A stretch of 32,956 nucleotides of DNA from a virus, in IMG/VR virus record IMGVR_UViG_3300048927_000284, positions 1 through 32,956 of that record. One strand, written 5' to 3'. The position numbers were made by a program, and so were the translations under genes. Each line of letters starts with the position of its first letter. Position 1 is the stretch's first letter. The notes beneath the pieces are model-generated. The model made no database searches. It was not told where the DNA came from and was given only the letters and a program-made list of their open reading frames with translations. Positions 1 to 32,956 of this stretch are shown one piece after another.

Positions 1-1444
1 CACCATCCGGTACAAGGGTCGGCGCCAAGCCGAGGATTTCGAAATCGCCCATCGTGTCGATGCGCATGCGATGCCATCGGCCTGAGGCAAGCGGGTCAAA
101 CCGGTTGCCATCCAGCGTCACCGAGCCGCGTTCTTCCAGTTGACCACCGGCGATGTCGCGCGTGCTGTGCGTCAGTGCCGCGTTGCTTGGCCGAAGAATG
201 AAGCGAGGCGTCACGCGAGTAAGCGTCGTGAACTGGTCGTCATCACCGATATCGCCGGTCGTGAACGAGGCCGATGTGCAAGGCGCCGACATCGTTTTGA
301 CGCGATGATCTGGACCGAACACGGCCATGACCGTGGCCGAGGTGTCGAACACTGGCGAGTCGTACGGCGCATCGATGATCTGGTCAAACGTCCCAGCGGC
401 GCCAGGCGGCCAGGTGTCGTAGCTGGTATCCGGCTGTTGGTACAGCAGAACGGCCTCGACGGAGAGCGTTACGTGCCCCCATCGGCCGTTATTCAGGTTG
501 TAGACGATCGCGTGTGTCAGCGCGCCGCCGGAACCGTTGGCCGGGTAGAACCACCATGCCACGTTCTTGTACTGGTCGAAGTACGCACGGATGTTCTGCC
601 GGTAGGTGCTGTCCGAGTGGTTGAAAAACCATTCCTTCACCGGCGCGCCGATCGGCTTCGGCACCGTGCCATCGAACAGCCAGAAGTCGTCCCGGCCGAT
701 GAATACGTGCGCCGTGCCGGTGTCCAGAACAGCCTCTTGGCAGATCGCCCCGGCATTCGCCGCGACGAGATCGAATGACCAGACCACCGGGGGCCCGACA
801 TAGCGCCCGATGTAGGTCGACCGCTCCTTGTACACGGCAACGTCCTTGCCCAGGCGCTTTGCCGCGCGGATCTCGCCGGGCGTGTCCAGCAGGTAGCCGA
901 ACGCCGCTTGGTTCGTCGTGGCTGGTGTCCAGGTCGCATAGTCGTACAGGCCCGAGCATGCCCAGGCATCCGGACGGTCGCCGCCGACGTACGCATCGTT
1001 CAGGCCAAACGCCAGGATGAAGCCCGACGCGGTCTCGATCATGCGCGCGTGCGGCGCCTGCGTGATGTCAGCGAACCCCGTACCAGTCGAATACTGGATT
1101 TGCTCGGTCTGATTGCACGCAAGGGACACGTTGCCGAATTGCGCAAAACGCCAGCGGTTTTCGCTGGAACCTGTGTAGCCGCCTGCACGCGTGAGGTCGA
1201 CGAACGTCGTGCCGGTCAGCTCATACAGCTTTGTCTGCGTGCCAGCGAACACGCGGCGTTGCCCACTCAGCAGGTTGAGCACGGCGGCACCGCGGCAGGC
1301 GCTGGGCAGCGTGTCGACGCCGGCATCGAGCGGCGCTGCGGCTCCAGCCATGCCTTTGAGCGTCGGCACGAGGTTCGTGCAGTCTGTCAGCACGCCGGGC
1401 GTCGTGGGATCGAGGTCGGGCGCAAAGCCCGTGATTGGGATCAT
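1..1444 (-). CDS. Tail nozzle-like beta-propeller protein, partial (C-terminus beyond window)
   Basis: The open frame starts with Met-Ile-Pro-Ile-Thr and stays open for 481 codons to the left window edge, so the stop is not seen. The sequence is rich in short beta-strand blocks with repeated aromatic/Gly patterns (for example Val-Phe-Ala-Gly-Thr, Trp-Leu-Phe-Asp-Gly, Trp-Trp-Phe-Tyr-Pro), typical of the propeller proteins at the end of short tails (P22 gp10, T7 gp12 and related nozzle proteins). The start codon overlaps the stop of the adaptor gene in an ATGA junction, which implies translational coupling. Its place directly after the adaptor matches head-tail completion modules. The assignment to a nozzle role is by pattern and position, not by alignment. 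Confidence 0.72.
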   Translation of the reverse strand, partial: MIPITGFAPDLDPTTPGVLTDCTNLVPTLKGMAGAAAPLDAGVDTLPSACRGAAVLNLLSGQRRVFAGTQTKLYELTGTTFVDLTRAGGYTGSSENRWRFAQFGNVSLACNQTEQIQYSTGTGFADITQAPHARMIETASGFILAFGLNDAYVGGDRPDAWACSGLYDYATWTPATTNQAAFGYLLDTPGEIRAAKRLGKDVAVYKERSTYIGRYVGPPVVWSFDLVAANAGAICQEAVLDTGTAHVFIGRDDFWLFDGTVPKPIGAPVKEWFFNHSDSTYRQNIRAYFDQYKNVAWWFYPANGSGGALTHAIVYNLNNGRWGHVTLSVEAVLLYQQPDTSYDTWPPGAAGTFDQIIDAPYDSPVFDTSATVMAVFGPDHRVKTMSAPCTSASFTTGDIGDDDQFTTLTRVTPRFILRPSNAALTHSTRDIAGGQLEERGSVTLDGNRFDPLASGRWHRMRIDTMGDFEILGLAPTLVPDG

Positions 1445-2091
1445 CGCGGGCTCCCGATCGTCAGCGTCGAGCCAGAATAGCGCTCGCGCATGTCGGCATC
1501 GATCAGCGCATTCACTGCGGCTGCGTACTGGCGTGCAGCGGTGATCAGTCGCGTGTCGTCCTTGATGTGCTGGTACGCTTCGATAAGCGCCGAGTACAGG
1601 TAGACCTGCGGTGCCGTCTGCAGAATCCAGTTCGTGTCATCGTCACCCGTCAGCGGCAGCAAGCGCCGGTAGTACGACAACGAGAAGATGGCGGGCTGGC
1701 CTCCCTCGACCTGTACAGACCCGTCTGCGATCGTGTAGTAGCGCACGCAGCCCGACGGCTGCAGCTGCGAGAACTCCTGCGGCGTCAGGTAAGCCAGCGT
1801 CGGCGCGCGGCCCGAGGCATCTGGCACCGTTAGGCGCTCGACCGATAGGAAACCATCCGGCAGGCCGGCAAGCGACTGGTTCTCGATCGCCAGCATCGCG
1901 CGGATGCGCAGCGGGTCAACTGAGACGTCGATGTCGCGCCAGCCGTTGTAGATGCGCGATTCGCCCAAGGTGATGAACTCGCCCAGCATAGCCGACAGAT
2001 TGTTTCGCCCGAGCCGGTTGGCGATCGCCTGCTTGAGCGTGCCCAGGTTGAAGCCGGTCGGCGCTGTGGTCTGGTTGACGATGATGGTCAT
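1441..2091 (-). CDS. Head-tail adaptor protein (phage adaptor family)
   Basis: The 216-residue protein has the layout of the adaptor/connector proteins of short-tailed phages: an N-terminal helix pair (residues about 17-50, with Ala-Ile-Ala-Asn-Arg-Leu-Gly and Glu-Phe-Ile-Thr-Leu-Gly-Glu), a central beta-rich domain, and a C-terminal helical part with Tyr-Ser-Ala-Leu-Ile-Glu-Ala-Tyr and a long Ala-rich helix. Such proteins dock under the portal and carry the nozzle. The 3' end overlaps the nozzle gene by 4 bp, and the tailspike gene ends 9 bp upstream. The protein resembles the adaptor family known from SU10-like and Burkholderia podophages, which agrees with the SU10-type capsid protein in the same operon. 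Confidence 0.75.
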   Translation of the reverse strand: MTIIVNQTTAPTGFNLGTLKQAIANRLGRNNLSAMLGEFITLGESRIYNGWRDIDVSVDPLRIRAMLAIENQSLAGLPDGFLSVERLTVPDASGRAPTLAYLTPQEFSQLQPSGCVRYYTIADGSVQVEGGQPAIFSLSYYRRLLPLTGDDDTNWILQTAPQVYLYSALIEAYQHIKDDTRLITAARQYAAAVNALIDADMRERYSGSTLTIGSPR

Positions 2092-2100
2092 GTAGATTCC

Positions 2101-3594
2101 TTATACGGTCCACGTGGACGCGAGCCCGTTCAGGACGCCGCTCATTAGAATGTGGCCCGCCGTGGACGGGTGCAGGCCGTCTGCCGTCAGGTAGTTGGCC
2201 GTGCCGTTCACTGCCCACTTGTCGGTATTGGTGGGGTCGCACACGGACGAGTTCAGATCGATGATGCCGTCGATGTTCCCGGCTACTACCTGCGACGGCA
2301 GCCATGCGTTGAACTGGCCGCGAACTTCGCTCGCGCCGTAGCCGGCCGAGACGGTTTGGTTTGCCAGCGTTGCCCAGCTGTCGGTCGATGTGGTTTTCGG
2401 CGTCAACGTGGTCTGATACACCTTGACTCCCATCCGTTTTGCAGCTGCCCACGCGACTTGAACGTTGGCTTGAAGCTGCGCCAGCGTGCGGCCCGCGGAG
2501 ATGTCGTTGATGCCCATCGCGAAAATGGCATGCGTCACGTACTCAAGCAAGCTCCAACGCGTGCCCTGGTAGCCGATGGCTGCAGATGACCAAGTCGCAG
2601 TGCTGTCTCCCGAGCGGGAAACATTGACGAACGGGATGTTTGTGCCCCCAGCGGCCGCGCCAACGAGACCACGTTCAGCCCAGCCGACATGGCCATAGGT
2701 CGTTTCTCCGTTGATTGCATCGCCAGTTCCGTACGTGATGCTATCGCCCCACAGCAGCGCCGCTGCATGGCGCTGGTCCGGAACCCCGATAACAGCCAGC
2801 GGTACAAAGCCGTAGGTAGCGTTCGTGCCGCCAGATGGCAGCGTCATGCCGGAACCGCTGTAGACCTGTGACGCGGCGGAGGTGCTGTCGTAACCGCCGT
2901 ATTGATACGAGGACGGCTGCCCGACAGGCACTTTCTGGCCGGCGGAAACCACGGCTGCACTCCGCAGCTGCAATTGCGCGTTGGCCGGCAGGTTGAGTCC
3001 TAGCTTGTCCGCCATGACAAACGGCGCACCCTGCCCGAGCAACGGATTTTTGAGGCCCCCGAACGTCAAGGGGAGCGGCTGGTTCCCCCACACAACGGCG
3101 CCTTCCAGCTGGAAGTCATTTGCGTTCGTCCAGTTTTCCCCGCCACCAATCGCAGACCTGTTGCAATACACGACTCGCAGGGAATTCACCGGACGCGGGC
3201 CGATTCGCACCCACAGATACGATTCGAATCGCGTGTAGTTCGATGCGCCCGCGCCTTCGACGTTGATCGGCATGCGGCCGCGTGTTGCGACAACCTGTAG
3301 GCGCGGCCCCGCCACCGGGGACGGCTGAACGTCGTTGCTCGGGTCGTTCAGGGTTATGTCGGTGATCGCCTGGCTGACAACCCCTTTGCCCGTGATGGTC
3401 AGCGTGTAGTGGCCGTCTGCAGCGTAGAAGGAGAAGCGCCCAGTGGTATCAGTCTTCACCGAAGCTACAGCCGAGCCACCGTCAGTAGCGTAGATCGTGG
3501 CCGGCTGGCCGCCTGGGTACGTGGTGACCGTGACAGTCAGGCCCGCAATCGGTTTGCCCTGCTTGTCGAGTACGACGTCGGAATACTTTTGCAT
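2101..3594 (-). CDS. Tailspike/tail fibre with SGNH esterase domain (copy A)
   Basis: The 497-residue protein begins with a transthyretin-like beta domain (residues about 5-72, Gly-Lys-Pro-Ile-Ala-Gly-Leu-Thr ... Asp-Gly-His-Tyr-Thr-Leu) that often anchors phage fibres, followed by a beta-rich middle. From about 278 an SGNH/GDSL hydrolase follows: Gly-Asp-Ser at 283-285 (nucleophile Ser285), block II Gly at about 329, Gly-Ile-Asn-Asp at 361-364 and Asp-Gly-Leu-His at 472-475 (Asp472, His475). All four catalytic blocks are intact. Related virion esterases remove O-acetyl groups from surface polysaccharide, and that role is inferred here. The start chosen is the Met whose ATG overlaps the upstream stop by one base; an ATG nine codons earlier would run into that gene. 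Confidence 0.82.
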   Translation of the reverse strand: MQKYSDVVLDKQGKPIAGLTVTVTTYPGGQPATIYATDGGSAVASVKTDTTGRFSFYAADGHYTLTITGKGVVSQAITDITLNDPSNDVQPSPVAGPRLQVVATRGRMPINVEGAGASNYTRFESYLWVRIGPRPVNSLRVVYCNRSAIGGGENWTNANDFQLEGAVVWGNQPLPLTFGGLKNPLLGQGAPFVMADKLGLNLPANAQLQLRSAAVVSAGQKVPVGQPSSYQYGGYDSTSAASQVYSGSGMTLPSGGTNATYGFVPLAVIGVPDQRHAAALLWGDSITYGTGDAINGETTYGHVGWAERGLVGAAAGGTNIPFVNVSRSGDSTATWSSAAIGYQGTRWSLLEYVTHAIFAMGINDISAGRTLAQLQANVQVAWAAAKRMGVKVYQTTLTPKTTSTDSWATLANQTVSAGYGASEVRGQFNAWLPSQVVAGNIDGIIDLNSSVCDPTNTDKWAVNGTANYLTADGLHPSTAGHILMSGVLNGLASTWTV

Positions 3595-3905
3595 CAGATG
3601 CGCCCCTCGTAAATGCGGCATTTCGTGTGCTCAGCCAAGAACTGGTCGAGCAGCCTGTCGTCGGCGGAAACGATTTCCCAGCCGACGCCGTGTTTCTCCA
3701 AGCCCCAGGCGTTGAGCAGGTCGAGCGGGATCGACGCCGCGTAGTGGTCGCCATCGTGCGTCTTGGTGGCGCCGGCGCGGCGCAGTTCTTCGTTCCGGCG
3801 CAGCGCAGCCGATACGTCAGTCGACTGCACGATCAGGCCGGTGCCGTCGCCGTGCTCGTGCATCGTCAGGCGGCTGTTTGCGTTTGCGTCGAGAAGGAAG
3901 TCCAT
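3594..3905 (-). CDS. Hypothetical phage protein downstream of major capsid gene
   Basis: This is a 103-residue protein of unknown role. It is charged and soluble with no membrane segment; the N-terminus (Met-Asp-Phe-Leu-Leu-Asp) is followed by a beta-rich part, then a helical stretch with several Leu/Arg/Glu residues and a compact alpha/beta C-terminus ending Tyr-Glu-Gly-Arg-Ile. It lies between the capsid gene, from which it is separated by an intrinsic terminator, and the tailspike gene, which it touches with a one-base stop/start overlap. The junction suggests coupling with the tailspike. A small head-completion or decoration role would fit the position, but nothing in the sequence shows it. 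Confidence 0.7.
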   Translation of the reverse strand: MDFLLDANANSRLTMHEHGDGTGLIVQSTDVSAALRRNEELRRAGATKTHDGDHYAASIPLDLLNAWGLEKHGVGWEIVSADDRLLDQFLAEHTKCRIYEGRI

Positions 3906-3921
3906 TTGGTATCCGGAAAAG

Positions 3922-3946
3922 AAAAAGGGCGATCCGAAGACCGCCC
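3922..3946 (-). terminator. Intrinsic terminator after major capsid gene
   Basis: Read leftward, an 8-bp stem (GGGCGGTC/GATCGCCC, one G-T pair) closes a TTCG tetraloop with a C-G closing pair, a very stable loop, and is followed by TTTTT. It would sharply lower transcription from the capsid gene into the tailspike, adaptor and nozzle genes unless transcription is antiterminated. Confidence 0.88.
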
Positions 3947-3978
3947 CATGGTTACAACGATGTTGCTATCACGTTAAC

Positions 3979-4920
3979 TCAGGCGAGGTCCAGGATCGCG
4001 CCGTGGGCCTTCGTGTTCTTGTTGATCAGCGTCCACTCGGTGTTGACCAGCACGTTCTGCGTGTCGCCGATCTTGGCCAGCGGGGAATCCTTCATGCCGC
4101 GCAGCGTGCCCAGCGCCAGGAACTCCGGGTTGATGATCGCGACTTCGCGCTGACGCATGTGGCGCGCGTTCACGGCCTTAACGCGGCCGAACGAGCCGAT
4201 GTAGACCTCCAGCGTTGCCGTCAGGGTCTTGTCTTCGGCCTTGTCGAAGCGGGTTTGGCCGGCCAGGAACGTGTCGAACACGGTGCGCTGGGTCGACGGC
4301 AGCAGGATGTAGCTGCTGCTGATGTCCGAACCGTTGTCGAACATGGTTTGCAGCACGTTTTTCAGCAGGGTTTCGCTGAACGCACGCTGCGTGCCGTCGA
4401 CGGCGGCGGTATTGGTCACCGGGTTGGCGGCCACGCCGGAGGCGCCGAGCGAGACGTTGCTGTCCATGAAGCCGAACAGGCCACGCGCCTGCGGGGCGAC
4501 GCCGGCGGATGCTGCGATCGCGGTCGTGTTCTGTAGGCAGCCGAATTCGACGTCTTTCTTCAGCTCGACCATCTTCTTGGCGAGCTGATAGTTGTATTCC
4601 GACTTGGTGCCGGCCTTTTCGACGGCTTCCTGGGTGCCGGTCACGCCGAAGGTCTTTTCGGAGATCTGCGTGCGGTTGCCCAGACGGACGGTCGGCTGAA
4701 CGGCGTTGATGGTCGACTGGTTGCCCTGCTCGACCTTGTTCACGGCGCCGGCCGCGTACGAGTCGGTATTCCACTCGACGAACACGCCGTCGACTTTTTC
4801 CTTGCCGATCAGCTTGACGAACGGGGTCTCGGAGACCGACACGTTCCAGATGTTGTTCATCAGCTGTTCACGGTTGCGAACGCTGTTGAAGGTTGCATAG
4901 GTGTTTGCTACTTGTGCCAT
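3979..4920 (-). CDS. Major capsid protein (SU10-type, DUF5309-like)
   Basis: The 313-residue protein starts Met-Ala-Gln-Val-Ala-Asn-Thr-Tyr and shows the features of the SU10-type HK97-fold coat proteins: an N-terminal arm with Pro-Phe-Val-Lys-Leu-Ile-Gly-Lys, a long central helix-rich stretch (Tyr-Asn-Tyr-Gln-Leu-Ala-Lys-Lys-Met-Val-Glu-Leu-Lys-Lys-Asp), and a C-terminal beta part with Arg-Glu-Val-Ala-Ile-Ile-Asn-Pro-Glu-Phe. It forms the icosahedral head. The ribosome site (AAAGGAA, 6 bases before ATG) is good, as expected for the most abundant virion protein. It follows the scaffold gene by 11 bp and is followed by a strong terminator, so scaffold and coat form a discrete high-output pair. 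Confidence 0.9.
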   Translation of the reverse strand: MAQVANTYATFNSVRNREQLMNNIWNVSVSETPFVKLIGKEKVDGVFVEWNTDSYAAGAVNKVEQGNQSTINAVQPTVRLGNRTQISEKTFGVTGTQEAVEKAGTKSEYNYQLAKKMVELKKDVEFGCLQNTTAIAASAGVAPQARGLFGFMDSNVSLGASGVAANPVTNTAAVDGTQRAFSETLLKNVLQTMFDNGSDISSSYILLPSTQRTVFDTFLAGQTRFDKAEDKTLTATLEVYIGSFGRVKAVNARHMRQREVAIINPEFLALGTLRGMKDSPLAKIGDTQNVLVNTEWTLINKNTKAHGAILDLA

Positions 4921-4931
4921 GGTAATTTCCT

Positions 4932-5888
4932 TTAGCGGGAGGCCATTCCGAGCAACGTGGCAAGATCCTGAACCTTGCCGGTTTGCGCGAGACGACGGGT
5001 TTGCTTTTCGATGTTGACTTGGTCAGCTGGCTTTGAAGCCGGCGCGGCTTTCGCTGCCTTGGTGGGCAGGGCCGCGACCTTCTTGATCGCCTGCTGGGTG
5101 GTTTGCTGTTGCTTGTCGAACTGCGCGGCCTTCCACAGCACTTCCAAGCTGCGTTTGTCGGCGACGTTGGCCAGCTCGGCGTCGGTGAAGCCGAGTTTCT
5201 GGCCGTACGCGCGCATCTCGGCGACGTGTTCCTTGCCGAAGCCGGGAACGATCTTCGCCATGTGCGCCTGCGCTTCCTGCGACTTCTGGGCGAAGTCTTG
5301 ACGGGCTGTAGCCTGCAATTGCTGCTGCTTTTGCTGGATGGCTACCGCAACGTCACCGCGGCGCGCCCGCAGATCGTTGAAGTCGGCCATGTGCGCGGCG
5401 TACGAGACCGGATCGGCCTCGCGCAGTGCGTTCCAGTCGACGGCTTGGTAGTCGCGCAGAGCTGCGTCGATGTTCGTCAGTTGGCCGATCTCCTGGCTGA
5501 ACTGCTGAACCTCTGCAGCCTGCTTTTGCACGTGCTGCGCCCACTCCTGACGCTCGGTGGCGAGACGCTGGGCTTTCTGCGTGTAGTCCTGCTGACGCAG
5601 ATAGCCGTTCTTGGCCTCGTCCTTCGACACCTTGACCTTTTCGCCATCGATTTCGAGCTCAAGGAAATCGTCAGCCGAGTCCTTTTCAGGTTGTTCGGCC
5701 TGCTCGGGGTCGGCTTCTTCGTCGGCGCCTTCTTGCTCGCCTTCTTCGTCGCCTTCCGGAGCGGTTTCCTCTGCTGCTTCCTGTTCGGGTTCGTCGCTTT
5801 GCGGGTCCGTTTCCGGTTGTCCGTTGTCGCCGTCGCCGCCCAGCATTTCCGCGAAACTGTCGGTGTTCAGGGGTTGGTCTTCGTCCAT
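4932..5888 (-). CDS. Capsid scaffolding protein
   Basis: The 318-residue protein has the composition of a scaffold: residues 1-75 are extremely acidic (runs of Glu/Asp with Gln and Pro), about 76-95 form a short Leu-Glu-Ile-Asp-Gly-Glu-Lys-Val beta element, about 100-235 are strongly helical and Gln/Ala-rich with coiled-coil character, and the C-terminal ~60 residues are basic (Lys-Lys-Val-Ala-Ala-Leu-Pro-Thr-Lys-Ala-Ala-Lys), which would contact the coat protein. It lies directly upstream of the coat gene, the usual place. A terminator and an extra hairpin separate it from the preceding gene. Its start has GGAG about 10 bases upstream. Confidence 0.82.
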   Translation of the reverse strand: MDEDQPLNTDSFAEMLGGDGDNGQPETDPQSDEPEQEAAEETAPEGDEEGEQEGADEEADPEQAEQPEKDSADDFLELEIDGEKVKVSKDEAKNGYLRQQDYTQKAQRLATERQEWAQHVQKQAAEVQQFSQEIGQLTNIDAALRDYQAVDWNALREADPVSYAAHMADFNDLRARRGDVAVAIQQKQQQLQATARQDFAQKSQEAQAHMAKIVPGFGKEHVAEMRAYGQKLGFTDAELANVADKRSLEVLWKAAQFDKQQQTTQQAIKKVAALPTKAAKAAPASKPADQVNIEKQTRRLAQTGKVQDLATLLGMASR

Positions 5889-5924
5889 GTGATGTGTTCT
5901 CCGTGAGGTGTGAGTTCAGAAATG

Positions 5925-5949
5925 AAAAAAGCCACCTCATGGGCGGCTT
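5925..5949 (-). terminator. Intrinsic terminator upstream of scaffold gene
   Basis: Read leftward, the stem AAGCCGCC/GGTGGCTT (one G-T pair) with a 5-base loop is followed by TTTT. It lies 36 bp before the scaffold start, so transcripts from the terminase/portal genes would partly stop here. Confidence 0.82.
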
Positions 5950-5971
5950 CTGATTGTTCCTAGACTCATCG

Positions 5972-5995
5972 GGCAGCGTTCAGGGGCACGCTGCC
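5972..5995 (-). repeat. Inverted repeat in the gap before the scaffold gene
   Basis: Perfect 8-bp arms GGCAGCGT and ACGCTGCC are separated by 8 bases, just before the terminator. There is no T-tract on either strand, so it is not a terminator by itself. It could be an mRNA processing or stabilising stem between two differently expressed gene blocks. Confidence 0.6.
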
Positions 5996-6005
5996 AGCCC
6001 AGGGA

Positions 6006-6224
6006 TTAGATGGTGGTGCCGTCCGAGAGCAGGGCAGCGGGCGTGTCGCCGCGAACCAGTCGGATGCCGGCGTATTTGCCTTGATGGATCGCGCCGTCAA
6101 CCGCGTCCGGGTGCGTGATCTGGCATACCGGCAGCGGCTGGGCCTGCTCCTCGATGCGCACGGCGTATGCGGCCAGCGCTTCGGTCTCGGCCGGCGCGGT
6201 GCCGAGCTTGGTGTTACGGGCCAT
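6006..6224 (-). CDS. Small hypothetical virion-module protein
   Basis: The 72-residue protein starts Met-Ala-Arg-Asn-Thr-Lys, with AAAGGAA six bases upstream, which favours this start over an in-frame ATG seven codons earlier. It has a disordered, Ala/Glu-rich N-terminal half and a short beta-like C-terminal half (Gly-Lys-Tyr-Ala-Gly-Ile-Arg-Leu-Val-Arg-Gly). The start lies 11 bp inside the preceding gene. Function is not known; small genes between portal and scaffold in podophages often encode head accessory proteins, but there is no specific motif here. Confidence 0.65.
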   Translation of the reverse strand: MARNTKLGTAPAETEALAAYAVRIEEQAQPLPVCQITHPDAVDGAIHQGKYAGIRLVRGDTPAALLSDGTTI

Positions 6225-6519
6225 ACAGGTTTCCTTTCGCGGCATTCCGCTTGATGTCCATGTTCTCGGTCAGCAGCAGTTCATTGCGTGCCATCGCGGC
6301 GCCGGCGATCAGCGATTCGAAGATAGCTTCGAACTGCTGGCTAGCCCACAGAAGACGCTTCAGTTCCTCTGCCTGAGCCTTGTTCTCGACGCTGAGCGAG
6401 GCCCACTGGTCGATCACGGCCTGCTTGATCTCAGCCAGGGCGTGCTTCACCAGCTCGTCGTCGAGGATGCGCTTAGCGTGGTCTGCACGCTGAATCTGTT
6501 GCTCGGGTGTCAGGTGCAT
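6214..6519 (-). CDS. Conserved phage protein, helical (portal-scaffold interval)
   Basis: The 101-residue protein is nearly all helical. It has the pattern Ala-Asp-His-Ala-Lys-Arg-Ile-Leu-Asp-Asp-Glu-Leu-Val, then a helix with Trp (Val-Ile-Asp-Gln-Trp), a charged turn, and Leu-Lys-Arg-Leu-Leu-Trp-Ala-Ser-Gln-Gln-Phe-Glu-Ala-Ile-Phe-Glu-Ser-Leu-Ile-Ala-Gly. This is the recurring layout of a small family found beside portal and scaffold genes in many podophages, whose function I do not know. The start chosen (Met-His-Leu-Thr-Pro-Glu-Gln-Gln) sits one base after the upstream stop. The longer upstream reading is Arg-rich and antisense-like in composition and is rejected. Confidence 0.7.
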   Translation of the reverse strand: MHLTPEQQIQRADHAKRILDDELVKHALAEIKQAVIDQWASLSVENKAQAEELKRLLWASQQFEAIFESLIAGAAMARNELLLTENMDIKRNAAKGNLYGP

Positions 6520-6520
6520 G

Positions 6521-6802
6521 TCAGTTCTCCGGCAGGTAATCCTGCCAACGTTTCTTCTTCGGCTTTTCCGGCGCCTTCGGCTTCGGTGCCGGCTTCGCTT
6601 TGGGGCGACGCTCGGCACGGTCGAACATCGACGCATACGCACGAACCTCGCGCACTGGGCCACCGCCACCACCGCCGCCGCCGACAATGACGGGAGGCGT
6701 CACCGGTGGCGGTTGCGTCGTACTGACTGGCGTCGGCGGGGTGATCGGCGCCAGATAGGGCGTGCTGCCGATCAGGGCAGGGTGCAGATAGAGGGCCGCC
6801 AT
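6521..6802 (-). CDS. Pro/Gly-rich low-complexity protein with basic tail
   Basis: The 93-residue protein has three zones: a Pro/Thr-rich stretch (residues about 15-40), eight consecutive Gly residues (about 41-48), and a C-terminal half with Lys-Pro-Lys-Ala repeats ending Lys-Lys-Lys-Arg-Trp-Gln-Asp-Tyr-Leu-Pro-Glu-Asn. It abuts the tailspike stop directly and ends one base before the next start, so it is part of the operon. It looks like a flexible linker or tether with a short folded end motif. The role is unknown. Confidence 0.62.
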   Translation of the reverse strand: MAALYLHPALIGSTPYLAPITPPTPVSTTQPPPVTPPVIVGGGGGGGGPVREVRAYASMFDRAERRPKAKPAPKPKAPEKPKKKRWQDYLPEN

Positions 6803-9286
6803 TTACGCCACCGCTACCGAAGTGACGACATTTCGGCCGTCTGCCATCTGAATGACCGCGCAACCTGTACCACCGCTCGGTAGGGTCGACTGGACGTTGA
6901 ACGTCAGCACACCCGAGGCATTGGTGGAGCCGCCACTCGTCTTGTAACGAGGCACGCTGTGCAGATCCGGGGTCGCCTCGTCGTAGAACGCGATCTTCAT
7001 GCCGGCCAGGTTGGCCGCGGGGATCGGATTGCCATTCGTGTCGGCACTACCAGCCAGCGTCAGCGTCACCGTGCGCGACGTCAGCGTCGGTGCGGCGACA
7101 ACGCCAGTCAATGCGGTGCGGATCGCAGCTGCCGACATTGGCCCGAGGCGATTCATGCTCACGTTGCCGTAAGGGTGCAAGGTGTCTGCACTGTTGGACG
7201 TGATGAACCAGCCGTTCGTATCGACGTAGGTGACACGTGCAGGGTTCGTACACGCCGCGATCGCGCTTTGCAGCTGCGTTGCGTGTGTCGCGTCCTTGAA
7301 CGGCCGGAACACAATGATCTTCGTTGCATCGGGCGTCGCGGCCAGCAGTGCATTGAGCACGGTTGTCGCCGTACTGGTCACGTCGACCGAATCGTTCGTG
7401 CCGTGGTTGATCGCGATGAAATCCGGCGCGGGCGAGAACGACCTCGCAACGCCCGAGTATTGCAGGCTGTACGCATCGGAGAACGCTGGCACGCCTGCGC
7501 TGCCCACATTTGTCCAGCCTTGCGATCCGAAGCCGACAATGCCCATCTCGGCGCCGAGGATCAGGCCAGCTTGATAGGCCCAGGCGATCCGCGAATTCGC
7601 GCGATCCATGTCGTTCGTGTACGTGCCGTCCATCGTGCGGATGCCTTCGGTGATGCTGTCACCAAAGAACAGGCCACGCAGGGGCTTGGCCGTCATCGCT
7701 GCGATGGTGGCGCCCGCATCGAGCACAATGCCCGTCAGGACGAGCGCGGCAGCTTGCGGCGTCCAGCGGTTGCCGCTCAGGTACGAGCTTTTGAACACGA
7801 CTTCGAGAACGTGCCCGCCCTTGTTGTTCCAGGCGGACGTCGTGTTCGGCACGGCGATCGTGACGCTTGCCGCGATGTTGACCGTCGTCCAGCCGCCAAC
7901 ACCGTCCACGAGGTACGAGATCTGCGGAACCGGCGACGTGATGTTGGTCATGTCGAAGTTCAGCACGCACGTCGAACCCGTGAACAGCGTCTTGAAATAG
8001 GCGCCCGGGTTGATTGTCTTGGCCGAGCTCGCGCCAATGTCCCAGTTGTACGGCGAGAACAGAACGTTGCTGGTACCGTTGGTCAGCACGTTGTTGCTCG
8101 TCGAGCTGGACGTCGTGACAGACGTTGTGATCGCGCTCGACCGATTGCCAGCGGCGTCATAGTCGCGGACCTGCGGATTATACGTCGTGCCCGATGCCAG
8201 CCCGCTGACGGCCTTCGTGAGCACGTTGCCCACGTCGTTCCAGTTCGTCCCGTCGATCGTGTATTCGTATCCAGTGACCCCCACGTTATCCGAACCGGCC
8301 GACCAGTTCAGGGTAAAGCCCGTCGTGGTGATAGCCGAGGTCGTCAGCGTCCCATTCATCGTCGGCGGCGTCGTGTCGCCCGTTGCTGCCGCCGTGTAGG
8401 TGATAGCCGTCGGATTCGTCAGGCCGCCATCGTTGGTAACGCCGATTGACCTGGCGCCCGTCGATCCCGCAGTGTAGGTGACCTGCGCTGTTGGGGATGC
8501 GCTGGTGATCTGGACGCTGGTCGGGTTGAACGTGCCGCCGGCGCCGCCGTCATTCGGCGTAACCGTCACGGTGCCGGTGATCGTACCGTTCGCGCCGATG
8601 GTGAATGGCGACGACGCGACACTCACCGTGCCTGTGGTCGGGCCACTCAGCGTGACAGCGGTAGCTGCCGATACCGCCGTACCATCGTCCAGAATGAAAT
8701 CGTCGACAGCCGTACCAACAACGCCGGCGCCCGTGCGGAACAGGCCCACATAGCCACTGGTGTACGACGCTTCGGTAAACGTTTGCGTCGGGGCTGTTGG
8801 CTTCGTGTCGACCGAACGCCAGATACGGATTTCATGCGTCGAGCCGCTGGAAATACATTCCACGTTGAGGATGTCGCCCGGCGCGAACGTCGTCGACATC
8901 GTGCTCCCGATCTGCGGCGCCGGAAACGTCCCGCTGGTGCGCTTGTACAGACGCGGAGTGATCTTGTTCGCGGTGGAGTTGAAGTCCAGCAGCCAAACGT
9001 AGCCGTTCTGGTAGGCCGAATCCATGCGCAGGACCGGCGAATAGTGACCTGCGCTGCTGGACGTCGTCACCAGCTTTTGCGTGTACTGGACTTTCGTGTA
9101 CGTGAGCGCTGCAGACCCCGTGTACAACGCAGTGTCTTGGTCGGCCGCAGTCGTGGTGCCGAACGTCTTGGTACCGGAAATCGGGTTGTTTGTTCCGACT
9201 GCCCAGGTGCCGGCCTTCGCGGTCCAACCCGGCGCAATCGCGCCGGATGTGTCTGAGTCGAAATTATCGGTATAGATTACGGTCAT
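6803..9286 (-). CDS. Large tailspike with SGNH esterase and fibronectin-type domains (copy B)
   Basis: This is an 827-residue multidomain protein. Residues about 1-205 resemble a LamG/jelly-roll beta domain; about 210-300 is a Gly/Thr-rich Ig-like block; about 305-395 is a fibronectin type III domain; about 400-520 is another beta-sandwich, possibly carbohydrate-binding; about 535-735 is an SGNH hydrolase with Gly-Asp-Ser 542-544, Gly-Phe-Gly block II at about 585-587, Gly-Thr-Asn-Asp 629-632, and Asp701/His704; the last ~85 residues are a beta-rich cap. Catalytic residues are intact. The build suits a polysaccharide-binding, de-esterifying tailspike, although cell-surface or secreted enzymes share the architecture. 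It is oddly placed between portal and scaffold genes. Confidence 0.8.
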   Translation of the reverse strand: MTVIYTDNFDSDTSGAIAPGWTAKAGTWAVGTNNPISGTKTFGTTTAADQDTALYTGSAALTYTKVQYTQKLVTTSSSAGHYSPVLRMDSAYQNGYVWLLDFNSTANKITPRLYKRTSGTFPAPQIGSTMSTTFAPGDILNVECISSGSTHEIRIWRSVDTKPTAPTQTFTEASYTSGYVGLFRTGAGVVGTAVDDFILDDGTAVSAATAVTLSGPTTGTVSVASSPFTIGANGTITGTVTVTPNDGGAGGTFNPTSVQITSASPTAQVTYTAGSTGARSIGVTNDGGLTNPTAITYTAAATGDTTPPTMNGTLTTSAITTTGFTLNWSAGSDNVGVTGYEYTIDGTNWNDVGNVLTKAVSGLASGTTYNPQVRDYDAAGNRSSAITTSVTTSSSTSNNVLTNGTSNVLFSPYNWDIGASSAKTINPGAYFKTLFTGSTCVLNFDMTNITSPVPQISYLVDGVGGWTTVNIAASVTIAVPNTTSAWNNKGGHVLEVVFKSSYLSGNRWTPQAAALVLTGIVLDAGATIAAMTAKPLRGLFFGDSITEGIRTMDGTYTNDMDRANSRIAWAYQAGLILGAEMGIVGFGSQGWTNVGSAGVPAFSDAYSLQYSGVARSFSPAPDFIAINHGTNDSVDVTSTATTVLNALLAATPDATKIIVFRPFKDATHATQLQSAIAACTNPARVTYVDTNGWFITSNSADTLHPYGNVSMNRLGPMSAAAIRTALTGVVAAPTLTSRTVTLTLAGSADTNGNPIPAANLAGMKIAFYDEATPDLHSVPRYKTSGGSTNASGVLTFNVQSTLPSGGTGCAVIQMADGRNVVTSVAVA

Positions 9287-9315
9287 GCGTGGCCCTTACG
9301 CGAACTGGTCGCTCG

Positions 9316-11478
9316 TCATGTTTGCGGGAATGTGTCGTCGCCTTCGGTCATGCCGTGTTGCGGCTTCGTCGCTTCGTGCTCGGCGAGGATCTGGCCGTGT
9401 CGCTGTGCCTGATGCGCCATGGCGTCGTTCTGCGCGTCGCGGTGCAGGCTGTGCTCGAGCTCGATCTGCTTCTGGCCCAGTTCGATCTCCTTGATGCGCA
9501 CTTCCTTGTCCTTGATCTGCAGGTCGAGCGTCTTGAGCGCGGTTTCAGCCTGCAGCTTTGCGGCTGCGGCTGCGGCCTGCTGCTGGGCGTCCTCGCGCTT
9601 GCTCTGTGCTCGAATCTGCTCGGTCTGGATCTGCGCGTCCGCGAGGATCTGCTCGGGCGACTTCTGCGGCGGCTGCGGCGGCGTCTGGCTCGGGTCCGTG
9701 ATCAGCTTCGTCTCACCGCCCTGGATGTTGCCGGCCTTGAACAGCAGCTTGCCCAGCTCGTAGACGTTCTTCGGCGTGACCACGCCCAGCGGTGCGGCCT
9801 GCTGGAAGTAGGCGCCCATCATGTTGAGGAACTGGATCGTTTCCGACTTGTTGCCCGAGCCGAGGCCGACGTTGATGTTGACGTCCATCTCGCTCGACCA
9901 GTTGCGCGGGTCGTAGTCCACCCACGTGTTGCGCAGGCGGATCGTGGACGGCTTGTCCTGGTATTCGCAGGTCAGCTTCAGCAGGCGCTTGCACAGGTCT
10001 TTGCAGCCGGTCTCCGCGAACACACGCAGCATCATGAGCATGCGACGCTCGCCGGCGGACATGATCTTGTTGACGCCGGTAGCGGTCTTGTTGAGGCTGT
10101 CTGCGTCGAGGCCCTGCGAGTAGCGCGTGACGCCGATACGCTCTTCGCGCATGGTGTTCGCCAGCTCGATACCCTGCAACGATTCGTTCGCCACGAGCGA
10201 CGTCTGCAGCGGGCCAGCCATGCCAGGCGCCTTCATGCGCACGACCTTGCCGATCCGGGTCGACAGCAGATCATCCAAGTTCACCGAGTTGTCGACGGCG
10301 AAGGTGGTCGGGTTGTTCGCCAGGTACAGCGAGTCCATATATTGACGCGTCAGAGCCGTCTTCGTGTCCTGAATCGAGATGACCGGATCAGCCAAAGCCA
10401 TGCCGATGATGCGATGCGGCAGCAGGATCGGGGACCACAGGCAGTATTCGTGATCGTCGACCTCCTCGTTCTCAAGGATATCGTTACCGCCCATGAAAAC
10501 GCGGCGCCATTCAGCGATACCGTCGCCGTCGTAGTCGATGCGGATGAAGCCGAAGAACAGCGTCAGCTGCTGCAGCGCGCCTTCGCCCGTGTCTGCGTCG
10601 AATAGCGGATCCTGCTCGCGTACGGACAGCAGGTCGTGACCCGGGCCCGATGCTTGATAGTCCGACAGCAGGTCGATGCGCGCGCGGTCGAAGCCCATTT
10701 CGACGAGGTCGGAACGCGTGTACGTGCGCAGCTCACCGATGGCGGTCACATCGTCCAGCTTCTTGGCATGGCGCGACAGGACGAACGACTCAGGCGGCAC
10801 GTTGTCGATGCGTGCACCGCGCGGGCCGCTGTCCACGACCACGTCTACGTCGTGCAGCATGCGCAGCGGTTGTGTCAGCATGGCCATGGCCTGTTGTTGC
10901 TGCTCGGGCGGCAGGCTGTCGATCTGGTCAGCTGCTTGCTCACGCTGGGCCACGTCGTCCGGATCCGGCTCGGCGTCGTGCGACACGATCGTGATGCGCG
11001 GGTCGTTGACCATCTTTGCCAACTGCTGGTCGGTCAGGCCCTGGTAGCGCTCCTTCTTCTGCTTGCGCGAGGCGTCCCACCACACGCGGGTGATGCCGAC
11101 CTTGGACAGCAAGCCGTCCTTGATCCAGGTGTTGAACGTAATGAAGCCGTCGTTCTTCTTCTTGATCAGCCAGTTGATGTAGTCGGTAGCCTGGTCGGCG
11201 TAGTCCTCGTCACCTTGCGCAACCGGCTCAAACTCGCAGATGTTGTCACCAGCGAAGAACGGCTCCAGCAGTGCTGGAATGGCCGACTCGACCACTTCGA
11301 ACACGTCCCAGCTCACGACCTGGCTGCGGCCCGGCACCTCGTTACCCAGCGGCAGGCCGTGGTAATAGGCGAGGTTGCGCTCGCGATCGGATGCGAGAGC
11401 CGAGCTTGCCCAAGCGGCCGACTCGGACACTTCGCGGTCGACCGCGTTGCGCAGTTCGTCGTCGGTCATTTTGGTCAT
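9316..11478 (-). CDS. Portal protein (P22-type, ~720 residues)
   Basis: The 720-residue protein lies directly after the large terminase and has portal features: an N-terminal helix with Tyr-Tyr-His-Gly-Leu-Pro-Leu-Gly-Asn-Glu-Val-Pro-Gly-Arg-Ser, acidic beta segments, a Leu-Ala-Asn-Asn-Pro-Thr-Thr stretch, a crown helix with Ile-Gly-Val-Thr-Arg-Tyr-Ser-Gln-Gly-Leu-Asp, and a long Gln/Ala/Glu-rich C-terminal coiled coil (about 590-690), as in the long barrel of large podophage portals. The dodecameric ring sits at one head vertex and passes DNA. Start and terminase stop overlap in ATGA. A second Met at residue 4 is an alternative start. Confidence 0.88.
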   Translation of the reverse strand: MTKMTDDELRNAVDREVSESAAWASSALASDRERNLAYYHGLPLGNEVPGRSQVVSWDVFEVVESAIPALLEPFFAGDNICEFEPVAQGDEDYADQATDYINWLIKKKNDGFITFNTWIKDGLLSKVGITRVWWDASRKQKKERYQGLTDQQLAKMVNDPRITIVSHDAEPDPDDVAQREQAADQIDSLPPEQQQQAMAMLTQPLRMLHDVDVVVDSGPRGARIDNVPPESFVLSRHAKKLDDVTAIGELRTYTRSDLVEMGFDRARIDLLSDYQASGPGHDLLSVREQDPLFDADTGEGALQQLTLFFGFIRIDYDGDGIAEWRRVFMGGNDILENEEVDDHEYCLWSPILLPHRIIGMALADPVISIQDTKTALTRQYMDSLYLANNPTTFAVDNSVNLDDLLSTRIGKVVRMKAPGMAGPLQTSLVANESLQGIELANTMREERIGVTRYSQGLDADSLNKTATGVNKIMSAGERRMLMMLRVFAETGCKDLCKRLLKLTCEYQDKPSTIRLRNTWVDYDPRNWSSEMDVNINVGLGSGNKSETIQFLNMMGAYFQQAAPLGVVTPKNVYELGKLLFKAGNIQGGETKLITDPSQTPPQPPQKSPEQILADAQIQTEQIRAQSKREDAQQQAAAAAAKLQAETALKTLDLQIKDKEVRIKEIELGQKQIELEHSLHRDAQNDAMAHQAQRHGQILAEHEATKPQHGMTEGDDTFPQT

Positions 11479-12725
11479 ACGATTCCCAGTGATTGATAGT
11501 TGAGACTTCCGCCCCAGTCCTCGTTACGCATGTCGTCAGCGTTGATCGCCACGTAGCGCAGGTTGTCGGCGCCATGGCTCCACTCGTCGTGCAGCGGCGC
11601 GCCGGGCTCGTTCGTCTGCTTGTTGATCGATCGGCGGTAGCGTTTCGCGCACTGGACGAGGCGCGCGGTGCGTTCCTTGTCGAAGTACATGCGGCCGAAC
11701 GCCATGCGAGTGACGCGGATGCCGTCTTCGATGCCGATGTTCGGTGTGATGCGCACAGTCCAGCCGAGCGCCTCCATGATTTCCTTCGCGCTCTTGCCGG
11801 TCTGGATGTTCTTGTGCTCGCCGTCGTGGGGCAGGTAGACGTTGCCCCAGTTGTAGCCCTTCATGCGCAGGTCCGCGGAGTAGCTGTCCAGCGTACGGCG
11901 GTTGTCCTCGATGTACTCGATGACGCGCAGTTCAGACGCCTGACGCTGCACGAGGCTGATTGCCATCGCGTCGTTCCAGCCAAGGTCGAACACGACGTGT
12001 ACCTTAAGCATCGGGTCGTATGGCACGTTGCAGATGCGTTTCTCGGTCTCTACGCGGGTCATCTCGTCGTAGTAGATCGCGCCGGCCACAGCAGGCTTAC
12101 ACACGCCGCCCCAGATGTTGTCGTAGTCCTTTGGCTGATTGCGCAGGCAGTCCAGGCGCTCTTGCTCTAGCTTGTCGGTGAACCATGGGTTGTCGTTGTA
12201 GTTCATCTGTACGACAACCGTGTCCGTCGGCGGGTTCACGACGAACATCTGATAGGTGACGTCGGTCTCAAGCTCGGGGTTGAACGTGATCCAGATTTCA
12301 GAACCAGTCTTGCGAATGGTCGGTCGCAGCGTGTCCCAGGACTTTTTGCTGACGGCCTGTGCCTCTTCGACCCAGCAGATGTCGACGCCTTCGAACGACT
12401 TGATTGTGGTGACGGTGTGCTGCGCCAGGCCACAGTAATCGAACGTGGTGCCGTTCTTGCCGCGAATCTCGTAGGCGAGCACGTCATAGAACTGAGAAAG
12501 GCCCAACTCCGCGATCTGATCCTTGAGCAGTGTGTGCACCGAATCTTCGATCGACTTCTGCACCTCACGCGCACACAGGATGCGCAGCGGACGTTGAGCG
12601 CCGAGGATCAGCAGCGCGCGGGCGATGCCCCAGCTCTTGCCGGATCCACGACCACCGTGCACGACCTTGTACGACGCTGGCTCAAACAGGCAGGCGAGCT
12701 TTTCGGGGAACTTAGCTGTTTCCAT
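11475..12725 (-). CDS. terL: Terminase large subunit
   Basis: The 416-residue packaging motor has an ATPase domain with Walker A Gly-Gly-Arg-Gly-Ser-Gly-Lys-Ser (24-31) and Walker B Val-Asp-Ile-Cys-Trp-Val-Glu-Glu (114-121), then a coupling segment around 146-150 (Ile-Thr-Phe-Asn-Pro), and an RNase H-like nuclease with Phe-Asp-Leu-Gly-Trp-Asn-Asp (246-252), Leu-Pro-His-Asp-Gly at about 298-302 and a terminal acidic residue in Ser-His-Gly-Ala-Asp-Asn-Leu-Arg-Tyr (Asp387). The length and motif spacing match the PBSX/Terminase_3 family. It cuts the concatemer and drives DNA into the head together with the small subunit, whose gene overlaps it by 14 bp. Confidence 0.95.
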   Translation of the reverse strand: METAKFPEKLACLFEPASYKVVHGGRGSGKSWGIARALLILGAQRPLRILCAREVQKSIEDSVHTLLKDQIAELGLSQFYDVLAYEIRGKNGTTFDYCGLAQHTVTTIKSFEGVDICWVEEAQAVSKKSWDTLRPTIRKTGSEIWITFNPELETDVTYQMFVVNPPTDTVVVQMNYNDNPWFTDKLEQERLDCLRNQPKDYDNIWGGVCKPAVAGAIYYDEMTRVETEKRICNVPYDPMLKVHVVFDLGWNDAMAISLVQRQASELRVIEYIEDNRRTLDSYSADLRMKGYNWGNVYLPHDGEHKNIQTGKSAKEIMEALGWTVRITPNIGIEDGIRVTRMAFGRMYFDKERTARLVQCAKRYRRSINKQTNEPGAPLHDEWSHGADNLRYVAINADDMRNEDWGGSLNYQSLGIV

Positions 12726-13215
12726 TTGGCTTGACGAACTCCACCTTGATCCCGGTGAACAGGCCGGTTCCGTCCGGGTTGGTGTGCTCTTGCGTGATCT
12801 TGTCGCCGTAGCGCTTCGGGTCCCACTTGGCGAGCAGCTTCAGGCGCGTCTCGATGCGCAGCTTGGAGCGGCTGATCCACTCGGTGTTGGCGCGGTCGCC
12901 GTTCTCGCCGACGATCGTGTCGAATGTGGTCTCGTCGGCAATAGCCAGGCAGTCGGCCGCGATCTGGTCGTAGCCTTCCTCGCGCGCGCCTGCGAAGTCG
13001 GCCTTAAATGCCTCGCTCGCTTCCTTCCAATGACTCACGGTGCGAACAGCCGGCATGTGCTCATCACGGCAAATCTGCGCGAGTGGCTCACCTTTAGCTA
13101 GGCGTGCGCAGATCTCGTCGGCTATCTCTTGCGTGAATGTGCTTGGCCGGCCCCTTGGGCGAGCCTCAGCCTTTGGAGCGGGTTTGCGCTCCTTTGGTGG
13201 TTTGGTGTTGCTCAT
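12712..13215 (-). CDS. terS: Terminase small subunit
   Basis: The 167-residue protein starts with a basic, Pro-rich tail (Lys-Pro-Pro-Lys-Glu-Arg-Lys-Pro-Ala-Pro-Lys), then a helix-turn-helix (about 28-68: Ile-Cys-Ala-Arg-Leu-Ala-Lys-Gly-Glu-Pro-Leu-Ala-Gln-Ile-Cys-Arg-Asp-Glu ... Thr-Val-Ser-His-Trp), a helical oligomerisation region with Lys-Ala-Asp-Phe-Ala-Gly-Ala-Arg-Glu-Glu-Gly-Tyr, and Leu-Leu-Ala-Lys-Trp-Asp-Pro-Lys-Arg-Tyr-Gly, a signature of this small-terminase family. It recognises the packaging site. It begins inside the preceding small gene and overlaps terL. Confidence 0.9.
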   Translation of the reverse strand: MSNTKPPKERKPAPKAEARPRGRPSTFTQEIADEICARLAKGEPLAQICRDEHMPAVRTVSHWKEASEAFKADFAGAREEGYDQIAADCLAIADETTFDTIVGENGDRANTEWISRSKLRIETRLKLLAKWDPKRYGDKITQEHTNPDGTGLFTGIKVEFVKPNGNS

Positions 13216-13435
13216 GGCTCTTGTCTGGAAGGGATGCGACGATGTCGACGATGTCTAGCCCCGCGTTGCCGTAGCCTTTGTGCTGCAGGAGGTCGGCTAC
13301 CTTCTCTGCACGGGCCAGTTGCTCACACAGGGCGGTGAGCTTGGTGTCGTCAGCAACGGAGAAGATGAGGGCAGGGCGGGTGCCAGTAACGGCGCGGATG
13401 ATGACGCCGCGATAGCAGGTGGCTTCGGGGCTCAT
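13166..13435 (-). CDS. Small hypothetical protein overlapping terS
   Basis: The 89-residue protein starts Met-Ser-Pro-Glu-Ala-Thr-Cys-Tyr-Arg-Gly. The N-terminal third is beta-like (Val-Ile-Ile-Arg-Ala-Val-Thr-Gly-Thr-Arg-Pro-Ala-Leu-Ile-Phe-Ser-Val-Ala-Asp-Asp), the middle is a helix (Leu-Cys-Glu-Gln-Leu-Ala-Arg-Ala-Glu-Lys-Val-Ala-Asp-Leu-Leu), and the C-terminal ~20 residues are basic and overlap terS by 50 bp. The start overlaps the previous stop in ATGA, which makes translation likely. Function unknown. Confidence 0.65.
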   Translation of the reverse strand: MSPEATCYRGVIIRAVTGTRPALIFSVADDTKLTALCEQLARAEKVADLLQHKGYGNAGLDIVDIVASLPDKSHEQHQTTKGAQTRSKG

Positions 13436-13545
13436 GCTCCACCAATGCCTTCCGCCTCTTGGCGCATGATGCGTTCGTAGGCGGCCTGCTCGCGAGCGCG
13501 CTGCAGCTTGTAGCGCAGGTATGCGATTTCTTCTTCGACGCTCAT
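13432..13545 (-). CDS. 37-residue helical microprotein
   Basis: Met-Ser-Val-Glu-Glu-Glu-Ile-Ala-Tyr-Leu-Arg-Tyr-Lys-Leu begins a single amphipathic, highly charged helix of 37 residues. A GAGGTG ribosome site lies a few bases upstream and the stop overlaps the next start in ATGA, so it is probably made. The frame is open further upstream, but that part crosses a terminator and has no ribosome site. It may be a small coiled-coil partner; the role is unknown. Confidence 0.55.
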   Translation of the reverse strand: MSVEEEIAYLRYKLQRAREQAAYERIMRQEAEGIGGA

Positions 13546-13560
13546 ACGCACCTCGGGAAT

Positions 13561-13583
13561 AAAAAAGCCCGCTCGGGGCGGGC
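13561..13583 (-). terminator. Intrinsic terminator upstream of the terminase block
   Basis: Read leftward, the stem GCCCGC/GCGGGC with a 5-base loop is followed by six T. It separates the Gp49-like gene from the terminase operon, so late transcripts must read through it or start beyond it. Confidence 0.85.
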
Positions 13584-13627
13584 AAGTCTTGGTTTGGGGG
13601 CCAAGAGGGGAGACAGATGTTGCGGGG

Positions 13628-14014
13628 TCAGGCGAAGCGCGGATCGTCTTGGCGTTCGTGCAGTTGCTGTTTGAGCGCATAGCCCATCAGCGGCCAGATC
13701 TTCTGCACGGCGTTATGGCGCGCGATGTTGCGGCCGATCTCGGCGTCGAAGTTTTCGGGGCTGGCGCACGCGCTCTCGCCGGTGACGGTGAAGCCGTTGC
13801 GCAGGACCAGCACGCAGAACGTGAGCAGGTGCAGCGGGCTCGCCTTCTCCTGCACGCTACGGCCCTCATGCGCGTCTTCCTGCGCCTGCTGATTGCCTTG
13901 CGCGGCCGTGAAGTAGTGCGTGCTGGCGATGTTCGCCTCGATGTCCGCCGGCGTGACGCGCGGCGCGGTCTTGCCCTTGGCCTGGATTTCCTGCTCGATT
14001 GCTTGGTCGCTCAT
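13628..14014 (-). CDS. N4 Gp49 / Sf6 Gp66 family protein
   Basis: The 128-residue protein (start Met-Ser-Asp-Gln-Ala-Ile-Glu-Gln-Glu) matches the Gp49/Gp66 layout: an N-terminal helical part with Thr-Pro-Ala-Asp-Ile-Glu-Ala-Asn-Ile, His-Tyr-Phe-Thr-Ala-Ala-Gln-Gly, then Leu-Thr-Phe-Cys-Val-Leu-Val-Leu-Arg-Asn-Gly-Phe-Thr-Val-Thr-Gly-Glu-Ser-Ala and the terminal Ala-Val-Gln-Lys-Ile-Trp-Pro-Leu-Met-Gly-Tyr. The family is widespread in phages and its function is unknown. An AGAGAT ribosome site supports the start. It sits alone between two terminators, so it behaves as a separate unit. Confidence 0.82.
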   Translation of the reverse strand: MSDQAIEQEIQAKGKTAPRVTPADIEANIASTHYFTAAQGNQQAQEDAHEGRSVQEKASPLHLLTFCVLVLRNGFTVTGESACASPENFDAEIGRNIARHNAVQKIWPLMGYALKQQLHERQDDPRFA

Positions 14015-14044
14015 GTGATCTCTCGTAGTAGTTGCCGCCAATGC

Positions 14045-14080
14045 AAAAAGCCCCGCGTCATCGCTGATCGCAGGGCTTTT
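14045..14080. terminator. Bidirectional intrinsic terminator
   Basis: The near-perfect stem AAAAGCCC-TGCG/CGCG-GGGCTTTT (one G-T pair) has an 11-base loop and T-tracts on both strands. On the minus strand it is about 280 bases downstream of the predicted late promoter start, in the position of a lambda tR'-like leader terminator, although a 61-codon frame intervenes. Confidence 0.85.
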
Positions 14081-14094
14081 GTAGGGCAAATATT

Positions 14095-14280
14095 TCAGTG
14101 GGCGTTACGGTAGCCGCGCCATTGGACTGTCCAGAGCTCTCGGGACGTCCCGTAATCAAAGTCGGTCATCGCTTCACGTCGGCCGCATACCGTACACCGC
14201 CTGAAGTCTCGCGCTTCGCTGTAATGCCACGAATGTCGAGCGAACATGCCTCGGAAGGCTGTCTGAAGTTTCTTAAACAT
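14095..14280 (-). CDS. Small zinc-ribbon-like phage protein
   Basis: The 61-residue protein has one Cys-Thr-Val-Cys-Gly knuckle and a His-Ser-Trp-His-Tyr-Ser stretch that could complete a metal site. The N-terminus is a basic amphipathic helix (Met-Phe-Lys-Lys-Leu-Gln-Thr-Ala-Phe-Arg), and the rest is aromatic-rich. No strong ribosome site is seen; an internal Met (Met-Phe-Ala-Arg-His) is an alternative start. It is the first frame after the late promoter. Function unknown. Confidence 0.5.
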   Translation of the reverse strand: MFKKLQTAFRGMFARHSWHYSEARDFRRCTVCGRREAMTDFDYGTSRELWTVQWRGYRNAH

Positions 14281-14366
14281 GCCCGCTCACTGGTTTCGCT
14301 CACGCCGGGGGCTGCCTACAAGGCAACCGGACACGTCGTGATTGACGGAAATTAGTTGTTGCTAGG

Positions 14367-14395
14367 AATGTACTGCTGAGATTTCCGGCTGTCAA
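14367..14395 (-). promoter_or_regulatory. Candidate late promoter (near-consensus sigma70)
   Basis: Read leftward, TTGACA at 14395-14390 is followed by exactly 17 bp and TACATT at 14372-14367; start is expected near 14360. It is the closest match to consensus that I found in a gap of this prophage. It lies downstream of the candidate late regulator and upstream of all virion genes, like lambda pR'. The gap 14281-14416 also contains the small stem TGCCT-TGT-AGGCA in the early leader, which could act as a pause element. Confidence 0.78.
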
Positions 14396-14416
14396 GTAAT
14401 TTATGTCCGGATACGT

Positions 14417-14866
14417 TCAATACCGTCCAATTTCAGCTGCTGCCTGCGTGACGGCTCGACGAGTAGCGGCACGGGCATCCATCGCTGTGTCCTCTTCGGC
14501 GAGACGACTGCCTGTTGGGCTTGCGACGGCCGCGCATGCTCGACCGTCTACTGTACGTGCTGCGGGGTAGACCTGCAGGCCCAAGTCGACGGCGAGGTTA
14601 AACGAATCGTCACCGTGCACGAGCGAGTTCCACGCATAGACGATCGAGCCGTCAGCCATATGCAGGTTCACCCACTGCTCCCCCTCGATCGGCTCGACCT
14701 GCACGGCGCCGATGGCCCGCGCGGCAAGCGTCAGCAACTCCATATCCTCGGACGAGATGGCATCACTAGGAGCGCGCAGCGGCATGCCGTACTCGTCGTC
14801 ATCGTCGCTCGGGTTGTGCTCGTCGTTCCATGTGACACGCTTGAATGCGTTCTTGTCCGTGCTCAT
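14417..14866 (-). CDS. Conserved hypothetical phage protein
   Basis: The 149-residue protein starts Met-Ser-Thr-Asp-Lys-Asn-Ala-Phe-Lys-Arg-Val with AGGAAG upstream. An acidic linker (Ser-Asp-Asp-Asp-Asp-Glu-Tyr-Gly) leads to a folded core: Leu-Leu-Thr-Leu-Ala-Ala-Arg-Ala-Ile-Gly-Ala-Val-Gln-Val-Glu, then Trp-Val-Asn-Leu-His-Met-Ala-Asp-Gly-Ser-Ile-Val-Tyr-Ala-Trp-Asn-Ser-Leu and Asp-Asp-Ser-Phe-Asn-Leu-Ala-Val-Asp-Leu-Gly-Leu. This core recurs in many phage early/late-boundary genes of unknown role. Its start overlaps the stop of the 28-residue gene in ATGA. Confidence 0.72.
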   Translation of the reverse strand: MSTDKNAFKRVTWNDEHNPSDDDDEYGMPLRAPSDAISSEDMELLTLAARAIGAVQVEPIEGEQWVNLHMADGSIVYAWNSLVHGDDSFNLAVDLGLQVYPAARTVDGRACAAVASPTGSRLAEEDTAMDARAATRRAVTQAAAEIGRY

Positions 14867-14949
14867 GCCCGGCTTCCTATTAGCCCAACGATATAGCCGC
14901 ACGCCGTGACTGCAGCGCAAATTCCAAGGAAAATCGAGATCGTGTTCAT
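14863..14949 (-). CDS. 28-residue single-pass membrane microprotein
   Basis: Met-Asn-Thr-Ile-Ser-Ile-Phe-Leu-Gly-Ile-Cys-Ala-Ala-Val-Thr-Ala-Cys-Gly-Tyr-Ile begins a peptide that is one hydrophobic segment ending Gly-Ser-Arg-Ala. Both ends form ATGA overlaps with the flanking genes, which is strong evidence that it is translated by coupling. Small membrane peptides like this are frequent in phage early and late boundary regions; the function is unknown. Confidence 0.6.
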   Translation of the reverse strand: MNTISIFLGICAAVTACGYIVGLIGSRA

Positions 14950-15323
14950 CCCTGTTGCTCCATGTTCTTTTCGACAATCGATTCTATCGCACGCTGCGCC
15001 TGGCGGAACAGGTTGACGAAGACAGTTGCTGGCCGGTGTGCGATCGCCATCTTGCGGCACACGATATTCGGGTCGGCTTGGCGGATGTAGCACCAGTACA
15101 GCAGCATGCGGTGCTTGGTCTCGAGGTCGCGCATCCCGCGTTCTAGCAATGCTGCATCGTCCTCGTCGACCTTGCGGCGCTCTTGCGTTGGCTTCTCGCC
15201 CTCGGCCTCGCGGCGCAGTTGGTCGCAATAGGCGCCGGTCGGGCTGATGCCGACTCGTGTGACGTCACGGAATACCCGGGCCCAGTTCTCCAGTCTCCAA
15301 CCGATGTCGCGCGTGTCATTCAA
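14946..15323 (-). CDS. Candidate late-gene transcription regulator (RinA/ArpU/Q-like)
   Basis: The 125-residue basic helical protein has the sigma4-like pattern of phage late regulators: an acidic/basic middle (Lys-Val-Asp-Glu-Asp-Asp-Ala-Ala-Leu-Leu-Glu) and then Thr-Lys-His-Arg-Met-Leu-Leu-Tyr-Trp-Cys-Tyr, Cys-Arg-Lys-Met-Ala-Ile and a final helix with Phe-Arg-Gln-Ala-Gln-Arg-Ala-Ile. Lying just before the late promoter, it is in the right place for a Q-type activator or antiterminator. The only sensible start is TTG, eight bases after AAGGAG, overlapping the preceding stop as TTGA. A rare start would limit its synthesis. The class is inferred; a direct match could not be tested. Confidence 0.65.
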   Translation of the reverse strand: MNDTRDIGWRLENWARVFRDVTRVGISPTGAYCDQLRREAEGEKPTQERRKVDEDDAALLERGMRDLETKHRMLLYWCYIRQADPNIVCRKMAIAHRPATVFVNLFRQAQRAIESIVEKNMEQQG

Positions 15324-15559
15324 GGCGGGGTCTCCTTCTGCTGTTGCATGGTTACGTATTGCCGGCGAGCGGCGAGGTTCTTACGGTCGATGCGGAACGA
15401 AACACAGGTGGATCCGTTCCATTCGACGTGCTGTGAGAGGTGGCCGCCCGTCCGGACCATGCAGCGGCCCATGCCGGTACCCGCAGCGGGGTCGGCCTGC
15501 TTGACGCTGTATTCATCACAGAGGGCGCAGATGTGGTCAGGCGAGCGGCCGCGGATCAT
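15320..15559 (-). CDS. Cys-containing small hypothetical protein
   Basis: The 79-residue protein starts Met-Ile-Arg-Gly-Arg-Ser-Pro-Asp-His-Ile-Cys and has Cys-Ala-Leu-Cys, a later Cys-Met and Cys-Val, consistent with a four-Cys metal site (Cys-X2-Cys ... Cys ... Cys). The middle contains Gly-Met-Gly-Arg-Cys-Met-Val-Arg-Thr-Gly-Gly-His and Trp-Asn-Gly-Ser-Thr-Cys-Val-Ser-Phe, a pattern seen in small phage zinc proteins found near NinG. The end is Gln/Lys-rich and carries the ribosome site of the next gene. Exact role unknown. Confidence 0.68.
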   Translation of the reverse strand: MIRGRSPDHICALCDEYSVKQADPAAGTGMGRCMVRTGGHLSQHVEWNGSTCVSFRIDRKNLAARRQYVTMQQQKETPP

Positions 15560-15561
15560 GG

Positions 15562-16206
15562 TCAGATCCCCAATGCGGCAAAGATAGATTGCGGGGCAAC
15601 CTTCGGAACCGCCGCCATCGGGCGCTCGGGGATCTCCCACTGGTACATCTTCATCGTGCTTGCCACGGCGCGGCGTACCTTGCCCTCACGGCGCAGGCGC
15701 TGCACTACGAGCTGCACGGCGCGCTGGTTGGCGTCGAGGCGTTGCGCGATCTGTTCGGTCGTGTACCCGGGCATCTTGCCGAGCAGGCCAAGCACCTGAT
15801 CCTCCAATGGAGGGTTGTAGACGCGGCGATCGCGTTGACGCGGGGTCTGTGCGCGCCAATGGGCATATGCTTGGCGCTCCCGCTGGCGGCAGCGCTTGAG
15901 GCGCTCGGGATCGGCCTTGAGCCTTGCGTGCCGCTCGCTATTGGTCATTTGGCGCATGGGTGTGTCTGGTGCGTCGCCAAGGCCATAGAGACGGATCTTC
16001 GTGCCGTTGATGATTTCGTAATCAGCGATGCGCACTCGGCGCGGCTCCCGGCGCAGATAGCGAATGTATTCAGCTACCAAGGTTTGATGGCAATACAGCT
16101 TGCCTGCAAGTGCGGCCGACGACATGTTGCCTTCCGCGAGCAATGCAAGCAGGCGCTCGATGCGGATCTGCGCACGCTTGGACTGGAACGTGGTGTTGCG
16201 CTTCAT
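15562..16206 (-). CDS. Tandem winged-helix DNA-binding protein
   Basis: The 214-residue protein has two helix-turn-helix units. The N-terminal unit (about 10-50) contains Ile-Glu-Arg-Leu-Leu-Ala-Leu-Leu-Ala-Glu-Gly-Asn-Met-Ser-Ser-Ala-Ala-Leu-Ala and Glu-Tyr-Ile-Arg-Tyr-Leu; the C-terminal unit (about 140-185) contains Gln-Val-Leu-Gly-Leu-Leu-Gly-Lys-Met-Pro-Gly-Tyr-Thr-Thr-Glu-Gln-Ile-Ala and Val-Gln-Arg-Leu-Arg-Arg-Glu-Gly-Lys-Val. A very basic linker joins them. It probably acts on phage DNA as a regulator of the replication/late boundary. The start is fixed by the ATGA overlap with the preceding gene; the longer upstream reading is Arg-rich and is rejected. Confidence 0.72.
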   Translation of the reverse strand: MKRNTTFQSKRAQIRIERLLALLAEGNMSSAALAGKLYCHQTLVAEYIRYLRREPRRVRIADYEIINGTKIRLYGLGDAPDTPMRQMTNSERHARLKADPERLKRCRQRERQAYAHWRAQTPRQRDRRVYNPPLEDQVLGLLGKMPGYTTEQIAQRLDANQRAVQLVVQRLRREGKVRRAVASTMKMYQWEIPERPMAAVPKVAPQSIFAALGI

Positions 16207-16697
16207 GCGGCCTCCTTGTACACGTTGCCGTCGGCCAGACGCTTGTAGATCGTGTTCATCGCCTCGGTCACTTCCCAGCGCTTCGCGATCGCCATCTGCT
16301 GGTCGTGGATCTGCAGCGCGCGCTCGACGTCGCGCAGGGCTTCGCCATCCAGGCGCCAGTTGCCCGAGCGCTTGCTGCGCATCTGTGCGCGGAACAGGCC
16401 ATCGAGGGCTTTCACGATGTCGCCTTCGTACTCGGCGCCGATGCCCTTCTCGGTCAGGATCAGTGCCACGTTCAGGGCGCAGGACACGCAGGACCACGAT
16501 TCCTCGTTGGCGTCGCCGGCGCGCAGGTTGTCGAAGGACAGCCAGTACGCGACGCCGAGGTCCGCCAGCTGATCTTCTTTAAGCGTCGAAGCGTTCTCGC
16601 CGCGGGCGTGGCACATGGCGATCGCTACCAGGCCGCCGTGCTGCGCGACGGGCTTAGGGCGATAGGCTTTGTTGCGGGGCTTCTTCGACTTGCTCAT
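16203..16697 (-). CDS. Conserved phage hypothetical protein next to NinG
   Basis: The 164-residue protein starts Met-Ser-Lys-Ser-Lys-Lys-Pro-Arg-Asn-Lys-Ala-Tyr-Arg-Pro-Lys-Pro, a very basic tail common to a family of phage proteins encoded beside NinG. The rest is helical, with Leu-Gly-Val-Ala-Tyr-Trp-Leu-Ser-Phe-Asp-Asn-Leu-Arg, Trp-Ser-Cys-Val-Ser-Cys-Ala-Leu-Asn-Val-Ala-Leu and Arg-Asp-Val-Glu-Arg-Ala-Leu-Gln-Ile-His-Asp-Gln-Gln. Both ends are ATGA overlaps. No function can be assigned; the basic tail suggests nucleic-acid contact. Confidence 0.72.
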   Translation of the reverse strand: MSKSKKPRNKAYRPKPVAQHGGLVAIAMCHARGENASTLKEDQLADLGVAYWLSFDNLRAGDANEESWSCVSCALNVALILTEKGIGAEYEGDIVKALDGLFRAQMRSKRSGNWRLDGEALRDVERALQIHDQQMAIAKRWEVTEAMNTIYKRLADGNVYKEAA

Positions 16698-17347
16698 GCT
16701 TTCTCCTTCATGGCGCGCAGCTTGGCGGCGTATTCGGCCTTCATGGCCTTCAATTGGTCGATGGTGTAGTGGCGCGGCGCGTTGTCGGCCTCCAGCGCTT
16801 CCACCGCGGCTAGGCCGATGCGGGCGATTAGGCCGCCGCGGTATTCGACAGCGTTGCCGGATCGGTCCCGATTGCAGTACACGAGCTGGCGGTGGACGTT
16901 GCGCTCGTCGAAACGCAGATGCGGCGCGCTCCCGACACTGCGGTAGTGGCCGGCATCCCATGCCGATCCGGTCAGGTAGTCCTTGACGTTCGTGCGGCCG
17001 CAGCAGATGCACGACTGGTCGCGGTCGCGCTCGCGGATGTAAGCGTTGAACACGCGCTGGAGGTCAGCGAGCCATTCGCCCTTGGTCTTGAGCTTCTCGA
17101 GCGCCGCCTTTGTCGCAGCACGGTCGGCGCGCTGCGCAGCTTTGGCGGCTCTCAGTTCCTTCCGTTCCTTTTGCTCGCGCAGCCGGCGTGCAAAACTAGA
17201 TGCGCACGCGGCACTGCACACCTGCTGCCCCATTCGCTGCTGCTTGAATGGGGTTCCGCAGTTGGAGCACTTCCGATCGCGCAGTTGCGACGTCAGCGCG
17301 CTTGCGCCTTTGATCGGCATGCGGCGGGTGAGGGGAGTTCTCAGCAT
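16694..17347 (-). CDS. ninG: NinG/Rap-type recombination protein
   Basis: The 217-residue protein has the NinG layout: an N-terminal zinc finger (Cys27, Cys30, Cys44, Cys48), a long Lys/Ala/Glu-rich helical arm (about 55-95), then a second Cys cluster (Cys113, Cys115, Cys116, in Cys-Ile-Cys-Cys-Gly-Arg) followed by Asp-Ala-Gly-His-Tyr and His-Arg-Gln-Leu-Val-Tyr-Cys-Asn, an HNH-like metal site. Lambda NinG (Rap) binds and resolves branched recombination intermediates. It lies in the usual place between replication genes and the late regulator. The start Met-Leu-Arg-Thr-Pro is two bases after the upstream stop. Confidence 0.9.
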   Translation of the reverse strand: MLRTPLTRRMPIKGASALTSQLRDRKCSNCGTPFKQQRMGQQVCSAACASSFARRLREQKERKELRAAKAAQRADRAATKAALEKLKTKGEWLADLQRVFNAYIRERDRDQSCICCGRTNVKDYLTGSAWDAGHYRSVGSAPHLRFDERNVHRQLVYCNRDRSGNAVEYRGGLIARIGLAAVEALEADNAPRHYTIDQLKAMKAEYAAKLRAMKEKA

Positions 17348-17349
17348 GG

Positions 17350-17607
17350 TCAGCCCTCGCGTGGCACGATTGCGGTCTTGTGGGTCTTGGCGCACTCGGC
17401 GCACAGGACGGCCCAGTCTCCCAAGTAGCCCAAGCGCATTCCGCTACGCAGATTCATTGCTGGGTCCGGGTACTGCTCTTCGCCGGCGATGCGATATGGG
17501 GCGGCGTCCGGTCGATACTCATCTGGACCCCACTCGTAACCCAGGTTTGAGTCGTAGAAAGCCTTGCCATCGCATACGTCGCAAAGGCGGTAATCTGCTG
17601 CTGCCAT
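17350..17607 (-). CDS. Small two-knuckle zinc protein
   Basis: The 85-residue protein has Cys-Asp-Val-Cys near the N-terminus and Cys-Ala-Glu-Cys near the C-terminus, a spacing that can close one zinc site around a Tyr/Pro-rich middle (Tyr-Glu-Trp-Gly-Pro-Asp-Glu-Tyr-Arg-Pro-Asp). An AAAGAGAA ribosome site precedes the start. Similar small Cys-X2-Cys proteins are common in ninB-ninG regions of phages. Function unknown. Confidence 0.68.
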   Translation of the reverse strand: MAAADYRLCDVCDGKAFYDSNLGYEWGPDEYRPDAAPYRIAGEEQYPDPAMNLRSGMRLGYLGDWAVLCAECAKTHKTAIVPREG

Positions 17608-17655
17608 AGTCAGTTCTCTTTCGTTCTAGTTGTGCGCTGTGCGCTATGTGTTGCT

Positions 17656-17670
17656 GCCCGGCGGCCGGGC
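17656..17670. repeat. Short perfect GC hairpin in intergenic leader
   Basis: GCCCGG-CGG-CCGGGC can form a tight stem in the 71-bp gap before the two-knuckle gene. There is no T-tract on either strand. The same gap carries the sequence AACTAGAACGA (minus strand), which also precedes the gene upstream of it. Confidence 0.45.
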
Positions 17671-17678
17671 GGGTGGCT

Positions 17679-17927
17679 TTAGAAGGGCTGCTGAGCCGCG
17701 CGTTCTGCCTCTTCGGCCTCTTCTGAAGCTCTAATCAGTGCCCAGCCGAGCGCCCGTGCTATGTCTGCATCCATCGTGAAACGGATCGGGCCATAAAATT
17801 CCTCGCTTTTCTTGTCATAGGTTTTCACCTGAACCAGATTCAGCCCATCTGCGTCGGGCCCAACCTGAATCGCTACGCCCTCTTTGTCGTGCCATACATT
17901 GCGCACCAGCTCTGTCGTGACAGTCAT
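17679..17927 (-). CDS. Small hypothetical phage protein
   Basis: The 82-residue acidic protein has a beta-rich N-terminal half (Val-Ala-Ile-Gln-Val-Gly-Pro-Asp-Ala-Asp-Gly-Leu-Asn-Leu-Val-Gln-Val-Lys-Thr) and a C-terminal helix (Ala-Arg-Ala-Leu-Gly-Trp-Ala-Leu-Ile-Arg-Ala-Ser-Glu-Glu-Ala-Glu). A good GAGGAAC ribosome site precedes it. It lies downstream of the helicase gene. I do not recognise the family. Confidence 0.65.
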   Translation of the reverse strand: MTVTTELVRNVWHDKEGVAIQVGPDADGLNLVQVKTYDKKSEEFYGPIRFTMDADIARALGWALIRASEEAEEAERAAQQPF

Positions 17928-17970
17928 GTGTTCCTCGTTCTAGTTAGTCATGCGCTCGCGCGCGGAGTGG

Positions 17971-19305
17971 TCAGTCGAAGCCACCGCGGCTCGACGTCGA
18001 CTTGGTTGGCTTCGGACGGCGGAACCAGCGGTACGGCAGGTCTTGGAACCGGGTCTGCGGGCCGATGTACTCGATCCCGACGACGCCAGGCGATCCCTGC
18101 CGCTGCTTCGCGCTGATCCATTCGCAGATGCCTTTGTCCTGCGTCTCCGAGTCCCACAGCTCGTCGCGGTACAGGAAAATGATGTTGGCGGCGTCCTGCT
18201 CGATGTATCCGGACACGCCCAGGTCGGACATGATCGGGCGCTTGTCCTGCCGCTTCTCGCACTCCCGGTTGAGCTGGGCGAGCAGGATGATTGCCGCGTC
18301 GAGTTCCTTGCCGAGAGCGATCAGGCCGCGGGTGTACTCGCCCATTGCCTCGTGCAGCTTGTCCGACTTGGCGCCGGTGATGAACGACAGCTGGTCGATG
18401 CAAATGATGTCGAGGCCGTGCTCGCGCTTGACCTTGCGGGCCTTGGCGCGGATCTCCGGAATCGACAGCCCGGTCTGGTCGTCGATGAACAGGTTCAGGC
18501 GGCGCGAGTTGATCGTCGCGTTCGTGATCGCGTTCCAGCGCTGCTCATCGTCGTCCGTCTCGCCCGGCTTGCGCAGCCATGACATGTCGACCTTGGCGAG
18601 CGCCGAGATGTTGCGGTCGTTGACCTGATTCGTCGACATCTCCATCGACAGGAACAGGGACGAGTAGTCGCGGGCAGCATTGCGGCAGATACCCAGGCCG
18701 GCGGCGGTCTTGCCGGTACCCGGGCGGCCGGCAATGACCGTCAGCGTGCCACGCTCCAGGCCACCATCGAGCATCTCGTCGAGGTGCTTGAACCCGGTCG
18801 GGATCGGGCGAACCTTGCCGTCCAGGCGCTGCTGCAGGAGCGTGATGTACTCGTCGAGCGTGGCGTCGAGGCGGCGCGGATCCTTGGCGGTCTTGCGCTG
18901 GGCGAGGGCGTCGAGCTTTGCCGCGGCCTCTGCGATGCACTCGGTGCTGTCCTTGCCCGACTCGGCATCAGCGGCCAGATCGATCGACAGAGCCGACAGG
19001 GCGCGCTTCGCAGCCTTCTCGATGACGATCCCGGCGTGGTACGCAATCTTCGCGCTGCTCGGCGCCGAAGCGTGGAGCTGGCCCAGGTACGGGAACAGCT
19101 CAGCATCCAGGCGCTCGGCCAGCGTGATCGCATCGACGCGCTTGCCTGCTGCGAGCTGGGCGCGGATCTCGCCGAAGATCGTCCGGTGGTCGCCGCGGTA
19201 GAAGTGCTCGGCAGCCAGCTCTGGGATCCGGTCGAAGGCGTCGTTGTCGCGCAGGATCGCGCCCAGCACAGCCTGTTCGGCTTCGATGTTGAACTGGTCG
19301 CTCAT
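17971..19305 (-). CDS. DnaB-like replicative helicase
   Basis: The 444-residue protein has the DnaB plan: an N-terminal helical domain (residues about 1-105, with Ala-Glu-Gln-Ala-Val-Leu-Gly-Ala-Ile-Leu), a linker, and a RecA-fold ATPase with Thr-Gly-Phe-Lys-His-Leu-Asp (170-176), Walker A Ala-Gly-Arg-Pro-Gly-Thr-Gly-Lys-Thr (192-200), Walker B Ile-Ile-Cys-Ile-Asp-Gln-Leu-Ser, and the Gln/Arg motif Gln-Leu-Asn-Arg-Glu-Cys-Glu. It unwinds the phage replication fork. The gene overlaps the upstream initiator-like gene in ATGA, giving the initiator-helicase pair of O/P or DnaT/DnaB-type modules. Confidence 0.93.
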   Translation of the reverse strand: MSDQFNIEAEQAVLGAILRDNDAFDRIPELAAEHFYRGDHRTIFGEIRAQLAAGKRVDAITLAERLDAELFPYLGQLHASAPSSAKIAYHAGIVIEKAAKRALSALSIDLAADAESGKDSTECIAEAAAKLDALAQRKTAKDPRRLDATLDEYITLLQQRLDGKVRPIPTGFKHLDEMLDGGLERGTLTVIAGRPGTGKTAAGLGICRNAARDYSSLFLSMEMSTNQVNDRNISALAKVDMSWLRKPGETDDDEQRWNAITNATINSRRLNLFIDDQTGLSIPEIRAKARKVKREHGLDIICIDQLSFITGAKSDKLHEAMGEYTRGLIALGKELDAAIILLAQLNRECEKRQDKRPIMSDLGVSGYIEQDAANIIFLYRDELWDSETQDKGICEWISAKQRQGSPGVVGIEYIGPQTRFQDLPYRWFRRPKPTKSTSSRGGFD

Positions 19306-20111
19306 GCTGACTCCCGATGGGCACGTTGGGCCTGCTGGCCGGCGGTCGTCAGGACGTACTGGCCGTCACCGTTCAGGTACCAAAGCTTCAGCCAGTTGCA
19401 CTGCACCGACTTCCGGAACACCGTGCGCCAAGCCTTGTAGCGCTTGGCATCCGGCTGCGAGTAGCGGTCCTTGAACTCGCGCCACTGCAGGGCCAGGAAC
19501 TCGTGCGGCAGCTTGACCAAGTCGGCATATGCGAACACCGGATCGCCGTCAGGGATCGGCTTCTCGCCCGACCGTTTGCACTCGGCAAGGAAGGTCTGCA
19601 GGGAGACGGCTGCTTTGCGTTTCGGGCTTTCGTCTTGCTCGCCGGGTTGCCCCCCTTGGGGGGTATGGGGGGTTTTAGGTTCTTCTTTCTCTTTCTTATC
19701 TTCTCTAGGTAACGCGGTGGTAACGGTGTTGTCCGTTTCTGGTAACGCTACCTCCGTTACCTTTGCGTTAGCCTTGTGGTTAGAAACACGCTTTGCAGTC
19801 TGTGCACGCTGCTTTGCAGAGGCACCGTTGTGCTCTTCGAAGCGTGCAACGGTAACGCCGTCGTCGCTCTCGGTCAGCCACCCGATCGTTACCAGTGCCT
19901 TGCCCAGGCCTGCAACGCCGGTCTTGCGATCGATCGTGCGAGTCGTCATGCCCTGCAGCAGGCCATCCGACGAATGCTCGTCAGCGGTTGCCCACAGCCA
20001 GTACAGGCCACCGATAACAGCGGCTTCGCCCTGGTCGGTCAGTTCGCAAAGTTGGCCGACACGCGGGTCGTCCCAGAGGTTAGTGCGTACTTTGATCCAT
20101 TCGCCGGCCAT
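19302..20111 (-). CDS. Replication initiator / helicase-loading protein (O or DnaT-like)
   Basis: The 269-residue protein has an N-terminal winged-helix domain (about 1-100: Trp-Ile-Lys-Val-Arg-Thr-Asn-Leu-Trp-Asp-Asp-Pro-Arg-Val, Ala-Val-Ile-Gly-Gly-Leu-Tyr-Trp-Leu-Trp), a charged, Lys/Glu/Pro-rich flexible linker (about 105-165), and a helical C-terminal domain (about 170-250) with Phe-Leu-Ala-Glu-Cys-Lys, Trp-Arg-Glu-Phe-Lys-Asp-Arg-Tyr and Lys-Ala-Trp-Arg-Thr-Val-Phe-Arg, typical of DnaT-like loaders. It should bind the origin and deliver the helicase. The linker-coding part carries the GGTAACG repeats listed separately. Confidence 0.82.
   Translation of the reverse strand: MAGEWIKVRTNLWDDPRVGQLCELTDQGEAAVIGGLYWLWATADEHSSDGLLQGMTTRTIDRKTGVAGLGKALVTIGWLTESDDGVTVARFEEHNGASAKQRAQTAKRVSNHKANAKVTEVALPETDNTVTTALPREDKKEKEEPKTPHTPQGGQPGEQDESPKRKAAVSLQTFLAECKRSGEKPIPDGDPVFAYADLVKLPHEFLALQWREFKDRYSQPDAKRYKAWRTVFRKSVQCNWLKLWYLNGDGQYVLTTAGQQAQRAHRESA
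19708..19893. repeat. Candidate replication origin: GGTAACG iterons inside the initiator gene
   Basis: GGTAACG occurs at 19708, 19719, 19741 and 19851 on the plus strand, and inverted (CGTTACC) at 19755 and 19887. The first three starts are 11 and 22 bp apart, so they lie on one face of the helix. In the coding frame the repeat falls in different registers (Val-Thr, Leu-Pro with the rare TTA codon), which argues for selection on DNA rather than protein. An A+T-richer polypyrimidine tract lies just to the left (about 19675-19706). Lambda-type phages also carry their origin within the initiator gene. Confidence 0.65.
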
Positions 20112-20112
20112 G

Positions 20113-20280
20113 TCAGATTCCCCTCTCTTGGTTCATCCGGCGCGCTGCAGCGTGCGCCAGGCCGCCATTGGCGAACTGTTCGATCAGGAAGAACTTCGCA
20201 GCGTCGGCCGAGTAGTAGCCGAGCAGGTACATGCCGCGAGCGGGCAGGACAGTGATTTCGTAGGAGGCGAAGGAAATCAT
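20113..20280 (-). CDS. 55-residue hypothetical protein
   Basis: Met-Ile-Ser-Phe-Ala-Ser-Tyr-Glu-Ile-Thr-Val-Leu begins a 55-residue product with Tyr-Leu-Leu-Gly-Tyr-Tyr-Ser-Ala-Asp-Ala-Ala-Lys-Phe-Phe-Leu and a helical Ala/Arg-rich end. The start overlaps the upstream stop in ATGA and its stop is one base before the initiator start, so it fills the gap in the operon exactly. Frames in other registers here are shadows. Unknown function. Confidence 0.65.
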   Translation of the reverse strand: MISFASYEITVLPARGMYLLGYYSADAAKFFLIEQFANGGLAHAAARRMNQERGI

Positions 20281-20645
20281 GCTGCCTCCTGCTGACGGCC
20301 GAACAGCGCAGCCACGAGAGGGTCGCAGCGGCCGACGATGGGATATTCGCGAACGATGGTCTGACGCATGGAGCCGTGTTCAAAGCTCGCAGGAGCGCCG
20401 ACGAGGTGCCAGGTGTAGCAGACGTTGTTGCGGCCTGGCTGCGTGTGGATCTTGCGGTAGACGCGGCCTTCGCCTTTCAGGATGAACAGGCGGGAACGGA
20501 TCGTGTCCTTAGCGAAGGTCAGACCTTCGTTGAGGTCGGGGATGGTGAGGCCATCTACGCCAGCAGCTTGCAGGCGGTCGATGATGGCCTTGGTCAGCTT
20601 GTCCAGAGCGGCAAGCCGTGCGGATTTGAGCGTAGGCTTCGTCAT
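20277..20645 (-). CDS. Winged-helix regulator-like protein
   Basis: The 122-residue basic protein has a helix-turn-helix with wing: Ile-Ile-Asp-Arg-Leu-Gln-Ala-Ala-Gly-Val-Asp-Gly-Leu-Thr-Ile-Pro-Asp-Leu-Asn-Glu at about 20-40, Arg-Ser-Arg-Leu-Phe-Ile-Leu-Lys-Gly-Glu-Gly-Arg-Val-Tyr-Arg-Lys as recognition helix and wing, and an extension of about 45 residues. ATGA overlaps link it to both neighbours. It may be an early regulator or an origin accessory factor; nothing distinguishes these. Confidence 0.7.
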   Translation of the reverse strand: MTKPTLKSARLAALDKLTKAIIDRLQAAGVDGLTIPDLNEGLTFAKDTIRSRLFILKGEGRVYRKIHTQPGRNNVCYTWHLVGAPASFEHGSMRQTIVREYPIVGRCDPLVAALFGRQQEAA

Positions 20646-20851
20646 GGCGGCGTACCTTTGCCCATGGCGAATTTGACGACAGCAGATGCGCGCGCAGCTG
20701 CTTGACGCTCACGGTAGCCAGCTTGCCAGTCAGCGATAGCCGGAACGCCGATGTTCATGTTGTGGTCGTCGATACCAAGACCACGATCAAAGGCATCGGC
20801 GCCGCGCTGGCGCATAATCTGTGGGGTGACGGGGCGGATGGAGAGATCCAT
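20642..20851 (-). CDS. Small hypothetical early protein
   Basis: The 69-residue protein starts Met-Asp-Leu-Ser-Ile-Arg-Pro-Val-Thr-Pro-Gln-Ile-Met-Arg-Gln-Arg-Gly-Ala-Asp-Ala-Phe-Asp, a pattern seen in short early phage proteins, and ends in a basic helix (Trp-Gln-Ala-Gly-Tyr-Arg-Glu-Arg-Gln-Ala-Ala-Ala-Arg). The stop overlaps the next start in ATGA. Function unknown. Confidence 0.65.
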   Translation of the reverse strand: MDLSIRPVTPQIMRQRGADAFDRGLGIDDHNMNIGVPAIADWQAGYRERQAAARASAVVKFAMGKGTPP

Positions 20852-20853
20852 GA

Positions 20854-21051
20854 TCACTCCCCAGCCTGCGTCGACTTGTGGCACTGCTTGGCAGCTTTCG
20901 CCAGCTCGTCGATGCTCGCGCTCAGACGGCCGAAGTCACGCGGTTCGGCGCCAGAGTTACGCGAGCGCTTGTAGACGTCGCGGCGGATCACAACGTTGTC
21001 CGCGGTCGAAAGCAGTTTTTCGAAATTTTGCTTCTGTGTTAAGGTGTCCAT
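20854..21051 (-). CDS. Small hypothetical early protein
   Basis: The 65-residue protein starts Met-Asp-Thr-Leu-Thr-Gln-Lys-Gln-Asn-Phe with AGGA six bases upstream. A GTG one codon earlier is also possible but less well placed. It is charged and helical (Phe-Glu-Lys-Leu-Leu-Ser-Thr-Ala-Asp-Asn-Val-Val-Ile-Arg-Arg-Asp). The 5' leader contains a strong GC hairpin that on the opposite strand looks like a terminator. Function unknown. Confidence 0.62.
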   Translation of the reverse strand: MDTLTQKQNFEKLLSTADNVVIRRDVYKRSRNSGAEPRDFGRLSASIDELAKAAKQCHKSTQAGE

Positions 21052-21069
21052 CACTTATCCTTTTTCCTC

Positions 21070-21096
21070 GCCCGGCTGCACCCGGGCTATTTTTTT
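21070..21096 (+). terminator. Plus-strand intrinsic terminator within the leftward operon
   Basis: The perfect stem GCCCGG/CCGGGC has a 6-base loop and is followed, after TA, by seven T on the plus strand only. All genes here are on the minus strand, so it would end an antisense transcript. On the minus strand it is a hairpin in the leader of the next gene, without a T-tract. Confidence 0.65.
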
Positions 21097-21123
21097 GCCT
21101 CTTCGTGGCGCAACCGGAAGCCA

Positions 21124-21369
21124 TTAAAGGTGCCTCCGCATTGCGCCTTTCGCGCCACCCGCTCGACTGGCCGGGCGCATTCCCCGGCAATTCCCGGGTT
21201 CTCGCTTCGGCGCCGGCGGCATACCATGCACACGTGCCGCTGCGTTGGCTAAGCCTCGATACCAAGTGCTCAGACCGATCCCCAGGTCTTTGCACACTTC
21301 CACGTGGCGGCGTTTTTCTGACTCGTTCAACGACACTTCGGCGGTGATGTAGCGGGCGTTCAGGTTCAT
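21124..21369 (-). CDS. Small basic hypothetical early protein
   Basis: The 81-residue protein starts Met-Asn-Leu-Asn-Ala-Arg-Tyr-Ile-Thr-Ala-Glu-Val-Ser-Leu-Asn-Glu with an ideal AAGGAG seven bases upstream. Residues about 15-50 are helical with a possible helix-turn-helix (Val-Cys-Lys-Asp-Leu-Gly-Ile-Gly-Leu-Ser-Thr-Trp-Tyr-Arg-Gly-Leu-Ala-Asn-Ala), and the tail is very basic. It is among the first genes after cro, where lambda-like phages often encode a second regulator. A DNA-binding role is possible but not shown. Confidence 0.66.
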   Translation of the reverse strand: MNLNARYITAEVSLNESEKRRHVEVCKDLGIGLSTWYRGLANAAARVHGMPPAPKREPGNCRGMRPASRAGGAKGAMRRHL

Positions 21370-21490
21370 GCTTTTTCTCCTTGGTGTTTCTGTAGGTAGG
21401 ACAGCCTTGCGGCTGGGTGCTTCTGCTGCTCTACGGTTTCTTCCTGCTGGCAATTTTTAGGACAGAGGAAGGTGATGCGGTGTTGCTGGG
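21370..21490 (-). other. Gap with open frame but no convincing start
   Basis: Between the cro-like gene and the next gene one frame is open and ends exactly in an ATGA overlap with the downstream start, ending Gln-Lys-His-Gln-Gly-Glu-Lys-Ala. It has no ATG after the cro stop and no ribosome site for GTG or TTG. It contains Leu-Cys-Pro-Lys-Asn-Cys, a possible half zinc knuckle. It may be a decayed gene or a leader. Confidence 0.3.
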
Positions 21491-21745
21491 TTAGGGAGAG
21501 GCGAGGCTCTTTAGCGAAGATCGACGGCGTGTCAACTCGGGCCAGATACGCTTCCAGTCCTCCGGGAAGAGTTCCTGGCGGGTCACGATTCCGCCCGTTG
21601 CACGCTCGATAGCGGCACCGTATTTGGTAGGAATTGGGCGTCCGCCTGCCAGCCAACGGCTGATGTCCGGAGCGTGCACGCCGATGGCTTTGGCTAATGC
21701 TGCTTTGCGGCCGCGCTGTTGAGAAAGGTAGGTAGACAGGTTCAT
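21491..21745 (-). CDS. Cro/YdaS-type early regulator
   Basis: The 84-residue protein has a Cro/YdaS helix-turn-helix at about 1-55: Met-Asn-Leu-Ser-Thr-Tyr-Leu-Ser-Gln-Gln-Arg-Gly-Arg-Lys-Ala-Ala-Leu-Ala-Lys-Ala, then Val-His-Ala-Pro-Asp-Ile-Ser-Arg-Trp-Leu-Ala-Gly-Gly-Arg-Pro-Ile-Pro and Ala-Ile-Glu-Arg-Ala-Thr-Gly-Gly-Ile-Val-Thr-Arg. It is the first leftward gene and diverges from the repressor gene, the standard Cro position, so it should oppose the repressor at the shared operators. No ribosome site precedes its ATG. The predicted transcription start falls on the A of the ATG, so the message appears leaderless at this gene. Confidence 0.85.
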   Translation of the reverse strand: MNLSTYLSQQRGRKAALAKAIGVHAPDISRWLAGGRPIPTKYGAAIERATGGIVTRQELFPEDWKRIWPELTRRRSSLKSLASP

Positions 21746-21751
21746 GCGTTT

Positions 21752-21780
21752 ATATTAGCCCAAGGCTAATGCAAACGCAA
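21752..21780 (-). promoter_or_regulatory. Leftward lytic promoter (pL-like)
   Basis: Read leftward, TTGCGT (21780-21775), a 17-bp spacer and TAATAT (21757-21752). Operator O1 covers most of the spacer and overlaps the -10 box, so bound repressor would block RNA polymerase. The rightward early promoter has the same structure. Confidence 0.8.
21754..21770. promoter_or_regulatory. Repressor operator O1 (perfect palindrome)
   Basis: ATTAGCC-CAA-GGCTAAT has perfect 7-bp arms. It lies inside the leftward promoter. The same site, read from the other strand, is repeated exactly at 23655-23671. Confidence 0.85.
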
Positions 21781-21787
21781 GTGATTG

Positions 21788-21804
21788 ATTAGCCAATGGC
21801 GAAT
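21788..21804. promoter_or_regulatory. Repressor operator O2
   Basis: ATTAGCC-AAT-GGCGAAT differs from the palindrome at one position in the right arm. Its centre is 34 bp from that of O1, just upstream of the leftward -35 box. Confidence 0.75.
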
Positions 21805-21820
21805 TCAGCCTATGGCAAAT
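21804..21820. promoter_or_regulatory. Repressor operator O3 (weak copy)
   Basis: TTCAGCC-TAT-GGCAAAT matches 5 of 7 and 6 of 7 arm positions. Its centre is 16 bp from that of O2. It overlaps the expected -35 region of the repressor promoter, so it could mediate self-repression or Cro control. Confidence 0.55.
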
Positions 21821-21828
21821 GTGACGTC

Positions 21829-21834
21829 TAATAC
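21829..21834 (+). promoter_or_regulatory. Candidate -10 of the repressor maintenance promoter
   Basis: TAATAC matches the -10 consensus in 5 of 6 positions, with no good -35 box, as in activator-dependent lambda pRM. The expected start is at or next to the ATG at 21839, implying a leaderless message. Confidence 0.5.
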
Positions 21835-21838
21835 ACGA

Positions 21839-22261
21839 ATGAAGAAAATTGAAGAGATCCGGCGCGATAATCTGCAGCGCCTGCGCGATGAGCTAGGGAG
21901 TGTGAAGCAGCTAGTCGAAGTGACCGGCAAGAGCCAGTCGCAGATCAGCCAATGGCTGAACGGATCCGCTCACTCGGTCACGGGGAAGCCGAGAGTAATA
22001 AGCAGCGGTGCTTGCAGGGAGATCGAGAAGGCGACCGGGAAGCCCGATGGATGGATGGATGTGGAACAAACGTCATTGACCCTAGTAGAGCCAACAGAGG
22101 TAACAGCCTTGCGTAGGCTGCTTAACGAAACCTCATCTGAAATCCGCCTTCTTTCGGTGTATCGGCTTGCGAGCGCGGACCAGCGGGAACTGATAGACGG
22201 TGCCGTTAGACTCGTGATCGAGCAGCTCGACATCCCTGCTTTCCTCAGTGTTCGCAAGTGA
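21839..22261 (+). CDS. Prophage repressor lacking an S24 peptidase domain
   Basis: The 140-residue protein has an N-terminal repressor DNA-binding domain (about 1-73): Arg-Arg-Asp-Asn-Leu-Gln-Arg-Leu-Arg-Asp-Glu, then Ser-Gln-Ser-Gln-Ile-Ser-Gln-Trp-Leu-Asn-Gly-Ser and Glu-Ile-Glu-Lys-Ala-Thr-Gly-Lys-Pro-Asp-Gly-Trp-Met-Asp, the signature of CI-like repressors of betaproteobacterial prophages. In those relatives a LexA-like S24 peptidase follows. Here there is only a ~65-residue helical tail (Leu-Leu-Ser-Val-Tyr-Arg-Leu-Ala-Ser-Ala-Asp-Gln-Arg-Glu-Leu) with no Ser/Lys catalytic pair, so it cannot self-cleave. The start is set by the TAATAC box and lack of ribosome sites; Met at 21785 or 21812 would overlap operators. 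Its 3' end overlaps a convergent gene by 129 bp. Confidence 0.85.
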   Translation: MKKIEEIRRDNLQRLRDELGSVKQLVEVTGKSQSQISQWLNGSAHSVTGKPRVISSGACREIEKATGKPDGWMDVEQTSLTLVEPTEVTALRRLLNETSSEIRLLSVYRLASADQRELIDGAVRLVIEQLDIPAFLSVRK

Positions 22262-22378
22262 CACGCTTGCTTCTCCTGGGAAGCTGCGCAAGAGCTGCCG
22301 GGCCATGCCGAGCAAGTAGCTCCGGCCAGCCTCGCTCATCATTGAGTACATCGTTTCGATCTCTGGAAGGTTGTTCAT
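22133..22378 (-). CDS. Candidate SOS-controlled antirepressor (convergent with repressor)
   Basis: The 81-residue protein starts Met-Asn-Asn-Leu-Pro-Glu-Ile-Glu-Thr-Met-Tyr with AGAGG five bases upstream. Its first half is a helical unit (Met-Met-Ser-Glu-Ala-Gly-Arg-Ser-Tyr-Leu-Leu-Gly-Met-Ala-Arg-Gln-Leu-Leu); the second half is antisense to the repressor tail and ends basic (Arg-Lys-Pro-Ile-His-Arg-Lys-Lys-Ala-Asp-Phe-Arg). A perfect LexA-type box lies about 58 bp upstream of the start. Small SOS-driven proteins that inactivate a non-cleavable repressor are known (186 Tum, Gifsy antirepressors), and this gene has the right position, size and control. That function is inference: no homology was seen, and a purely antisense role is possible. 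Confidence 0.6.
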   Translation of the reverse strand: MNNLPEIETMYSMMSEAGRSYLLGMARQLLRSFPGEASVSLANTEESRDVELLDHESNGTVYQFPLVRARKPIHRKKADFR

Positions 22379-22410
22379 ACTGACCTCTGGCAACTAACGC
22401 TGTTGTAGTT

Positions 22411-22432
22411 TTCAATGCTGTTCCGCATTGAA
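22411..22432. repeat. Inverted repeat beside the LexA box
   Basis: Perfect arms TTCAATGC and GCATTGAA are separated by 6 bp; flanking GTAG/CTAC can extend the stem around a TT bulge. It lies between the SOS box and the candidate antirepressor start and could be a second operator or a leader-RNA hairpin. Confidence 0.7.
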
Positions 22433-22456
22433 CTACTGTACACCCATACAGTAGTT
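22431..22456. promoter_or_regulatory. LexA/SOS box in a perfect inverted repeat
   Basis: Ten-base arms AACTACTGTA and TACAGTAGTT flank 6 bp. The inner part is CTGT-N8-ACAG (22436-22451) with TA flanks on both sides, matching the LexA consensus TACTGTA...TACAGTA at every conserved base. No clear promoter could be assigned on either strand, but the nearest downstream gene is the candidate antirepressor on the minus strand. Confidence 0.85.
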
Positions 22457-22654
22457 AACGCTAGCATTCGGACATGAATCCATTGAAGTCCGGCAATTAA
22501 TATAGACCCACTGTATGTACTTACGCTACCTCCAATCGTATGTTTCGCGGGTTACGACCGCTACAGAAGCTGATACGTCACACTTTCTCATAGTGGCCGA
22601 ATCTGAGGCGGACGGCAGAATGTGACAAGCTCTGGTGTTGTTTTTCTGTGGTGT
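22457..22654. other. Non-coding gap between SOS box and Arc-like gene
   Basis: No credible gene is seen on either strand: the one short minus frame (22526-22720) has no ribosome site and unlike composition. The stretch is A+T-richer than its surroundings and probably holds the promoter of the Arc-like gene, which I could not place. Confidence 0.5.
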
Positions 22655-22674
22655 CAGATGTGGCACCACATCTG
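22655..22674. promoter_or_regulatory. Palindrome upstream of the Arc-like gene (candidate operator)
   Basis: CAGATGTGG-CA-CCACATCTG has perfect 9-bp arms. It lies 34 bp before the start of a ribbon-helix-helix gene; such proteins usually bind a palindrome in their own promoter. Confidence 0.65.
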
Positions 22675-22688
22675 TTTTGTTGTTTGCT

Positions 22689-22709
22689 ATCGCGCAACAA
22701 TCGCGCGAT
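22689..22709. repeat. Inverted repeat at the Arc-like start codon
   Basis: ATCGCGC-AACAATC-GCGCGAT has perfect 7-bp arms, the right arm running into the ATG. It could be a second operator or an RNA stem that hides the start. No ribosome site is present here. Confidence 0.55.
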
Positions 22710-22932
22710 GGAAAATTCAAGCAAATCGAAGAGGAGTCAGCGAACCTTGCGCTTGCCTCCAGACCTACAAAAAGAGATTGATGAAGCCGCTGCGCTGGCG
22801 GGTCATTCTGCTAACGAAGAGATCGTGCGGCGCCTTCGGGCGTTTGCTCAGTCGGCCAGCCTGGCGGACATCATCAAGCAGAATGCCGAGCTGAGGCGAA
22901 TGCTGCAGCAGCTGATAGACCGGCAGGGATGA
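22708..22932 (+). CDS. Arc/Mnt-like ribbon-helix-helix regulator
   Basis: The 74-residue protein reads Lys-Arg-Ser-Gln-Arg-Thr-Leu-Arg-Leu-Pro-Pro-Asp-Leu at the N-terminus (the DNA-contacting beta strand), then two helices (Glu-Ile-Asp-Glu-Ala-Ala-Ala-Leu-Ala-Gly and Ser-Ala-Asn-Glu-Glu-Ile-Val-Arg-Arg-Leu), the Arc pattern, plus a C-terminal coiled-coil-like tail (Asn-Ala-Glu-Leu-Arg-Arg-Met-Leu-Gln-Gln-Leu). Arc and Mnt of P22 regulate immunity genes, including an antirepressor, so a role at the neighbouring switch is attractive. The stop TGA overlaps the start region of the lipoprotein gene, so the two are co-expressed. Confidence 0.82.
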   Translation: MENSSKSKRSQRTLRLPPDLQKEIDEAAALAGHSANEEIVRRLRAFAQSASLADIIKQNAELRRMLQQLIDRQG

Positions 22933-22934
22933 GT

Positions 22935-23501
22935 ATGAAAAAGATTGTTTTGATCGGATTGGTTGCAACTTTGGCAGCCTGCGCGACGCCGCAACGGGAG
23001 ACCCGAAAGTTTCTTACGCAAGAGCGCGCGATCGCAAAAACTTGTCTTGCTCCTACCTCGAGCATGACAGCCGAGCAGCGTTTCACTGTAGACCCAGTGA
23101 CGCACAAATCGCCTATGACGGGCTTCGTGAACTGTTACTCGAATGAGGTGCTTACGGTAGCGAACATGATGCAGTACGCCCGCTTGGACATCGTCTACGC
23201 TTACCTTGGATACCTCGAGAGGCTTACGCAAGCCATGGACTCTGGAAGCATCGATACGCCGGCTGCGCTTTCATCCTTCAGACAGACCTCCAAAGCGTTT
23301 ACCGATTCGCTGGCCGCGGCCGATGCCCAGCAATCGGCACAGGAGACTCAGGCCCGACGAGACTTCGCTGATCGTCTAGCGGCTTTCGCCACCGTCATGG
23401 CAGCAGCTGACCGCCAGCGCGCTGCAGAGGCAGCAGCACGACGCCCCGTCGTGTGTACGTCGAGCGGCGTATACGTGCAGAACACAGTCGTCTGCCAGTA
23501 A
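22935..23501 (+). CDS. Lipoprotein, possible lysogenic-conversion protein
   Basis: The ~188-residue protein has a lipoprotein signal: Met-Lys-Lys-Ile-Val-Leu-Ile-Gly-Leu-Val-Ala-Thr-Leu-Ala-Ala-Cys, with Cys16 as the lipidated residue. The mature part is helical with a long Ala/Gln/Arg-rich coiled coil (about 115-165) and four further Cys, including two near the C-terminus. An ATG six bases earlier overlaps the preceding stop; the chosen one has AGGGA at better spacing. It is followed by a terminator. A rightward two-gene unit in the immunity region, active apart from lytic promoters, is typical of genes expressed by the lysogen; surface lipoproteins in that position often block superinfection. 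That role is inference. Confidence 0.78.
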   Translation: MKKIVLIGLVATLAACATPQRETRKFLTQERAIAKTCLAPTSSMTAEQRFTVDPVTHKSPMTGFVNCYSNEVLTVANMMQYARLDIVYAYLGYLERLTQAMDSGSIDTPAALSSFRQTSKAFTDSLAAADAQQSAQETQARRDFADRLAAFATVMAAADRQRAAEAAARRPVVCTSSGVYVQNTVVCQ

Positions 23502-23524
23502 AAAATCTCTCCACCTCAGATGCT

Positions 23525-23548
23525 AGCCCGCCGCGTGCGGGCTTTTTT
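23525..23548 (+). terminator. Intrinsic terminator after the lipoprotein gene
   Basis: The stem AGCCCGC/GCGGGCT with a 5-base loop is followed by TTTTT. It insulates the immunity-region unit from the rightward early operon. Confidence 0.9.
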
Positions 23549-23568
23549 ACGCCTGTACGGTTCGGAAC

Positions 23569-23575
23569 ATTAGCC
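23569..23575 (+). promoter_or_regulatory. Operator half-site
   Basis: A single ATTAGCC without a matching right arm lies 52 bp before the next operator. It may be a remnant or a weak third site matching O3. Confidence 0.35.
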
Positions 23576-23620
23576 GTCTGCACACTCGGTGCGACACCCC
23601 CCCGTTTCATCGACGAGAAT

Positions 23621-23637
23621 ATTAGCCTTTGGCGCAA
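23621..23637. promoter_or_regulatory. Repressor operator of the rightward region (imperfect)
   Basis: ATTAGCC-TTT-GGCGCAA: left arm perfect, right arm matching in part. Its centre is 34 bp from the perfect operator, the same spacing as O1-O2. Confidence 0.65.
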
Positions 23638-23644
23638 ATAGTTC

Positions 23645-23673
23645 TTGCGCGTCGATTAGCCTTGGGCTAATAT
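23645..23673 (+). promoter_or_regulatory. Rightward lytic promoter (pR-like)
   Basis: TTGCGC, exactly 17 bp, TAATAT; transcription should start near 23680. The spacer and -10 box contain the perfect operator. The last 21 bp through the -10 box and two further bases are identical to the leftward promoter. Confidence 0.82.
23655..23671. promoter_or_regulatory. Repressor operator of the rightward promoter (perfect)
   Basis: ATTAGCC-TTG-GGCTAAT is the same 17-mer as O1 read on the other strand. It overlaps the spacer and -10 box, so repressor binding would shut off the rightward operon. Confidence 0.85.
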
Positions 23674-23714
23674 AACTCCATCGAAACACAGCCGGCAGGG
23701 CGATGGAGAACACG

Positions 23715-23894
23715 ATGAGCGCAAAGAACCCATGCACCAATGGCCCGCGTCACAAGTGGGACTGGGTGAAGGACGTAACGAACGTCAAGGTATCGATCAC
23801 CAGCACTGCAACGCGCAAAACCTTCTCGCGCCGCGGCGTCTTTAAGTGTGAGTGCGGCGCAACCCGAGAAGGCCAACCGCGTACCGGGCTCTGA
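23715..23894 (+). CDS. Small early protein with Cys-X-Cys motif
   Basis: The 59-residue protein is the first gene of the rightward operon. The start Met-Ser-Ala-Lys-Asn-Pro-Cys has GGAGAA six bases upstream; an ATG four codons earlier would consume that site. It contains Cys-Thr-Asn-Gly-Pro-Arg-His-Lys-Trp-Asp-Trp and Cys-Glu-Cys-Gly-Ala, a possible metal knuckle seen in small phage proteins of similar position. Function unknown. Confidence 0.68.
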   Translation: MSAKNPCTNGPRHKWDWVKDVTNVKVSITSTATRKTFSRRGVFKCECGATREGQPRTGL

Positions 23895-23896
23895 CC

Positions 23897-24109
23897 ATGC
23901 GCCACTACGACGACTACGGCTACAGCGCCCGCCAGCGCCGAGAGGACGCAGCAGGCGACAAGCGCGCGCTGATCTTCGCTGCCGTGGAAGACGAACTGAT
24001 CTGCGAGTACCACGAAGAGGGCGGCATGCACAGCGATTACAAGCCGTCGTATGCGCTGGTGAATCGGATGGTTGAACAACGTATCGCAGCAATGAGGGAG
24101 CACGCATGA
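23897..24109 (+). CDS. Small acidic hypothetical early protein
   Basis: Met-Arg-His-Tyr-Asp-Asp-Tyr-Gly-Tyr-Ser-Ala-Arg-Gln-Arg-Arg-Glu begins a 70-residue helical protein ending in a basic helix. It starts two bases after the previous stop and its TGA overlaps the next ATG. No motif recognised. Confidence 0.65.
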   Translation: MRHYDDYGYSARQRREDAAGDKRALIFAAVEDELICEYHEEGGMHSDYKPSYALVNRMVEQRIAAMREHA

Positions 24110-24288
24110 ACACGATCGAACACTTGGAAGCGCTGCGCCACAGCCTGCAGGCAGCTCGCAACGTGACGCACAGCCCGCTCCTTCACAAAGAGCGCGCTAA
24201 CGGGCTGAACGATGGCTTGGACGTAGCGCTGAACCTGATCGCGCTTGAGATCCAGATTGCGCAGACCAGTGCGGCAGCACACCAATAA
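24106..24288 (+). CDS. Small helical hypothetical early protein
   Basis: The 60-residue product is predicted to be two helices (Glu-His-Leu-Glu-Ala-Leu-Arg-His-Ser-Leu-Gln-Ala and Gly-Leu-Asn-Asp-Gly-Leu-Asp-Val-Ala-Leu-Asn-Leu-Ile). The 5' end is coupled to the upstream gene in ATGA; downstream, a 40-bp gap carries the next ribosome site. Unknown function. Confidence 0.62.
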   Translation: MNTIEHLEALRHSLQAARNVTHSPLLHKERANGLNDGLDVALNLIALEIQIAQTSAAAHQ

Positions 24289-24328
24289 ACCAACCGCCGG
24301 CGGCGCCGGCCAGAACGAGGAGCAGGGA

Positions 24329-24640
24329 ATGGACGATGCATCGAATCTCGGCCCGCTGTGGGTCAGCCAGTTGCGGAAAGAAGTGGCGAGCCGCCGCAAT
24401 CGCGCTGCGGAAAATCTGCTGACGATCAACCCAGATGGCGACTTCGCCAGGCAGCACCGGATGCTGATTGAGGCAGCGGACGCGATGCTCGAGGCCCAGG
24501 GTCTGCTGACTGCGCTGCGCCAGATCGAGAGCTACCTGGACGGGCGCATGACCCATCAAGCTGACAACACGAACTACCCCTTCTGGAACCAGCTCTGGGA
24601 GATCGCCAGCGACGCACTCATCGCAGCAGGTGCCGCATGA
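24329..24640 (+). CDS. Hypothetical early protein
   Basis: The 103-residue protein starts Met-Asp-Asp-Ala-Ser-Asn-Leu-Gly-Pro-Leu-Trp-Val, with GGAG and AGGG upstream. It is helical throughout, with Glu-Ala-Ala-Asp-Ala-Met-Leu-Glu-Ala-Gln-Gly-Leu-Leu and a Trp-rich end (Phe-Trp-Asn-Gln-Leu-Trp-Glu-Ile-Ala). The longer upstream frame overlaps the previous gene and is basic, so it was not used. Function unknown. Confidence 0.65.
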   Translation: MDDASNLGPLWVSQLRKEVASRRNRAAENLLTINPDGDFARQHRMLIEAADAMLEAQGLLTALRQIESYLDGRMTHQADNTNYPFWNQLWEIASDALIAAGAA

Positions 24641-24795
24641 TCGCCGCCCGCATCGCACGCCGCAGCTACCGCATCACGGTGCGCACCGCAACCCAGGCTG
24701 TGACCTACATCGCCATCGGCGACCGCGATGCCCTGATGGACGCGGCCTACGACGACGGCGCCCTGACGCTGACGATCATCGAGGTGCGGCCATGA
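24637..24795 (+). CDS. 52-residue hypothetical early protein
   Basis: Met-Ile-Ala-Ala-Arg-Ile-Ala-Arg-Arg-Ser-Tyr-Arg-Ile-Thr-Val-Arg begins a small beta-alpha-beta protein (Thr-Tyr-Ile-Ala-Ile-Gly-Asp-Arg-Asp-Ala-Leu-Met-Asp-Ala-Ala-Tyr, Leu-Thr-Leu-Thr-Ile-Ile-Glu-Val). ATGA overlaps at both ends show that it is a coupled gene. Role unknown. Confidence 0.65.
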   Translation: MIAARIARRSYRITVRTATQAVTYIAIGDRDALMDAAYDDGALTLTIIEVRP

Positions 24796-24881
24796 GCGAA
24801 CACCGCCTGCTGATCGCGAAAGTGAAGCTTACAGCACTCGTGGTTCTTGTGGCGGTCGTTGCGATGACGGTGCAGCCATGA
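24792..24881 (+). CDS. 29-residue membrane microprotein
   Basis: Met-Ser-Glu-His-Arg-Leu-Leu-Ile-Ala-Lys-Val-Lys precedes one hydrophobic segment (Leu-Thr-Ala-Leu-Val-Val-Leu-Val-Ala-Val-Val-Ala-Met). ATGA overlaps link it to both neighbours. It and the next gene form a pair of tiny membrane proteins of unknown role. Confidence 0.58.
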   Translation: MSEHRLLIAKVKLTALVVLVAVVAMTVQP

Positions 24882-25003
24882 TCCGCGACCTTGCCCGAGC
24901 CTTTGTTCTCGTGATGTTTTTCCTGATCGTAGTAGCGGAATTCGAACGGATGGACAACGAAGTGACGACCGATTGGAGCAGCGATGAAACGCAAGCACAG
25001 TGA
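24878..25003 (+). CDS. 41-residue membrane microprotein
   Basis: Met-Ile-Arg-Asp-Leu-Ala-Arg leads into a hydrophobic segment (Phe-Val-Leu-Val-Met-Phe-Phe-Leu-Ile-Val-Val-Ala) and an acidic tail (Glu-Phe-Glu-Arg-Met-Asp-Asn-Glu). Basic-inside, acidic-outside charge suggests a single-pass protein with the C-terminus out. It is coupled by ATGA to the preceding gene. Function unknown. Confidence 0.58.
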   Translation: MIRDLARAFVLVMFFLIVVAEFERMDNEVTTDWSSDETQAQ

Positions 25004-25160
25004 AGCGGCACACGCCAAGCGCCGTTTACAGGACGCCTACATCGAAGGCCTGAGCGACGACGAGCAAGCGCTGGAAGCGCTGGAATGGCACGACGACTAC
25101 ACGTCGCAATACGGCTACGAGCCCGAGATGCAGCACGAAGACGAATTGATCCCCTTCTGA
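24984..25160 (+). CDS. 58-residue charged hypothetical protein
   Basis: The product starts Met-Lys-Arg-Lys-His-Ser-Glu-Ala-Ala-His-Ala-Lys-Arg-Arg-Leu and becomes strongly acidic and aromatic at the end (Trp-His-Asp-Asp-Tyr-Thr-Ser-Gln-Tyr-Gly-Tyr). GGAG lies five bases before the start, inside the preceding gene, which it overlaps by 20 bp. Unknown function. Confidence 0.6.
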   Translation: MKRKHSEAAHAKRRLQDAYIEGLSDDEQALEALEWHDDYTSQYGYEPEMQHEDELIPF

Positions 25161-25171
25161 ACGAGGACACC

Positions 25172-25702
25172 ATGAGCACAGAGAAAAAGCTTGCTGAGAT
25201 GTTCGGATCGGAATGGCGTCAGCACACCGCATATCCGGCCTACTACTTCAGCCGCGATGGACGCTGCGCCCGAGTGCCAAGGAAGGCTGCGCCACGGCTT
25301 CTTGTCGGATGCCCGTCGGGAAGCGGCGAATATCGCTGTATCACCTTGTGCGATGGGAAAGGCGGCCAAGAGAGAGTCTACCTACATCGCGCTGTATGCG
25401 AGCTTTTTAACGGTCCACCGAAGGATCTGCCGCATTGCAGGCACCTCGACGGCAACGCCAAGAACTGCGCTGCAGACAACCTCGCATGGGGTACCGCAGC
25501 AGACAACATGCAGGACATGTTGCGGCATGGGCGGACAGCGAAGGGAAAGCGCAATCCGCAGTCAAAGTTGAATCCTGATCTGGTCCTGCAAATGCGTGAA
25601 GTGAGGGTAAAGACCGGAGCAGTTTACAGAGATATCGCCGCGCAGTTTGGAGTTTCTACGATGACGGCGCTACGTGCAATTAAAGGAGAGGCATGGAAAT
25701 GA
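25172..25702 (+). CDS. HNH homing-type endonuclease
   Basis: The 176-residue protein carries an HNH module: Tyr-Leu-His-Arg-Ala-Val (70-75), Leu-Pro-His-Cys-Arg-His-Leu-Asp-Gly-Asn (86-95) and Ala-Asp-Asn-Leu-Ala-Trp-Gly-Thr (101-108), then Asp-Asn-Met-Gln-Asp-Met-Leu-Arg-His-Gly, the standard extension of free-standing phage HNH enzymes. A C-terminal helix-turn-helix (Tyr-Arg-Asp-Ile-Ala-Ala-Gln-Phe-Gly-Val-Ser) gives DNA specificity. Its GAGGACA ribosome site is good and its 3' end overlaps the ERF start by 10 bp. Such genes often insert beside essential genes and spread by cutting uninfected alleles; no intron boundary is seen, so it is free-standing. Confidence 0.88.
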   Translation: MSTEKKLAEMFGSEWRQHTAYPAYYFSRDGRCARVPRKAAPRLLVGCPSGSGEYRCITLCDGKGGQERVYLHRAVCELFNGPPKDLPHCRHLDGNAKNCAADNLAWGTAADNMQDMLRHGRTAKGKRNPQSKLNPDLVLQMREVRVKTGAVYRDIAAQFGVSTMTALRAIKGEAWK

Positions 25703-26274
25703 GCACTACGAAGAACATTTATGGGGCGTTTGTGCAAGCGCAGAAAGAGTTTTCCCCGGCCTTGAAGACCGCGTCCAACCCGCACTTCAAGTCGCGTTAT
25801 GCAGACCTGGCTACGTGCGTGGAAGCAGTTCTGGATGCACTGAACAATCACGGTATCGCGCTGATGCAGCGAACGCATGAAGATGCATCCGGCGTAACCG
25901 TCGAAACCGTATTCATCCATGAGTCCGGCGAGGAAATGAACGGTGGGCGGTTGCATGTACCGGCATCGAAGCAAGATCCGCAGGGTTACGGGTCAGCATT
26001 GAGTTACGCCCGTCGCTACAGCCTCATGGCAGCGTGCGGTATCGCTCCGGAAGATGACGACGGCAACGCGGCTACGAAGGCAGTCCGCGATAACAGGTCG
26101 GACAGCGTTGGCCTCGCCAATGCCGTGCAGGCGATCCGCAAAGCGACAACGGTCGACGAGATCAGTCAGCACCTGAAAGCCAGCGTCGCTATGTTCCCGG
26201 CCTCGAAAGACGCACTGACGAAGCACGCCAGCGAGCGTAAAGCCCAACTGACCAAGCAGGAGCAGCCAGCATGA
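25693..26274 (+). CDS. erf: ERF-family single-strand annealing protein
   Basis: The 193-residue protein shows the ERF core: Phe-Val-Gln-Ala-Gln-Lys-Glu-Phe near residue 16, Asn-Pro-His-Phe-Lys-Ser-Arg-Tyr-Ala-Asp-Leu-Ala at about 29-40, Gly-Ile-Ala-Leu-Met-Gln, and the signature Asp-Pro-Gln-Gly-Tyr-Gly-Ser-Ala-Leu-Ser-Tyr-Ala-Arg-Arg-Tyr-Ser followed by Gly-Ile-Ala-Pro-Glu-Asp-Asp-Asp. ERF forms rings on single-stranded DNA and anneals complementary strands, circularising and recombining phage DNA. ATG at 25699 is an alternative start. It is coupled to the Gp157 gene by an ATGA overlap. Confidence 0.92.
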   Translation: MEMSTTKNIYGAFVQAQKEFSPALKTASNPHFKSRYADLATCVEAVLDALNNHGIALMQRTHEDASGVTVETVFIHESGEEMNGGRLHVPASKQDPQGYGSALSYARRYSLMAACGIAPEDDDGNAATKAVRDNRSDSVGLANAVQAIRKATTVDEISQHLKASVAMFPASKDALTKHASERKAQLTKQEQPA

Positions 26275-26774
26275 CCAACCTCAGCCTCTACGCCGTAGCC
26301 CATGAACATCGCGCGATGGTCGAAATCCTGATGGCGTCGGAACACGATGCGCAAACCATCCACGACACACTTGAAGCGGAATCGTATCCACTCGAGACCA
26401 AGGCGCAGAACGTGGCCTATGCGATCAAGAACCTCGACGCACTGGCCGTCTCGATCAAGGCTGCCGAAGCGGAAATGGCCGCACGCCGCAAATCGATCGA
26501 GAAGCGCGCCGAGCACCTCCGCGAGTACACGAAGACCTGCATGGAGATTGCCGGCGTGTCGAAGATCGAATGCCCGCACTTCGCGGTGACGATCAAGAAG
26601 AACCCGGTTGCGGTCGACATCTTCGAACCGGGCCTCGTGCCGGCCGAGTTCATGCGCCAGCCTGAGCCACCGCCGGCAGCGCCCGACAAGGCAGCTATCA
26701 AGGCTGCGCTGCAGGCGGGACAGGACGTCCCCGGCGCGATGCTGGCTCAAGGCACGAGGCTCGACATCAAATGA
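26271..26774 (+). CDS. Siphovirus Gp157-family protein
   Basis: The 167-residue protein has the Gp157 plan: an N-terminal helix, Asp-Thr-Leu-Glu-Ala-Glu, Lys-Ala-Gln-Asn-Val-Ala-Tyr-Ala-Ile-Lys-Asn-Leu-Asp, a long heptad-rich coiled coil (Glu-Ala-Glu-Met-Ala-Ala-Arg-Arg-Lys-Ser-Ile-Glu-Lys-Arg-Ala-Glu), then Phe-Ala-Val-Thr-Ile-Lys-Lys-Asn-Pro and Val-Pro-Ala-Glu-Phe-Met. Family members lie next to annealing proteins and have been linked to host range or phage resistance in streptococci; the precise activity is not known. Coupled on both sides by ATGA. Confidence 0.88.
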   Translation: MTNLSLYAVAHEHRAMVEILMASEHDAQTIHDTLEAESYPLETKAQNVAYAIKNLDALAVSIKAAEAEMAARRKSIEKRAEHLREYTKTCMEIAGVSKIECPHFAVTIKKNPVAVDIFEPGLVPAEFMRQPEPPPAAPDKAAIKAALQAGQDVPGAMLAQGTRLDIK

Positions 26775-27115
26775 CGACCGACAGCGACATCAACGTCTTC
26801 AAGGTGCTGGACTTCATCCGCGACAACGCCCAGCAGTACGCGAAAGCCAAGGCGGACCGCGTCTTTCTGGAAGAGTTTCGGAAATCGAAGAAAGCGATCC
26901 TGATGCAAGAAGCCGAGACTGCCGGCCACAAGTCGGCAGCAGCCCAAGAACGCGAGGCATACGCCCATGCGGACTACCTGACCGTGCTGCATGGACTGCA
27001 GGAAGCGGTAGAGAAAGAGGAATCGCTGCGCTGGCTGATCGTCGCCGCGCAAGCAAAGTTTGAAGCCTGGCGCACCATCGAAGCCAACCGCCGCATCGAA
27101 GCCAAGATCGTATAA
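26771..27115 (+). CDS. Conserved helical protein of the ERF operon
   Basis: The 114-residue protein is helical and highly charged: Phe-Ile-Arg-Asp-Asn-Ala-Gln-Gln-Tyr-Ala-Lys-Ala-Lys-Ala-Asp-Arg-Val-Phe-Leu-Glu-Glu-Phe-Arg-Lys and a later Leu-Arg-Trp-Leu-Ile-Val-Ala-Ala-Gln-Ala-Lys. The same arrangement follows Gp157 in many phages, where it is annotated only as hypothetical. ATGA overlap with Gp157 supports a joint role in recombination. Confidence 0.75.
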   Translation: MTTDSDINVFKVLDFIRDNAQQYAKAKADRVFLEEFRKSKKAILMQEAETAGHKSAAAQEREAYAHADYLTVLHGLQEAVEKEESLRWLIVAAQAKFEAWRTIEANRRIEAKIV

Positions 27116-27125
27116 CGAGGACAAC

Positions 27126-27995
27126 ATGAGCACCGAACAATTCAACGTGATGCGCAAAGAGCTGGTCGAGAACGTCACCGGCGCTGCACTGGACTGGCTG
27201 GCGTACATGGGCGCCCCGGCTGCCCTGGCTGCGATCCCTGATATCGAGCCGCCGCGGTACGTGGTAGCAGGCACGCTGGCGAATATCGTCAAGCTGCTGC
27301 CGGCTGCGGAAGTGATCAGGCCAAGCGCGTCTACTGAATGGAATGATCGCGAACTGAGCCTTTTGCTATTTGCCGTGCGCCGCTTCGTGAATCACGCGTA
27401 CCAAGCGGCAAACGAGGCGGCGCAAGACAAACGCAGCAAGGCCGGCACCGCTGGGCGCCTGTTGGACGACGCCAAGGATGCCGGAGCGCTCGCGGTGAAG
27501 TTGCAACGCTTGCGCTCCACTCAGGCCGCTCCCATCGCAGCAGCACCCGCTGCGGAAGAAGTCCAGACAGAGGAATGGTCGTACAGCACCGACGAAGAGC
27601 GCTATCACGAGCAGGAGCCGTCCCGCCTTGCGATCCTGCGCCACGCGGTGGGCGAGCTTGAGGGCCAGGGCGAAGACAGTAGCTTTTGGATCGGGCGCAA
27701 TGTCGGATTCACCGGCAAGGGCGATCCGGACTCGATCATCGAAGCCCTGCAAGAGCAAGCGTTCGAGGAGTGTGGGGAATTCGCTGAGACATACCTCGAC
27801 GACGTAACGCAGCCGGAAAAGAATGAACTGCAGACGCTCGTCACCGAATGGGCAAAGCGCGTTGACCGATCGAACTTCTGGACCGTGCGAGATACGGAAT
27901 TCTTCACCATCGCGGCGGCCCGTGCCGAGATCGAGCGTATCGACCGCGCCATGAAGCGCGCGGCCAGCACCGAAGGTGAGGCGCGCGATGCGTAA
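27126..27995 (+). CDS. Hypothetical early protein, two-part
   Basis: The 289-residue protein starts Met-Ser-Thr-Glu-Gln-Phe-Asn-Val-Met after a GAGGACA ribosome site that repeats the HNH leader. An N-terminal helical part (about 1-120) is joined by an Ala/Pro-rich linker (Ala-Ala-Pro-Ile-Ala-Ala-Ala-Pro-Ala) to an acidic C-terminal part with Glu-Glu-Cys-Gly-Glu-Phe-Ala-Glu-Thr-Tyr and Trp-Ala-Lys-Arg-Val-Asp-Arg-Ser-Asn-Phe-Trp. The linker type recurs in the 358-residue protein downstream. I do not recognise either domain with confidence. Confidence 0.68.
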   Translation: MSTEQFNVMRKELVENVTGAALDWLAYMGAPAALAAIPDIEPPRYVVAGTLANIVKLLPAAEVIRPSASTEWNDRELSLLLFAVRRFVNHAYQAANEAAQDKRSKAGTAGRLLDDAKDAGALAVKLQRLRSTQAAPIAAAPAAEEVQTEEWSYSTDEERYHEQEPSRLAILRHAVGELEGQGEDSSFWIGRNVGFTGKGDPDSIIEALQEQAFEECGEFAETYLDDVTQPEKNELQTLVTEWAKRVDRSNFWTVRDTEFFTIAAARAEIERIDRAMKRAASTEGEARDA

Positions 27996-28680
27996 GCCAA
28001 TGCGCGTGCTAGTGGCTTGCGAATACTCGGGCCGCGTCCGTGATGCCTTCACCCGCGCCGGCCACCTCGCAATGAGCTGCGACATGCTCAGCACCGAGGC
28101 GCCGGGGGCGCACTACGTGGGCGACATTCGCGACGTGCTGTACGACGGCTGGGACCTGATGATCGCGCACCCACCATGCACACGGTTGACGAACAGCGGC
28201 GTGCGCTGGTTGAAGGTGCCGCCGCCAGGTAAAACGCTGGACGAAATGTGGGCCGATCTCGACGCTGCGGCCGAGTTCTACAAGCTGCTACGCGATGCGC
28301 CGATTCCGCGCAAGGCCATCGAGAACCCGATCATGCATTGCTATGCCCGCGAGCGAATCAAGATCGGCTTCCGCCAGGTCGTGCAGCCGTGGTGGTTCGG
28401 CGAGGAGGCATTCAAGGCAACGGGGCTCGAGCTGATTGGCCTGCCACCTCTGACGCCGACAAACAAGCTTACGCCTCCGAAGGCTGGGACACCCGAACAT
28501 AAGGCATGGTCGAAGGTGCACCTCGCGTCGCCCGGGCCTGACCGCTGGAAGGCCCGCAGCCGCACGTACGAAGGAATCGCTCAGGCGATGGCTAGCCAGT
28601 GGGGGCGACTCGGGCCATCGGTTAGGGAAGAACGCCGTCAAGCGGCACAGCAGGAGCTTGTACTGCAATGCGCGGCGTGA
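27988..28680 (+). CDS. Cytosine-C5 DNA methylase-like protein (minimal)
   Basis: The 230-residue protein has the methylase catalytic core: Val-Leu-Val-Ala-Cys-Glu-Tyr-Ser-Gly (7-15, cofactor-binding loop), His-Pro-Pro-Cys-Thr-Arg-Leu-Thr (61-68, catalytic Cys64) and Glu-Asn-Pro (112-114). It lacks the large C-terminal target-recognition domain of full-size C5 methylases, which are usually above 300 residues. Such short versions are common in phages and may modify cytosine to avoid restriction, or act on free nucleotides; both are inference. The start ATG has GGTGAGG upstream and overlaps the previous gene by 8 bp. Confidence 0.78.
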   Translation: MRKPMRVLVACEYSGRVRDAFTRAGHLAMSCDMLSTEAPGAHYVGDIRDVLYDGWDLMIAHPPCTRLTNSGVRWLKVPPPGKTLDEMWADLDAAAEFYKLLRDAPIPRKAIENPIMHCYARERIKIGFRQVVQPWWFGEEAFKATGLELIGLPPLTPTNKLTPPKAGTPEHKAWSKVHLASPGPDRWKARSRTYEGIAQAMASQWGRLGPSVREERRQAAQQELVLQCAA

Positions 28681-28784
28681 CCCGCCTGCTCATCTGGCTC
28701 CAAGCCCTGAACACATGGTTAGCGGATTACATGCGCCGCACCACTCCGCAAACAGATAAAGAGATCGAGGATCATCAATGGTAA
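28668..28784 (+). CDS. 38-residue Trp-rich microprotein
   Basis: Met-Arg-Gly-Val-Thr-Arg-Leu-Leu-Ile-Trp-Leu-Gln-Ala-Leu-Asn-Thr-Trp-Leu starts an amphipathic helix with a charged tail ending His-Gln-Trp. It overlaps the end of the methylase gene by 13 bp and the next start by 7 bp, filling an otherwise empty gap. The ribosome site (AGGAG) is rather far. Tentative. Confidence 0.48.
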   Translation: MRGVTRLLIWLQALNTWLADYMRRTTPQTDKEIEDHQW

Positions 28785-29854
28785 CGAACAACGAGTTGGA
28801 CCAAGCGCTTGCGCACATTAGCAATCTGGTGAATTTCGCCTACGAGCAGGGCTACCACGAGCATGGATACGATCCGGTCGAAGTGGTGCGCACTGAGCTT
28901 GCCCGCCGCTCTACCAGCTGGAGCGACATATTCAATCCGTGCACATCAAACGGCGTTGAGTTCAAAAAAGACGAAAATTTGAACGACAAGGCCAGCGGGA
29001 TCGAACTGGCGGACGACACCATCACCATCACGCGCGATCTGCTGATCGACTATCGCAATCAGGCTTTCGAACAGGGCGTTATCGAAGGGCGGGATCAATG
29101 CGCCGCGCTCGCCCAGCAAGCCGCTTCCCCTGCACCGGCAGCGGACGAGCGAGCCGAGAAATTCGCTCTTAACCTTGCAGCAGCGGTGGAGTACGACCCG
29201 CAAAGTTTCCTCAACGGCGCGAAGTGGCAGGCCCAGCAATCTGCATCTCCTGCACCCGTGGCAGCGCATGCACAGCAAGACGCAGCGCCCGCTGGCGACG
29301 GCATCCGTGGCCCGATGACGGCGGACCAGAAACGGCATGCGCGCCACCTGTTCCGAAATGCCTACCCGCTCGGCGACGACGCAATCGATGACGCTATCCA
29401 ATACGCTGCCATCTGCGGATACGTGAACGGGCGACTCGACTTTGAGACACCCTCCGCCGCGCCGAGGAAAGCTGACGCTGCCATTGCGGGCGAACATGCA
29501 CGGGATAACTGCAAACTGTGCTTGGGCGCAAAAGGAGGCGTGCCCGGTAATGAAAACGTTATTGGTGGCGTGGTCGTGTGCGATTACTGCACATCTACTC
29601 TGATGGACATGAAAGCGGCCGGATGGTTCGGCAATCAATCTGCCACCAGCGCGGCCGACGCGAAGGATACGGAACGGTGGCGGTTCATGATGGCTGTCGC
29701 GGATAACGATGATGGTCCGGAAGCCAACGCAATGTCGCTGTTTGCACGGGATGCCGACGACAACGACAACCGGCCCGAGTCAGTGCAGATGGCAGAAATC
29801 GTAGACAAAGCCCGCGCAGCCATTGCAGCCAGCCAGAAGGGAGGCGCAGCATGA
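28778..29854 (+). CDS. Modular early protein with Ala/Pro linkers and a zinc-ribbon-like part
   Basis: The 358-residue protein looks built of separate pieces. A folded acidic domain (about 1-110) is followed by a linker Ala-Gln-Gln-Ala-Ala-Ser-Pro-Ala-Pro-Ala-Ala, a short helical block, a second nearly identical linker (Ala-Gln-Gln-Ser-Ala-Ser-Pro-Ala-Pro-Val-Ala), a third block, a Cys-X2-Cys...Cys-X2-Cys segment (Cys-Lys-Leu-Cys ... Cys-Asp-Tyr-Cys, about 245-268), and a final acidic block with Asp-Thr-Glu-Arg-Trp-Arg-Phe-Met. Such mosaics of small domains joined by repeated linkers occur in early operons of Burkholderiales and enterobacterial phages, with unknown function. Confidence 0.7.
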   Translation: MVTNNELDQALAHISNLVNFAYEQGYHEHGYDPVEVVRTELARRSTSWSDIFNPCTSNGVEFKKDENLNDKASGIELADDTITITRDLLIDYRNQAFEQGVIEGRDQCAALAQQAASPAPAADERAEKFALNLAAAVEYDPQSFLNGAKWQAQQSASPAPVAAHAQQDAAPAGDGIRGPMTADQKRHARHLFRNAYPLGDDAIDDAIQYAAICGYVNGRLDFETPSAAPRKADAAIAGEHARDNCKLCLGAKGGVPGNENVIGGVVVCDYCTSTLMDMKAAGWFGNQSATSAADAKDTERWRFMMAVADNDDGPEANAMSLFARDADDNDNRPESVQMAEIVDKARAAIAASQKGGAA

Positions 29855-30000
29855 GCCGAAATCAGCGCGAAGGCCGCTACGTCGGGAAGCTGTACCGCCA
29901 GCACTGGCGAAGCCGATTCTATCGGAGCCCTGCCGCATATAGCCTTGCCATGAAGCCGTATCAAGACATGGTGAAAGCGAGCGGGAAGAGACATGCTTAA
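29851..30000 (+). CDS. 49-residue very basic microprotein
   Basis: Met-Ser-Arg-Asn-Gln-Arg-Glu-Gly-Arg-Tyr-Val-Gly-Lys-Leu-Tyr-Arg-Gln-His-Trp-Arg begins an Arg/Tyr-rich product with predicted positive charge well above ten, suggesting nucleic-acid binding. It overlaps the previous stop in ATGA and the next start by 8 bp. Unknown function. Confidence 0.58.
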   Translation: MSRNQREGRYVGKLYRQHWRSRFYRSPAAYSLAMKPYQDMVKASGKRHA

Positions 30001-30103
30001 CCACCTTCTCCCGGCCCTGTGCGGCCTTATCCGGTGGCTCTTTAAGCCAGTCGAACCTGAACAACTTACAGAGGAAGAATTATGGATGTGGGCGATAAAG
30101 TGA
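29993..30103 (+). CDS. 36-residue amphipathic microprotein
   Basis: Met-Leu-Asn-His-Leu-Leu-Pro-Ala-Leu-Cys-Gly-Leu-Ile-Arg-Trp-Leu-Phe-Lys precedes an acidic helix (Glu-Pro-Glu-Gln-Leu-Thr-Glu-Glu-Glu-Leu-Trp-Met-Trp). The first part could lie on a membrane. It overlaps both neighbours. Tentative. Confidence 0.48.
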   Translation: MLNHLLPALCGLIRWLFKPVEPEQLTEEELWMWAIK

Positions 30104-30291
30104 TGGATGCACAACACGCCGAACGAGGACCAGACCGACGCAAGGGCGCGTCATCATACTTCACCAGCCCGATCAACGACCGGCGCCGGCCAGGATATGA
30201 GCGGCGCAACCGGACGACAGTGCTGCCTATGCCGCTGTCGATGGTGATGCGGGGCGACACGCGGCGGTTCGAAGATACGGGGATGGAATAG
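30082..30291 (+). CDS. Small basic hypothetical protein
   Basis: The 69-residue product starts after GAGGAAG with Met-Asp-Val-Gly-Asp-Lys-Val-Met-Asp-Ala-Gln-His-Ala-Glu-Arg-Gly-Pro-Asp-Arg-Arg and is Arg-rich and probably little structured. It ends four bases before the excisionase start. Unknown function. Confidence 0.58.
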   Translation: MDVGDKVMDAQHAERGPDRRKGASSYFTSPINDRRRPGYERRNRTTVLPMPLSMVMRGDTRRFEDTGME

Positions 30292-30294
30292 GGG

Positions 30295-30483
30295 ATGAGC
30301 ATGCAACAAGTGAAAATCCAATCGCGGTACGTGACACTCAAGGAGTGGGCCGAGCAGATGTTTTCGAAGACGCCGCACATAAATACATTGCATCGTTGGG
30401 TCCATGACGGCCATATTCGGCCGAAGCCCCGGAAAGTCGGCAAGGCATGGCAGGTTAAGCGCGACGCTGAATACGTGGAGTGA
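30295..30483 (+). CDS. xis: Excisionase (Xis-like)
   Basis: The 62-residue basic protein has the small winged-helix pattern of lambda/HK022-type excisionases: Tyr-Val-Thr-Leu-Lys-Glu-Trp-Ala-Glu-Gln-Met (11-21), Asn-Thr-Leu-His-Arg-Trp-Val-His-Asp-Gly-His-Ile-Arg-Pro-Lys-Pro (30-45), and a wing with Lys-Val-Gly-Lys-Ala-Trp-Gln-Val. It bends attachment-site DNA and directs the integrase towards excision. It ends one base before the integrase start codon region, so the two are co-expressed. An ATG two codons in (30301) has slightly better ribosome-site spacing. Confidence 0.85.
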   Translation: MSMQQVKIQSRYVTLKEWAEQMFSKTPHINTLHRWVHDGHIRPKPRKVGKAWQVKRDAEYVE

Positions 30484-30484
30484 T

Positions 30485-31585
30485 ATGGCGCGGCAACGAC
30501 TAGCAAAGAACAGGGCCTTGCCGCCCAATCTGTACGTCAATTCGGCCGGGTACTACTACTACCGCAACCCGATTGAGAAGACACAGAGGGGGCTCGGCAA
30601 GGACCGTGCGACAGCCATACTGGCAGCGAAGGATGCCAACGCAGCACTTGCGACGCGCGAACCTTCGTCACTTGTGGATTGGGTACTTGGCAAGAAGGAA
30701 TACACGCTGGCGGAATGGCTCCCGGTGTATCTCGAGCTGTGGAAAGAAAAGACGAGCCCGGCTGAAAGGACTCTGGACGCCGCGAAGGGTTTCAACAAGC
30801 GAATTGGCGAAGCAGCAATCGGCAAGATGCGCATGAGGCAGATCGAAACGTCTCACGTCGCAACATTCCTGACCGAGTTCGAGAAGACTAGCGGACCCGG
30901 CATGGCTCGCAACTTGAGATCAAAGATGCAGGACATATTCAGATGGGCTGAAACGCAAGGTGTTGTCGATTCTGATAGGAATCCAGTGGTAGCGACGTTC
31001 AATGCCGAGTACAAGGTAAAGCGTGAGCGTTTGAGCCTGGAACAGTTCTGGGCCATCCATGCTGAGGCCGGGACTTGGGCGAAGAATGCGATGATGCTTG
31101 CCCTCGTGACCGGCCAGCGTCGAGACGACATCGCCAACATGAAGTTTGCCGACTACAAGGATGGTTTCCTGCATGTCAGCCAAGGCAAATCAGGAGGCCA
31201 AGTCAAGCTGCAGTTGGACGGCGCGATCAAGCTGGCGAAGGTCGGGGTCTCGATCGGAGATGTTGTGGCCGGCTGCAGGGATTTGATCATCAGCCGATAC
31301 CTCGTGCACCATACCGACCGAGTCTCGAAGGTGAAGCCGGGTGACAAAGTGCAGGCGGGCGGACTGTCGGACGCCTTTAGGGACGCGCGGGACAGGGCGA
31401 AGATCGAAGCATCCGAAGGTCGCACACCGCCGACTTTCCACGAGATCCGCAGCCTGTCGGAGCGCCTCTACAGGGAAGAGTTCGGAGCGGAGTTTGCACA
31501 GTCCATGCTTGGGCATAGAAGCGCCCAGATGACCGCCAAGTATGACGATCTCCGGGGCGGGTGGAAGGCAGTCGTGGCGAAGTGA
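30485..31585 (+). CDS. int: Tyrosine-recombinase integrase (lambda-like)
   Basis: The 366-residue protein has an N-terminal arm-binding domain (about 1-60, Tyr-Val-Asn-Ser-Ala-Gly-Tyr-Tyr-Tyr-Tyr-Arg-Asn-Pro), a core-binding SAM-like domain (about 72-165) and a catalytic domain with Arg212 (in Thr-Gly-Gln-Arg-Arg-Asp-Asp), Lys235 in the beta-hairpin, His319-X-X-Arg322, His344 (Leu-Gly-His-Arg-Ser) and nucleophile Tyr353. All key residues are present, so it should be active. It integrates and excises the prophage. It is the last gene of the rightward operon and borders the host sequence. The start follows the xis stop by one base. Confidence 0.95.
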   Translation: MARQRLAKNRALPPNLYVNSAGYYYYRNPIEKTQRGLGKDRATAILAAKDANAALATREPSSLVDWVLGKKEYTLAEWLPVYLELWKEKTSPAERTLDAAKGFNKRIGEAAIGKMRMRQIETSHVATFLTEFEKTSGPGMARNLRSKMQDIFRWAETQGVVDSDRNPVVATFNAEYKVKRERLSLEQFWAIHAEAGTWAKNAMMLALVTGQRRDDIANMKFADYKDGFLHVSQGKSGGQVKLQLDGAIKLAKVGVSIGDVVAGCRDLIISRYLVHHTDRVSKVKPGDKVQAGGLSDAFRDARDRAKIEASEGRTPPTFHEIRSLSERLYREEFGAEFAQSMLGHRSAQMTAKYDDLRGGWKAVVAK

Positions 31586-31793
31586 TTTATGAAAATTTTA
31601 AACGAATTTCTGTAAATCGCTGCCCACCTCCTTTATTTGCGGGCGCGCTTCCAAGTAACTACATTTGAAAGCTAAATGAAGGGTTGCGCCGCCATAATCG
31701 CCCCATTCATCGGGCTGATCGGCCGTATCACCGTACCGGATAACTGTCCGGCCGGGTGCCACGGTCCGGGGCCACACAGGAGGAGAACACGCC
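31586..31793. other. Prophage-host junction region
   Basis: After the integrase stop, the first ~90 bp are A+T-rich (to about 31680) and then composition turns GC-rich like the host gene. The right attachment site should lie here. No tRNA gene or long direct repeat is visible. A short inverted repeat CCGGA-TAACTG-TCCGG (31736-31751) lies in the leader of the transporter gene and may belong to its control region. Confidence 0.5.
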
Positions 31794-32956
31794 ATGAACA
31801 CGAAAACCACGACCTACAACGCCACGTACGCAGACGCCCGGCCGGCCGCCGCGTCCTTCGCGGCCGGCTGCAAACGCCTGGCGCGCACCCGCATCGGCAT
31901 CGTGCCGCTGCCGGTCTACGTGCTGCTGCTGGCGCTGATCGCCGGCTTCGTCGCCACCGGCAAGGTGCCGAACGACATCTGTGTCTCGATCGCGATCCTG
32001 ACCGTGGGCGGCTTTTCGTGCGCGGAGCTGGGCAAGCGCCTGCCGTACCTGCGCAACATCGGCGCCGCCGCCATCTTCGCGACGTTCATCCCGTCGTACC
32101 TGGCGTTCAGCAAGCTGCTGCCGGCGCCCGTGCTGAAGAACGTCGTCGACTTCACGAAGTCGACCAATTTCCTGTACCTGTTCATCTCGTCGATCATCGT
32201 CGGTTCCATCCTCAGCATGGACCGCGACGTGCTGGTGAAAGGCTTCGTGAAGATCTTCGTGCCGCTGGCGACGGGGTCCATCGTGGCCGGCGCCGTCGGC
32301 ACGCTCGTCGGCACCCTGCTGGGCCTGGGGCCGTACCATACGTTCTTCTACCTCGTCGCGCCGATCATGGCCGGCGGCGTGGGCGAGGGCGCGATTCCGC
32401 TGTCGATCGGTTATGCGGGCATCCTCGGCGGCGAGCAGGGGCACCAGTTTGCCGAAGTGCTGCCGCCCGTAATGCTGGGCAGCCTGACGGCCATCCTGTT
32501 GTCGGGCATGCTGAATTCCCTCGGCAAGAAGCGCCCGCACCTGACTGGCGGGGGGCGCCTGCAGCCGGCGGAAGATGGCCTGGCGGCGCCGCAGGCGGAG
32601 ATGCCGTCCGGCCCGCTCGACCTCGGCAACGTCGCCGCGGCCGGCATCACGTCCATCGCGCTGTACATGGTCGGCATGATGTGCTTCCGGCTGTTCGAGT
32701 TCCCGGCGCCCGTCGCGATGCTGTTCGTCGCGGTGATGTTCAAGCTGTCGCGCCTCGTGTCGCCGCAACTGCAGCAGAGCTCGTACATCGTGTATAAATT
32801 CTTTTCGACGGCCGTCACGTACCCGCTGCTGTTCGCCATCGGTGCATCGATGACGCCGTGGGACAAGCTGGTGTCCGCGTTCAACGTGACGAACCTGGTC
32901 GTGATCGTGTCGACGGTCGCGAGCCTGATCGCCACCGGTTTCTTCGTCGGCCGCCG
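31794..32956 (+). CDS. 2-hydroxycarboxylate transporter (2HCT family), partial
   Basis: The frame is open to the right window edge for 387 codons and starts after AGGAGGAG. It is a multi-spanning membrane protein: hydrophobic segments begin at about residue 37, and the family signature Gly-Gly-Val-Gly-Glu-Gly-Ala-Ile-Pro-Leu-Ser is seen in Met-Ala-Gly-Gly-Val-Gly-Glu-Gly-Ala at the first re-entrant loop. Family members (CitS, CitP, MaeN) exchange or symport citrate and malate with sodium or protons across the inner membrane. A second half follows a basic cytoplasmic linker (about 250-280). About 50 residues are probably missing at the C-terminus. Nearly every codon ends in G or C, unlike the phage genes. 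It is host DNA. Confidence 0.9.
   Translation, partial: MNTKTTTYNATYADARPAAASFAAGCKRLARTRIGIVPLPVYVLLLALIAGFVATGKVPNDICVSIAILTVGGFSCAELGKRLPYLRNIGAAAIFATFIPSYLAFSKLLPAPVLKNVVDFTKSTNFLYLFISSIIVGSILSMDRDVLVKGFVKIFVPLATGSIVAGAVGTLVGTLLGLGPYHTFFYLVAPIMAGGVGEGAIPLSIGYAGILGGEQGHQFAEVLPPVMLGSLTAILLSGMLNSLGKKRPHLTGGGRLQPAEDGLAAPQAEMPSGPLDLGNVAAAGITSIALYMVGMMCFRLFEFPAPVAMLFVAVMFKLSRLVSPQLQQSSYIVYKFFSTAVTYPLLFAIGASMTPWDKLVSAFNVTNLVVIVSTVASLIATGFFVGR

Follow-up and report, generated by a model that had tools for sequence, protein, structure and literature searches.

The window, i.e. the whole stretch of DNA analysed here (32,956 bp), represents a temperate phage with a podovirus-like portal, terminase, head genes and an integrase. 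Searches with the terminase and with the A2 and A6 profiles did not yield a convincing host in 300 sampled Burkholderiales genomes or in 369 genomes sampled at the class level. A divergent Cro/YdaS-like gene and inverted operator pairs frame a lambda-like OL/OR immunity region, which contains the repressor gene, a small gene on the opposite strand, an Arc-like gene and a lipoprotein-like gene. The features are as follows.

21491-21745, minus strand: divergent Cro/YdaS-like gene (PF15943, E 6e-14)
21754-21804: left operator pair of the ATTAGCCnnnGGCTAAT type (inverted repeat I1)
about 21812-22261, plus strand: HTH repressor gene without S24 peptidase (149 aa; start at 21785, 21812 or 21839)
22094-22225, plus strand: C-terminal helices 95-138 of the repressor (AlphaFold2), proposed as target by analogy to phage SPC32H
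22133-22378, minus strand: candidate antirepressor gene of 81 codons (ATG at 22378, stop at 22133) with homologs in relatives
22133-22261: antisense overlap of small gene and repressor gene, 129 bp, identical in length in 6/6 window-type relatives
22283-22369, minus strand: codes for residues 4-32, a conserved helical hairpin, and lies outside the overlap (AlphaFold2 and alignment A6)
22431-22456: LexA-type box, a perfect 10+6+10 palindrome with the core CTGT-N8-ACAG at 22436-22451
22459-22464, minus strand: CTAGCG, possibly part of a promoter, 7 bp upstream of the core
22708-22932: Arc-like ribbon-helix-helix gene (Pfam and PHROG matches)
23621-23675: right operator pair, repeating the left one in inverted orientation (55 nt; 75% complementarity with 21750-21804)

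The Arc-like gene is followed by the lipoprotein-like gene (22708-23501). A similar pair adjoins the switch in locus L155, and lipoprotein homologs are also present in L077 and L078.

The repressor matches the transcriptional repressor family phrog_12107 (E 1.6e-21); its HTH matches are weak. A previous sequence-only reading had stated that it lacks the S24 peptidase of its relatives, and the Pfam search agrees: Peptidase_S24 is absent from the window repressor, while it is recognised (PF00717, 7e-15 and 3e-17) in relatives that combine S24 with the same HTH. The best fold match is Rep of Salmonella phage SPC32H, whose structure was solved as a complex with the antirepressor Ant (5d50, Foldseek E 2e-4). 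Sequence homology to Rep (E 1.7e-10) comprises the HTH part only; clear homology does not extend to the C-terminal domain. AlphaFold2 predicts three helices in the tail of the window repressor (95-106, 109-119 and 122-138). In PDB, the tail profile matched an NSP4 coiled coil and the repressor profile matched armadillo repeats; both matches were put down to chance.

The small gene converges on the repressor gene and its stop codon lies inside the repressor 3’ end, so that the previously described 81-codon gene pointing at and overlapping the repressor gene is found as described. A direct homology search of phages and IMG/VR with the 81-aa protein gave no relatives at first; these were reached via terminase neighbours and subsequently by alignments. 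In seven sequences the non-overlapping core of 29 codons is free of in-frame stops and shows a pooled pS of 0.80 and a pN of 0.185 (pN/pS 0.23). As judged from these seven sequences, purifying selection acts on the gene outside the overlap, and the gene encodes a conserved protein. AlphaFold2 predicts two helices (4-13 and 16-32, pLDDT 75-86), and the C-terminal half, which is the part encoded in the overlap, is poorly defined. No credible match to the small protein was obtained in Pfam, PHROG, PDB sequences or PDB folds, in line with the earlier remark that it shows no recognisable resemblance. Likewise, profile A6 gave no credible E-value against the SPC32H antirepressor Ant in 5d50 or any other PDB chain, and Foldseek gave no match. 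The motif LARLYQAIDDAGRDTLLAFARFLA of a chromosomal ORF (L228:1249-1665, minus strand) resembles the hairpin and may reflect a host origin of this fold or just a generic helical hairpin. As a host match this ORF was dismissed, being chromosomal with neither box nor phage repressor around.

Beyond the repressor 3’ end the palindrome reads AACTACTGTA-CACCCA-TACAGTAGTT with 10/10 complementary arms, exactly the perfect box noticed before. The spacing to the ATG of the small gene, given previously as ~58 bp, is 52 bp if counted from the outer end of the palindrome and 57 bp if counted from its CTGT core. The exact motif occurs once in the 32,956-bp window (0.39 expected window-wide by shuffling). 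Its density in 944 kb of related phage loci is 0.0117 per kb, hence only ~0.004 boxes are expected within ~350 bp past the repressor. The LexA motif of E. coli reads CTGT-N8-ACAG (PMC8565304) and may differ from the consensus in the host of the window. A confident sigma-70 consensus match was not found at the box. The same box pattern is located upstream of a SulA-family gene in a Halioglobus MAG; the box scan of genome contigs otherwise mostly returned chromosomal loci.

Window-type relatives were collected with a repressor profile that is blind to the box. Six loci share the repressor tail (L183-L188), and homologs of the small protein are present in L155/L183, L184, L185, L186/L080, L187 and L188. 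L080, which was reached via terminase relatives, carries both genes (57% and 67% identity). In 6/6 window-type relatives the small gene is convergent and the 3’ overlap is exactly 129 bp, and in 5/6 CTGT-N8-ACAG is found 166-345 bp beyond the repressor stop. L080/L186 keeps the small gene without the box, hence LexA control would not be universal. The same search gave eight further loci, namely four with a different tail and no S24, three of the S24 type and one remote, and these show neither box nor such a small gene (0/8). The three S24-type loci were called by length and sequence, two of them being confirmed by Pfam. Box and small gene are associated with the repressor type (Fisher’s exact P 0.003, to be taken as a guide only since the loci are related). 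The box thus accompanies repressors that have the small gene as partner and is missing beside relatives of the S24 type, which supports the reading as a candidate switch. By comparison of these loci, the recurrence of box core, overlap and reading frame on separate contigs of related phages is beyond chance. Repressor, box and small gene travel together across related phages, as expected from the compact unit that had been suggested. A distant S24-less repressor is encoded by Pseudomonas hollowayvirus CF63a (L001) and has GCGTTnCGCTA-type operator repeats on both sides (L001:2370-2510 and about 3150-3220). An exact CTGT-N8-ACAG was not detected within this 5.4-kb locus.

Read on the strand of the small gene, the core CTGTATGGGTGTACAG is the same in the window as in L183, L185, L187 and the A-type loci L177, L178, L180 and L181 (see below for type A). 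Among the 11 boxed window- and A-type loci the outer arms and flanks drift and the core is retained, with box-to-ATG distances of 30-225 bp. CTAGCG is found at about the same position in 11/11 of these loci. One could argue that the palindrome is not a LexA site at all and instead serves as operator of a phage regulator, e.g. the Arc-like protein (22708-22932), or as a terminator hairpin. It can be folded as a 10-bp hairpin, it matches the motif of E. coli and not necessarily that of the host, and the box-less small gene of L080 is preceded by another palindrome (TTGTCA-AACAC-TGACAA, L080:1110-1150), which hints at a different trigger there. However, a T-run is missing, and in L183, L184, L187 and L188 the outer arms are unpaired yet the core CTGT-N8-ACAG is kept. 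Loss of arm pairing with retention of the core favours an operator for a LexA-type protein over a hairpin, and the hairpin or terminator reading was rejected since relatives have not preserved the outer arms. Moreover, phages with unrelated regulators, including Burkholderia phage KS9, keep the same core, and this core is the E. coli LexA motif. We thus consider a non-LexA palindrome very improbable. By sequence, a LexA-type operator precedes the candidate antirepressor gene.

Scanning IMG/VR with CTACTGTA-N6-TACAGTAG returned 72 loci. Of these, 17 (not all independent) have the box upstream of a small gene converging on a short HTH repressor. The small proteins fall into group A (67-82 aa, hairpin pattern as in the window) and group B (about 95-114 aa, pattern ‘LRCRPGDLARVV’). 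A profile of the A-type protein found seven loci, all with the box (7/7). A protein search with family B led to the Burkholderia phages KS9, Magia, Bcep176 and BgManors32, and all four of these cultured phages show the box upstream of the gene and a convergent short repressor. Their family-B genes are annotated as hypothetical or unnamed. In KS9, inactivation had shown gp41 to be the repressor (J Virol 2010, as cited in PMC3091744). Judging from the protein sequences, family B is unrelated to the small-protein family of the window yet fills the same slot.

Family B was detected in 54/299 Burkholderiaceae genomes, and 32 genes on 30 loci were inspected. Most of them (27/32) converge on a short repressor, and the exact box is present in 26 of these 27, mostly 36-73 bp upstream of the protein match. 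It is absent from all five genes without convergent repressor (0/5; P 3e-5 with relatedness ignored). Most family-B gene/repressor pairs overlap as well, and Peptidase_S24 was found in 0/24 representative convergent repressors. Based on these loci, the same layout is found in many Burkholderia-family prophages. L205 and L206 (Burkholderiaceae chromosomes) carry tandem family-B genes with neither convergent repressor nor box. A third box-controlled small gene of 68-84 aa was observed in L013, L015, L054, L064, L065 and L164; it may be another antirepressor or a Tum-like gene. In L013 it belongs to phrog_5581. The phages carry a P2-like portal gene, and several have a small zinc-finger-like gene close by.

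A gene under SOS control next to the repressor does not have to act on it. It could be an accessory, e.g. a modulator of RecA, of cell division or of host defence, that never contacts the repressor. Other small phage genes controlled by LexA do exist, such as the dinI homologs of the Gifsy phages (PMC3121763), and a few family-B genes are located away from any convergent repressor (L205, L206, L226). Such free copies are without box, however. Both families are tightly linked to S24-less repressors and the gene is absent from all S24-type relatives, so that we regard an accessory as unlikely.

The antisense arrangement itself offers another explanation, namely that the SOS transcript lowers repressor synthesis by pairing or by transcription collision while the protein is secondary. 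The small gene runs into the repressor gene with the constant 3’ overlap of the window-type relatives, and the frequent overlaps in family B point the same way. On the other hand, selection acts at the protein level on the non-overlapping core, and two unrelated proteins occupy the slot, as expected were the protein the agent. Moreover, repressor made beforehand would persist and reduced synthesis would seemingly act slowly. An antisense switch is therefore quite unlikely in our view.

The repressors of the window type and of L060 have a common tail (‘VYRLA....R..ID’) with different HTH domains. Similarly, several HTH types are combined with two main tails among the repressors of family B. This suggests, on the level of sequence, that tail and small gene travel as one cassette. 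Since tail and small gene share DNA on opposite strands, they are in part bound to be inherited together, and joint inheritance alone does not prove contact. Whether there is an exchangeable immunity cassette, in which different HTH domains are joined to a few common tails, each with an SOS-controlled, antisense-encoded antirepressor, and which comprises at least two unrelated families (window/A and B) across proteobacterial prophages, appears evenly balanced to us. If so, any HTH repressor would acquire an SOS trigger through a swap of the cassette.

Taken together, we consider it probable that a small protein controlled by LexA inactivates a non-cleavable repressor. In the lysogen the HTH repressor (21812-22261) would hold both inverted operator sets (21754-21804 and 23621-23675) and LexA would hold the box at 22431-22456. 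Upon DNA damage RecA* would cleave LexA and spare the repressor because it has no peptidase domain. The freed promoter would then be transcribed leftward, giving rise to the 81-aa protein, whose N-terminal helical hairpin may bind the repressor. The C-terminal helices 95-138 are the most likely target since the C-terminal domain of SPC32H Rep binds its antirepressor. Binding of the hairpin would break the oligomer required for operator binding, leading to expression of the lytic genes. LexA binding, SOS induction, contact of the two proteins and the effect on prophage induction are what we infer here.

Many temperate phages have short repressors that are not cleavable by RecA, and how they sense DNA damage is mostly unexplained. 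An S24-less repressor with a convergent, overlapping small gene and an upstream CTGT-N8-ACAG box could serve as a signature predicting the trigger. As the signature is present in cultured Burkholderia phages including KS9, the idea is directly testable. Hypothetical genes in many prophages could get names.

In SinI/SinR of Bacillus, a small antirepressor with a helical hairpin acts on an HTH repressor whose C-terminus likewise forms a helical hairpin. The predicted shapes of small protein and repressor tail are similar here, with hairpin helices of 10 and 17 residues versus 11 and 17 in the repressor tail; SinI/SinR however is neither LexA-controlled nor a phage system. In a comparison of small protein and repressor tail, hhalign gave a probability of 1.8% (P 0.027) and HMM scores were not above those of shuffled tails. 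A SinI-like mimicry of the repressor tail is thus unsupported by these tests and stays a lead.

For the nearest relative of the repressor, SPC32H Rep, a solved antirepressor is known, namely Ant. The C-terminal domain of Rep forms a tetramer and binds Ant (PMC9986798), which breaks the tetramer (PMC9638917). Both systems have an S24-less repressor with a homologous HTH, and in SPC32H a small antirepressor acts on the C-terminal oligomerization domain. In contrast, no relationship was detected between Ant and the small protein of the window, and ant is located ~14 kb from rep whereas the small gene overlaps the repressor gene. Gifsy GftA and GfoA are small LexA-controlled antirepressors of a non-cleavable repressor (PMC3121763), and the small-protein family searches did not reveal sequence similarity to them. 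Their genes lie outside the immunity region, in an operon under LexA control that also comprises homologs of dinI and irsA (PMC3121763). Hence the parallel to 186 Tum and Gifsy drawn by the sequence-only reading holds for the logic but not for the geometry. Tum of phage 186 and AntC of N15 are SOS-regulated antirepressors of the phage repressor, as cited in PMC10432266. As proteins they differ from the one described here. TF-smORF modules (VP882 Qtip, smORF72) likewise employ small, non-homologous antirepressors, each with its own repressor (PMC10432266, PMC11323111). They are controlled by a phage transcription factor independently of SOS, and their repressors include cleavable ones. Our region includes an Arc-like gene (22708-22932), but it is a LexA-type box that the promoter of the small gene carries.

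Based on these comparisons, no known antirepressor is related in sequence to the small protein, and the protein families found in this slot carry no annotation. Its gene is located inside the immunity region, convergent and overlapping in antisense, whereas the antirepressor genes of Gifsy and SPC32H are far from the repressor. The genes of 186 Tum and N15 AntC are not known to converge on or overlap the repressor gene. Literature searches in open-licence papers did not yield a published description of this layout, consistent with the earlier notion that it may be undescribed. The logic of a LexA-controlled antirepressor is known from 186 Tum, Gifsy and N15 and a solved antirepressor from SPC32H Ant; the small proteins and the antisense-overlapping geometry appear to be new.
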